Source: Isoetes taiwanensis (lineage: Eukaryota; Streptophyta; Lycopodiopsida; Isoetales; Isoetaceae). Taken from it: 64,000 bases of DNA. Of the stretch, positions 1 to 64,000 are shown piece by piece (position 1 is the first letter of the stretch; each line of letters opens with the position of its first letter). Made by a program: the position numbers and the translations under genes. The notes below the pieces were generated by a model that saw nothing but the letters and a program-made list of their open reading frames with translations, ran no database searches and had not been told where the DNA came from. Location: positions 124,001 through 188,000 of the forward strand of contig JAJEKV010000216.1 in NCBI GenBank assembly GCA_021234155.1, in the 5' to 3' direction.

Positions 1-1074
1 CCCTCAAAATGCAAGCATTGGGAAAGGGGAATGTAAGGAATCATTCTTTGGAGCTTTGGACCCGGGTTGTTCAATTCCCCAGGCATAAATGTTCAATGTT
101 CGTAAAATTAAAACAAGAAAGCGAGAATGCAGGTAGAAATATTAGAATGCAAGTAAGAATGGGAATGCAAGCAAGCGGTATGTTGAGTAAAAACTTAGAA
201 TGCAAAGAAGGGACATTCGGTAAAGAAAGAATATATGGCACGTGGTGGCGGACTCATTGCATTAGATTGGATGAATGAACCCTAACCAAACTTTACGTGT
301 AAAGAATGCCAAGTTCTTTATAGAGATGGAGAGTTTTTGTATGTAATGCTTTCTTGTTGTTTTGTTTGAAAAACTTTTCTTGTCTCCACACCAATACGCT
401 TTGACTCCATCCACAGGGCACCATTCCTGCTTTGTTTGAAACCTCTTCTTTGTCTCTCGACAAATATGCTTCCTCCTTCTAGAACTACCATTCCTGAAGC
501 GCAAGCCCCTCGCCACGATTCTCTGCATGATTTGGAGCATTTTTTTTTCTTTCGGCTCCTTCTTTCTCTTCATGCTTGTTTGTGTTTTACAAAGCAAGCA
601 TAGATGCATGTGGCTCAGTACATTTGAATCTCAATGGTTGTGGAAAACACTTATGTGCAGAGGAAGGAAGCCCCTTTTGTAGCTCTTCTTACTTGCTTTG
701 CTTTTATACTCCATAAAGAACAAACTTTTGATGTTTTTTTCTTTTTGTTGCCTCGGGAACTTTTTGCCAAGGTTTATAAAGTTTAATGCGGAAAGGTAAT
801 TGTTGCTTCAAATGAGTTTTAGAGAAATACTTTGGGAATGCTAACTCAATTTCGCATGATGCATGCCTAGTTTCATTATTCATTTCTCTAACCCTTTCAT
901 GCAGCAGGTCAATTTTCTTTGTTAGATGCCTTCTGGTTGGAAGCATGCACTTTTGCCCTTTCTTTTAGCCCTATGTTTAAGATTTGGAGCTATGCCTTAG
1001 TTCTGAACCATAGCAAAGCTTCTTCTTGGATGTAATATTCTGTCGAGATAGCTTTGTTGCTGATAATAGCAATG
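1..1074. other. no gene recognised
   Basis: I see no convincing coding region. Short open frames exist on both strands but have no recognisable motif, intron signal or conserved composition. This is the flank of the TIR element that begins at 1075. The last four bases, AATG, are the left copy of its target-site duplication. Confidence 0.5.
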
Positions 1075-1099
1075 AAGTCGTATTTAATTAAAGTGGGAC
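1075..1099 (+). repeat. left TIR of the 4.07-kb element
   Basis: The sequence starts AAGTCGTATTTAATTAAAGT and ends GGGAC. It pairs with 5119-5143 with a single mismatch (C versus T at the fifth base). The TSD base block AATG immediately precedes it. Confidence 0.75.
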
Positions 1100-1784
1100 T
1101 CATTCCATTCTCACTTTTTTTTGGAACCCATTATTTTACACAAAAAGGAGCACCCAGGCAAACTCATCCATAATTCAATTTTTTTACACATTAGTGTGCA
1201 TCCAAGCTTTCTTCCAGTTATCTTGGATAGCGAGTCGAGAACAAGAACAATGCAACTCAAACATTGGAATTTCATTACAGATTGAAACCAAAGTTCTAGT
1301 TGAAAAAGATTCTTAGTTGAACATTTTGGCTCTATTTTCTTAGGCGGGTAGACAAGAGATCACAAATTCCAACAAAAATTAAGCAAATTGTTTACTTAAT
1401 CACCCAAAAATACTAGTTTTGAGATACCTTATATTTATAAATGGGCTCATTACAATATATATTACAGTGGGTGAAGAGACCATAGTGGTCGTATGGGCAC
1501 AATGATTACACCCTCTTCACACATGAACCACCTAGTGCAAAGGGCACGTGGAGCTCGCTCCTATCACGAGCAACTTACGGATGATAGAAATTTGTATGAG
1601 GAGTTCCTTTATGGGCCCCGTGCTTGTATGTCCAAGCGATGTCACCACCCTCTTTCGGCACCTTTCTTCAATGAACTGATCTTTTCATTGCTCCCAAGCA
1701 TGTACTATCCGGGTCGAGATAAGGACTGCAAGAGACAAAATCAAATTAGTCAGTGGGATGCTACATGCAAAAAAAAAAAAAAAA

Positions 1785-2460
1785 AAAAACACGCTTTTAG
1801 GGCCATTTTTTGAAAATACAGCATGAGAGTTTCATCGTCGAGAAAGGCAAACCGTAGGGAAAACAGGGGTTGGCTTTTTTCTACGAGGCGAAATGAAAGG
1901 TATGGAAAGTTTAAAAACGCAGTTTTAGGGGTCAAAGGCCTTTGTCGACTCGCACCGAAAAGCGAAATGCAAAGCTTTGGGATTATAGGCCTTTTCACCA
2001 AGGAAGTCGAGAAAGGCAAACACGCGAAACGCAGTTTTTAGATTGGGAAGGTCTTTCTCGACTGCGTGAGTCGAGAAAGGCGCTCAAAGCCGTAAACGCA
2101 GTTTGAGGGGAGCGCCGACCGGGCGAAGTCGAGAAAAGAAGCTCAAAGCTTAAAAACGCAGTTTTAGGGTCGGAAGGCCTTTCTCGACTCGCCGAAAAAA
2201 TGCACGGGTTTAGGGGTAGGAAGGCCTTTCTCTCGCCCAGTCGAGAAAAAGCGGTTCAAAAGCCGTAAACGCGTGTTTAGGGAGGGAAGGCCTTTCTCGA
2301 CTCGCGAGTCGAGAAAGGATTTCAAAAGCCGTAAACATAGGTTTTAGGGGGAAGGCCTTTCTCGACTCGCGAGTTGAGAAAGGCAAACTCAAAGCTTAAA
2401 AATGCAAGTTTGAGGGCCTTTTCACTCATGAAGTCGAAAAAGGCGACTCGAGTAAAAGAA
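1785..2460. repeat. palindromic minisatellite, about 60-70-bp unit
   Basis: About nine imperfect tandem units share the order CGCAGTTTTAGGG, GGAAGGCCTTTCTCGACTCG, CGAGTCGAGAAAGG, CTCAAAGCC. The best units contain CTCGACTCGCGAGTCGAG, a perfect palindrome at 2296-2313 and a near-perfect one at 2360-2377. Each unit could fold into a hairpin. A 20-base A run at about 1770-1789 precedes the array. The open frames over this array on both strands are repeat artefacts. Confidence 0.75.
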
Positions 2461-3044
2461 GTGCAATTTCAAAGCTCAGAGTCAGAAGGTCGAAAATGAA
2501 TAACCTTCAAACATCCTATGTATTTTCTATGAAAAATACCCTCCCCCATAAATTTTCTAACGTATTTTCCATGAAAATAGCCCCTCCCATGTATTATCTA
2601 ATGGACACATATCCAATGGACCCTCCCCTTTCTAATGGACCATACCATATAGCTATATGAAGAGGGGACCATTGGGCTCACATTTAGCTATGTAAAGAGT
2701 AATGCCTAATGCACATGTAAATAGCAACATATGCACCTATAATGCACATGATAACCTCACGAGAACCTATTAGACCTATGCATTAAATCTATTAATATGC
2801 ATCAGACCTATATATTAATATGTACTTGTCCCGATTTTGTGTCTTGAACCTTCAAAATGGATTAAAAAAGGTGTAAATTATATCATGATCTTCGCAAAGT
2901 TAAATTTTTACCTTAGAATAAGAATATATGCCTAGAAAACGTGCACCATGGCAACGTAATGTTTAACGATGTGAACATAGTAGCACACACATGAAAAAAG
3001 GAAATTGGGGACACGCCAAAATATAATCCTATATTATTAGCATT

Positions 3045-3215
3045 TATTTTACACTTTCTTTTCAACGTATTATTTTACCCTTTTTTTTTTCTAATACCAG
3101 CCTTTTTTTTCCCGCCTTATGCTTGAATTTTAAAATCATTTATTTTACACTTTCTTTTTCAACGTATTATTTTACCCCTTTTTTTCTAATACCCGCCTTT
3201 TTTCCATACATGGTT
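3045..3215. repeat. tandem duplication of about 91 bp
   Basis: A T-rich segment beginning CATTTATTTTACACTTTCTT and continuing with CAACGTATTATTTTACCC and TCTAATACC occurs twice in a row (about 3045-3120 and 3137-3212). The differences are only in T-run lengths and a few bases, so this is a recent local duplication inside the element. Confidence 0.75.
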
Positions 3216-3254
3216 GAATTTTTAAACTTTGGTACATACCTTTGAGACGTAAGT

Positions 3255-4400
3255 TCCTTTGTACCACTTGGAAGAAGCTCCCCAACGCCATAGCTCCCAC
3301 CGCTTGCTAATCAATTCTCGGCAAGATGGCAGCATTTGCCTCCTCCAAGGTTTGCATAGGTCGGGTCATGCCTCATTTCTACAAGCGAAGAGATTCCTTG
3401 ATCCTCAAACCGTGCTATGGAACCAAGGAACACGCCAACCAGATTTAAGCGACGGATTTCAAGGTGTTCTGGCACCTGACCGCCGCCATAGCCGCAGGTC
3501 GAGGTAAGATCTTGGATTAATAAGGGTAAGAAAGAAGCCGCTTGGAATCCGAATCCCTTAATCATTTCTCATCGAACTGACCCCTTAATCTGCTTCTTTG
3601 GAAGAGGGCTCGACACGCCCACAAACACGTTAGGGGATTTTGAGAGGCTCGTATTAACAACAAACAAGAGGGCGATTCTTTAAAGAGCACTTCAAAGGGA
3701 GGGTCGGAATAAGAAGGCCGGAATGGTGGGGTTCGGGCCAAACGACTATTCTCGGCTGGCCTTTCCTTGTTTGGACTCTTGCTCAGCATTCCCCAACCGC
3801 CTTGCGTGTTACGGCCCATCGCCACTCCTTAATCGCCCACGCTCTTCTCAAAGTTAAGAAGGAAAATAAATAAGCTGGAAACCCAACCCGAATTTGCTTC
3901 GCAATGAAGGGGAATCAGACGAAGAAGAACAAAAGAAAGAAGTACAATAGATAGGAAGGCACCGCAAAGACACACGCTTTGCCCTTGGCCCTCACCCAAC
4001 TACAAAAACAAAGTGCATTTTTCAAGAGCTGCCTGAGTAGACCTATAAGGCAAAATAAACCGAGCTTCATTACGATAGAGCATTCTCGCGATGCATTGGC
4101 GGGAAGAGAGCCTGTGGTAATGTGGCGGCCAAGCAAGGGGTGCACAACGGGCGAAAATCACCGATGCGAGATCCTTCATTGTCCAAAATGGGAGCATCTT
4201 TCGCCTCAATCAATGCACATGCCATCCTATAATTCCCTCACTTCCATTTCTCGGAATGGATTGCGCCCGCCAACATCGCCGCTCTTGTCTCACGGAGCAT
4301 GGCTCCAAGGTCGTCCTTGTGGTTGGATCCGTGTCCCGGCCCTCCGAATGCCCAGCAGATTATGCACAAGGAGTTAATTAATCCGGCGAAGGGCTCCCAC
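3255..4400 (+). pseudogene. decayed gene-like segment inside the TIR element, unrecognised
   Basis: This stretch is GC-richer than its surroundings. On the plus strand it shows a succession of protein-like peptides in shifting frames: around 3325 (AFASSKVCIGRVMPHFYKR), around 3620-3800 (RAILxRAL, MVGFGPNDYSRLAFP), and around 4190-4310 (NAHAIL, EWIAPANIAALVSRSMAPRS). No frame stays open for more than about 130 codons, and stops and frameshifts separate the pieces. This is what a captured and decayed gene fragment looks like, and its position inside a non-autonomous TIR element supports capture. I do not recognise the source gene. Chance coding-like peptides remain possible. Confidence 0.3.
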
Positions 4401-4586
4401 GCCAAGCAGGTTCACAAAAAGAGAAGCCAAGCCAAGCAGGTGCATATGTTTGATGCTGGCCTTTGTCTCTTAAAAATAGTTGGATGCTTGATTTACATGA
4501 ATGCTCCCTTGTTCCATTAGACGATTTTGAAATAGGAAGCAAACGAATGAAACAATCCGAGCAGATACAGTTTTGGTTTGCCCATT

Positions 4587-4606
4587 CTCGCCTAGCTAGG
4601 CGAGAT
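4587..4606. repeat. perfect 20-bp palindrome followed by T-run
   Basis: TCTCGCCTAGCTAGGCGAGA is its own reverse complement and is followed directly by a run of T residues (4607-4616). It could form a 10-bp-stem cruciform or, in RNA, a hairpin with a U-tail. No associated gene is evident. Confidence 0.6.
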
Positions 4607-4729
4607 TTTTTTTTTTCTCTTTTTTATTGTTTAATTGATTGTATTTATTATATTATATTATTTATAAAATAGTATTTATTGATTTAAAATTAATTTAATT
4701 TATTACCTTTATGTTTGGCCTCGTTTGCC

Positions 4730-4990
4730 TCTCCCCCCCCATCTTTTGGGCGACTTTCTTTGCCCCTCCTCTCCTTTTCCATGACTTGCCCCTCCCTTTG
4801 CCCCTCCTCCTCTTTTCCATGACTTGCCCCTCCCTCTTCCTTTTCCCCTCCTCCTCTTTGCCCCTTCCCTCTCCCCTCCCCTGCCTCTCCTACCTCTCTC
4901 CCTCCCGTGCTCCTTTGTCTCCCTCCCTCCATCCTCCCTCCCTTCCATCTCCTCTTCCTTCCTACCATTCTTTCTCCACCATCTCCCTTC
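4730..4990. repeat. polypyrimidine tract with 40-bp tandem units
   Basis: This is almost pure C/T on the plus strand. Near 4755-4850 a unit containing TTTTCCATGACTTGCCCCTCC repeats about twice, and simple CCTCCCT repeats follow. The long overlapping frames here, Pro/Leu/Ser-rich on plus and Arg/Gly/Glu-rich on minus, reflect composition and not genes. Confidence 0.75.
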
Positions 4991-5118
4991 GTTTCTCGGA
5001 TTGTTCTTTGTAAATATTTTGTTGTTTTTATGAAGAAAAATTCTATTCAACATTCAATTCAAAAAAAAATAAAATGTTTGAGTCCCATTTTCAGTCCTGA
5101 GTCCCAAAATTGAGATTT

Positions 5119-5143
5119 GTCCCACTTTAATTAAATACAACTT
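5119..5143 (-). repeat. right TIR of the 4.07-kb element
   Basis: The reverse complement reads AAGTTGTATTTAATTAAAGT then GGGAC, matching 1075-1099 at 24 of 25 positions. It is followed at 5144-5147 by AATG, the right copy of the TSD. Confidence 0.75.
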
Positions 5144-5147
5144 AATG

Positions 5148-6590
5148 GCATCTGCACTCTTCAATGCCTAGAGCAATGGGCTTTATACACATTACTATTG
5201 TACTTATGCATTTAACCAGAGCATTTCCACGCTAGGAAATTAGTGCATTTAACTAGGGCCTTTAACTAGCTAACACCTGATTGTGCACTTAACGAGGGCA
5301 ATTGCATAACTGGGTCTCCTTAGGTTATTGTTTTACGCCTTGTTCTCTATTCGTTCTTTATTCTCTTCCTTCCTTCCTCGTTAGTTTGGACCACCCAATG
5401 CACATTTATTGGAAGGGACAAAACAAAGCTCCCCAAGATGAAAGGGGTCTAAAACTGAACACAACCTATACTTCTGATGTTCTTATATTTCATTTGTTCA
5501 GTTATCAAAGTGCTCTTGATCAGTATGATAGAAAACTACTATGTCATTGAGAGGGATCCTTCGGTAAGGTTTATAAAGGAAGATGAAAATATACTAGACA
5601 GGTGTTTTGTACATTTGTTGCTTTGTGTAGTGATCCGAGTTTAAAAGTTTATTTTTCTTCTTAGACCATGGCTATAAAGTTCATATTGAAACATGGAAGA
5701 AGTTATCGAGAGTTGGAGGCAATAATAGATGTGCATTCCCCCGCATTGCTTTGGACTTTAATGTATTGATAGCATTCTTTGTTTGTACATAGATATTCCT
5801 ATAGCGGCAATAGTTTGTAATTATTTTGAAAATAAGCTTAAGCAAGCTAAGGGTTTTGGGTGGAAAATCGTGGAGTTTGCAAACAAATCTGGCTCACGTG
5901 TTATCATTAGCTCCTAAGATGCAAGGACTTTGATCTATACAAAATAATTATGAAATATTAACACGAAATAAGCGATTATAGATCTTGGAATTCATGCACA
6001 AATATGGCGGTGTAGAAAAGCAACGACCTCTTTTCACAAGCTTATTTTAATGCAGCGAGATAGTTTGACACTAGACCTCCGGTATGTTCATATTCTTTGA
6101 ATTGTTAGGATCATATTTACATAAACCTTGAATCTCCATCTACCCTTCGGACTGGAGAAAAGTAACCAGTTATAATGGATCACAATTAATTGTTCATATT
6201 ACAATGTTATATGTTTATATAGAGTTCGTTTGTATATGCATAATATCCAATTTTTGGACTAAAAAGAAAGTAGGACTTTGGCAAGGAGAGCTCTATGAAA
6301 TCACCGAGGATGATAGATCTTTCGGGAATTCAGGTCATTGCAAAGCCATTTGGTCATTCCTTTGTCTTTTCTTGTTTGCAGAGCGACAAAAGTTAAATTC
6401 AACAAGTCTATGTCAATGGCATCAAATGGCTTAACTATTGGCATAAAAGAATATGATGACTCAAAGACACATTTTGGGTATTTTATAGTTCTTATTGCTG
6501 TAGAGTTAAGGGTGAAGAATACATACCATCAATAATAGTTGTGATTCTAACACTTGATATGTTAGATGTGTTAAAGGTAGACATTGCTAC
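5148..6590. other. no gene recognised
   Basis: AT-rich intergenic sequence. Frames are short and unsupported. It may contain further eroded parts of the PPR pseudogene that becomes recognisable after about 6600. Confidence 0.4.
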
Positions 6591-6599
6591 ATTTTTCAC

Positions 6600-7560
6600 T
6601 ATGTTGGGTGGTTGTGCATGCACCCGAAAGAAATTGATGATCTAGTTGCATCTACGCACTAATTAGTAAGTGGGAATGGACTCTAGATTTCCACAATTCT
6701 ATAATTCATAGACTTTTTTATTACAAAGATGTATCTAAAACATGTAAGACCTGAAGCGATTGTTACCGGAATACTATGATTAGTGCATATTCCAAACAAG
6801 GGCAGCTTTGCGCGGAGGCCATTCATGTTTTTTAAGGAATGCGGGAATGTGTTGTATTTTGAAATGAGAATCTTGCTATTTATGCGTAAGCGAGGGTAGA
6901 AGATCTTTGCAAAGTTGTTTCAACCAATGCCTGTAAGGAATGTAGTTTCATGGGCATGCATGATTGTAGCATACATTGAGCATGGTGACTGATGGAGGCT
7001 CATGTTCTATTTCATCGGATGCACGAAAGGATTTTTATCTCATAGCTGCAATGATTGCAAGTTATCTTCAAGGATAAGCTTGAGGAAGGATTTACCCTCT
7101 TTAAGAGAATGCCCCAAAGAAATGTTGTCTTATGGAATGCTATGATGTATGGCTAAGCCAAACATCATCGGCTCCAATGAAAGTTAAACAACTTTGTGAT
7201 CAAATGCAAATGCGAGATGTGCATCTTAGAATGCTATGACTTCAAAGTTATGCCGAACATGGATATACCAAAAATGCACTTCAACTTTTCTTCTATATAG
7301 GTCCCATGGCATGCCACCCAATGCCTCACTTTTGGGAGAATTTTATGCACTTGTTCTCATGATGGCTTGTACAAGAATGCTACTATTTGTCTCTATGGGC
7401 TACAACTATTTTATTGCACTAGTGTTGCAACACTATAGCTCGATCATGGATCTTCTTGGATGAAAAGGATGGTTGGCAAATGCAGAGGTGTTAACAAAGA
7501 GTATCCCTTATCAGCCAAATGCTACAACTTGAATAGCGTAAGTTGAGTTCATGTAAACCT
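6600..7560 (+). pseudogene. PPR-repeat protein pseudogene
   Basis: In shifting plus-strand frames the region spells typical plant PPR motif cores: a WNTMISAYSKQ-like stretch near 6760-6800, QPMPVRNVVSWACMIVAYIE near 6925-6975, and LFKRMPQRNVVLWNAMMYG near 7100-7150. The alternation NVVSW/NVVLWNAM is characteristic of PLS-class PPR proteins, which bind organellar transcripts in plants and act in RNA editing and processing. Stops and frameshifts occur every 20-60 codons, so no functional protein can be read. No DYW domain is visible. It is either a processed copy or a decayed member of this very large family. Confidence 0.6.
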
Positions 7561-8399
7561 CACATTGCTCTACATGTAGAAAACATGCACTTCAACTATA
7601 TCTAGTCATATGAAATTTGTCAAATCTTTTCTAAGCGGCATGTGAGCGAGAAGGGGTTCATTTAATTGGGATATTCAAAGCTAAACTAACAAATTTTTGT
7701 GTAGATAATATGTAGCAAAATAATAGGGGGTTCCAGAGGATTTGATATGGATGTAAAAATAACAATTCACAAAACCAAAGACCATATATTCCTAAGACAA
7801 TTGAGCGGGTTGTTAAAAAAAAAGTAGATCAAAGATAACAAGGTGTCGCTTTGACTTAGGGGTTGCCCTCAGATGCTTTGAGAATGTATTTTCATGGGTT
7901 CTATTTAGTCTTTTCGTGTTAGAAATGTGTTTTCATGGTTTCTATTTTGTTTTTTCATGTTGGGTCTTTTTTTGTTTTGTGCCGTGTGAATGCTATGAAC
8001 AGAGGGTGCCATTTTCTTAGCGCATGAGTTTTGAGTTTTCTTCCGAAGTGCATGAGGTTTATTTACCGCTTATGCCTCTAATAGACTTGGGATCTTGTAA
8101 GAGTGCCTCCACCTTTATTTCAGATTAGCTAACTTCCTTTGTTGGAACATCTCACGGTGAAAAGATAACGTCATTATATCAAGTTCCATTCAAAGAGAGT
8201 ATCCGACATTTTTTATGACTTTAGGTTCATTGACCATACGATGCATCGCCCGGATGGAGTCATTTTCAGGGAACTTGTTCCAGAATCAATTCCTTGATCA
8301 TATTTTGGATAAGTTTTTAATTGATCATATTTACTTGATCATATTTTGGATAAGTTTTTAATTGGGTGCGTGCGACAATGATTAGGCGACACTCTCCTC
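7561..8399. other. intergenic; contains a short tandem duplication
   Basis: No gene is recognised. The block TTGATCATATTTTGGATAAG plus TTTTTAATTG occurs twice, near 8296-8327 and 8334-8363. The far end merges into the decayed LINE. Confidence 0.45.
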
Positions 8400-11300
8400 A
8401 TAGCGACATGCTACTTTCCACATGCCGAGAGCAACTTTTATAACACTCATTCGGATGTGGATCGATTGAGCCTTATGTCGATCTATATGATGACATCTGC
8501 CAAAGACAAACAGGTTAAGGGGTTATGTTGCTTGGCGACTTTAATGCACCTACGTGAGCCGAGCAGGTTCCAAAATTTGAGCCCCCGGCAGAGGACGCCT
8601 TGCAGGTGAACCCCGCAGAGGTGGCTTGGTCAAGGATATCGATGATGACCATATTTCGCTATGGCGAAGCGATTCTTTGTTCTTTGGGTAGTATCTTTGG
8701 CCTCAGTTATCCAGAATGGGTTGGTGCAATGGCCGTCACTTCCACCTGTCAAGACTTGTAGACGTGAGAACCAAGGGGCTGCCCAAAGTGTGGTGGATTA
8801 TCGGTTGAGGAACGGGTCCTCAGACCGTTACTCATTTTCCATCCAGACGCGGACACTCGACGAGGAAGTAGACTCCCACCACCGCCCCGCTCATGCATCT
8901 CCCGGGAAGCTCCCCGCACCTATCCCTCAACACACCGGTGCCCCATTTGCCTTTGCGCCTCGACTACGACCACGGGGACCTATGCCCAACCGCTTGAGCA
9001 TGATCTCGGCGGAACGGCCGCGAACTCCCCACACTTCAAGAACAATCGCCGGTGACTCACCACCGCTCGACGCACGCAGAAAGATGCTTTGGGAGAGGCC
9101 GCCACCAAAGCCTCGTGCACCACCATCTTTCCGCAGAACCGATGGTTTGATGATGAGTGTCGGAGCTCAAACGCGACACTCGCAAGTCAATCGATCCCAT
9201 CTCTCACCACACAAATCAATACCGTTCCTTTTCAAGAACAAGAAGGCCGATACCTCGCAGAAGCATCAAAGAATGGATGTTTGGTCTCCCCGACCGCACC
9301 CCAAGACATTCGAGAAGGTCTTGAGCAAGCCGCCTCAAAAGCCCACGGGGAACATCACCTCTGAAAGCAATGGGTACAAAGATTTTGCAATAGGCCATGA
9401 CCCGGGGGCCGCACCACTGGTCCCTCCACAGATAGGCATGGCTCGTTATCACAGAGGGGATGTCATCATGGGCCTACAGCCTAGCTAATGGGAAGGCAAC
9501 AGATGAGATGGCATGCGTGCAGCTTCCCCCAAAATGGCTGGGCTCTCCACCGGTGCCTGTTCTCACGGCATTGTTCAATAAAGCATTATGAAGGCTTCCC
9601 CACGAATGGACCACTAGTAGAGTAGTGCCCATATACAAAGTGGACCCTCAATGTCCGCCAACTACCGCACTATTATGGTCAGCTCTCTTTGCAAAACTGT
9701 TGGCTGGCATCCTTGAGCAGCGGCCGACAATATGGGCAGAGGGAAATCGGAGGTGCAGCTTCTTACGTGCAGGGTTTCGGGCCCGCATATTCCACCATTG
9801 ATCATATCTTCACTCTGCGCACATTGATTGAAGATAGCAGAATACTTAGCGGAGACACATCTTGTTGTTTCGTGGATTTTGCAAAGGCATTCGACCGCAT
9901 TCCGCAATAAGCTATGGGGCCGGATTGCGGCGGTGGGGACCCCCCGGACTTGCGAATCGCGAAGATATAGTCACATGCGAGGCATGCTCAGGGCGTATCA
10001 CATCAAAGACAGCCCGGTGGTGACGGTAGCATTGGGCCGTCGGGGTTGCCCCCCTCTCCCCCACACTCTTTGGCGTACATTGATCGGTTGGAAGATTGGC
10101 TCTCGAGCATGGAGGGGCCAGCACATATCATGCATCACACAATCCGTAACTCATATATCCGACGATGTCAACCTCATGGCCTATACTCCGGAGGACATGC
10201 AACGCCACCTGGATGCTCTTGACACTTTTGCCAATTCAGCGGCATGCAAGTTAACTTGGCCAAAACTAGGTGCCGCTGCTAGTTGCATCATCCCGTCACC
10301 AAGGCTTCCACATTCACTTACCGGCAGGAGGTAGAGGTGGCTCCGACCTACAAGTACTTGGGAATTGAGTTCTCAACTACCACCCATTGGGATGCGGCTA
10401 TCAGTTCGCGGGTCCTTTGCGGGTTGAAAGCACTATATGCCATGCGAGAAACGACCACAAAGGCAGGAGTTGTATGCCCGGGGTCACCATCACATTTGTT
10501 TCGGGCCTTGGTTGAGCCGCCCTTTTGTATGGGGCGTAAGTTTGGGGTCCGGTGATATCCCTCAACACGGAATGACCTCGGCGGGTCGCGAAGGCCTGGG
10601 CCGCGGGCCCCCGGGGTGAAGTCCACGATTCCGTGCACGGATCCTACTCCGAGAGCAGGATTTCTACCCCTTCAACGGGCTGCATTGAACGCCATATCGT
10701 TTACTTCCAAAAGGTGGTCGCTATGGCTGATACACGCTTGCCCCGGGCTTTGCTTTGGCCACGGCAATGGGTCCCTTAACGCCTCGAAACTCGGGCCGAA
10801 AGACAAGGTGCCTGGTTCTCACCGTGTGCAGCAAACAGATGTGTACGTGTCGACAAAGAAAGATCGCGAGGCACTTAAACTATACCTTGATGCTACTTTC
10901 CTTCGCAGTCATTGGGATGCGAGGCTCGGGCACACTATCGCCACTAGAAGTCAATCCTAGGCTCACAAGAGGCCCACACTAAAGATTTGTACATAACTAC
11001 CCATGAAGAAACGCAGCTTATAGCTTCCATTCAAGACGGGGGCACATCGCCTCCGCATTGAAATTAGGCTTGGGCTGAAGCACGGAGCAAAGGCTTTGCT
11101 GTTGCCACGGGGCGCGATTGAGGATGAATGTCATGCCCTCCGTGGACCTGCCCAAGATTTGCCCATATCCGGAGAGCGATATGTTCGATTACTAGTGCAC
11201 GGCGCCACCGTTGCATCGATTATTGGCTGGCGTCCGGTGGGTTTGTTGGGGTCATACCTCCAGGGAGGTTATGGATGCACGGTTCGTTTGTGTCCCCACT

Positions 11301-11500
11301 GGGGCCGGTATTGAACTCATCTATGCAATTATGCGATGTGCCACGGGCTTATTCTTGCTAAGGTTTTTCCTCGAAAACCCGCCGGGGCAGGGGTTTTTAA
11401 TCCTGTCGAGAATATGCTTGTCGCTCTCTTTTTGTTTGGGTCCCATAGGCCAATTGGTCTCGTGGGCCTTAAAACCTATTCTATTCTATTCTCTATGGCC
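8400..11500 (+). mobile_element. decayed LINE (endonuclease, reverse transcriptase, zinc knuckle)
   Basis: A non-LTR retrotransposon relic, readable only through several frames. Near 8525-8560 the frame gives MLLGDFNAPT, the GDFN core of apurinic-type (EEP) endonucleases, with SDVDRLSLM-like sequence before it. RWFDDECR follows near 9135-9165, as usual in the linker after the endonuclease. From about 9480 to 10450 lies the reverse transcriptase: RARYSTIDHIFTLRTLI-like sequence, CCFVDFAKAFDRIP (9860-9905, first catalytic Asp), RRGCPPLPHTLW (GCPLSP motif), and SDDVNLMAYTPEDMQ (10160-10200, the YADD box changed to SDD). YKYLGIEFS lies at 10350. Near 11110-11180 EDECHALRG and FAHIR mark the terminal zinc knuckle. 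It ends in a (TATTC)n tail near 11493. Frameshifts make it immobile. Confidence 0.8.
11358..11495 (+). repeat. LINE 3' end with (TATTC)n tail
   Basis: The final 110 bases (TTTTTCCTCGAAAACCC, GGGTCCCATAGGCCAATTGG, then TTAAAACC) end in a short TATTC microsatellite at about 11476-11493. The same layout is repeated at 14,567-14,702, which shows that this is the conserved 3' end of an interspersed family. Confidence 0.7.
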
Positions 11501-14500
11501 TTCTCTATGTGCGGTAGACTTTGGAAACACACAGTTTATGATATCAATTACATGGGTAATGCAAAGCAGTTCTTTTGGTGATCGCATCTTCCTAACATAG
11601 TAGAACTTAAATTCAAGGTCTAACTATTTATTTCTCTCATATATGGAGCATGTGCCTTTGTGCTAAAACATTATCCTCCGATATAAATTGTCAACTATGT
11701 GAGGCCACATTGTACCATGCCGTTGTAATGCAAATCTTTGAGTTAATCACAATTTCATCGGGCAACTCTGGTGGCACAAGAGTACTTGTATGGAGTTACT
11801 AAGAAAAACATAAATTAGAAAAAGGCAAGGCTTATGGATTCATTTGTCATGTTGCCCTTTCAGCTTGGATGCTAGAAGAAGCCATTTTACAATTTATACA
11901 TTTTACTTTGTAGTTTTTATTGCATGATCTAACACATTAAAAAAAAAACAAATAGCTGGAACCAATATGCCACTAGTTAGAAACAGTCAAATAGGCTAAT
12001 CTCATTCCAAAATGCATTGTTCACTTTATATGGTACAAATGCCAATCAAAAAACATGGACAGTGATCTGCCTTCCGGCTTGATAGTATACAAAAAAAATC
12101 CATCTATGTACAACCTCTAATCTATTCTCGCGGGCTCACGCTGCTTATTCTCAAGATAGATGCTCGCCCAAACTCGGGCTTGAGCTCATATATGTGTTGG
12201 TTGGTTCCTCGTTTATTGTAAATGCATAAGTCATTAAAAATTTCCTTCAAGGAAGCCTATACGTAAATACAAATTAGCACTTTCGGACTACTAAGAGACA
12301 CTTTAGCTGCATGCCTAAGCAAAAATTGGGCCAAGGGAAGAACTTCCACTTGAACAATGGCAACAAATTCTGTAGATGAGAGGTTCTTCAAAAGATGCAA
12401 ACATTATTATTGTAGACATTAATTTGTCTTTGGAAGAAGCTTACAACCTGGTTGGTCTATTTCCCCTGCACAAGTTGTTTCAATGCCCAATTGGTTTGCC
12501 TCTCAAACAATTTGAACACAATATCCTCCAGGCCACGCCTCTCAAGGCGGTATGCGTTTTCCTTCAGCCCTTTCACTAGCGGTTGCGGCAATTTTTTTTG
12601 TCCCAAGTTTAAACAACCATTGGATATTATGACATAATGTGATGCTTAAACACTAATAAGCTTTTGAACTAACCTTTTGAATAGACCATGTCTTCGGGAG
12701 AGGCGTTATCATCCCTCGATTTATCATCCCTCGGTCATTTTGTAACACCTACCCGGATGAGACACCATTTGAAGCCTAACCCATCAAAAAGCCAATACAA
12801 TGAAAGTGAAGCATGAAGTAAGCTCATATATGCCACATATCTGTAAGGTTCTTGTCTTCACCATGGATTTATTCATCTATCATGGGCAGAAGTTTTCGGT
12901 AGTCATCAATGTCGATTACCGTTGGCATTTATGTTAAAGGAGCGTTCAATCTTTCCTTCGAGAACTAGTTTATCCGCAAAGTTCCCATCAAGTTTTGAAC
13001 AAGGGTCAAAAGGCAAGAGGTGGCCCAACCGAATATTGCAACAAGAATAATAACACTGTGGTGCCGCAACATACCGCATGTATTAGAACTTCCTACATTA
13101 TATTTACGCGATGACCTTTGCACACTCGTGTCAAAGGAGTGATGCCTTTAACCATCTAATGGCTGTTCCATTGATGCGAAATACCGGAGATGTCATGAAT
13201 GTAAAAATAGTGAGACGACCTTAACTTTTGGGAGTAGCAAACCTGAAACCCCGCTTTGAGGCCAACCAAGTGCTCTACCACATAGCTACCAAAACCTACC
13301 TTCATCTCAAGAGGCGGGAGGCACATTCTACCATGTTTCTTCATATCGTATCACCACCATTTTTTGTGCTTGTAAGTTAGAATATCTATGATGGGTAGTA
13401 TTTTCGCTAGACAAATCTAAGATCTGCCCTTGAGACCTTACGGTTCTAATCACACACATTACGGCAATGTCCCGGATCTCAGGTATGTGTGGGAGTGCGG
13501 GGATGGTTTACCATTAATAGCCGCACAATATTAAATACATATTTTATGTTCCAACAAAGTTGTCATATTTATTTTTATAAAAGCAAGGTCCTCCATGACA
13601 TTCAAGATTTACATAATTGCCATTGCTTTCGGTCTTTGTGATTGTTGGATCGTAAAAAGTTTACGTGTAGCCTTGTAGCAGACTTCCTACTTCTTCTCTT
13701 ACACCAGTAATCCAAGCATCATCACATTCATACTACTCACCTCCAAACTTGGGGATACCAAGCGTAATGCCCCGAATCTAATACTCAAGAGCAAAAGTTC
13801 AAATTTAGGGAAAGGATTATGCTCATGCTTTTTATTCCACAATTATGAGTCTGTTGCCATGCCCGAAGGAAGAGAGGTAGGGAGCCATGTTTAAAGAAAA
13901 GTTTAAATTGGACACATCGGTGACTTTTGTACAAGCATTTTTAGAAGGAAAATGCTGAAACAAAGGTTAGCCTCCGAAAAAGGACATCTGCTTTGTGGAT
14001 TGTTGTTTTACCCGCAACACTCACAAAATATACCTTCATTAGATCCAAGCTTTTGGACCTCAGAAAGCAATCCAGTACCCCAAAATGTTGGGAAATTACT
14101 TGTACCTCTCGAAGTTAATCATGTCCATGGAGACCTTTGAATGTAACTTGTCTCCGGATCCAATGAAATATCTACACATGGATTGTGTACGTTGTAGATG
14201 TGAAACCATGAAATTTGAGTATATGACATCTGATTGACACCAATGAATAAGCCTTGAACTTAACTTATTAGAGCTTGCATGGATACCATCCACATAGTAA
14301 TAAAGAATTTATGTGCATCCTGATGCACATTACTCTGCAAGATTTGCTATATGCCTCCACCAATTGTATGCTGAAACTAGGCATCGACTCTATGGTTTGC
14401 ACTCCATGTGCATCTAGAAAAACTGTTTCGGGCAATATACTTAGAGCATAAACATTAAGGATTGATCAATCGCATCCGAGACCGCTTTGCCATTTCTTCC

Positions 14501-14560
14501 GAGACTTCATGATGATGTATATATACTTGTACGGTTTGATAAAGATTCTTATTATCGCCA
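11501..14560. other. no gene recognised; possible eroded coding pieces
   Basis: AT-rich sequence without a defensible gene. Some minus-strand peptides look protein-like, for example LKENAYRLERRGLEDIVFK near 12,500-12,560 and MKVGFGSYVVEHLVGLKAGF near 13,250-13,310. They are separated by stops and I cannot assign them to a family. They may be relic exons. Confidence 0.35.
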
Positions 14561-14566
14561 AGTAGT

Positions 14567-14702
14567 TTTTCCTCGAAAACCTTTGATGGCGAGGGTTTTT
14601 TTAACCCGGACAAGAATAAGTTTGTTGCGCTCGCTCTTCTTCGGGTCCCATAGGCCGATTGGTCTCAATGACGATAAAAAACTATTCTTATTCTTATTCG
14701 AC
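14567..14702 (+). mobile_element. 5'-truncated LINE 3' end with (TTATTC)n tail
   Basis: This repeats the 3' terminus of the LINE at 11,358-11,495: TTTTTCCTCGAAAACC, a G-rich gap, GGGTCCCATAGGCCGATTGG, TCTCAATGACGATAAAAAAC, then TATTCTTATTCTTATTC. It is severely 5'-truncated, which is characteristic of target-primed reverse transcription. Confidence 0.7.
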
Positions 14703-16940
14703 ATTCTCTAGTGTTAACCCAGCAATCGTGAGGAAATGATAGCTCAAACTACAAATAATCACAATAGCTCACGGCTCTAGTTAGTATACCATTAGGAAAA
14801 ACATCTACATGTTTCCATCACTTACAAAGATGAATATGTGCCTTGAGAGATCCAACAATGGGACCCGATCTCAACAAAGACCTAGCAAAGAAAGATAATC
14901 TAGCTCTCCGGTTGTTAGGTTTCCTTCTATAAAAATCATTGGAGTTATCATAAATGACATATCAAAATTTAAATGTAGTGCTTCAACAATGAACACATCG
15001 TAATCCAGGATTCGCTTTGTAATATGCAACAAGATATTGATCCTAGTAACCATAAATTCAAAGCACGTCAACCCAAAATTTTATATGCTTTCAAAATGAT
15101 TAGAAATGCTTCTAGTCAAACACATACACCGGGCTCATAAGATAGTCCCAATATCTAGTTGATTTTCACGCATCCAAGTCTTGCAAACAACCGTCCGTTC
15201 CACAAAGTCGTGCTTTGCAAAAAGAATTTCAATAAACGATCCACGGGGGACTTTTGGCAATGGAAGTGGTCTTAGTGTTTTGATTCCGCTATATAAGCTC
15301 GCTCAGTGAACTTTGGGCGAGAATGGGCCAATGATATGGCCATAACAGAGTGTACATCAATGTCTCAAGAAATAATAAAAGCCTGGAGCCTCTTCTAAAA
15401 ATAAAATCTTGCATCAGTTTTATGAGCCAATTGTGAGAATGATAATTTACTAGATAGACTGCTCTAGACTCTTGACTTATGCATGACTAACAATTACTCA
15501 TTGTTCTATATGGAAAAGAAGCAACATGCTTTCCATCAGCATCATGCTCTGATGTATCGGTATCATTTTGGATCACCTTTGGCATTTTGCTAGTCCATCA
15601 ACTGAAACACACAAGGAAAAAAATATAACTACACTATAGAAGAAAACTATCTGACCATATGCAGGCTATGCATTTTAGTGAATAAACAAAAATGCCACAT
15701 ATTTTTAAAAGCCAAAAGAATTAAATACATATAGACTAGAATAGAGGATTTCTTGCTCACCAGGAGAATGTGAACAAGTCTCTCGTTGTTGTGTTTATGG
15801 ATGTATGTTCATCAGCATTTGGCAGATTAACACTAGTAGAGATAACTAGTTTGTCATCACTAGTAGAGATCATCGCATTGGCTGGCGATATCTTCCTCTT
15901 AAGGTATAGAGAAGTGCCAACTATATCGAGATCACACAAGAATTATTTTTTGTCTATGTTATAGCTCAATCTCTCCTTTGAAACTCATTGCCCTATTGTA
16001 ACTTGCAATATTTAACTCGTCAATACTTGCAATACTTAACTCGTCATAGAGGAAAATTGCCATCCAATTTATGCAAACCGGAGACTTGGATCGTGCGGAT
16101 CTTTTTAACACGCAGGGGAGGGAGAGTTAGAGTAGCTCAGGGGCCTTTGGAATTCGAGACATTTCTAAAAAAGAATATGGTTTTGCGGCAATTAGGACGT
16201 ATGGTTGCGTGCAAAATTTGGTCCGACTCGGTGCCAACAAATGTCTCTTCAAGCTATGGTTGAAAGCTCTGCGAGGGATTGCTCGGCAAAACGGCCATGA
16301 CTAGGAATAGGTTGTGAAGATTTTGACCCGGCTATGGCGTATACAAATGTAAGGGGAAAATGAAGATGTAAACCGGCAGTGGATTTCCAATCACTTGGGC
16401 GCAAATTTTACCTCTGAACCGCTTTTACGCAAAGACTCAAACTCCAATAAAAATTTCAACAAAGCGATAAATCAGATCAAAATGAGGCATACTTTCCCTA
16501 ATGCACGTAATCGAAAGCAATCTCGCAAAAAATGGGCTAGGCAATAGCATAATTGTTTGTTATGCTTAAGCCTCCTAGTTTTCGCAAGCTCAATTCAAAT
16601 CGAAGCATGAAATAGCTTAGCATCGAGAAATCATGACTCATAACGAAGGGCCGGAAAAGAATAAGGCTGAAGTAAAGGAGAGGTCGAGGTCGAGGTGCTA
16701 CACTTATTTAGCGTTTGCGGTTAGGCGGTTTTAGAGCGGCCGCCCAAAGAACAGGGCAACAGAGAGTTCTATGGGCTATTGGGAGTTTGGAGCGGTTTTG
16801 GGATGTTCTTGGTATATATAGGAAGGAACATATACCAACAATATGCCGAAAACCCATGTAAACAAGGGATTGCCCCCTAGGGGCAACCCAAGAAATAATC
16901 ACATTAGCTCACCGGGTACATTGATTAAAGTAGTCTTATT
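14703..16940. other. no gene recognised
   Basis: AT-rich intergenic DNA. A local duplication of AATACTTGCAATACTTAACTCGTCA-like sequence occurs at about 16,000-16,045. No supported coding region. Confidence 0.45.
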
Positions 16941-17640
16941 AGGAAGGAAGGAAGGAAGGAAGTTTATTTTAACGTCCCACGGAGGCCAAATATTGAAGAG
17001 GCCTATGAGACGGCATAGAACAAGGCAAAAAGCCAAAAACCCCAAGACCAAAAACAAACAATGTAATCAGACAAGAGAACCCTACTAGGGATGAAAAAAC
17101 CCCACTTGGGAGGAAAAACCCTAACGGTGAGGCTCTCAAATACCATGCCCCGAGAAGAGCAAGTCCGACGGCCAAATCTGCAGGATGTAAGCTTCTCCCA
17201 AGGCTACCATAGGTGATGCGAAAGTAACGCGATGTAGCGGTGTGTCGGAGCATCTAAGATCGATTATTGTGCACCGCTTTCGGACATTGACATAAGGCCG
17301 GGCACCCTGGAGGGCATGGTGCTCATCCTCTATCACGTGCATCTCACAACACCGACATATCCCTCTCTCCCCGGGGATCCGTGCCCGCCATTCACCCAAA
17401 TGACTGTCTCAACCCCGAGGTAATGGGAACCCGTCCTTATGGCGGCAATAGCTCTCCGTTTCTTCACGAGAGATGTGTGCTTTCGGCACCGATGGGGTCC
17501 ATGCTCAAAGGTTGGGATTAATCGAGCGTGATAGTGCTCTGTCTTGGGCTTTGCAAGAGTAGAGGTTCGAGCCCCGTGTATTTCATATTCTAAAATCTTA
17601 GGCAAAGTCATTATAGAGGTTCGATATTCCCTCAAAACCT
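16941..17640 (-). mobile_element. 5'-truncated LINE fragment with (TTCC)n tail
   Basis: On the minus strand from about 17,640 downwards the frame gives RRAIAAIRTGSHYLGVETV (near 17,440), then ARIPGERGICRCCEMHVIED and EHHALQGARPYVNVRKR (17,390-17,260). This is the C-terminal zinc-knuckle region found after the RT in many plant LINEs, with Cys pairs and EDEHHAL. A 3' untranslated part follows, ending CGTGGGACGTTAAAATAAAC. It runs into a TTCC microsatellite (16,941-16,962 on the plus strand). This layout matches the 3' ends at 11.4 and 14.6 kb, so it is probably the same family. Confidence 0.75.
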
Positions 17641-20539
17641 TAGGCGAAATCGTATTTCATATTTCAAAATCATAGGCGCCTCCAATCATAAATGAGTATA
17701 AGCGAAATGAGAGGTGCCCAGAGACCCCAACATACGATTTGGGCAGAGGATCGACGAATCCGGCGATTGTGGCTGTCCAGGTGCACCTTGTTTAGAATAT
17801 GTAGCAACAACAAATTTTGCATGCTTCATCTTGTAGTCTCAATGAATGAACATATTTTAAAAAAGAGAAAAAAATCTAGGTTTGCTTGAAAAATAGGTCT
17901 GAGACCTTATCAACATATCAAGAGCCTCATAATAATGTTTTTATGTTTCATTGCTTATATAGAATGTAAAATAGTTCATGATAAAGAAAGGGATTTGACC
18001 TCTAACCTCTTGACTTTCAACCACCCACACTTACCATTACAATAAGAGTATAATAGTTTTACTTCCTTTACTTATCTTATCTTATCTTTATTATACGTGG
18101 AGTATTTTGTGATCTTTTCTTAAACTTGTAAGAAAGATTTGAACCTTCAATATAATTATAGTGATGTCTTTCACCCCGTGTAGAAAGTATGGTGGGCATT
18201 GTGATTAAATTGTGCATATGCGAATGAATGGGTAATTAAACCCATGATTGATTGGTTCGAGGGGAAAGATGTTCATAATAACTTTTATTCATATTGATAT
18301 ACTCTTAATTATACTTACATGATAATATATTCTAAATTGTCCCTATAAATTAAGTAGTATTAAGTGGATTGACCATTAGATAAATGTAAAACTTTGTATT
18401 TGTAAATTGTAGTAGTGATAAAATGTAAATAGAATAGAATAGAATAGTTTTTTTAACGTCCACGAAAAAACTACATGAATAGTTTTTACATGAAAGGTGT
18501 AAATAATATGTAATGAAGTTACCATATATTATTTTAGCTTAAAAGTATTGAAACTTGAGAGAAACGATCCAGGCGACTCTCGCAAATTATTAACGTCTAT
18601 TAGGAAATTTTTGTTATTTGTCTTGCCTGTTAACAAGGTTACCATTAAAGCCAAATTTTGTTTGAACATGACAAAATATAGGTTTTGAAAATGCTCATGT
18701 TGCATATTGTCCGACTTATAAATAGTCATAGGAACCTAGGTGAATCTTGTTGGACAATATTATTTAGCCAAGATAATTAGGTTTTTTTTCTTGTAAAAGG
18801 AATTTTGGCCACGATATTTAGATAGTTTTTACCTAATATTTCTTCTAATACCATTGTATTGAAAAAAACATTTGTGATATACTAAAATGAAAAGGTCGCA
18901 CTAGAAGAAAGGCATGTTGCACACACATCGATAGTAAAGGGTTGCCTAGGAAAACAACAATTGCAATGCGCACGGCACGTGAGTGTGCTTGTCTTGTTCT
19001 TCTGCACATAAATTGTTGAAGCACTACAGTAAGTAAGACTAATACGCCACATACATTTAAATTATGTCACTAGTTTGGATTCAACTTCAAACAAGAGCTT
19101 GTTACGATAGACATAGATGTAGATGCCTGGGAAGGAAGATTGTGTAATGCCAAACGAATTGTAATTTAAAAGGCTAATATACCATAGTGTGGTGTTTGCA
19201 AAATTGTCAATGGCATGATGCTAGCATAAAGCAAATAGTAATTTGTATGATGTGAAAGTTTAAAGGCGATTCTCCTTCCTCCTCACTTGCTTTGTAACAT
19301 TACCATTCTTTTAATATATTGCTGACACAGTTCTTCAAAAAAAAAGTTTAAACTGCAACATTGCAATGGTACAAATCCAAAATTGAAAAATGTCAATCAA
19401 TGCCTTTTGGGATCTAGTAGCCAACCCAACAAATTAAAAAAAAAACAACTATTTAAAAAAAAAAAAGGAGCCTTTAACAAAAACTAGCACATGTAGCTAT
19501 CTGAAACAAAGAGATATAGTGAACCACGGTGGCATCATTCTCAATTATGCATTTTTCGCCCATGAAATGAGCGCGGAAAAAAACAAACACTTAGTAATAA
19601 GAAATGGCAAGAAAATCAACTATATGCCTTAGGTATATGATATAAACACCTTATTTACCACTCCCTATGATGCAAGTAAGAAAATCTGTATCCATCAAAA
19701 TTATTATCAATACCATCAAATCATCGCATCTCAAGACGCAAGGTGACTGCGCACTTATGTGCATCGAGCCCTTCAATTTCTGCCATCTTTGTTACTGAAG
19801 GAAGTGAGGCTCGAAGCCCGCAGATTTGTAAGAGACCAAAGCAGGTCATCTATTTGACAAAAGAATCAACAAAAACACCACCATACATTCTAGCATAGCC
19901 ATATGTTGGAAAGACATTATTTGTTTCCCCGCCATAGTCCTCAACACTCTCGATGCCCATCTATAAAAAAGCTGACCCTGCAAGTATAGGTAGCATGATA
20001 TGTTTCTTCTTGGCCATTACATTAGGGAAAAAAATCCAAAGAAAAAGGGTACCTGCATTGTATAGATGTTTCAACAGTCCTCCCCTACGCGGTTACCTTG
20101 CGAGGCACTAAGGGGTGGCATCGGGCGGGGCTCCTTGCCAGTGCCATCCACAAGGCTTAAAAGCTTGGCGTGGATCAGGGAGCATCTTGTGCCTTGCTGT
20201 CCTATTTTCATGAAGTAAGCATAGCCTAGATGTTCCATTTGTAGTTCTCAGTTGGACAGTCCTTTTTTCTACACTGTCATTCCTATTATTTTAGGTTGTC
20301 ACATGGGTCGGTTACGATGCTTTGCTTTCTTCCAAGTCTTATCGAGTTGTTTGCATTTGTTGCGATTCTATAATATCAAGACTCGCCTTCCTTTGCTCGA
20401 ATTCTATCCTGGTCATCCCTCAGCAGATTCTAGGGTTTTAGCCATATTTCTTGTCAACATGGCCAATTGCGTATTTCCTTCTACAGCTCTCGCCATATGC
20501 AACAATTCTTGTTGTTAAGTCATCAATATACTGCGTCTT
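17641..20539. other. intergenic, AT-rich
   Basis: No supported gene. It holds the short LINE stub described separately (18,427-18,480), several A-runs (19,430-19,470), and TATCT repeats near 18,075-18,090. Confidence 0.45.
18427..18480 (-). mobile_element. extreme 3' stub of the LINE/SINE family with (TATTC)n tail
   Basis: Read on the minus strand, GTGGACGTTAAAAAAAC runs directly into TATTCTATTCTATTCTATT. This is the same terminal block as the copy at 17 kb and the SINE at 62.8 kb. Only the last 30 or so bases before the tail are recognisable. Confidence 0.5.
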
Positions 20540-21035
20540 CAAGATCTACTATTATATTGTCAAATTTAGAGAAAAATTTGGTTAGATCATCATCTTCTCT
20601 AACTTTGAGCTATAGTTCTTTATCAAGAATGTCTATTTGAAAGGAAGATTTCTTCTCAAAATGCTTCAACAAATACTTTAAAATTTCCATTAGAGTCTTA
20701 CTTCTGATTTTTAACAAGATAAATGGTCCAATGTTGCTTGCAAGTATAAGATAAGATAAGACCTCCAGCACCTCCATTTATTCTGAAACTAATACTGACA
20801 CTTCTTGTTATAGACGTATTACCTCCACTTCCTACTATAGAGCTAGTTAACCTGCTCCTGCAATAATCCTAGCAGTGACACTAGAGTCATCACTTTCTTC
20901 ATCAACTAACAATTTCCATAGATTTTCATTTTCTAATATATTCTTCATTTGTTCTTTCCAGGTTTGAAATTTTGATCCTCCTTCAAACACTTTGATCCCA
21001 TTAAGGAGTGAAGCACCGGATCTGTTAGCCATATT
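20540..21035 (-). pseudogene. Ty1/copia gag relic
   Basis: The minus-strand frame from 21,032 begins MANRSGASLLNGIKVFEGGS and continues FQTWKEQMKNILENENLW. This is the 'L.G.NY..W...M..LL...LW' opening of copia gag proteins (UBN2/retrotran_gag type). Further down in another frame, KTLMEILKYLLKHFEKKSS and LTKFFSKFDNIIVDLEDAVY match the later gag helices. Stops separate the parts. The primer-binding site lies just upstream, as expected. No protease, integrase or RT was found in the window, so the internal region is mostly lost. Confidence 0.6.
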
Positions 21036-21047
21036 TCAATCACCTAA

Positions 21048-21058
21048 CTCTAATACCA
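21048..21058 (-). promoter_or_regulatory. copia primer-binding site (initiator tRNA-Met type)
   Basis: The minus strand reads CTTATCA T TGGTATTAGAG, one substitution away from the canonical TGGTATCAGAG PBS of plant copia elements. The preceding CA at 21,060-21,061 would be the 3' end of the 5' LTR. The LTR itself must extend to higher coordinates, but I cannot fix its other end. Confidence 0.6.
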
Positions 21059-21063
21059 ATGAT

Positions 21064-22838
21064 AAGATTAGTAATGTTCAATGGTTGCTAATGCACTTGT
21101 GTATAAACTCAACAAATATTATCGAGATAAACACAATTCTTTAAGGGACCTTGAAGCATAGTAGCAATATATTTCCATACTCCTATATAGTGTGAGCTCG
21201 GGCATTCATCAATCTGATGAATCCAATAATATTTCTTCTACTTCATAAGGTGTACCCTCTTTATAATAATTCAGGTTAGCATCAACTCTATAGAATCGGC
21301 GCTCAAACTGTAACTTGGTTTATTCCAATTCGACCAATTCAATTGCAATTTACTGTAGCTATATAGAATATTCACACTAGATGTTTCGACCATTGGATAA
21401 ATATGTTCATAGAGTTGGGTTTATTTCCATGTCATTATGCCCTAACCATATAAGCAAATGCACTAGGTTAAACAGATGAACAACGCCTTTAGCCACAAAC
21501 TCTATTATCAATTTCTTCTGTGATTTCAACTTCAACCATCACTTCTCCTATATATTTATATCTTTTTTATCTCTTCTTTAGTGAGTCCTTCCCCCATATT
21601 GGTACCTCCTCTTTTGTCCTCTTTACCTAAGGAATCCTCAATGCCAATGTCGTCTGATGAGGTTTCACGTGCTATCGTCCCATTTACTACACCTGTGACC
21701 ACATGTTGTATGCAAGATAGTGTAGCACCTAATGTGGTGGTTGCATCACACACTATGGAGAAATCTCATTTTGCACAGATGGAAATCTCCAAGTAGCTTC
21801 TATAATGCTTTTGCCTTCAATGTCATTGGCTATGCCCAGTGCACTGGGCATATTAAAGGTCATAGTTATGTTTGGATACATGTTTCAGTTACGAAGGCAT
21901 CTCAACAGAAACGACCTCCTGCAGTTCACATTGGTGATTTATAATCTAAGGTTGACTTTGTACATAGATAATCCAGCTAGCTTTGCACAGAAGGACTATT
22001 TTTCTTCTGTGTTTTAAACATGTACCTCAGGCTTATGTATTTATTTTCATAATTTGATCTTTCATCCTTCAAAAAAAAAAAGGAATACTTTGTACAAAGA
22101 GTGTTAATTGAATTTAAGTAGGAGAAGTCAATTGAATTATAGAGCATTAATTAAATAGAAGAGGCCAATTGAATTTCCAAATGAATGGATACTTGTATTC
22201 ATAATTGTTTGTCTTCTTGATAGGCTATAGTAGTTGTCATGGTGTTGCAGATAATTTAGTGCAATTCAATGCCGCCCACTTACTGATGTATATATATTCG
22301 GTCGAAGAGATAAAAATAGAATCTATTGTTGGCATACAGAGCCTCCATGGTTGAGATATGCTAGGGGAGATTAAGATCTGGCTATGGGAATGGTGGCATC
22401 TCCTACTTTTGTGTTCGCACGTGAATGTTACTTTTTCCTTTTGTATATATTGACCTTAACGTCATTAAACCCTGGTGTATTTCATGTATTCCTTGAATAA
22501 ATACACACAAAATTTCATACTAAAAGGTTCAACAATTCCACAAAGGGAAGAATTTAGAGAATAAAAGAATAAAGGGACATAGCAAACATGCTTAACGCAA
22601 ACTTAAACTTAAACCCTAACCTCCGTTAATTATGGGTGAGTATGTAGCTGACTTGGTCAACTTAGGATTGAGCGTCCTGGAATCTTCCATTTTATCCAAC
22701 GGTCCAAGAAGAAAAGGCTTGTGGTTTTTCGTTCTTTAATCTTCATACTCTGGCTGTTCTTGTTTCCCGACTCTGAGCTTGATCATTAATGTTTTCCAGA
22801 GGAGCGGGAAATGTCGTTTCTAAGTAAGCACTCAAGAC
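21064..22838. other. probable 5' LTR remnant, then intergenic sequence
   Basis: The part nearest 21,064 should be LTR (see PBS), with no second copy in the window to delimit it. The frames at 21,556-22,017 are unrecognised. The stretch 22,600-22,838 would hold the promoter and 5' leader of the NYN gene. I see no clear TATA box. Confidence 0.35.
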
Positions 22839-24128
22839 ATGAGTCTGGCAACGATCCCTCCGGCGGTTACAGTTGCATCATTCTCAATCAAAACTCGGTT
22901 TTTGGGGGGCAATATTGCGAGAAATATGTCTACCAAAAAGCCAGACCAGAGAAAACTAGCCAAAACAACAAGTAGGGTTTCTTCTAGGGATGCTCTACAA
23001 CGAGACTACGAGGCTGATGCCAAAATTTCCGTGTGGTGGGATTTGGGTCAATGTGATGTGCCCACAGGTGTGGAGCCTTACAGAATAAGCTATAACATCG
23101 TCTCTAGTTTGAGGTCCTGGGGATTCAAGGGACCTGTTTCAATGGTGGCTTATGCAGATGTATATCAAGTGCCCAAGGTCGTAAACGAGGCATTAATCTC
23201 AACTGGGATTACCCTAAATCATGTCCCTTCTGGTAATGTTTTGGTTGTTGTAATGATCTATTTTTTCTCTCTTTTTTTTCTGTTAAGCTGCAATACATCC
23301 CAAACAGAGTTGTGATCTTCTGGCCACTCAATGTGACATGATCTTTATGCAAGGGTTTTCCATTAGTATGTCACCATAAGATTTTTATCCAATTCCTGCA
23401 TTCTAGCAATTTAGGATGGCAATTAAAATTATGTAGTGACCTTTTGCAACAGTTGCCATCTCTCTTCTAGTGTATCCTGTGTATCAAATGCCTGTTTGTT
23501 TAAGTACATTGTGAATTTTTGAGCCATGAACTTTTCTGATCGCCACTTCATAGTTACTATGCTTCTTTTCCTTCAACTTCTATCACTTCTTTTATCTGGA
23601 TTTTCCGCCCTTCAAAAGCAAATATTGGAACTCCAAGTGATATTCTATATCCATCATATGCAAACATTGTTGTTTTCTTCAGTCATGAGCTACTACCCAG
23701 TTATGTACAGCGCTTAGATGCATGGTGTGCACCTTATATTGAGGACATGCCAGAAGAATTCTTCTTTTCATTTTTCTGAATCTACAAGGCTCTGATAATC
23801 ACAACAAAGCTGCAGTAGTATTTACATTTATGCTTGTTTATTTGCAGGAGGGAAGTGTCTCTGTGAAAGAGCATTAATGATGGATCTTGTACTGTGGACA
23901 CAAGAGAATCCACCTCCAGCTCATTTGCTTTTGATCTCTGGAGATGATGACTTCGAAAGTACCATGCACTTGCTCCGGATGAAAAATTACAATATTCTTC
24001 TTGCTTGTCCATCAGTTGCCTTGGTATCTCGTGCCCTGGCTTTTGCAGCTACCTGTGTATGGCAGTGGAATAAACTTGCTCGAGGTGAGGCAATAATGGT
24101 GGAGAATGGTATATCTGGTGAGTTGTGA
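22839..24128 (+). CDS. NYN-domain (MARF1/limkain-b1 type) putative ribonuclease, two exons
   Basis: Exon 1 is 22,839-23,232 and exon 2 is 23,848-24,128, with a GT-AG intron (GTAATG...TTTGCAG) that restores the frame ...HVPSG/GKCLC... The NYN domain (PIN-like RNase fold) covers most of the protein from about residue 62. It shows AKISVWWDLGQCDVPTG, GPVSMVAYADVYQVP, NEALISTGITLNHVPSG, ERALMMDLVLWTQENPPPAH, LLISGDDDFESTMHLLRMKN and YNILLACPSVALVSRALAFA. These match the plant family annotated as putative endonuclease or glycosyl hydrolase, and acidic residues in WWD and SGDDDF would bind metal. The usual WWDIENC is WWDLGQC here, so one acidic position is lost. The N-terminal 50 residues are basic and Ser-rich and could be an organelle presequence. 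No OST-HTH repeats follow. A consensus donor (G|GTGAGT) overlaps the stop, so further exons may have existed. Confidence 0.75.
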
Positions 24129-25599
24129 GTGAATCATGCATGTTCTTATCCTCAATTTTCAAGATTGGTCCAAAAACAATGACCAACTCCGTGAAGGATA
24201 GTCATATTAACAAATATGATACTGCTCAAGCAGTGCCAATTTGGACTAGTCTTGTTGTTGCCAATGCAAGTTGTCTATGTTCAGCTAGAGGAAGCTAATG
24301 CCATTTTGATCCAAATTTGGCTGACATCAACCTCCTCAACCTTGAGTATCCTGGAGCCAGGTGACTGATTTTAACATTATATAATCTTTGGATCATGGAG
24401 CCAGGTGACTGAATCTTACAAAACAGTTCGATTTTGCTGGCATCCACCTTGACATGAAGCTGGCTGGAACAAATGAAACCAGTTGCAAGTTAATGAGTTG
24501 TATTACATTATGCCCTGAATTATTTTCGTACATGAAGGTTATGAGGTCGCCACAATGCAGCATGCAGACTCTAATTAACATGATACTCTTCCGCACAATT
24601 TATAAGCCTGTCAAGGTGTTTTCCTGTTCTGAAGCCTGAACAATCAAGAAAGAACACTAAGGCACAATGCAAATTGACAAACATTTCATGATGAATGTAA
24701 TCAGGTTTTTTCTTAGTATGTACTTCTAGGTTGCAAACTTTAGTATGGTTAGCAAGTTGGATGTACCCATGTCATGTCTTCTAACTCCTTACAATAACCA
24801 TGTTCTTTCTTCTTCCCCTTCGTATTTTTTCTTCTTTCTTCTTAGCGTGCTTGCCTTCTTGAATCAGGATCTTCGCAAAGGTCTAAATAAGTCAGAAAGG
24901 CTGAATGCCAATGCTTGTTCATTTGGAGGACATGATATTTTTGCAAAGTATTCATAAACCAACCAATGCATTCGCACATAGAATAACGACGACTAAAATG
25001 GGCAATCTTATCGTTAAAGGCCAACAAACGTTGAGCTCTTACTTGGGAGTATTACTTTCTAAAAAACTATTAGCAAAAGAATGACCAATGCAAAATGGCC
25101 TTAGTCCCTAAGTTTATGGGTTTTAGATGACAAATGATACTTGATTCATAGATTCAATAAAGATGTTAATGTATACAATTGACTTAGGTCTGATCTGACC
25201 ATCGATGTTGGACACATCCTCTCATTGCACATGCCTCCACCAGATATCAATATGCTCTTTCTTTCTTTTCACCGGCGGGGGACGACATTCAAGGAAGCAT
25301 GAAATCATGATGTCAAGGTTCTAACATCTACCCCCAATTAACATTATGCATTCAACTCAATGACCACGTAGAATGATACATTAGATGGGTATTATGATAG
25401 CTTTGGTTGCGGGATCAAACAAAATGTAATTAACTTCTACAAAAAACATGAAGTGCTACCTTGAGCATTGTTATTAGTGGTACACCTCACACTCATCAAC
25501 CAAAGTTGAAGTTTGTCTTGCATCTTCCTTAGTTCTCCAGTTATTATCAACAAGATTCATATTAAGCAATGAAACATCTTTTTCCTTTCCCTTTTCCTT
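24129..25599. other. intergenic
   Basis: No supported gene. A short phrase GAGCCAGGTGACTGA is repeated at about 24,354 and 24,400. No OST-HTH coding sequence of the upstream NYN gene was found here. Confidence 0.45.
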
Positions 25600-27620
25600 T
25601 TCTTTTTCCTTTTTGAAGGATGTCAAACTTTATTCATCAAATAAAAATTAACAAAATAAGATGTGAAGACAGGAGTGTAAGCCCATGGACAGAATGATCC
25701 AACTGAACATAACCACATGTCTATATATAGGAAATCAATACCTTCTTCTCTTGATCAAGAGAAGAACACTTATAAGCAATAACAATTTTTATCATGTGTC
25801 CACCAAAGAAGAATCTCGTCTACAGTGTCCATGCCCTTAAAGATATACAATCTCCTTATCTTCCAGATTGACCATAAAGGCCAACCAGATGCAAGATGGA
25901 AAGCTCGTTTCTGCAATTTGGGCCATGTTCTAGGGTGAATAGCAAGCAGAATTTGCTAGCTAGTTAAAAAATTCTCATAAAGGGTTAGCAACCAAAACCA
26001 TGCCAGCCGAAGCTGCTTACATAACAAGAAGCAATGCTCAATACTCTCAATCATTTGCTTACATAAAGAACAGAGCTTTGAAATTCGATGCAATTTTATG
26101 AACTAGCCTATTGACTCAGAGACATCTCTGGATTACTTGCTACCATATAATTGTCACCTTGGGATGAAATAACTTATTCTACACCCATGTCCAAACATGT
26201 TTCCACTGTGGTTGAGGGACCTGAAGATGCTACCTATTGGATGGATGTAAGGTTTCATAATGCAAAGCGAATTTATAAATAGAATGGACAAAGTGCTATG
26301 TCTTGATATCCTGTTGGCATCCCCATATAGCTACCTCAATTTGCTAACCAGAATTATGTGACAACAATGTTAGCAATACGAGTCCAAATTGCTCTATCCC
26401 ATCTATACAACAAAATTTTACAGAATGCTTCCCATGACAGAAATGGATGATTCATACCAAGCTGCAATAGTGCTTACACCAAGCGCTATTTATCGCCCGA
26501 TGTGTCCTTGGATGTATGACAAACACTTTCGGAGGCACATTGTCTAGAGTGTCTTGCAAAAGAAATCCACCAAGCATGGGGTAGATAACTAAGGACACAT
26601 CTTGGGATTAGCATGAAAAAAGGGACACAGCGATGTCCCAAGTAGCAAGCAACCCCTTCAAAAGGGAAAAGCATTAGGATATGGATGCATATCAAAATCC
26701 AAGGAAGGAGGAGCCTAATAGTAGCCTTATGAAATGGAAGACAATGTTGAATTGTCTGTTTCAATAGCCTCAAATCAGAACAATCATCTACCCGGCAAGA
26801 ATCCTTCAAATAAACTTCGAAATCATCACCTTATTTTGAAGGTTAAAATTCAACATCCCAAGGCCACTACCTGCCATAGGTTCGCCCAAGCAACCCTAAC
26901 CACAACTCTTCCCTCTTTTCTACTCCAAATGAAGTTCTCGACAATATGAACGATCTCTTCCATCATACAATGCACGAATTTTTTAATTTGAGAAAAAGTA
27001 TTGTCTCATTTTGCTCCAAATGTTTTTTTTAGCGCGTATGAAGCATGTTTTTGATTTGGTCTAGGTTCCAACAAAGCTAGAGGGAAATATGACTCATATC
27101 CTACCCACGGAAAGAGCTGTAAAAAATGCTACAATATTTCGATAGTTGCAAGGCTGAGTAAGTAAATAAATACATTATTTTTGTCAGAAAAATTACCATT
27201 GCGATATTTTGAATGCAAAATTTGTGGAAACAAGAGAAAAATAGCACAGACATTACTTATTAATGTACAATTTATATGATTTGCAGAAATTATAGCAACT
27301 AATATTATATGCATGCAAAAGCTAAGATTGAATTGATTGCATCAACAACATCAAACTAGGAGGTTTAATGCACTTTGCCCAAGCAATCTTTAGCACAGCT
27401 CCTTCCCCAGGTCCACCTCAAACAAAGTTCCCGTCATACGCACAATCTCCTCCATCCTACACTCAGGGGTTAATAGAGCAGATGATATATAAACATGAGT
27501 ATTACTAAGAATACATTTAACTATAATGGTTGTTCGGGGCATGTAGAGTTTTCCACCAAAATAAGTGCTTCTGCAACGCTTTAATGATTTTATCCCAAGC
27601 ATTTGATGCAGAGACGTGAT
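25600..27620 (-). mobile_element. decayed L1-type LINE, C-terminal RT to poly(A)
   Basis: The minus strand reads, in broken frames, through the end of a plant L1 ORF2. Near 27,600-27,390 KSLKRCRSTYFGGKLYMPRT and MEEIVRMTGTLFEVD appear. Near 26,960-26,880 EEIVHIVENFIWSRKEGRVV and RVAWANLWQVVALG match the 'IWsGk...kVAW..vC.Pk..GGLG' segment. SWEAFCKILLYRWDRAIWTR lies near 26,400. A zinc-knuckle-like CSLCKQMIESIEHCFLLCKQ follows near 26,050-26,000, and then WPLWSIWKIRRLYIFKGM near 25,880. A purine-rich (A,G) tail lies at 25,575-25,615. The FIWSGK-like block is present twice, so rearrangement or nested copies are likely. It is not functional. Confidence 0.7.
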
Positions 27621-29035
27621 GTGACGTTCGGGATAATATATGGTATAAATACATATATCATACTACCCCATCACTAGTACATGTCGACTATGCCGACATG
27701 TATACGACGACCATAAAGGGTTATACCCTCGGGGGAGCAGCTCAGGAAACTTTGAGCACAAACATGCATGGAATTCTCCATTAGCTATAATCTCCTTGTT
27801 TGCCAAAGAATTTTATGAAATCTCATTCCTAAAGATAAAATTAATAACATTATTATAAATTATTATATGTTGAAGATGGCTGATAATGGGGCCTAAGAAT
27901 GGGTTGCCAACGGCCGGACTAAATCCAAAACTGGTGCGGATCGCATCTCCTTATCGGGAATAGCTTAGGAAAAGGGAGGGTTTCTGGTGTCCGCCTGGGC
28001 TCTTGTTTTGGGAGTTCAATCGGGTATGGACGTGTGTCGCCACAATCCTCCAGCCGCCCATGGAGCCACTATTCCCCGGGAAGGGGAGATGCAACCCTTC
28101 CTACCTCATCGGCCAGGAGAGATGCAACCCGAAGTAGTCCGGGTTGGGTGATACCATGAGGCTGCGTCTCGACAAATTCTTGATCACATCGAGAGCTTGA
28201 TTTAGCCCATCCGCAAAGTATGAACAGGAGGGGCGGATGGAGTGGTCAACCCTAGCCATTGTCTGTGGCTAGCCCGCCATTGTTATATCTCGGTATCTTG
28301 AAGCCCAACCGTCAGTCTACCTCCCTTATGTGTCTGAGCCTGAGTAGGAGCTATTCTGCGTTATGATGTATTGATATCTATGATGGATTTATGGATGGAT
28401 AGATGGTACTACCCTTCGAGATAGCTGGTTGTATTATTATTGCTAGTGCTAATGTTTATGTTTATGCTTCATTTGTTATAGAAGCCCATAGGAAAAGGGC
28501 GCCAAGAAGACACCTTCATGTCCCTTCCCATAACATGGCCATTCGGGGTGCGGGATCGATGAGGGCCCATGCGGCAGTGTCTTTGGATGGGGATTTTTTC
28601 GTGACATGTACGATTGAGGGGGATCGTATATTTGGTGGGGAGCATCACACGCCAAAACAAGATATCGTTAACAAGTGTACGCGCTAAGCATAGGGTCTCA
28701 AAAATAACAAGTGTACTACCAAACACTTTGTCGGCTTTTTGCTAACAAATCTTCCACAAAAGCATGATCAAAATAATGATTTGATTCAAATAAGGAAGCA
28801 ATACCACCCAAACACCGCTTTTAGGACGCACAATAATTCGAATCGAGTTGGATCTCCAGAGTGTCGCATAGGGGTAAAATTGAGTTTGGAATTGAAATGC
28901 GGGATGCTCCATTTTGGAAGATTCTCACTGCTATTGGAAGATGTAGTTGGGTGCTATCACAATATGCCATAATCAATGCCAACGTCTTTAAAAATCTAGA
29001 GAGAGAAAAATCCTAGAGGGAGAAAAGCCCTAAGG
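27621..29035. other. intergenic; GC-richer interspersed segment at about 27,890-28,350
   Basis: The 27,890-28,350 stretch is clearly more GC-rich than its neighbours and ends near a GATGGAT-rich stretch (28,380-28,405) that could be a retroposon tail. No protein or tRNA-like head is recognised, so the element class is left open. Confidence 0.3.
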
Positions 29036-29175
29036 AGAGAGAGCTAGCAAAGTGCTAGAGAGAGAAGCACTGGTAAGGTGCTAGAGGTACATGACTGGCA
29101 AGGCGCTAGAGAGAGAAGCATTGAGAAGGCGTTAGAGAGGTACAACACTGATAAGGCATTAAAGAGGTACAATAG
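29036..29175. repeat. imperfect tandem repeat, about 27-bp unit
   Basis: About five units vary around AAGGCGCTAGAGAGAGAAGC followed by a short CACTGGT/CATTGAG segment; some units have GAGGTACA instead of GAGAAGC. Unit divergence is moderate. No coding potential. Confidence 0.65.
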
Positions 29176-29961
29176 TTGTAGTAGCTAACTTCATTTATGG
29201 TAGATGTAATGCCCAAAGCCATTACTATCTCCCAACACAAGAGAAATGTGAAGAAATTATATTCAAATAATGCCTATGCCATATACTTCTTGACATCTCA
29301 ATAGGCGGGCAGATAAAATTCTAGAGAGATTCACCTTCGATCGATATATAATCCATAAGGAAGAAGGTTCTTTTTATGTTGGATAATCTTCATGTATATA
29401 CTTAGGAGTTATGGATGTTTTTAAATACTGGCCTAGTGCAAATTCTATACAAGGAGGGTTTAAATTGCCTTTTGAAAATGTGTATAAAATGGTTTTTTTT
29501 TTTTTTTTTTTTTGGCCATCCTTCGAGTGCAGATGCCAAATCCCTTTTATATATAAATGCATTTTTTGGGATGAAATTTCACCTAATTTCATGCCATTAT
29601 TAAATCATGAGTTCTCCTTTGACATGAGCACAAAGAGGCAGTAGAGACACATGGGCCTAAACAAAAAATCATGCCACGCAGTCAACCAATCTCCATCCAA
29701 TGATCCAAATCCCCCCCGCCCGCCTTTTGAGTGGGAGAAGGTTCATGTTTGAGCCCTTATATGGCGCTTGCTATTTGGCGAGTCCGTAAGTAAATGAGTG
29801 TGCAGACATGGGAGGAGGCAATTGTGCTTTATAATTTGAAACTGAGATTTCAAATAATTTCTCACTCTTGTCTATTGCATTGATAGATTTTGTCAATGCT
29901 CGTTAAGAGAAATTTAGTAAGTTCGGTTGTTAAGACTACATAAACATAGAATGATGGAGGA
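29176..29961. other. intergenic with a 21-base T run
   Basis: A T21 homopolymer at 29,493-29,513 could be the poly(A) of a minus-strand retroposed copy, but no matching gene is recognisable beside it. Frames across it are artefacts. Confidence 0.45.
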
Positions 29962-30062
29962 AACCGCATTGGGGAGGGGGTTTCCTGAAATAAACCGGCG
30001 CCGCCGGGGGCGCAGCATCGCTGAGGAGGTTTATTTCAAGAAACCCCCGAGGCAATGCGGTT
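29962..30062. repeat. large hairpin, 35-bp arms
   Basis: The arms at 29,962-29,996 and 30,028-30,062 are inverted copies (30 of 35 matching). Each contains AACCGCATTG, GGGTTTC and TGAAATAAACC. The loop is a GC-rich 31-base segment with GGCGCCGCCGGGGGCGCAGC. No target duplication is evident. Confidence 0.75.
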
Positions 30063-30068
30063 ACGCCA

Positions 30069-30604
30069 TGTAAATGTCCACAAGGACGAAATTTTTGCTA
30101 CATGGCAAGAGAAAAAAGATTTTTTGGTTCTATTCTCTTCTTACGAAAGCAATTGAGTGGCGTAGTGAGCGGACGGAGTGAGCTTTGCAAGCTTGCTTGC
30201 TTGTGACAAATTCGGTGGCTTGCTTGTTTCTTTTGTTTTGTGACAGATTTTCTTTTCATGCATCAGTATGGCGGAACTACTATGGCGGAACTATGACATA
30301 GGAAGCCATTTTTGCCGTGAAACAAACTAGTATAGCGGAGCTATGGCATCTTGAAAACACAATAAAGCGGAGGTTTAAACACGGTCCAACCTCCATAGCC
30401 ATAGCTTTGCAAAGCGGAACCTCCATAGCCGAGCTCCATAGCTAGAGCTTTGCAAAGCAGAACCTCCATAACCAAGAGCCGAGCGGTCCAAGCGAAGTCG
30501 AAAACCTTCGAGGTTTCTTGGCGGCGCAAGGGCGCCTACTGAGCTCCCCGGCAGTTGTTGATTACTATAAAAAACGAGAAATTTCGTCCTTGTGGATGTT
30601 TACA
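30069..30604. repeat. fold-back element with 26-bp inverted ends
   Basis: The ends 30,069-30,094 and 30,579-30,604 are inverted repeats (24 of 26) with core TCCACAAGGACGAAATTT. The interior has shorter direct and inverted repeats, such as TATGGCGGAACTATGGCGGA near 30,270 and its relatives AGCTTTGCAAAGCGGAACCT and AGCTTTGCAAAGCAGAACCT near 30,400 and 30,450. AGCTTTGCAAAGC is itself near-palindromic. The composition suggests a non-autonomous fold-back or MITE-like unit adjoining the hairpin at 29,962. The boundary and TSD are uncertain. Confidence 0.6.
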
Positions 30605-32348
30605 ATCCAATATTCCCTCCCCTCCTAGTTTTGAATTTTCCCTCCCCCTTCTAGTTTGAAGCGGAACTAGAGGGTTTAAATACCTATAACAAGATTGAGT
30701 GGCCCACGTAGAGAGTGATAGACGTAGCATGTGCATAGCTATGAGAATTGAGTATTGTACACTAGGAAACAAAAACATAAGAGAGGAAGTCAAACATCCC
30801 TTTATGAATTACCCACAACATTCTATATATATGGAAATGGATCTCTAGATTGACCAACTCCTTTCTACCACGTGGCATTTAAATTGGAATATGGTCATAC
30901 CCTTTTAGGTCAATGGGACAAGCATTTCTTGCATAAAAAATCTACTATTTGTAGATTGGAGTATAAGTTGCAATATTGCTATAATGAATTTCTATACTTT
31001 TCTTTCACTAGAGGAACATGCTTATGTAGGCATTTGCACTTATGATTAAGCATTGATTCAAGTATAAAACTTTTGTTTTCTTTAAAACTTATGGCCAGGC
31101 TTCACTCTTGAAAATTAGGATATTCAATAGTCAATATCATATCCTTCTTGTCGGGAGCTACAAGGGTACCTAATTTCTCTCAATGTACAAAAAAATGGCA
31201 GGGAGCCATTTACTCGAGGCATTTCATAGCATCTTCTGAGAAAGGCTGTGCAGGTGAACTGCATATTGGAGATGGTGTTGCCATGTTAGAGTGCAAATGA
31301 CAAATATTTGTGGGGCTTCCTATTGGGTTGGTCGAATTGGGCCTTTCGGATGAGATTTGTTGCCAAAGGTAAATAAAAGGAGGGAATGATCCAAGTAAAA
31401 AAAGTAAAAAAGAGGTTAAATAAGGAAAATAAAAGAAAAAATGAAAGGGAAAAAAAAGGGGAGAGAAAAATAAAAAGGGGCCCAATACTTTTTAACGAGA
31501 AGGAGCTTTCCCCTTCTTTTCCTTCGCCAAAACATAAGTAGTTCATGTTTCGTGCTTCTTCTTCATACCGGACCTGGTCGCCATAGCTGGTTCCGACGGA
31601 TTTGCTCAATTGCCCGGCCCAGCCTTTTGCCCCTGCTCTACCCTCCTCCTTCCCTCTTTAACAATGGCAGCCCGTCCGCCGGATCAAGTTTCTAGGTCTC
31701 ATGATGCCAGTGCGGGTTGAGCACCCATTTCCGCAATTAAGGACTTGCCGGAACTTAAGATTCCGCAAGTCCTTTTCCTAGAGCTGCAATATGCCCATGT
31801 TTCTGCTTTTCATAGCCTTGCTTGTATGGCCGTAGTTGTCCATAGGGATGAAGAGGATGAGGTGCTTTCTGGCGATGTCTGGCTGTTTAGGTTAGCACAT
31901 ATGCATGTAGAGCGTCGCCGTTTCTGGATAGTGCCATGTTAGGGCGCCAAAGGCTCAGGTGCTTGAGGGGATCGCTTCTTGGATGCCTAATATGATTTGT
32001 TGGATAGGAAACAATGATGGCCGAAGTTGCCCTCACAGGTTCAGCTCTAGTTTCGCCTTGTTATGTTGCGTGCCTGGCATATCAGTTTGTAGTGTGGGGA
32101 GGTGTTTCTGTGTAATTGGATTGGTTTATATATGCAGGAATTCAACGTGGTCCTGAAGGTTATAGAGAGATCGATTTACTTTTCATGTTATTGTTTGCCA
32201 GCATTTTTATTTTTAAATTTTTTAATCTTTCTGGGTGCACATTTTTATCTAATGCTAGTTGGAGCTTGAACAATTAGCTGTTTTTGTATGCAGCTATCAA
32301 GCGAGTACATCAAAATTTTATTCTGAGTTGATTATTCTTCTTTTGCAG
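30605..32348. other. upstream region of the ATXR3-like gene; N-terminal exons not resolved
   Basis: ATXR3 proteins have a long N-terminal region, so start codon and 5' exons are probably in here or further upstream. Candidate open stretches exist (for example ATG at 31,663 and the frame 31,745-31,942), but none shows the Lys/Glu-rich sequence expected, so I assign none. The purine-rich tract 31,380-31,480 makes artefactual frames on the minus strand. Confidence 0.35.
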
Positions 32349-35300
32349 CTGCTGGGAAATTACCAAGCTTGTCAGCCTGCAGACAGGAGTGGGCTTACAA
32401 AAGCGGAATTAAGTTTGGAGATTTCAACATGGAGTGTTCTGTTGAACACAAGGAAGTTATATCCATTTGCCAGAGTGTTTCTCTGGTATCATCTGAGAGG
32501 AATTTGAAAAATGTTTCCTTTCAACAGAAATCTGGTTTAGAAGAAGAAGATACTGAAAATGACAAGCTGCATTTGGACTCCTCAGATGCAGGTTCCATTG
32601 TGATTGTCCCCACACACATTGCGTTGGCAGATTACCCTAATAAGACCACCCCTTCACCAGGAAATTTGCCTGGTCCTATAAAAGATGCAAAGCCATTGCC
32701 TGAGAATGAATTTTGTGCCCCAGGTCCAAAAGCAGACATGGACGATGAACACACTCCTGATGGCAAAACAACTGATGCAAAGGTTGTAGCTCGAGTATCA
32801 GAATGCAGATCAGAGGGAAGTAGGCGGGTGTCAAGGTGGGACCGAAGTCCAGCAAGTGAAATCTCAACACGCACTTTTGCAAGTGAAACCCCAGCACAGT
32901 GGATAGCAGGAGAGCCTTCCATTACTTTGGCACCTCACAGGTTGAAGGATGGCTTTAATGCTGAGGCAATTGAGAGAAAGTCTCCCAATGAAGAAGCGGA
33001 GAACCATCTGATGCATAATGCTGAATACAGCCACAGGGATTCAAAACAGTGGGATTTTTCATTCCAAAAAGGACGAGATCGAAGTGCTGACAGGAGGTAT
33101 AGAAGGCTATATGATGAAGCGAGATAACGTTTCTAGTAGAGTGGCTCGGAAAGGCAATTATCGTGATGATTCTCAAAGAAAAGGTTCAGATAGATATTAC
33201 AGCGGCAGAAATTCATATGAAAGAAGTAGGTCACATGATCGTCGAAATGAAATCTCTGGCTATGCTGGTCGGAATGGTTACACAAAGGCGATCTGATCAT
33301 TCTCGTGGAGACAGCACGATGGCAGAAACAACCGTGATTACGCAGTATTCTGATAGGGACGGAAGGTACAGAAGACACTCTTCGAGCACCGTTCAGAGGA
33401 ACATAATGCCAGTGGCCAGAAGGTACACTACAACGGCGACTCAAAGTCACATAATATCCCGAGGAACCAAAGGACTTGAATCAAGAAATAGCTCCGGCTA
33501 ATGCAGTTGAGATCGCTGCAGAGTCTGCTGATCAAGGTGTAGAAGATGCATTGCCAGATAATGAGGAAGGCCAGTTGTTTGATGGACCACCTCAAGATTC
33601 CATTGGATGGATATATTACGATCTGGATGGGAATTGTCAAGGGCCAATGGATCTAGAATATCTGCAGTACTTGTATGAAAGTGAGACACTACAAAATGAT
33701 CACATGGTCAATCGTTTGGGGACAAATGAATGGATCACCTTGGAGTCTGTAGTGAGGTCATCAACCTCTGGTCAATTTTCTCACACTTTGAATAGTTCTG
33801 CTTATCAATTTGGGAAGGAGAGTTTTTTCAATGCAACAACGAACTGTGATTTTAAGGAAGCTGTACCTTTGGAGCGACCACGAGGCACATTCTAAAATGA
33901 AGCAAGAGATTAGTTCTTGTTGTCAAGTGGTCTCTAGGGCCGTCCTCCCCTTTGAGGACTTATATATTGACGAGAGAGTTGAAAACCTTATGCAAAATTA
34001 CACATTGATCCCTGGAAAAGAAAAAGAAATAGTAAATGGTATGGTGCTAATTTTTCTGTCTTTGTCAGCTTTTCTTTTACATCTTTGCTGAATGAATCAG
34101 GGTTCTAGCTCCTGATACATTACTTCTTTTATTGCAGAGGCATTGATGGTTGCAGGACATTCAAGTACTAAAGAAGGAGGTATAGAGGTTACACAACTGG
34201 TGTTTTGGCGGTGCTTTTGTTTTAGGCTGACAAGGTTCATGGTTTACAGATGCATTTCGTCCTTGGAGATATGGGGAATTTAGAATCAAAGAAGATGGAT
34301 TTGAGGTCCTAGGCATAGATATAGATCCAATGCACGCAAATGCAGAAAGGCCAACAGTGACAGATGAATGGAGGCATAATATGTTGTCTTATGATGATGT
34401 CTATAGCGCAGAAGGTACATGGAGGTGGACTTCGAGAGGTGGAGATTGGAAGCTTGTTCAGTTTGACAATTTATATGGTACATTTGAAATGAACACTGGC
34501 CATGAGAAAGGCATGTGTAGAAAGCTTGTTTTGAATGAAGGGCACCCTCTTTGTGATTTCATGCAGTTGAATTCAGTGGACCCGCGGAAGCATTTTATAG
34601 AATCCAGCTTACAAACTGAGAAAATGACTTTTGTGCCACCTCGCTGGGCTAGTAAAGCTCAGACTGTCAGAAATATTTTCTATCCATCATCCAAGCTACA
34701 GAATTACAAAATGTTTCAGACTGATGTATTGAAAAACCCCAGAAGGCACCCAAATCAAACAACAAATCCATGCCAAACATGGGCAAGTATCTAGTTTGAA
34801 TAAATCAACAATGCCGTCTGGCAAACTTAAGTGTCACCCCAGGAAAGTTATACAAAATCCATCAAAAGACCACATTGTGCTGCCGACTCATGGAAATGAC
34901 AGTGCTATTGAGCAGCTAACAGGAAAACCCATGAAGAGACATGAACAAGATGCAAAGGGGGTGTTTCTCATCGAGAAGGAATCAGCGTTTTCGTGTAAAT
35001 ATTCCAACTTCTGAAGTACATGGAAAGCATGTGGGCCAATCTCCAATTATTCATGATCTGGGCTGTTCTGGATCCATGTTAGAGCCTGTAGCAAATCTCG
35101 AGGAGCATCAATCAAGGCAGCAAATGATGCCCACCTCAACTAATGACTCGGAGGTGTTAAAGGAGGGAACTATTCAAGCGAATGCTAATATTGCTGACAT
35201 CCAGGATCTTTATAAGTCCTCTATGAGCTTTGCATGTACAACTCTTCAGGAATACGTTATCAAACATTATAAGAATCAGGTAATTCCTGCTACATTAACT

Positions 35301-38300
35301 GATCTCTTGGACATGTGGCTCAGTGGAAAGAAGTACAACACTGGTCCAACCATTGAGTCCACTGTAGCCCATTCAAGCACATTAGTACCTCATGGGAAGA
35401 CAGTAGTCAACACGAAACACCATAAGGTTGAGGATGTACCAGTTGGAGCAAATCGTGATTCAGGATCGCAGAATCATGGTGTTCGGCCTGTATCAACAAA
35501 CTCTTCTAAAAGAGTAGTTAAACATGTTGGAATTAACGATGATGAGAAATTGAAGTGTCAGAAAAAGCGACGGCTTGAACAGAGATTCAATAGTGAAGCA
35601 TTACCCCAGGGTTGTAAAATGACATGCTCAGACAATGGTGAAAGTGCTCCTGTGCCCATGGAAGTGGATACTGTTCTCAATACTGAATGTGATGACAAAC
35701 CAATCGCCCCCTCCAAAATGTCCTGGGGAAATTTGGAGAAAAACATTATTATGTCATTCTGTCAGTCCTTCCAAGGGGACTTGAAATCTATTCTCGCCAC
35801 ACTAGCCACATGCAGGGCATGGCATGTTGCAGTAAAGGAATTTTTATGCAAGAAGGTCGAGTTTCTCGACTGTAGCTCCTTAAATACTCGGATTCAAGAT
35901 AGAGCTTTGGAAGCTGTACAGGTGAGTATGCTAAGTCATTTTGCATTAGTATTATTGTCTTTCTCATCGTTATTGTTTGTGGCATTTACAGGTTTTGCTA
36001 GGTTCACAGTGTAAGGTTATTATACTGAATGGATGTACATTATTGAGCCCAGAAGGAATAACTCGCTTCCTTCAACACTGTCCTTTTATTATATTTGTGG
36101 AGGTGAGAGGGTGTTCTCATTTGAGAGAATTGAAGTCCAGATTTTTAAATGTTAAGTGGAGTTTTGATGAGGGTGCCGATGAATCTGTTGCTTCTGAGAG
36201 CGCTCTTTCTGTCAATAAGGTGGTACGTTGTAAAATGAAGGGAAACGATGCACATGCTAGGATTTCAGGAATTAAAAGACTTAGGCTGTTAGACAGCGAA
36301 GAGAATCATGATGAAGTGGCAGAGCAGATGGACCTGGACGCTGCTGATAGTACTGGCACTGAGCATGAAGTTGAATCAATTCTTCAACATGATGATGTGA
36401 AACAATGTAAATTGCATACTTGTGCTACATCTTCCAAGGATGCTTCAGAGAATGAGGAAACAAGGTCATGCAAGCGTGGAGCTAATAATACTACAATTTC
36501 CCAATCAAGTAGCAAGAAGGTTAAAACTTCCACCTCGAAGAAGTTATTCAAGCCAACAATAATACAGAGGCCTTCTCATGCGATAAACTGTCAACGCATG
36601 CGGATCGGTAAGACTGGCTCGGTGAAGGTCAGGGATGAGGTGCCAATTGAGTTACAAAGCTTGCTTCATAAGAAGATCGGTAACATTCTAAAGGTGCTTA
36701 TGAGTCATGATAAGAAGTCATTGTTAAAGGTATGTGCCTTCGTCCCTTTACTTCGCTTATTATTATTGAAATCTGAACATGTGTATATGATTCAGACATG
36801 TGGGCAGGGTCATGCTGAGTCGGAGAAGAGTATGAACCTTGCCATTATTGAACATAGACTGGAGAAAGGTTCCTATTCAGCTGGCAAAATTGGTTTTGAC
36901 GCTTTCGAGACTGATATTTTCAGAATACTGAGGCGGTTGCTAAGGTGGGTCCCCCATCCTGCATAAAAAGTTTATGTATGGTGTTCTGTATATATGAATA
37001 TAATTTGCAACTCTTTCTTTGCAGTTCTGCAGAAAATACACCAGAGTTCCCTTTTGCGAAAGATCTTTTCAGAGTTGCATTTAATCTTTTTTTTAAGTTT
37101 AAGAAGGCTTATTTTCCTACCAACTTAAATAATAGCATAGTGCAGAAGCCCTCAAGCAAGAAGCAGCATGGGAAAGCCAAGGGTCAGAAGTCTGATAATG
37201 CAGCAATGCGGAAAGGATTTGGGAACAATATCCAGAAAGGAAAATGTGTTTCTGGAAAGAAGCGGAGAGGCTTAGATGAAACACATTGGTCAGATTCTGA
37301 AACAGAAACATCCGACGAGGACGTAGGCGAACATGAAAATGATGGGCTACACGGGTCTGATACAGAGATGGAAAGTGGGTCAGAGGGGTTCAATTGTGTA
37401 TTTGAGAATGATGACATTGGTGAAATGCTGGAGTTGGGTCTCGGGAGTGGGGTGCCGCGAATGACCAAAGCATCCATGGTTCCCCCCCATTACACGGAAG
37501 TACACAGTGGTTGATGACTACTGTATTGTCATAGGTGAAGATCTGGTAAGGAGGAAGATGAGGGTAGAGCTACCAGATGACTATGAGGAAAAGCTCAAGA
37601 TAGCAAGAGAAAAAAGGGGCTGTGAGTACAGCCATTTAGACGTTCCTGAGATTAAAGATTATAGGCCTCGTAAAATTGGGCGATGAAGTGATTGAGCAAG
37701 AGGTCTATGGAATTGAACCATACACGCACAATCTACTGTTGGATACAATGCCTGATGACACACCTATTACAGACCTTGGAAAGCAACAGTTTATTGAAGA
37801 TGTCAGTGTCTTTTGCTCGTGTTTCTATGTAGCTTTACTGTTAACAAACTAAAATTTGTTTTCGTTATTTTCTTTATACAGAAGTTATTATGTGCTCTAA
37901 ATAAGGAGGTTAAGCATTATACGGGAAGTAAGGCCCCTATGGAGCACTCATTGGAGTCAGTTGTACAAAGAATTCATGAAGATGCAAAGGAGTCACAAGA
38001 TATGGACCTACAAGTATTTTGTCATGACCTACGGAAAAATATGAAGAGCAGGCCTAAAGAGAAATATGTAGCTTACATAAAGGTAAATTTCAATTTGACA
38101 CATGAACACTGCTTTTCTGTTATTTGCCTCTTGACATGGTTTTCTTTTCAAAACAGGGTCTTGGTGTTGTTTGTAACAAGCCTGGTGGATTTCAGAAGGA
38201 CGATTTTGTGGTTGAGTTCCTTGGAGAGGTACTATTAGTCAGAATCGTTTTTTAGGTACCATGTATAGTCATATCCATACTGATCTTCATATAAGTCTGT

Positions 38301-40784
38301 ACACCAATCAAGTAATATGGCTTGGTTGAAACTTCAGTCTGCCATAAATGTGCATATCGTGAATTTATGAGAGGTCGTTTCTTCCATATGCCAATGATCG
38401 ATTAAGCTCCTGAGACATGAATTAGCACAATTTTTGTTTTGCATTATTTTACGAGGTACTATAGTCAAACCATACTAAATAGGTTTTTGCTTCTTGCTTG
38501 TAGGTTTATCCTGCTTGGAGGTGGTTTGAGAAGCAGGATGGGATACGATGCTTTCAGAAAAAAGAACGTGAACCTGCACCAGAATTCTACAATATTTTTC
38601 TTGAGAGACCCAAGGTTGATAGATTTTGCATTCATGTTCATGGATCTCTCGTTTCCATACTTATTTCCTTTAGTAATGCAGGGAGATGCCGCAGGTTATG
38701 ATCTAGTAGTGGTTGATGCAATGCATAAGGCCAATTATGCAAGTCGTATTTGCCACTCTTGTCGGCCTAACTGTGAGGCCAAGTATGTCTCTATAATATA
38801 TATCAACATGCCTCCCTTTTTATGTTCTTGATGCCTAAATTCGTTTGCTGGCCATGCACAGGGTAACAGCAGTTAATAATAGTTACACCATTGGCGTTTA
38901 CACTTTAAGAAATATAAGTTTTGGAGAAGAACTGACTTTTGACTACAACTCCGTGACAGAGGTGCTTAGTGATTGCCTGCCTTTTAATAAACTTCATTTG
39001 TATACAAATTTACTCACCTTATTCTTCTTCCTTGTATTTAGAGTAAAGAGGAGTACAATTCCTCTATATGCCTTTGTGGCAGTCATGGCTGCAGGGGTAG
39101 TTATTTGAATCTTGCTGGAGCAGAAACTTTTCAGGAGGTATGGAAGGATTTTATTGTGTTTGTGATTTTCTATCTGCTGACTCAAGCTTTTGACTGCAGG
39201 TTATGAAGGAGCATCATGGTATATTACAGCGCCACAAATTGCTTCTACAAGCTTGTACCGATCCTCAAATTTCTCCTGCTATTTTGGAAGAAATGAAACA
39301 AGCTGGGGTTGGGGATTGCATGCTCTCTGGATTGCCAGACTGGCTTGTGAAGTACACATCATTGTTGGTATGTAACATTGTTTTGAAATGGAAGGATTTT
39401 TTAGTGCTGTTATTTATATAGGCTGTGGTATTGTTTTTCAGGTAAAATTTATTGAATTTGAACGTGTTCATCTTCCTGAGGAGTTAATTAAAGGGAACAG
39501 AAAAAGAAGGAAAGAAGCAGGAGCTGAAGCATTTTATGAATTAGACAGGCTTGATGCAGAGGTGCAGGTAGACATTTTGTATGCAAGGTAACATTCTTGT
39601 TCTACATGAATTTATATCTGGTGCTTGTTTTCTGTTTTATCAGGCAGATGGTGTGCATAGTCAAAGGCTGCAGAACCTGGCAATAACGCTAGATAAGGTA
39701 TGCATATAATTTTTAACTGTTTTTGAAGGGTGCAGGATTTTAAATGACATGATTGTTAATGCAGGTAAGGCACGTCCTTTCCAACCTTTTTGAAGACCCG
39801 AGAAAAGCTCCTTCGCCACTGAAGAAGGTTGAGGGTAAGGAACTTATAGCAAGAGTTTGGAAAGGAGACAACTCTATGATAGATGAACTGCTCCGGTGCC
39901 TGGAAGTCCAGCTTTCAAAGGAAAAGCTCATTGAATTGAAAAAGAATATTCAGGATCATTATCCAGTTGGTTCAGTGAATGGTCTTAAATCCTCTCTTCT
40001 ATGGTGAGCTTTTGACAGTCTTCTACCAGTCAAGCACGGTCAATCAGAAATGGCTAATTAACTGCTTTTTGTACTTTCACAGGCTTAGAGACGAACTTCT
40101 CAAGCTGTCTTCTACGGTATTGTGTCGTCATGATGCTGCCGCAGATGTTATACATATGTATGCATACACAGAATGTTTCTTTACTTCCGAGGTAACAATT
40201 AAATGACCCATAACTTTTTTGTGAGTATCAGAGTTGAAGCATATTTTAACGATATGTTGTATCAGGATTATGGCACTTATCAATCGCCTACATTGGAAAT
40301 AACTGCGCTTGACCTTGGTAAACAAGGTTCAGGATCATATACTTGGAATAAAACATATGGTAAAGATTATGTTCTTGGCCAGCTAATAAATTGGGAGAAA
40401 CAAAATGCTGAGCCAGGCACAAATCTTTCATCTGCGCGTAAAGGCTGTCTGGTCTTACCTGACCTGTCTTCATGCTATGCTAAAAACCAGCAGGATTTTC
40501 AGCGTGCATATGGAAAGAAGCACCGGATGTCGATGTTCAGAACAATGGTATGTAAGAGGCTGGGTTTGTACGAGTTTTTGTGTGCTAAACAATTTTGATC
40601 CTTGTAGGAACGAAGACCTGAAAAGCAGTGGCCTAAGGAGTTTTGGGAATTTAAGAGCAATAGAGGGTTATATGGAAGCCCAATGTTCGATGCAATTCAG
40701 AAAGGCACTACTGTCAATACGGAAATGATTGAGTGGTTGAAGACTCGCAACGTAGATTTTGTTGGGCCTTACGACGACCAATGA
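32349..40784 (+). CDS. ATXR3: ATXR3/SDG2-like histone H3K4 methyltransferase (5' half frameshifted)
   Basis: In plants ATXR3/SDG2 is the main H3K4 trimethyltransferase, a nuclear SET-domain protein. Inferred GT-AG exons: 32,349-34,038; 34,138-34,179; 34,235-35,921; 35,992-36,729; 36,796-36,944; 37,025-37,801; 37,882-38,082; 38,157-38,228; 38,504-38,614; 38,682-38,782; 38,862-38,961; 39,042-39,137; 39,200-39,367; 39,442-39,567; 39,644-39,697; 39,764-40,003; 40,083-40,191; 40,266-40,547; 40,608-40,784. One donor is GTCAGT (37,802). An Arg/Ser-rich region precedes a GYF-like domain (GWIYYDLDGNCQGPMDLEYL, about 33,600). The SET domain has GLGVVCNKPGG, RICHSCRPNCEAK and EELTFDYNS, with post-SET cysteines CLCGSHGC. 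The C-terminal family region follows (KTYGKDYVLGQLINWE). Exons after 37,882 are intact. Frameshifts occur at about 33.1, 33.3-33.5, 33.9, 34.8, 34.95, 37.49 and 37.67 kb. They may be sequencing errors or decay. The start is not found. Confidence 0.88.
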
Positions 40785-41020
40785 CCAGGCTACAGATTTG
40801 TTTTTTGATGATTAATAACCAAATGCAGTTTTTAGCATTGACAGTGGTGTTAATCATCTCAAAACAATTCTGTTCCGCTTTGTAGGTATTGTTGGATGTA
40901 CATCTGTACTTATAATTATTTTCTTGTGGAAGCCCTCTTTAGAGCTCCGTTTTCTGTGTACCATTTATATTCATGGGGAGAACCCACTGTCTCAATGAGG
41001 CAATGTCAAATAATCCATGT
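40785..41020 (+). other. 3' flank/UTR of the ATXR3-like gene
   Basis: This begins right after the TGA at 40,782-40,784. It is AT-rich, with no clear polyadenylation signal I would commit to. Confidence 0.4.
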
Positions 41021-41717
41021 ATACATGCCTGCAGCAGGCCTTGAAATGAAAGTTTTGCGTTTGCAAGAGGATGAGTTTAAGGTGCATTGTTCATTCCAAG
41101 GTCCAAATGTAAATGAAATATTATTATGGTTATATCATGCTTTGCCTTACAGCGAATGTGGCTGGAAATGTTGGTTTCAGAACGTTGAGCACACGGTAAT
41201 GTGTATCATTTTTCTCTTTTCTATATATAAATGCCTTCTCGTCTTTTCAGGAGCGGGTAGATTCTGGAATTCACAAGGGATATACTATTTTTGAAGCAGG
41301 TATAGATAACTTGGAGAATAGTTTACAGATTCATGAAAAAGGATGTTGCTCTTTTCCATCAAGAAGGCTAAGCAGCTGTATTTTTGCACATTGTATCACA
41401 GTGGGAATCATCATGCATATAATGCTTGGCCTGTGCCAAACTTATGTTTAATTTTTGTCCCATTCGAGTCTTAGTCTTATCTGTAGGCATATGATATTGA
41501 TGAAGTCAATGTGGTTTTAAAATATGAAAAGTTTGAACGTACCTTTTAACAGATAAAGGTGTTTTGGGACAGACTTCATACCTTAAAGTCAGTAAAGATT
41601 GCTTATGAAGAATGTTCAGGTCTGAAGCTGCCGCATTGGGTTGAAGGAAAGGGGTTACCGATTATCAAAGAAGAGAAATACAAGTCGATTTTGAAGTTTG
41701 ATGATTCAAAACGTTAG
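41021..41717 (+). CDS. possible exons of an unrecognised gene
   Basis: Several short coding-like stretches sit between plausible splice signals. About 41,038-41,100 reads AGLEMKVLRLQEDEFKVHCS, about 41,251-41,299 ERVDSGIHKGYTIFEA, and 41,554-41,717 VFWDRLHTLKSVKIAYEECS then GLKLPHWVEGKG and EEKYKSILKFDDSKR with a TAG stop. The last piece especially has normal protein composition. Frames across the proposed junctions do not join cleanly, so exon limits are uncertain. I do not recognise the family. It could instead be remnants of a retroposed gene or an alternative 3' extension. Confidence 0.3.
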
Positions 41718-42601
41718 CATTGTTTATGTTTTCCCTTTGACAAACTTTGGCTTTGTCTTCATCAACTTAAACAACTTTTTAGTTGCCAAATTCTCACGGT
41801 CTCCTATGGTTTTTGTTCATTGGCAGTTATTTTGATCAGGTGGTCATAATCAGAGAGGGCATTTTGATTCAGGTGGTCACAAGGTGTCACGATCTAAAAG
41901 ATATTCCTTGGATGGAGAATAACGCTGTGTCCTCTGTTTTCCTGTCTGCCTCTATTACGACAAATTCCATAGCAGATATTACTTTGGTGGACTTATTAGT
42001 CAGCTAAATTCTTCAGAGCCATAGTATTGAAAATAGTATAAATTTATCAATAATAGTCATGATTTACACAAGTCTCCTGTAACTTGGTATGCTACATTTG
42101 AGATTCCCTTGCATTTTGGAAAACCCAGCATATTTGTGTCTTCCATAAGTCATGATTGCGATAACAAAAAATGCGTTTCCTTACAAAATCCAAATAGGTC
42201 CATCCTTATTTTCCACCATCTGTTTTCACATCCTTCACATCATGCTCCTGTAACTTATCAATTGACATCGTATACTAAAAACATGCTTCACATCCTTCTC
42301 TTGTATTGACATCATATACTAAAACAATGTGATCTAAGATTTGAAAAGGCAGGAGACAGAGATAGTACCCTAGGTATAACTAAATCCGATCTAAGATTTG
42401 AAAAGGCAGAAGACAGAGGTAGTACCCTAGGTGTAAATAAATGCGGTGCGAGCTTGCATAAGATGTGAAACCGAGTGTGACAAGGTTGAAGTTTGTTGAT
42501 TGGATCTCAAAACATTTTTCATTGTTACCCAGTGATAAGCTCAAGGTAAAGATATCAAAGGGCAAGCCCGGGGCTTCAAAGCCCAAGCCCAAGAAATCCA
42601 A
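41718..42601. other. intergenic flank of the 9.4-kb element, with a 57-bp tandem duplication
   Basis: A 57-bp unit beginning GATCTAAGATTTGAAAAGGC and ending near CCCTAGGTATAACTAAAT is present twice in tandem (42,331-42,387 and 42,388-42,442) with few changes. The last four bases, CCAA (42,598-42,601), are the left TSD of the element that starts at 42,602. Confidence 0.6.
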
Positions 42602-42631
42602 AACAAGGTTTAAAATGAAACGCACTTATTT
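42602..42631 (+). repeat. left TIR of the 9.43-kb element
   Basis: It reads AACAAGGTTTAAAATG then AAACGCACTTATTT. The reverse complement of 52,006-52,035 is identical except for A instead of G at position 6. The following bases add AAGAAGTGCGTTT, so AAACGCACTT and AAGTGCGTTT form a perfect 10-bp-stem hairpin at the end. The right end keeps only a degenerate version (AACGCGACTT). Confidence 0.85.
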
Positions 42632-44069
42632 AAGAAGTGCGTTTGAAAGATTCCTTTATAAAAATTGAAAACTTAAAAAAAACACACAAAATAGGGAGCA
42701 AAATAGATTGTTGAGCAATTAGCATTCGGGATACCCCCAAAAAAGCAACATTTTTGAAGCCTTTTCATTTTTAAAAGAGGGCAAAAAAAAAAAAAAAATG
42801 CTTGTTTTGAGGAGAGAGACATTAATGTTGATAACTCAGTAAGTATTTATTGTTAAAAACGTAAGGAAATATAGATTGTTTTTGCAAGCTTAACACTAGA
42901 GTTGTCTCAGGGACCTGTTTGGGTTCATCAACCCGTATGGGTCCCTCAATCCCTTCTCCATATTAGGGACTAGTTCTTCATGATACTTATGAGATTTTAA
43001 ATATGAACACCTGAATTGTAAGATTAACTCGAAGTTGTACCACCATATTCAATGGCAAAATAAAATTCTTTCACGAAGTTTTGCTGTCAATCGCACCTTG
43101 AAATACACTCAATTCAATGGTTTCGATGATATGATATAATCTCATGACACTCGGCATGGAATACAAATTTCAAGATAACATTAATTTTCTATGAAGGTAG
43201 CCTACAAATGCTACTCATTTTTCAAATTTCATGTGATTTCATAAAAATTTGATGTATCAATGAGCAAATCATAATTTCAATCCTTGAGAGACCCAGTCAG
43301 GTCCCTAAGGAATTTCTGAAAAACAGACATCCAGGAACCATTTCATATCCATGATATTTGAAATAGAATAAGAATGTGAAGGTACTATTATTTTTCAATA
43401 GAAATAGATACTAAGTACTACACGTCTTGCTAAATGGATTTCATTTTTTCAAAAAGTGGAGTAGTACTATGAATTTTCAAAAATTTGACCCTTGGGGGAC
43501 CTAACTGGGTCCATAAAGAATTTCTGAACTTCAAACTTTTAGGAATTATTTCTCGGAAATTCTACCATAGATTTTCCTAATTCTTCTTGCGATAGATTTG
43601 TCATATCATGATTTACAAGATGGAAGAATTAGAATTCCTAGGAAAAATCATATTTGCAAAATAATGTGAGAAATGTTAAAGACTTTGAGAATAAACTTGA
43701 CCCCTTTGCATTCGGCTCCACATTATGTTTGGTAATAGAAGCTTTCTATATTTTTCATAAATTTTTCCTTATATGTACACTCATGGAGGACAACATATTG
43801 TGAGTATGTAGACAAATTCTTTATTTCGGAGCTATAATAGAATTTCAAAAAAAGTGTACGAATGAACCCATTTGGGTTCATCAAGGGACAATACTAAAAA
43901 AAGTCAAACATTGGAAAGACAAAGAGTGTGAAATCCTCGAGCAAGAAAGAGTTGTTTCAATAAAGCATTGTTAAAGAGACAAAGCTTTTCGGTTTAAAAT
44001 CTTCATCAAAATAAATTATAATAATACTTAGCACATAGTTTACAATGGAAGTAGTTAAGAAGTTTGTCT
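42632..44069. other. non-coding left arm with recurring GGGACC/GGGTCC palindromic motifs
   Basis: AT-rich with no gene. A motif GGGACC-N4-5-GGGT(T/C)C recurs near 42,911-42,928, 43,294-43,311 (opposite orientation, GACCCAGTCAGGTCCC), 43,495-43,510 (GGACCTAACTGGGTCC) and, degenerate, 43,865-43,884 (ATGAACCCATTTGGGTTCAT). Two copies are followed by the same AAGAATTTCTGAA-like sequence (43,312-43,326 and 43,513-43,527), so they arose by duplication of a larger unit. Confidence 0.6.
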
Positions 44070-47000
44070 GTATAAATTTATACGAGAGGTGGGAGAGGTG
44101 GCTCTTCCCAGTCCACAGGACTCTCGTTCCCCTTAGGATCTGGCTCTTGCGAGCTTACAACAGCAGAGATGCCTCCTTTCGATTCGACCTCCATCGGCAT
44201 GGCGGTTTCTCGCTCGGGCACCACAGGGCTCAAGTCGACAAACTCCACCTCCTCATCTTTTTCTTCCCCGTAAGTGGAGGGTCATTTACGTGTAAAGTGC
44301 CCTTAGCATCGGCCTGCACCGTTCTTCGCCCTCCTTCCGTTTTCATCGGGGAAAGGATTCACAAGAGCTTATCCTGGTCCTGATGAAACTTACTTTATCT
44401 GGGTCTATGTCGACTGAGACGACATTGCGCCCCTGCTTAAGGGCGCAAACTGCTGTGGTGCCTCGATCCGAAAAGGCATCTAAGATCCGATCTCCGTGGA
44501 GAAAACCATCAGATCAAATTATTAATAAGATTTGTGGTTTCGGATAATGGGACACACCGCCTTTATCATTTGTGGGTCTCTTAATTTCTGCAACGTACCG
44601 GAACCGAAATGCATTGCGGGGAGGAGTCTTCTCATTACTCAGGTGTTAAAATGAATCATGGTTTTTGGTGTCCGCTACCAGAAAACCTATATGAAAATGC
44701 TCAAAGCTTGACTCACTTCAGCGCGGACCACCACCATGACCCTTGACGTTCGTTTTAAGCCTGCCGCCAAGCAAAGCGGTAAACAATTAGAAATTAGTAA
44801 AAAGAAAACAAGGAAAATAAGTTAGCCCAGTAGTGTGGCGGTATAAACTTATACCACGGTTGCCTTGCTGTATAAATTTATACCACGGCGGCAAGCCGTA
44901 TAAATTTATACAGACATTGCCTTGTCTGGTATAAATTTATACCACGGTTGTTCCAGCCTTTAAAATTTAAACCTTAAGACAGATGTGGTATAAATTTATA
45001 CCGTGGAGTTACCGAAAAAAAGCGTTAATTGTGAAGCTTACCAAACGCAGTTGATTTTGGCCCGCCATTCATGAGGCCTCCCATAGGTTTAAGCACCGGC
45101 ATCGTCTGCAGGTCGGAATGAAAAATGATGACCCTCCGGTTTTTCGGATGTCGTGGACTTCTTTTAGGCCATCCAGAAAGACAGGACTTGCACGCGGAGT
45201 GAAAGCCTCCTCATCAAAAGCGCTATCCTTTATTTTAAATCCATAAGGAATATCTGCAATGCATAATGTAAAATTTTGCTTGTCTAAAAGAGTCCCCAGC
45301 CTTGTACAATCACCCTCAACAACCCTGTACTGGACGTCCTGACCAAATGTAGTAAACCTCTCATATGTACAGTCAAAACTGGTAGTGGCGACCTCTTTAC
45401 CCTGTTCAATTGCCTTAAGCCTTTGCCTCTCTTCCTTGGCCCTACGAACCAGGTTTAAAAATCCAGTTGGTAGCCCCTTCTTCTTGTTCTGTAAGAGTAA
45501 TGTGAGACAAAGGCACAAACACATAACATATTTTTTGCAAAACTTACCCAAATTCAAAGTTAACAAGTGTGCTCTTTGATGATCTTCTGTGGTGCAACTT
45601 GGGTACAAAAGTTTGCACTCCTCCCAGTCTTCTAGGTTGAGCTGCTTCATTAACTCGGCCTGGCAAGTGACAATGTCTTTCTGACTGCAAAGGGTTTTAT
45701 ATTGTAAGACAAAAAAAGGTAGAAAAAAACATGGCATAGCAAGTGAGGCTTACGTCTTAGCTTCCTTGGCCATCTCGTCTAATGTGAATTCTTTGGCAAC
45801 TACTTTTCCAACAAAGTAACAAATTCTTTGCTTTTGAGACCATGAATAAAGGCCCGTGGTACAATGCTCATATTTTTTGTTTTGATTCACCACCTTTCTT
45901 TGGTTTCTTTCTGCGTTGCTAGCTTGTTCTTTAAGCTCCCCATCTTGAACATACAAAAATTCTCTCTTGCAGATCCCACACCGTAAATGGTCAAGCGAAG
46001 TTTAGTGTTGAATGGCGAAGAAGATGGGCACGGCGACTGTGCGGTATAAATTTATATCACATGACCGCACTGCGGTATAAATTTATACGCGTGCACGGGT
46101 CTCGATATAAATTTATATCATGACGCACCGGATAAATTTATCTGGCGCCGGGCACCGCAGATAAATTTATACCGTCACCCGGCTATTACAAACTTCTAAC
46201 CATGCTAAACATACTACAAAAGATTGAATTGAAGCTTTTACTTACTTGACCATCTCTGAAAGCGAGCTGAAAGTAGTTATCGTATTGTTTTACAGCCATA
46301 ATGGGTTTCTTATCCGAATCATAACTGAGGCAGAACTCTGTCACACATGCTTCTCGAAGCTTTTGAAGCTTGTTCTTTTGTTTTTTGAAGTCGTCTCCAT
46401 GCACTTGTTTGAAATCCACGTACTCTGTTGCATGAAGCTTAATCTTGTCTATTAGGCTCATCTTTAGTCTGAAGTCATTGTCTAGATTGTGACTCACGGC
46501 AATGACTTTTGCCTCTTCGTCTGTCACCCCCACATAGATATGTGCTTCCACACTCTTCCAGACTTCATTACGGCTTTCTTCTTTTGATAGTTCTTTTCTT
46601 GCTTTATAACTATGTGTGCCTCCAAGAACATAATAGGTGTAATCTTCAAAATCGCCTTTTTGTAGTCTTTTAATTGGTTGCACCGACTTGTCTACCATCA
46701 CAACTAGTGGCTTACACATGGGCATGAGGATTCCTTCTCATTCTTTGCTTAAGGATAGCCACATGTGCCGCTGCACAACTTTCGGACTGAAGCACTCGAC
46801 CCCATCTTCATTTTTGGTGGCCTCTTAATAGTGCTTTTAGTGTCAAAGAAATGGTCTCGCTTGAGCGGTTTGGTTTCATTAACCCGCTTGAGAATAGCAT
46901 TCGACTTATCTGCAGGGCTTCACAACGATATACGCTCCGGGAGCCTTCAAGAGCCTTCGACTCCTCTATAGTCAAGGACTTTGTGGTTCTAGACTTTTTC

Positions 47001-48483
47001 TTGGTAGGAGGCTGTGTATCTACTACCAGGGAATGCTTCCTACCCTTTCCCTTTGTGACGACTGGTTCCTCCTCTTCCTCTTCCTCTAATACTTCCTCCC
47101 TATCTTCCTCTTCGATATTACGGGGGTACCATAGGCCCTTGACCAACACGTTTTCTTCGCACAGCACTACTGACATCAAAATTTCTACTAGGTCCTGTAA
47201 TGCAGAATTAAGTTAGAGAATGACGGTATAAATTTATACGGAAAGCAACTAAGAATAACTTACAAAGCCGTTCTTGTAATTGTCCGCAATGTAATCATAG
47301 ACGTCTTTGGGCTTGCACATGCTTATTCTAAGCATTTTACTATTGAGAACATAGTAAACCACCCCCTTGTCATGGTTGCACTGCATCAAAACTTCATCAT
47401 CGTTCTCTGTAGTAACAAGGCTTATCATTTCACCAGCAGGGTAATAATCATCAGCCTTGAACTTGCCCTTCCCTGATTGGTGGCACAAGTAAAGGTACAC
47501 CTCAGTGGGTTTGCTCTCTCTTGCCCCCGTGGACGCGTGCAGTGTCCGTTCGTAAGTTTATAAGTCTGTGGCTCTGGTGGTGCAGCCTTTGATGGTTGGC
47601 CTTTGTGTACAAACTTGATTTTAGGGCTGGAAAAAGCGTAAAAAAACCATTTTAAAACAAGAAACAGAACCTTTTTTGACTTTTTGAAACAAAAAACAAA
47701 AAAAAAGAGGTCGAAAGGGCATAAAATCGACACTAAATTAACGCTTTATTTGTGTCAATTAAGCTTAAAACACAACAATATTACTAAAATATTAAGGTTC
47801 GGGACCACTCTTTAAGCACTAGACACCAAGATTCCAAAATGGTTCTGGAACGGTATAAATTTATACCGCTCGAACACAGTCGGTATAAATTTATATTCGA
47901 AATGGTTCTCGGCGGTATAAATTTATACCCGTTAACCATTTCGATAGATAAATTTATATCTTAAAGTACTGAGCGTATAAATTTATACCGCTCGTGCTCG
48001 AGCGGTATAAATTTGTACCGCTACAGAACCATTTCGGTATAAATTTATACCGACTGTGCTTAAACTCTAACAGATTATAACAAAAGAGAAACTAAAACAG
48101 TACGGATAGTAGACTTACGTGGCCATGGTCGTATGGGTTCGCTTATAGCTGTTCGGAGAAGCAATTTGGAAGGGGTATATAAGGCGCATTCGAGCCTTGG
48201 ACTCCTAGCGGTATGTAGAAAAAGGGTGGGGTGGCCACGGGCTTAAGTACCTCTGCTAGGTGTGTTTCAGATAGCACTTCTATAAAGTTTTCAATACAAC
48301 CTATGCGTGAGTTTTCAGTATAAATTTATACCGCTTTCTTTTCTCTGTTGCCCTCCTCAGTATAAATTTATACCAACTTCAGATAAATTTATACTGCCGC
48401 TTCAAGTTTGCCTTCTCAGATAAATTTATACCATCCCTGTGTAAACTTTTACCGTCGCTCTTCCGGTCAGTATAAATTTATAC
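44070..48483. repeat. dispersed palindrome array, core TATAAATTTATA (about 24 copies)
   Basis: The best copies are GGTATAAATTTATACC, a perfect 16-bp palindrome; others vary only at the edges. Approximate positions: 44,070; 44,840; 44,870; 44,899; 44,929; 44,988; 46,043; 46,073; 46,104; 46,131; 46,158; 47,224; 47,850; 47,880; 47,914; 47,946; 47,969; 48,003; 48,036; 48,318; 48,358; 48,383; 48,419; 48,468. Spacing inside clusters is about 15-35 bp with unrelated sequence between copies, so this is not a simple tandem repeat. Every copy lies in non-coding DNA of the minus-strand gene (promoter, intron 1, later introns) or overlaps its stop codon. None was found in the plus-strand gene. The pattern is expected for a protein-binding or DNA-modification site array. 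Confidence 0.85.
44078..48126 (-). pseudogene. ParB-like domain plus N4/N6-type DNA methyltransferase, multi-exon, damaged
   Basis: Start ATG at 48,126. Exon 1 is only ATGGCCAC (48,126-48,119). Intron 1 (48,118-47,627, GTAAGT...TTCCAG) joins it to give MATPKIKFVHKGQPSKAAPP. Next come GKFKADDYYPAGEMIS, an acidic run, a likely nuclear signal PPTKKKSR (about 47,000), and the ParB-like part, SSGLMKPN then YYVLGGTHSYKARKEL (about 46,630), resembling the ParB G.HR..A box. Introns follow at about 47,263-47,197, 46,245-45,970, 45,550-45,490 and 45,043-44,762. The methyltransferase has LCIADIPYGFKI (45,255, motif IV; DPPY altered to DIPY), FHFGSGTL-like sequence, then GDRILDAFSDRGTTAVCALK and QGRNVVSVDIDPD (44,485-44,395, FxGxGTT AdoMet motif altered to FSDRGTT). 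This IV-then-I order is the beta class. The acidic tail ends at TAA 44,080-44,078. Frameshifts (about 47,530, 46,800, 45,150) and in-frame TAGs (about 44,700) indicate decay. ParB-methyltransferase fusions are otherwise familiar from phages and bacteria. Confidence 0.75.
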
Positions 48484-48567
48484 AAAGGTGGACGCTAACT
48501 TTCTCGAGTATGGCTCGAGAAAAAGAACTCTGAGCCTCCAACTCACATTCGCTCGGGCTTCCTCCCA
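48127..48567. promoter_or_regulatory. divergent promoter region with five palindrome copies
   Basis: This 441-bp gap separates the two divergent starts. On the plus strand GGGGTATATAAGGCGC (about 48,172-48,187) contains a good TATA box pointing towards the DUF7869 gene. Five TATAAATTTATA-type copies lie between 48,318 and 48,483, close to the plus-strand gene's start and about 190-360 bp upstream of the methyltransferase start. They could themselves act as TATA-like elements or as operator sites for an element-encoded protein. Shared control of both genes is an inference. Confidence 0.5.
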
Positions 48568-51561
48568 ATGACATTCACACCTCCTCGGTGACCGACAGGA
48601 AGTAGCTTTGAAAATTCTGCGTCCGGACATTCAAACCCCACCTCTTGTTGAGTTTACTCCGGCCACGACCACCTCGGCTTCCACCACCAGTTCAATTTAC
48701 TCCACCACACCCAGCTCCTGAACGTCGTTTGCCCCCACCAATGCGTTTTACTCCACCACAGGCTAGAGAGGTCAGACTACCTACCCCACTTCATTTTAGC
48801 TCGTCGCCCATAGTCCACCGTAGGCTAAATCCCCGGAGGCAAATCACGCCAACTCCATCCATATCGCTAAATGGTACTACAACAAGTGGGAGCAGTCAGC
48901 GACACGCAACTCCTGTGTTCTACGACACGTCAGGAGCTGGTCAACTCCGTCACCAACCTCGATTACTTTTTCCCAGAGACAGGGAAAGCACCTCCCCCAA
49001 GGACTTGCCCACACCAAACCTCTCAGCGTCTACAAGTACACCTCATGTTGATCTCTCAGACGAAGAAACACCTCATGTTGATGTCTCAGACGAGGACCTA
49101 CCAAAGCCACAAGACTCCATGTTCGAATTCAAAGCCCCTGCAAGTAAGAATCTTAAGCGTAACTTACACAAGAAAGCATGTACAACCGTTAGAAGAAAGA
49201 AACTCATGGACGAGGCTCACTTGCGGGCAACACATACAAAGCACTGTTGTTCTCAACGTTGTTTGCTTAAGATTGGACTAAAGGAATTGAGGTTGATTCG
49301 TGATAGTTAGTTCAATGACTCGCTAGACCAAAGGGGCTACTTAGCCTTCAATATTAGGCGGATGATGGTGAGAAGTTTACTTACACAAACTGGTGGCCAC
49401 ACCGTCTCATCAAACGGCCTTCAAATTGATTCATGCTTTAGGCGGGGCGACTTGACCGCTTTGAAGAAAAGGCTTGACAAGAATCCGTGCATCAATGACT
49501 ATCGCCATTCGGGAGGCATAACCGTAATTCATGCCCTTCAATGTGTTTCCGGATGGAAGGTTTCTTTAAGGAGTCTTGTGAGAAACTCCCAAACAGCCCT
49601 ATGTACCACTTGAGTGACAATTTCACTAAAACAAGAAGTCTCGATAATTATAAGGAGATGTGTGTTGATTTGGAGAACGCTTTGTGCTACTCTTACTTTC
49701 TTTACTTTATGTGCTCTGGAAAAAGAGTTTTTTCTCGTGTCCATTCCTAGAAAGCATAGGATGTCTGTTTGTGCTATATGCTCAATTAAAAGCTCGAGAG
49801 ACAAAATGCAAGGACACTTCACACTAAAAGTAAGCATCCGGGGCGTGTTCTTGCCTAGTTCTACTTAAAAGTAGGTTCTTTCCTAAACATATTTTCATTT
49901 CAGATGCATTGAAGGAGAAACTGAACAAGCACAGAGAACAACAATCTTTGGAAAGGAGAAAATTGACAAAACATAGGAAGAAAGCACTGGAACAACCACT
50001 CAACTACATATGGGTTGTTATTGATGGAATGGACCGGAAGAAGACCACCCTACCACATTTTGTCAATGTGCCTAAGGATCTTCTTGAAGAAGATTTCATA
50101 CATCCGCATGTTGTTGGTGCTATGGTATTTAATGGAAAACTATCTTGCAAGGCATTTTCTGAATTATCCAAACATTCAAATCTCACTATCACAATATTGA
50201 ATAAGCTTCTTTCCAATCTAGAACATATACCACCAGGTTGTATCTTGACTAGACAACACGACAAGGGAAAATAAGAATCAGGCGTTGTTTGCTTTCTGTG
50301 CTATGCTAGTAGAGAAACAAATCTTCAAGAAGGTGAAGATTGGTTTCCTGCTTGTTGGTCATACACACGATCAAATTGATCGGATGTTATGAGGTTCTCT
50401 AAACGTCTTGCTTTCGAAAAAAGCGCTCGACCTACCAAGCAATGATTGAGGTTATCCAAGATTCCTACAATCCTCGTCCGGACATCGAGTTATTGGAAGA
50501 AACTTATGATTTCAAAGAATGGATTTTTGGAGAGATCAACTGGGTCACCGTGCTATTGAGCCCTTGAGAAACATTACAATTCAACATCGGATCAAAATTT
50601 CACTTGTAGATGGCAAGGCCATCTTACAAGGAAAGAAATATATGCCACATCCTTGCGATTGGCGCCAAACCCGGTATTCAATTCATTCGCACCATCCCCA
50701 ATACTAGTTCCATGCTCTCTGCAGAGAAGCAAACGCCTCTAAAAAGCTTGAAAGAAATCACAAAGAGTAAAAAGGAGGGAAGAGCATTTGACTCAAACAA
50801 ATCATTGGATTATATTGAGACAAGTATTGATCGTGCTCTAACCACTTTGGGGAGGCAGATGCTTTATGGTGGCCTCAGTTTTTTCTCGACAACGTGACAT
50901 GTTGCAAGCTTCATTGCAAGGTCGAAGAATAGTTACATTCAACCTGGCCATCTAGGCAAACTCTCCCATGCAAGTTGAGAATCAAGAGGAACAAGTAGAG
51001 ATATTGGCTAGCTCGGATGAAGATGCAGAGTCATGTACAGCGGCCCCCAGCCCCACGGCACAACAAGTTGCTCGAGTATCCGGGTTCGAGTCTCGGAGAT
51101 TGAAAGGAATGCTCATAGCTGTCGGTGATAATGATGAATCACGGGAAGCCATTCGGCTAGCTAAAATCTTGGAGGTAACAAAGAGGATGGAATTCCCACT
51201 CAACTAAAAGTGCACTGGATGAGAACGAATGCCGCCAATGCTTTCAGTGGGAGTTATACTTTGGAGATGGTAAAAACAGGAGTGGGAAAGAGAGCAAAGT
51301 CCAAAGCAAGCACTGCTGTCATAGATCTAGCTGAAGTAAAGGTTCTTGCATATGACTTTGTTCGATTCTTTGCTAATAAGTTACGATGGTCACTCAAACT
51401 TTAATAAGGTCGGCATGTGGATTAGACAAACAACCTAGAAAGGTGGCAAAAAAAGATGATGATGAAGACTCACTTGTAGAAAGTGAGGAAGAAGATCGTT
51501 CGAGTACATCCAAGTCTTTGAGAGTGAAGGCGAGGATGAAGGCTCAAGTGATCGAGATTAA
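48568..51561 (+). pseudogene. DUF7869-like protein, candidate transposition protein, damaged
   Basis: The start is inferred at ATG 48,568 (MTFTPPR), because the N-terminal region repeats a P-x-FTPP motif (PVQFTPP, PMRFTPPQ, PTPLHFSS) before and after an early frameshift. A basic/cysteine section CCSQRCLLKIG follows (49,250), then an in-frame TAG at 49,308 with clear continuation (FNDSLDQRGYLAFNIRRMM). A frameshift lies near 49,550. FLVSIPRKHRMSVCAIC (about 49,735-49,785) and a GT-AG intron (about 49,830-49,903) come next. The conserved core is YIWVVIDGMDRKKTTLPH, LDNTTRENKNQALFAFCAML (about 50,247-50,306), IGFLLVGHTHDQIDRM (about 50,339-50,386), then KISLVDGKAILQGKKYM. GHTH(E/D)xxDQ is the signature of DUF7869 proteins, a poorly characterised, often repeated family. 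It ends in an acidic tail at TAA 51,559. At least four frameshifts are present. A recombinase role is inferred from context only. Confidence 0.72.
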
Positions 51562-52005
51562 ATGAGTCGGAGGATGAGATGCATCCTGATCTTCTGCGCA
51601 AAATGTAAGTTTGTCCGATGACTCGAACATGTAAAGAACAGAAAGTGCAGGTGATGATTGTTTGTCAAAATGTCCTATATTTTTGACAATTTTGTTCATA
51701 ATTTTGTACAATTTTCACAACCTTGAATATATCACTTCTTTGTCACTCTACTACCCTTGCTATTTTTTTTTTATTGCCCTTTTTTGTTACACTTTATAAA
51801 AGTAACTATTTTTTGTTCTAGTTTAGGAGGATGAAAATTGCTATTTAAAATTTTTGCACGAAAGTTATGTTCAATCAACCCCTCAAAAATGGTACCTAAA
51901 TTACTTAAATTGTCACACCTGTCACAAAAAAATCTTAAAAATGGACTTTTTTTAAAGGGAATTTTAGGAATCTTTCAAAGATTCCTTTCAAGTCGCGTTC
52001 CAAAC
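51562..52005. other. non-coding right arm of the 9.43-kb element
   Basis: AT-rich, with no gene. GAATCTTTCAAAGATTCCTT near 51,968-51,987 is palindromic (GAATCTTTCAAAGATTC) and sits just inside the TIR. The left end has the related GAAAGATTCCTTT at 42,646-42,658. These may be subterminal binding sites. Confidence 0.5.
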
Positions 52006-52035
52006 AAATAAGTGCGTTTCATTTTAAACTTTGTT
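52006..52035 (-). repeat. right TIR of the 9.43-kb element
   Basis: The reverse complement starts AACAAAGTTTAAAATG and ends AAACGCACTTATTT, matching 42,602-42,631 at 29 of 30 bases. CCAA follows at 52,036-52,039 (TSD). Confidence 0.85.
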
Positions 52036-52039
52036 CCAA

Positions 52040-55000
52040 GCTCACAAATCAGGATTCAGGGGATGACGATATACTGTCTTAATAGCGATGATGGAATTCG
52101 AACAAGGTTAGATACTCAGGATCTGTTGCCTCATTGACAAGAAGGCCTTCTTGCGGACTTGCCCCAACCTTCCGAAAGTGCTCTTCAATAATGGGGAATT
52201 CAATGGCAAAGCCACCATTGACAAAAAGCTCTAAGTCCGACCTCGAAAATGATATTGCTCAAGAAGAAAGAAAGACATTTCGACTTGGATATTCTTTCCC
52301 GAGTATCAACGGTCACAAGTTAGAGACAAGAAACCATATACACACTTGGGAATGGAGTTTTTAGTTCGTTTTCGTGGGAGGGGCCGTCCCATCGCTGGTA
52401 AATGCCTGACGACGACATGTTATACCCAAATTTTAAATGGCAAAAATCCGCTAAGCCCACAAAAACGCGGTGTGTTTTTTTTTTTGGGCGTGGCTATAAC
52501 ATGTCAAACACACGAATATACCACGGATATGCCCGTGGGTATAACATGTGAGCGTCCAGATATTCAAGGCTCGCCCCGCCCCCGTCCGGTGAAGACGACG
52601 GCTGACTGCAGAGGTGAATCTGACAGTACGAGAACAACCCAAATAAGACAAAAACTCACGAAAAAGCCGCCCCGTTATTTTTTTAATTCACCGGCCGCAG
52701 CCGGCCGCCTTCAAGGATTTGGAAGCAAACTAGAAACTAGCCCCGCTTTTAGATCAAAGAATGCTTAGGACAAGCCGGTATGGATATGCCTTCTCCCTTC
52801 TCGGTTGAGAAAATAAGGATATGAAATGGACTTCCATGCATATGCAAAGCTCCTTTTACTTGACATCTTGGGGTACTTTCAATTATGGGCCACAAATTTG
52901 AGGAGTTGATTTGGAGGCCGATGCATGGTCTCAATTAGAAACGCTTGGACATCTAGAATGATCGGGAGTAAACTTTTTGCCTCGTGACATTTTGCTTGTT
53001 TGAATTTAATGCTAAGCCCTTGCGACTTCAAGTAGCCTTTCAAGCGCGTTGCATTTGCATAACAATAAGCCGGAATAGACTCCTGCGGCTAGCTTGTATT
53101 TTGCCAAAACCTTGGCTCATCAAGGTAAAATGTGCTTGTTTCCAAAGGCGACTAAATTGTTTCCAAATTTGAATCAATCAGCAGATTATGCCTTGACTTG
53201 TAGCAATTTGTATGCCATGTCTTGGACACATGGGTAAATCCCCATGGAGTTGTCCTAAAGGACATACTTTACAAGGAGAACTTGAACATTTCAATTTGAT
53301 GGCTTCATTGTAAGATCCGGTATTTAGAATCGACATCCTAAACAATGTGAGGTAGTCAATGGGCAAACGTCGTTATTTTTTATAAGCGGTTGCTTTCTCC
53401 TTGTCGTACGTGCACTTTGAAGATGCATGTGCTTTATAAAGTGTAACGCTATTCTTATTCGGAAGTTTGTTTTTAACTTGCGGATATGATCTTTGAAGTC
53501 TGGTTACTTTGAGAGCGGTGTACTTGATACAAAACATAAATATTTTATGGATCGTGCACTCGAGGTAGGAGAGTTTATAAGTCTTATGTTGAAATACAAC
53601 TGCTCACCAAGCTAATGTTCAAGTTTGATGCTCTTTGTAGATTATCCAACTCGCCCACCAATTTGTTGTGGGTCATTATCACATGGCTACGCAACTTTAA
53701 CAAATTCAAAGAAGGACGAAGCGCGCATCAATGGATGAAGAATTTAATAACAGATTTGCATCGGTATTCAACACATTTTGAAGAATGTATTGCGATTTTG
53801 ACGGGGTGTGCGGTGGGGTGCCATTCATGTGTTCGAGACAAATTACGCATTCGGTTGATGTTATTGTTCTTAAGTTGGCTATTATATATTTTACAAGAAT
53901 TTTAGCGGGCATTTGGCCAGCTTCTTTTAACCGATGTCTTAAGACATTAATGCTCCATCTACATCGTCGGTACTTACAACATATAGATGTGAGGCTGCTA
54001 TTAGAAATGTGAGTCAAAGAGCATTTACGGTATGTCTATGGGTAAAAGAATATGGCAATGCACTCTTGTTGAAAAGAGGCTATGCCTAAAGAGCTGCTCT
54101 ATGCCCAGTGATGTTGATTTTCGATCCTACTCTATGACCTTGCTTAAAGAAATATCTCAAAATATGCAAACCGCTGGACTAATATCAAATTCAAAACATT
54201 ACTGTCTACTCCTTCAGCCCATAATTAACACTATAATGAGCGCATATATTATATAGCAATTCACACAGGAAGCTTTCTGAAGTCAGTTCATTCTCAACAA
54301 AAAGCATCCTTGCTACATTAATCAGATCTTGAAAGCCTCAAGATTTGCAGTTTTAACTTCAATGTTTTGCACGCAAGAAGCACCTTGATCAATTGGGCAG
54401 ATTGAAAACTCTAAATTTTTTTCTTGTGAGGCACAATAATATAATATCACAGGGCAAGGATTCGGTAGTTTAATGGATGTGCACAGTTTCGTTCCAAGAA
54501 ATAATCTTTGAGAGGGCCAGCCTCCTCATATGTTCGGTACATCTGTAGATTTCTCTCAATGTCGTTCCATTTGTGTGTGCTATTAAAAATTTAATAATGA
54601 AAAATAATGCAACCGTTGTGCTATAAAACTCGCTAGACAGAGCGACCTACGGGTCAAACCCCACGTTTTTGCTTCAAAACGGAATAATATTTTATACTGC
54701 TTGATCAGTCGCAAAAAGACCTTCAAAAAATTTCAAAATAACTTTCTAATTTCTATGCATTTTTTGGAGCTCTTGCGGTGGCATCCTAAGCTCGGCCATC
54801 TTCTGCAGTATGGAAGCTACCCAACAACTATCTGCATCGCAGTGTCTGCATTGTGGACGCATGGATGGAAGTACACAAATATGCACCACTGTCAATAAAA
54901 TGGCAATTAATATTGTATTAAAGCCAGCTACTTATTATATGGCTAAATCTCGGACATATATGTGATCTTAATTGTTCTAGTTCGGAGAAAGGGATGAAGA

Positions 55001-55476
55001 ATGCAGAGATAGTAGGACCGTTGGATCGCTGGGTGAGTATCGGCACATAAAAATTACTTGAGAAAGGAAGAATTACTGGGTGATCGCATGTTTAGAGAAG
55101 GAAAATCATTAAAATAGAATGAAAATGGCTCCAAAAACATGCTCAAATTGCCCTACAATTATAGCTCTGTAAATCCGACAAAGTTTAAAACTTATCTGCG
55201 ATTTTCTTGTTTCTAAATGACCAAACATCAGCCAAAAAACTTTGGATTCATACCTATTTGCCGGGCCAGATCGAGTAAGCTTCAAACGGGTCCTTGATTA
55301 CCAATATTCTGGTTGGAAAAAATGTGATCTAACTACTACTTAGAAGCAAGGTCGATTCTTCAACCTATGCTTTCCAAGCGGGCAAATTATGCCCTGTATA
55401 CTGGCAGTCTAAGACGGTAACACAAAACAAAAAAAACCAAGCTCCAGAGCTCCGGAATTCCCTTTAATTCGGCTGC
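52040..55476. other. intergenic; unassigned coding-like scraps
   Basis: No gene I can defend. The frame near 52,134-52,364 and peptides near 53,615-54,250 have normal amino-acid composition but no recognised motif, and stops interrupt them. An inverted repeat is listed separately. Confidence 0.35.
52415..52549. repeat. inverted repeat, 14-bp perfect arms, about 135 bp overall
   Basis: ACATGTTATACCCA (52,415-52,428) and TGGGTATAACATGT (52,536-52,549) are exact reverse complements. A third partial copy, TATAACATGT, lies between them (about 52,495). This may be a small MITE-like fold-back. No TSD is clear. Confidence 0.5.
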
Positions 55477-55762
55477 CTAATTCGTACCTTTTCTGAATCT
55501 CTGTGAAATAGAACTCAACAGGGGCAATCCCTGGCCGTAATTGTATGGATAAATCCAAAAGTGGCTTCCACTATTAGATTCAATGGAATCGTGATCAAAA
55601 TCGAAACTTGAATTCTGGGTTATATGCGATTTTCGAACTTTTTGGAGTGTAATCATGGCATGCAAGGTAGATTCAACTCCGAAAACAGAGTATATTTGGG
55701 GAGGAATACAGCATTTCGTAGCACAAACAACCGATTCCAATGCAGCCTGCTCAAAAGCTAGA
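55477..55762 (-). CDS. possible exon of an unrecognised gene
   Basis: An 87-codon minus-strand frame (MESVVCATKCCIPPQIYSVF ... LLSSISQRFRKG) is open upstream to an acceptor-like TTCTAG. It has balanced composition with no repeats, unlike the neighbouring array. No family is recognised. It could be an internal exon of a gene whose other parts are lost, or chance. Confidence 0.25.
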
Positions 55763-55857
55763 ATTATTTTATCTGCCCACTGACTCTAACACGATGTACA
55801 GACCACAAAGAGGTACTTGATTCATCCCCAGGGCAGGGCTCAGGATACTTTTACCCT

Positions 55858-56610
55858 TGATTGGTGATCCCGGAGATAAATTTACCGGCCTCCGGGATCC
55901 CGGGTCTCCCTCGACGGTCCGTTCGGGAGACCCGTTCTGAGGTAGCCACAGCAGACGCCACGTCGGTCCAGACCATCCCCGCCCGTCCAAACCCCCGTGC
56001 AATGGCGGCGCCGCGCCCTCGAGAGATCCGCCTCCGGGATCATCCACGATCCCTCCTCCCGGGATCCCCGATTGGCCGTGGCTATTAACCACGGACAATA
56101 TCGGTAGAGGTGATCCCCTCCTCAGGGATCCCGGCACGCGGATCCCCTCCGGATCGGGATCACCGTACGATAATTGGCGGACGGGGCCGGGCCGAGGTGA
56201 TCCCCTCCTCCGGATCCCGCACCCGGACGGATCCCTCCTCACGGGATCACCCGTGAGGCTAACTACGGACGATATCCGCCGAGGTCACCCGTGGTGGGCG
56301 ATCTTATTGACCCCCTATCCGCCGAGGTGATCCCCTCCTCGGGATCACAGGTCGAGCAATCATGGGCTTATCCGGGGGGTGATCCCTCCTCGGGATCCCC
56401 GGCATCCCGGACCTTGGATCCCCTCCTAGGGATCACCCCAATCGTGATACTTGGCGGACGCTTATCCGGAGTGGTGATCACCTCCTCAGGGATCCCCTTC
56501 GTGATGGCCGGTCACTATCGGGCCGTGGTGATCCCTCCTCAGGGATCGCCCCCTCCCGTCGATAGCTGTACGGACGACGCTATCCCGTAGCGGGCGATCC
56601 TAGGGATCGG
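55858..56610. repeat. GC-rich GATC hairpin array A
   Basis: At least ten short hairpins vary around GTGATCCCCTCCTCGGGATCAC and GGGATCC...GGATCCC (arms GTGATCCC/GGGATCAC or GGATCCC/GGGATCC, with a CTCCTC-type loop). They are spaced about 40-90 bp apart in otherwise GC-rich spacer with recurring CGGACGA-like words. The loop orientation (pyrimidine strand on plus) is opposite to arrays B and C. The open frames on both strands across it are composition artefacts. Confidence 0.8.
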
Positions 56611-57099
56611 TAATTGGCGAGGGGCGAGTTATTCTCGTAGATTAGATGCACTCCGGTAGCCGGTTTGCGGCCGCCCATTAGATCCGGGTGATTTATACCG
56701 TCCCTCAGGGATCCGGAAGCGGCGGCAACTTTAATTTTAAAATTAAATTCGGACGGGCCATTAATGATGTGTAATGCGCCAATCCTTCGGCCCGCCACGT
56801 AGGGACTTGGGATCCGGGAGGGCTCAAAAAGACCACGATTTCGAAGAGTCCAAGTCCAGGCAGAACTCTCGCGGGTAGGCCACTAGGATTCCTCTGGGTA
56901 ACGCGGTGGTTTTGTCGACATCGCACCATTAGCGCTGCGTCAAGTCGTTTACATGCGTTTACCTCTGTGATAACGGGCAGTTGAGGTAAAATCGACCCTT
57001 TCGATGCATATATATCAAGTTTTTACTATTTTCTACTATTCTTTACTAAATCTTACTGTGGCCGTAGATGGGCGAATCCTTAAACACGGAAGTCGGCCT
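56611..57099. other. spacer between array A and the next gene
   Basis: No gene. It begins with weak GATC hairpin remnants (56,600-56,815) and becomes AT-rich. TTTTTACTATTTTCTACTATT at about 57,020-57,040 is a short direct repeat. It may hold the promoter of the gene that follows. Confidence 0.35.
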
Positions 57100-59187
57100 C
57101 AACACAAGTTTTGTGAATCTTTGTCTTGAAGTTTTGCTTCATATGCATTCCAGATTCCGGAGGTCCTACACACATTGAAGCGGATTCTGGATGCCGAGGT
57201 GGACTCCCCCGGCCGTCGGGGGCAACAAAAATTGGATGAAGGGGAGGAAAATCGGCATTGGGGAAGAATACAGAGGAGGAGGTGAAAGAACGAAGCTTCG
57301 TGGACGCTCAAGCCGGGCGATTTGAATGAGGAAGGGGGCCAAGAAAGGAGGGTGTTGTCATAGACGAAGCCCGATGCGAAGTTAACGAAGAGGCCCCCGA
57401 CACGCTTACGATCACCGGCAAAGAGATGGAAGTGCTTAGTTGATGACCGCACTAAAAGTTACTCCAGAAGGTTGAGCTCGAAAATCACGTGTTTCGAGTG
57501 CATGCCTTGGTTGATAGGTATGTTCCCCGATGCGCCGAGGGGAGGATCCCAAACCGTATTCATTTGCCCAATGCGAGCCCGCCAAGATCTAATGCCAATC
57601 AAGAAGAGGAGTTATGCAAAGGTTTCGTGGCCGAAGCATGGATCCGCACTATAAATATGCCCACAACCTCACCCAAAATTGCAGAGGGCCGGAGACATCT
57701 TTGGAGTGGTGGCCGATAAGCAAATTGAAATGGGTCTTCTCGATAAGAGCCAAAGAGAAGCCTTCATTAATTTACAGGTGCAGAGGAAGAAAGCAAGTGA
57801 ATTGGAAAGCCAACAATTGCAGATCGAGGAGATAAAGGCACGGATCAGGCAGAGCACCAAAAATTTAATCTCTGATGATGAGCTTTGGCCTCCACTAACC
57901 AAAGAGCAGGAGCAAAGCCAATTGGACGCTGATGATGTGAGCGAGGAGGGGCTGCAAAGAGGTAAGCATTCGTCCCCTTTGCCTAAACCCCGCCTTTGCC
58001 TAAAGCTGCCCATTTGCCTAAAACTCGTGTTGCCAAAGCCGTGCCCAAAAATTTTCGTGAGGCATCGTGCAGATCCAAAACCCCCAAAACCTCCTCCTAA
58101 ATCCACTGAATTCATGGCCCCTAACCGGATCCTGCTGGAAACTGAGCTCGAAGATAATATTCCCAAGCCCAGCAAGATTATGCTGTATCATTTGTACTCT
58201 GTCGATCCACATTTTCTAGATTCTGTTTTGGACTACCAAAGAGGTGTTGATGCCGATCGATGGCAGTGCCCCTTCACATTAAATTTCCCTGTGGTGGTTG
58301 AGAGCCCCTTCATCAAGGTGGGCAGCAAGTCAGCAAATGTCGAGTTTTACATCCAAGAAGCCGAGGCCCTAAAATTTATGACAATCCCTTCCGCCTCTGG
58401 ATCCGGAGAGCGATGTGGACTCGGATTGCATTGGTTCTTATCTCCTGTAAGTTTTTAAGTTCTTAAGTTTCTTCAATTTCAGTTTTTCATTGCACTCAAT
58501 TGCTCAATTGGTTGTACAGGGTAATTCTGCACTCAATTCCAATCCAGAAAAGGTGCCATCATGTGTTCTTGCATCCTGCCGATTCATTGGGCCGTTCTTG
58601 AGTGGAAGCAAGGCCGGGTTGGCGGGGGCTTATGAGCAGTTTGCCAAGCTCATCCCCGACAACCCGCTTGGTAGGGCACGGTGGAAGATCCATGACAAAG
58701 ACAATTCTATTATATTCCTGTCAATGCTGGGTAAACTCAGATCACTTGATTATTTAAGTTTTAAATCTATTCTAATTGCCTTTCAAATTGCTATTTCTTA
58801 GTGGCCATTGGAGCCTTTTCATCTTAGTGATCGGATGGCTGGCGTGCGCTGCTCGCTTGGAAAGCCCCGCCCTTGCATTCGCAGACCTTGATTCATATGC
58901 CCCTTGCATGCATCTACCCGAGAATTTGTGACACTGTAAGTATTCCTCTCTATCTCGAAATATTTAATCTTTTGCATTATGATTGAAGCTAATTTCTTAT
59001 TCATACTTGCAGATTCCTCACAGACGTGTTTAAGAGGTGGAGGCATGAGGAAAGTGCATTGCATAATGCACCGCATTCCATTAGAAACTCCCCAACAAAG
59101 ACAATAATTTGGATTTGTGGTGTGTATGTCATAAATTATGTGAAGAAATTTGTTAAAGACATCAAATTGGCAAGGAGGATAATGTGA
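57100..59187 (+). CDS. unrecognised multi-exon gene between GATC hairpin arrays
   Basis: The clearest coding part is 57,679-58,458. It has an alpha-helical, probably coiled-coil segment (LLDKSQREAFINLQVQRKKA, SELESQQLQIEEIKARIRQS), a Pro/Lys-rich linker (HRADPKPPKPPPKST), then a folded-looking domain (ILLETELEDNIPKPSKIMLY, DRWQCPFTLNFPVVVESPF). GTAAGT-type donors lead to later exons at about 58,520-58,727 (VPSCVLASCRFIGPFLSGSK, LIPDNPLGRARWKIHDKDNS) and 59,013-59,187 (FLTDVFKRWRHEESALHN, KTIIWICGVYVINYVKKFVK, stop TGA). Upstream pieces at 57,480-57,720 (FRVHALVDRYVPRCAEGRI) are in shifted frames. No family is recognised and no catalytic motif seen. Position between arrays A and B suggests a TE-borne or lineage-specific gene. 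Frameshifts at the 5' side may make it a pseudogene. Confidence 0.45.
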
Positions 59188-59811
59188 GTCTTTGAGTTTA
59201 TGTTTCTTGTTTCTTTGTTTTTAGGCAAATTTTGAGTTCATGGCTAAATTCATGTTTTAATGCGATTTCGATTAACCGTGATTGGTTCAAAAAAAAAAGA
59301 AGACATAGATTGCATGAGGTCAGGCTTCAAGATAATGCTCCGTAAAACTACATGATTGCTTGCAGGGGAAGTCCACCTTTACATTACCTGTGGTGACACG
59401 GTGATAGCGGGGATCCGCACCCGCTTTCGGGTACATGGTCCTTGACATGCCGGTAAGGATCTACAAGTTTGTGAATGTGAATATCTCAAAAACTTTGAAT
59501 GTGAATATTTTCTTGAATGTGAATATCCGGAACACTTGAATGTAATTGTCTTGAATGTGAATATCTTCATCAAGTCTTCAATGTCAAACCGAACAATTGA
59601 ATGTAATTTTGGCTTTTGGCAATGGCTCAATGCAAACGAAAGAACAATGCTTCAAAGCTTCCACCATAGTTTCAACATCAAAGTTTATTATTGCCAATTG
59701 TTCCTAGACATATTCCAATGGTTAATAATACATTCATAATTTCAATGGTTAAGATATATTAACATGTTAAATATGTTGAATCTTGAATATATATTAACAT
59801 GTTGAATGCCG
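59188..59811. other. intergenic with TTGAATGTGAATAT repeats
   Basis: About five near-tandem copies of TTGAATGTGAATAT-type sequence lie at 59,470-59,600. Towards 59,700-59,800 the phrase TTCAATGGTTAA recurs, as it does again at 60,970-61,040 upstream of array C. Confidence 0.55.
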
Positions 59812-60095
59812 TGATCCCGAGGGCGGGATCAGCAAGCGGCCGGGACCGGAGGATCCTGGGAGGATGGGATCTATTTTTAAGGGGTGTGTGATCCTGGGAG
59901 GAGGGGATCACCAAGTATGACGCGGGATCCCGGAGGAGGGGATCCTGTTTTCCTTAGTAGTGTGTGATCCCTGAGGACGGGACCAAAGTACAGCGACGCT
60001 GGATCCCGGAGGAGGGATCCCGTTTTATTAATATGTGATCGGGAGGACGGGATCACCTAGCAGCGGACGCGGGATCCCGGAGGAGGGATCCCCGC
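59812..60095. repeat. GC-rich GATC hairpin array B
   Basis: Alternating hairpins of the types GTGATCCCTGAGGACGGGA and GGGATCCCGGAGGAGGGATCC (arms GATCCC/GGGATC, loop GGAGGA/GGAGGC), about seven in 280 bp, with the connector CAGCGGACGC. The purine loop is on the plus strand, so the array is inverted relative to array A. It is followed by TTTTTATTACTTTTTTGGTA and CTATGGTC, which is paralleled after array C. Confidence 0.8.
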
Positions 60096-60240
60096 ACGTA
60101 TTTTTATTACTTTTTTGGTACTATGGTCCAAGGCTCAATGGTCTTAACTTGGCTAAACTCAAAACCTTTAGAAATTGAATTATGGCTTAACCGTTGTACA
60201 ACGGTTAGTACAACGGTTGGCTCATGAGTCTATATATACT
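60096..60240 (+). promoter_or_regulatory. probable promoter of the following small gene
   Basis: CCGTTGTACAACGGTTAGTACAACGG contains a palindrome (CCGTTGTACAACGG, 60,191-60,204) and a direct repeat of ACAACGGTT. TCTATATATACT at about 60,228-60,239 is a TATA box just upstream of ATG 60,241. Confidence 0.4.
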
Positions 60241-60922
60241 CATGCCTTACTTGATCTTGGTAGAAAGTTGAGTTCAGTGGGGCCTCTGGTTGAGTTCAAA
60301 GAGTGCCTCTCGTTCAATTGCTTACTGTTCAAGCCAAATGGTGAGGACCCAACAAAAAGTTGTTGAGAGCAAAGGCCATCAATGCCCATACACTTGAGGA
60401 TATTCTCGCCCACTTGAATGAAATTCAAGGAGGATGTGGGCCTAGAGTTTCGCCCAACCCCGACCAAGATCAAAACGCTCGTAAGTAAGCTTCATATTCA
60501 TGTTCTACTTTCATATTAATCTTTTCATGATCCCCCATGCTTCATGCAGACCGTGGAGAATGGGGAATTCAGGGGAGACCCCTAGGCCTCTTGACTATGC
60601 TCCCTGTGAGTAGGCCAACCCATAGGGCATTGCTTTGGGAATTGAAGAAGTGTATTATCCAGTGGCAAGGCTTTGAAGCGCTTGTTAACTACGGACGTTG
60701 TGCGGGAAGGCAACACCCTAAAAGCCCGCCGAGGAAATGTATGTTGCACTAAGGTGCGCGAAGAAGGATCTGATCAGGGATGTCCTAGAGGGGTCTGAGC
60801 CAACCCTGTGCGATATTTTCGATCACATGATGTGGAGACTGCCCACCGGTGTGCCAGATGTAACTGAGGAGGACGTATGGGCAGAAGCCATGGCAAAAGT
60901 GCAGGAGGTAGATTCAGAGTGA
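60241..60922 (+). CDS. unrecognised small gene between arrays B and C, probably frameshifted
   Basis: Coding-like pieces in order: LRAKAINAHTLEDILAHLNE (about 60,365-60,425), ending SPNPDQDQNA at a GTAAGT donor (60,480). After TTCATGCAG comes HRGEWGIQGRPLGLLTM then RALLWELKKCIIQWQGFEAL (60,550-60,690). After a frameshift near 60,725 comes PAEEMYVALRCAKKDLIRDV, then LCDIFDHMMWRLPTGVPDVT and a Glu-rich end at about 60,922. The splice join is frame-consistent (QNA|H). No family is recognised. It lies between arrays B and C, as the 57.1-59.2 kb gene lies between A and B, so both probably belong to one module. Confidence 0.4.
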
Positions 60923-61076
60923 TTCCGAATTGGAATGTCAGTTTTAAGCCATTGTATTAAGTTCAATGTTTCAAAGCTTATTAAAAGTAATGGTTAAGGG
61001 ATATTTCAATGGTTATTCCAAGACATATGTCAATGGTTAAGGGATATGATAAATAATATACTAACATATTCAACTC
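60923..61076. other. AT-rich spacer resembling 59.7-59.8 kb
   Basis: TCAATGGTTAAGGGATAT is present in variants at about 60,993, 61,012 and 61,032, as before array B. Together with array C this looks like a diverged direct duplicate of the 59.69-60.18 kb block. Confidence 0.5.
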
Positions 61077-61385
61077 GCGGATCCCGGGAGGACGGGATCA
61101 CCAGCAAAGGACGCGGGATCTGGAGGAGGGATCCTGTTATAACCAGTGTGTGATCCCGGAGGAGGAGATCCCGTTATAACCAGTATGTGATCCCGGAGGA
61201 CGGGATCATCACGCAGGCGGACGCGGGATCCCGGAGAACGGGATCACCAGTCAAGACGCGGATCCCTGGAGGATCGGGATCATCACGCAGCGACGGGGGA
61301 GAACGGATCACTGTGCAAAGCACGCGCGGGATCCCTGAGGAGGGGATCACATTATAGGCGACGCGGGATCCCGGAGGAGGGATCC
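61077..61385. repeat. GC-rich GATC hairpin array C
   Basis: About eight hairpins of the array-B types (GTGATCCCGGAGGACGGGAT, GCGGGATCCCGGAGGAGGGA) in the same orientation as B, with connector GGACGCGGGATC. GTGTGTGATCCCGGAGGA and AGTATGTGATCCCGGAGGAC are near-identical neighbours, so some units duplicated recently. Confidence 0.8.
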
Positions 61386-61832
61386 CACGACGCTTTTTAT
61401 TAGTTTTTATCCTATGGTCTAAACTCAAAACATTAAACATTTAACTCAAGGTTCTAAATTATCTAACATTTAACTCCTAACAATAAACGTTGATAACATT
61501 GACAATATTTATAAGTATACATAGGTGAATATTGATTTATTTATACCTACTGTTTACAAAACTCTAAACTTGACTGAACAATTAACAAGACAATGAAGCT
61601 CATGAGGTGTCAATGAGCATTAAACAACAACAAACTCACGATGCCATTCTCACAACAGCCCTCCATCTCAACTTGCTTCCAACTCTTCTTGCTTTCCTTG
61701 TCTTTCCTCTTCCCAATTTCTATTAGAGGCTTCAGCCTTACCAAACTATTACCACACTCCTCTTCCTTTGCATTAGTGGGGATACATGTTATGGTTCTCA
61801 TTTAGAGCACCAGGTGGCCAACATCATCCATT
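61386..61832. other. spacer; possible C-terminal remnant of the transposase
   Basis: 61,386-61,600 is AT-rich with AAACTCAAAACATTAAACAT and TTAACTC repeats (compare 60,160 after array B). On the minus strand 61,610-61,801 a Lys/Glu-rich frame (IEIGKRKDKESKKSWKQVEM) could be the basic tail of the adjacent MULE protein beyond its stop. Confidence 0.35.
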
Positions 61833-63990
61833 CTTTCAAGCCGGCGTGTCGAGTTGTCTCATGAGTGAATCGGTTGCAATTAGCATGCCCGGATCTTTTT
61901 TCGCCCTTGACATCACTCTAGCAATGACTTCTTGTAAAGATCTCCTTGTCTTATCGAGGTTAATCCTTGCCTCCTTTTGAGAGGGAGACTCGTCCAAGCT
62001 TACAATCTCAACCACATCTTCGTATGTGGTTTCCTCCCCATGAGGGGCCCCATGATCCTCACATGGCATCAAGTAGTCCATGCCCCCACAAATTGACCCA
62101 TATTGAGATCCAAGCACTGTGAAAAGATCTTGATCCCCGTAGTTGCCCAACATTTGCATGACCTTAACTTGGTGCTTACATAAGTTGCCCTTGGCTCCCT
62201 GGGGACGATCCCACGGCATGCCCGGTTCTTGTGTGCCCTGTTCACAAAGTATGGTCCTTGCCCTAGAGTGCGTTCACTTTGCACACTGCCTCACCTTCTT
62301 CGGGTTAGTGAATGTGACTGTTCATCAACAATCTTCCTTGCACCCAATATGGCACATTGTATTATCTCTTCCCGGGAGGTGTTCACCACAAACCCCGCTT
62401 CCTTCATGGACCTAGATGACAAGAGAATTATATTCTTGCAAAATCAAAATAGGCTACAAATGATGATTAGAAGTTATACGATGTATGCCATGTGTGTCTC
62501 CACGTTGTTGGTTAGAATGTAGAGGAGCGGTCAATCCTCCGTCCCTGAGTGCTCGTTTTGAAATGCCCAGCGCCTTTTCAAGGCACAATGCCATGCCTCT
62601 ATGGCTGCATTTGTCTCTTGGTTGGAGTGAGGGTACATCCTTGTAGCCAATACCCATTGGCAAATGTTTTTGGTCCACTCCTTACTCATGTAAGCCGCTA
62701 ACTTGGGGTATTGAGGATACTTCCTCAATAAGTCCTCAATTTCCCTAGTTGCCTCCCTCCCATACGCCTCCCTATACTCTTCACCGCACACATTGTCCCC
62801 TAGATAGATAGATAGATAGATAGATAGTAGTTTTAACGCCACGCCACTAGCAAAGATCCAACGGGACATGTGACCACACACCACACTACATTGCTTGGTT
62901 GGGCCCCCCCCCAACCACCTTACATCAAGGCCTCATTTGGGATTTGACCCCAACAAAGATCGAAAAGGATTCTCGGGCGGTCTCAAACTCGAGACCACAT
63001 AAGGAACTAGTGTGTTACCACTAGACCAAACCCCTAACGCCTAGAGGACCTTTCCGTCTCGTACATAATGTAACCAAGTTCCTTGAGCAGATCGTACGTG
63101 CCACCTTGTTCTTGATGTTCTTACGCAACCACTTGATCCAAGCCCTCCTCACGTGCCATATGCAAATTTGCACGGGCACACTAGGAAAAACCTATGAAAT
63201 TAAACAATGTTAGTACACTTATGATTTGCTTCCCAAGGATTAGAGTTTGACAAGTTACTTTTTTCACGCCTTTATCTCAAAGATGGGCATCATCCGTAAT
63301 GATGCAAGAAGGTTGCCAATCGGGGATCATCTCGGCATAAGGACTCCTTTAGTGCTTGCATCCACTTTGTTATAGCTCCACTCTTTTGAGAATTAATACT
63401 CATCAAAGGCGAGAAGTGTGAAAAGATAGAACACGCATTAAACCATACACAATAATCAAATCAACACACAATAAAAGTTGAGGAAGAACCGCACCTCTTG
63501 TCGTTTGTTTTGAATGTAGAGTCCATGCAAATGGCTTTGTTCTTGCCAAATTTCAACATGGACTCCCTTTGGATTGGAGTCATAACTCCTAATTGAAACA
63601 AGTCTCCTTGCTCATACATGAACACCAAATCTTGATGTTGTTGAACCCACATGTCAATGCTAGTGGGAAGATCTTCATGTAGCTTCCATGTGTTACGAAC
63701 AACTCCCTTTTTTCAATATTGTACACATCCCAATTTTCAATACATCATCCCTACACATGCTTTCCTGTCCATTCACTTCAAGTCTCAACCTCCACCTCTC
63801 TTCATGCATGTTCATGACACTACGTGGCGTGTGCCATTGGACAAGCTTACATCTTTACCCATTCCCTCAATTCTTGTGAGATCCGTGGTGCTAGCTTGAA
63901 CCTAACTCCAAAGGATGGGTCAACAAACCTACCATGGCGGGGGGCAAACCTTGGATATTCTTGTGATCAAACCCATAATAAGTGATATGT
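61833..63990 (-). pseudogene. MULE (Mutator-like) transposase with SWIM zinc finger, interrupted by a SINE
   Basis: Read leftwards from the window edge: VDPSFGVRFKLAPRISQEL (about 63,925), DMWVQQHQDLVFMYEQGDLF then RESMLKFGKNKAICMDSTFK (63,655-63,510). MDSTFKTND is the first Asp motif of the MULE DDE domain. After sequence with intron-like breaks, WQPSCIITDDAHL (about 63,320-63,280) gives the second Asp, then VQICIWHVRRAWIKWLRKNI (about 63,170). The SINE at 62,801-63,035 interrupts here. The frame resumes EEYREAYGREATREIEDLLR, YMSKEWTKNICQWVLATRMY, NQETNAAIEAWHCALKRRW (62,800-62,560), then IIQCAILGARKIVDEQSHS (62,370-62,315). The SWIM finger CPWDRPQGAKGNLCKHQVKV (about 62,220-62,160) follows, and it ends MRQLDTPA stop (61,833). 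Stops and frameshifts show that it is dead. No TIR is visible, and the 5' end lies beyond the window. Confidence 0.75.
62801..63035 (-). mobile_element. tRNA-derived SINE with (TATC)n tail
   Basis: On the minus strand the head reads GGTTTGGTCTAGTGGTAACA. TGGTCTAGTGG (63,018-63,028) fits the pol III A box, and GTCTCGAGTTTGAGACC (about 62,978-62,994) fits the B box about 30 bp later, as in a tRNA. A body of about 120 bases follows. It ends GTGGCGTGGCGTTAAAACTA and runs into TATC repeats (62,801-62,828 on plus). The GTGG..CGTTAAAA terminus resembles the LINE 3' ends at 17.0 and 18.4 kb, suggesting mobilisation by that LINE. It interrupts the MULE transposase sequence. The TSD is not clear. Confidence 0.65.
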
Positions 63991-64000
63991 GAAAAAAGTG

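Follow-up and report, generated by a model that had tools for sequence, protein, structure and literature searches.

The closest described system is Sola1-1_Ec32 from the brown alga Ectocarpus, in which a gene for a ParB-like and N4C/N6A methyltransferase protein lies opposite the transposase gene according to its description in PMC12477816. Transposons of green and red algae also carry ParB-methyltransferase-like accessory proteins (Iyer 2011; Petroll 2025, as cited in PMC12477816), and the same source suggested that ParB-methyltransferases encoded by eukaryotic transposons act on the element that carries them, by binding and modifying it. Sola1 was recorded in one land plant, Physcomitrella, in a table of PMC9033089 that is silent on a methyltransferase. 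The DNA analysed here, called the window, was a stretch of 64,000 nt from another land plant, Isoetes taiwanensis (GCA_021234155.1, contig JAJEKV010000216.1, positions 124,001 to 188,000 of the forward strand). The element within it showed the same two-gene, opposite-strand layout as Sola1-1_Ec32 as described in PMC12477816, although it belongs to a plant and spans about 8.4-8.9 kb, whereas the algal element spans 21.5 kb. Additionally, the Isoetes element contained arrays of palindromes, of which the description of Sola1-1_Ec32 in PMC12477816 makes no mention.

The initial annotation had proposed that 30-bp inverted ends (29 of 30 bases identical) and CCAA direct repeats mark one mobile unit, and both features were present as described (Table 1). 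Querying the host genome with the right end gave 1197 first-look candidates, 40 of which were scored, including the window itself. The right end reached the final base in 39 of these 40 places, so that the shared boundary is not a matter of chance; the 39 ends other than that of the window were 95-96% identical to it, and the alignment stopped at position 52035 in 29 of the 30 fetched loci (window included). A total of 25 distinct copies were inspected (the window, L040, L042, L043, L085, and 20 others). The 4-bp flanks were identical in 17 of the 18 copies with both ends read, window included; a left end with zero or one mismatch was found in 14 of the 20 copies searched, and none was found within the fetched stretch for 7 of the 25. 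The window unit is real and mobile, an old representative of a plant cut-and-paste transposon that is abundant in this genome. Its size, given earlier as 9.43 kb, included a nested, separate high-copy repeat of about 1 kb, which was missing from the corresponding place in L041, L042, and L043; the window's own unit is therefore about 8.4 kb, and other complete copies measured 8.4-8.9 kb in the host genome.

Table 1. Positions of the features of the Isoetes transposon within the window.
Feature	Position	Strand	Basis or remark
Target-site duplication CCAA, left	42598..42601		read from window sequence
Terminal inverted repeat, 30 bp, left	42602..42631	+	29/30 match to right end
Nested separate high-copy repeat, ~1 kb	42894..43891		edges +/- ~10 bp
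Palindrome, 3' end of methyltransferase gene	44067..44086		
ParB-methyltransferase gene, exons with gaps	44078..47652	-	frames broken in window copy
Methyltransferase exon, C-terminal, motif I LDAFSDRGTTAV	44343..44786	-	PF01555, 2.1e-5
Palindrome array, presumed intron	44838..45006		
Methyltransferase exon with motif IV DIPYG	45043..45482	-	copy comparison
Palindrome array, presumed intron	46041..46176		
ParB-like domain (YYVLGGTHSYKARKEL ... DEEAKVIAVSHN)	46396..46737	-	phrog_1033
Palindrome, presumed intron	47223..47242		
Palindrome array, between the two genes	47848..48053		
Palindrome array, between the two genes	48315..48486		
DUF7869 gene, presumed transposase	48666..51618	+	frames broken in window copy
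DUF7869 domain, VIDGMDRKK / LDNTTRENKN / GHTHDQID	50077..50640 (approximate edges)	+	PF25273
Terminal inverted repeat, 30 bp, right	52006..52035	-	29 of 30 loci stop at same base
Target-site duplication CCAA, right	52036..52039		read from window sequence

The two divergent genes, with exons parted by non-coding gaps, were found in the window as the initial annotation had read them, and copies in the same genome supported a mobile unit in which the pair stays together within the 30-bp ends. The opposite-strand pair was seen in 7 of the 8 copies read, the exception being L040, which matched in its right half only. The pair was also present in one diverged family, in which the transposase was 65% identical to that of the window family. 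The match of this family was 49% for the ParB-containing piece (2e-83), 61% for the motif IV exon (1e-59), and 27.5% for the N-terminal piece (3e-12).

The forward gene encodes a DUF7869 protein, which matched PF25273 at 1.5e-28 for the joined window pieces and at 7.7e-53 for the copy L086. A search of the host genome for DUF7869 gave 9903 first-look candidates, and all of the 150 that were scored lay above the cut-off. Sola1 transposases have a DDD-type catalytic triad. The motif VIDG-M/I-D was found in 7 of 8 copies, and LDNTTRENKN and GHTHDQID were found in all 8; these three motifs may supply the catalytic triad, and the protein is most likely a DDE/D transposase. This enzyme would act at the 30-bp ends and insert the element through a 4-bp staggered cut. 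DUF7869, so far a domain without an assigned function, is thereby located in a mobile element whose ends and duplications are defined. Viral-contig scans with the DUF7869 core and with the DUF7869 motif pattern, which need short shared patterns, returned no relatives.

The initial annotation had inferred a new transposon superfamily; DUF7869 would then be unrelated to Sola1. The DUF7869 protein matched no other Pfam transposase family and no solved structure, and the word DUF7869 was not found in the literature searched, all of which would fit such a superfamily. However, Sola elements reportedly make 4-bp target-site duplications, a feature credited to Bao et al. in 2009, and the duplications found here (17 of 18 copies) agree with this. 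The pairing of a transposase with a ParB-methyltransferase in an equal layout also has a precedent in Sola1-1_Ec32, as described in PMC12477816, so a new superfamily is not needed and appears unlikely. By the Repbase rule, superfamilies are decided by comparing transposases; the Isoetes element is likened to Sola1 here by gene layout and duplication length.

The second gene encodes a ParB-like domain fused to a beta-class DNA methyltransferase with predicted N6A/N4C activity. The class was assigned because of the PF01555 match, which reached 4e-16 for two joined L085 exons, and because motif IV precedes motif I, as in beta-class DNA amino-methyltransferases. Motif I read LDAFSDRGTTAV in the window and LDAFSGSGTTAV in L085, and the nearest solved chains were MboIIA, RsrI, and CcrM. 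The ParB profile phrog_1033 was matched by all four aligned members (best 4.6e-6). No ParB match was found in Pfam for the window or copy proteins scanned, and none was found by comparing the ParB profile with solved structures; the window ParB piece alone gave no usable predicted structure (mean pLDDT 36.4). MboIIA, RsrI, CcrM, and phage ParB-like proteins share domain families with the accessory protein, which differs from these phage and bacterial proteins in carrying both domains in one intron-bearing eukaryotic transposon gene and in its DIPYG motif. A tblastn search of phages with the methyltransferase gave 790 records, every one below 60% identity, and a ParB annotation was absent beside the match in the top record; the same search with the ParB exon gave only two records (E 0.4-0.5). 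Scans of viral contigs with the ParB exon and of prokaryote genomes with the ParB alignment, both of which need short shared patterns, found no relatives. A virus or provirus found no support either: scanning 10 frames against Pfam brought up no capsid or viral replication gene.

The palindrome arrays, located between 44067 and 48486, had gone unmentioned in the initial annotation. Arrays of this kind around the methyltransferase gene are new here. The consensus of the palindrome was about GGTATRAATTYATACC. Exact ATAAATTTAT occurred 22 times in the window element versus 0.02 expected, and GTATRAATTYATAC occurred 14 times in the element versus 0 in the remaining 54,566 bases of the window. Five more complete copies contained 24-35 exact ATAAATTTAT each. 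In all six complete copies, the palindromes (22-35 in each) lay in the introns of the methyltransferase gene and upstream of that gene; the first lay some 470-480 bp inside the left end, the final exact one preceded the transposase frame, and none of the exact ones fell in the transposase gene. Neighbouring palindromes were spaced 28-32 bp apart in 99 of 175 distances across these copies, and within the window the spacers varied whereas the palindrome was kept.

Within the window family, the changes on the two arms showed no excess symmetry over that predicted from column composition (for example 18 vs 16.5, 16 vs 14.3, and 8 vs 8.0 of 22), and the symmetry argument thus rests on the one diverged family. 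Nine palindrome sites with at most one mismatch were found in that family, six between the genes and three after the ParB exon, and five of the nine read GTATGAATTCATAC, in which the two arms have changed in step. Seven sites were symmetric versus 0.04 in shuffles, one of the seven being a different palindrome. When the diverged stretch was searched against L085 at the nucleotide level with E 1e-5, only two exon pieces aligned (67% over 421 bases and 80% over 56); at E 1, the intergenic matches were nearly all palindromes themselves. The palindromes therefore recur where the remaining non-coding DNA can no longer be aligned. A minisatellite without function that slippage had multiplied in the non-coding parts of the element would account for the regular spacing, the differing numbers among copies, and the lack of surplus symmetry in the window family, but it is very doubtful given the divergence of the spacers around a kept palindrome and the persistence of symmetric sites in the diverged family.

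The position of many palindromes between two divergent genes could also mean that they serve the transposase or a host factor as operators or enhancers, with the ParB-methyltransferase acting elsewhere, and L064 and L065 each had one site with a single mismatch 3' of the transposase frame. This explanation is somewhat unlikely, because the methyltransferase gene also held palindromes in three presumed introns while exact ones were absent from the transposase gene, the first lay some distance inside the left end, and the sites after the ParB exon recurred in the diverged family. Moreover, no site was present in 18 of 20 DUF7869 loci, each taken as the domain with 1.5 kb on either side.

ParB binds a palindromic site, parS, to which we propose a parallel in the palindromes of the element. 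On balance, we modestly favour a Sola1-like cut-and-paste family with a DUF7869 transposase, in which the ParB part binds the palindromes and the element methylates itself. The ParB part would most likely bind the palindromes in the element's own introns and promoter region, and the catalytic part would methylate adenine or N4-cytosine within the element. Such self-methylation might, speculatively, control the divergent promoters or counter host silencing. The Isoetes palindromes offer a candidate binding site, which does not appear alongside the suggestion of self-modification as worded in PMC12477816, and a symmetric, arrayed site kept in a diverged family allows a direct test of that proposal. 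More tentatively, the family could represent a land-plant transposon lineage with partition-like self-marking, in which a ParB-methyltransferase, parS-like arrays, and self-directed 6mA/4mC distinguish the element from host chromatin and have been kept to about half protein identity. If true, this would be a route for N6A or N4C marking into plant genomes.

Motif IV of amino-methyltransferases reads D/N/S-P-P-Y/F/W in the textbook form, from which the DIPYG of the Isoetes protein departs. This departure, together with the broken frames of the window copy, could point to a methyltransferase that takes no part in transposition, be it a captured passenger or a dead enzyme. However, DIPYG was present in all seven copies with that exon and in the diverged family, where its surroundings, CIADIPYGFKIKD, were unchanged, which fits a constrained site and leaves the passenger explanation the least probable of those considered. 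The window frames were broken by a TAG at 49308-49310 and by frame changes near 49560 and 50250, and none of the eight copies read was seen to have both genes open throughout. Decay was not accepted as the cause of every frame break, since differences concentrated at and near CG/CHG sites suggest that base-calling error at methylated cytosines is part of the cause, and the breaks in the window are perhaps partly assembly error. Between five copies, substitutions amounted to 10-11.5% at CG/CHG sites versus about 4% at other bases, and A/T bases adjoining CG/CHG sites differed at 12.7% versus mostly 3-5% farther away.

The initial annotation had delimited a mobile unit by 30-bp inverted ends with a CCAA direct repeat outside them, both of which were present in the window sequence, and further copies bore out these boundaries. 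The last 476 bases of the window element were searched against the genome (1,658,258,908 bases, 1110 contigs), and 40 of the 1197 first-look candidates were scored, giving 39 right-end matches besides the window itself at 95-96% identity. The last element base was reached in 39 of these 40 (the window among them), and the match stopped at 52035 in 29 of 30 fetched loci, the window included. The search for both ends covered 25 different copies, namely the window, L040, L042, L043, L085 and a set of 20 that includes those read as L041, L084 and L086. Two ends were readable in 18 copies, 17 of which had identical 4-bp flanks; these 17 target-site duplications were A/T-rich without a fixed sequence. 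For the other seven (L040 and six of the set of 20), the left end was absent within the fetched stretch. Since copies across the genome stop at the same base, the ends are genuine transposon ends, and the element family is real and abundant. The 14 complete copies in the set of 20 measured 8372 to 8919 bp, and the greater length of the window copy is due to a nested repeat. This repeat was 93-96% identical in all seven loci from a separate search, five of which extended to its far end, and was missing at the corresponding place in L041, L042, and L043. A query containing it returned 1587 first-look candidates genome-wide.

Locations of the features described in the text (window coordinates unless a contig is named)
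Feature	Location	Remark
Nested repeat, ~1 kb	about 42894-43891	matches at other genomic loci
Exact palindrome sites in the window	all within 44067-48486	
Diverged family	contig C1034, near 30.72 Mb	two genes on opposite strands

The proposed gene pair was also confirmed, with both genes on opposite strands in seven of eight copies; the exception was L040, in which only the right half matched. The plus-strand gene carries DUF7869 (PF25273; 1.5e-28 for the joined window pieces, 7.7e-53 for the copy L086, in which a frame of 599 aa is open). Three acidic motifs were kept in the protein, the first in 7/8 copies and the second and third in 8/8, which, together with the position of the gene within the element, suggests that it is a DDE/D transposase. 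DUF7869 gave 9903 first-look candidates in the whole genome, and all 150 that were scored exceeded the family cut-off; none of 14 control genomes gave a match, and no mention of the domain was found in the literature searched, mostly open-access papers. In the minus-strand gene, a ParB-like domain matched a ParB PHROG in all four aligned members (best 4.6e-6), and a DNA methyltransferase domain matched PF01555 (4e-16, two exons of the copy L085 joined). The nearest solved chains of the latter were MboIIA, RsrI, and CcrM; motif IV precedes motif I, as in the beta class, and reads DIPYG in all seven copies holding that exon. The gaps between exon matches are presumed to be introns.

A possibly new superfamily had been suggested for this gene pair. 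The element is a plant variant of an already published kind: the Ectocarpus DNA transposon Sola1-1_Ec32 has the same gene layout (PMC12477816), and the affiliation is most likely Sola1-like. Sola1 is listed for Physcomitrella in a table of PMC9033089. No plant element of this kind was found in titles or abstracts among the matches listed, mostly from open-access literature.

The reading frames were interrupted in the window copy, and none of the copies read had both genes uninterrupted. Differences among L041, L042, L043, L084, and L085 clustered at CG/CHG sites and adjacent A/T bases. Cytosine deamination alone would leave neighbouring A/T bases unchanged, so base-calling error at methylated cytosines probably contributes. 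Reading frames in repetitive parts of the assembly therefore call for caution. The published Isoetes taiwanensis nanopore assembly comprises 1.66 Gb in 204 scaffolds and 909 contigs (PMC8566536). Substitutions between copies reached 5.2% in the gene body, compared with 2.3% over the leftmost 280 bases and 0.6% over the rightmost 470; the low terminal divergence partly reflects copy selection, as the right end served as the search query.

Palindromes unremarked in the initial annotation may represent a new binding site, a candidate that can be tested. The sequence ATAAATTTAT occurred 22 times inside the window element, against 0.02 expected, and GTATRAATTYATAC 14 times, against none in the remaining 54,566 window bases (22 and 2, respectively, with up to two mismatches). 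A lone exact ATAAATTTAT at 42038, 564 bp beyond the left end, is probably due to chance. The sites lay in three presumed methyltransferase introns, in the intergenic stretch and at the methyltransferase 3' end. At this 3' end, the palindrome copy at 44067-44086 contains the TAA stop codon (44078-44080, minus strand) that closes the last methyltransferase frame. Five more complete copies contained 35 (L041), 26 (L042), 30 (L043), 27 (L084), and 24 (L085) palindromes, and the partial copies L040 and L086 contained 9 and 19. In all six complete copies, window included, the last exact palindrome preceded the transposase frame, and 99 of 175 distances between neighbouring palindromes were 28-32 bp. 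Joint change of the palindrome arms in the window family showed no excess over the column-composition prediction, which counts against a binding site.

Bacterial parS sites are palindromic. The palindromic form of the sites, their location within and beside the ParB-methyltransferase gene, and a published proposal (PMC12477816) that proteins of this type bind and mark the transposon encoding them suggest that the ParB part binds the palindromes. Around the directly established ends, duplications, gene pair, domains and palindromes, the DUF7869 protein would cut and paste the element, and the methyltransferase part would modify the element's own DNA.

The diverged family, read over its right end and 4.6 kb (L087 and L089), encodes a transposase with 65% identity to that of the window family. 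Identity was 49% (2e-83) in the ParB-containing piece, 61% (1e-59) in the motif IV exon and 27.5% (3e-12) in the N-terminal piece of the methyltransferase gene, and the right end was a related sequence. A nucleotide search of the 4.6 kb against L085 at E 1e-5 returned two exon pieces only, and at E 1 the intergenic matches were nearly all palindromes. Nine palindrome sites (at most one mismatch) were present, six intergenic and three between the ParB exon and the motif IV exon; in five of them the sequence is GTATGAATTCATAC, in which the change on one arm is mirrored on the other. A symmetric-site test on L087 found seven, one of which is another palindrome, whereas shuffled sequence gave 0.04. 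Retention of the motif although its surroundings diverged, seen in one diverged family, is the best evidence that the palindromes may have a function. In another stretch (L023, bases 1974-3472), the end of one copy directly abutted a segment, in reversed orientation, from another ParB-methyltransferase element, which was 78% identical to L085 and 73% to the window and had four palindromes of its own.
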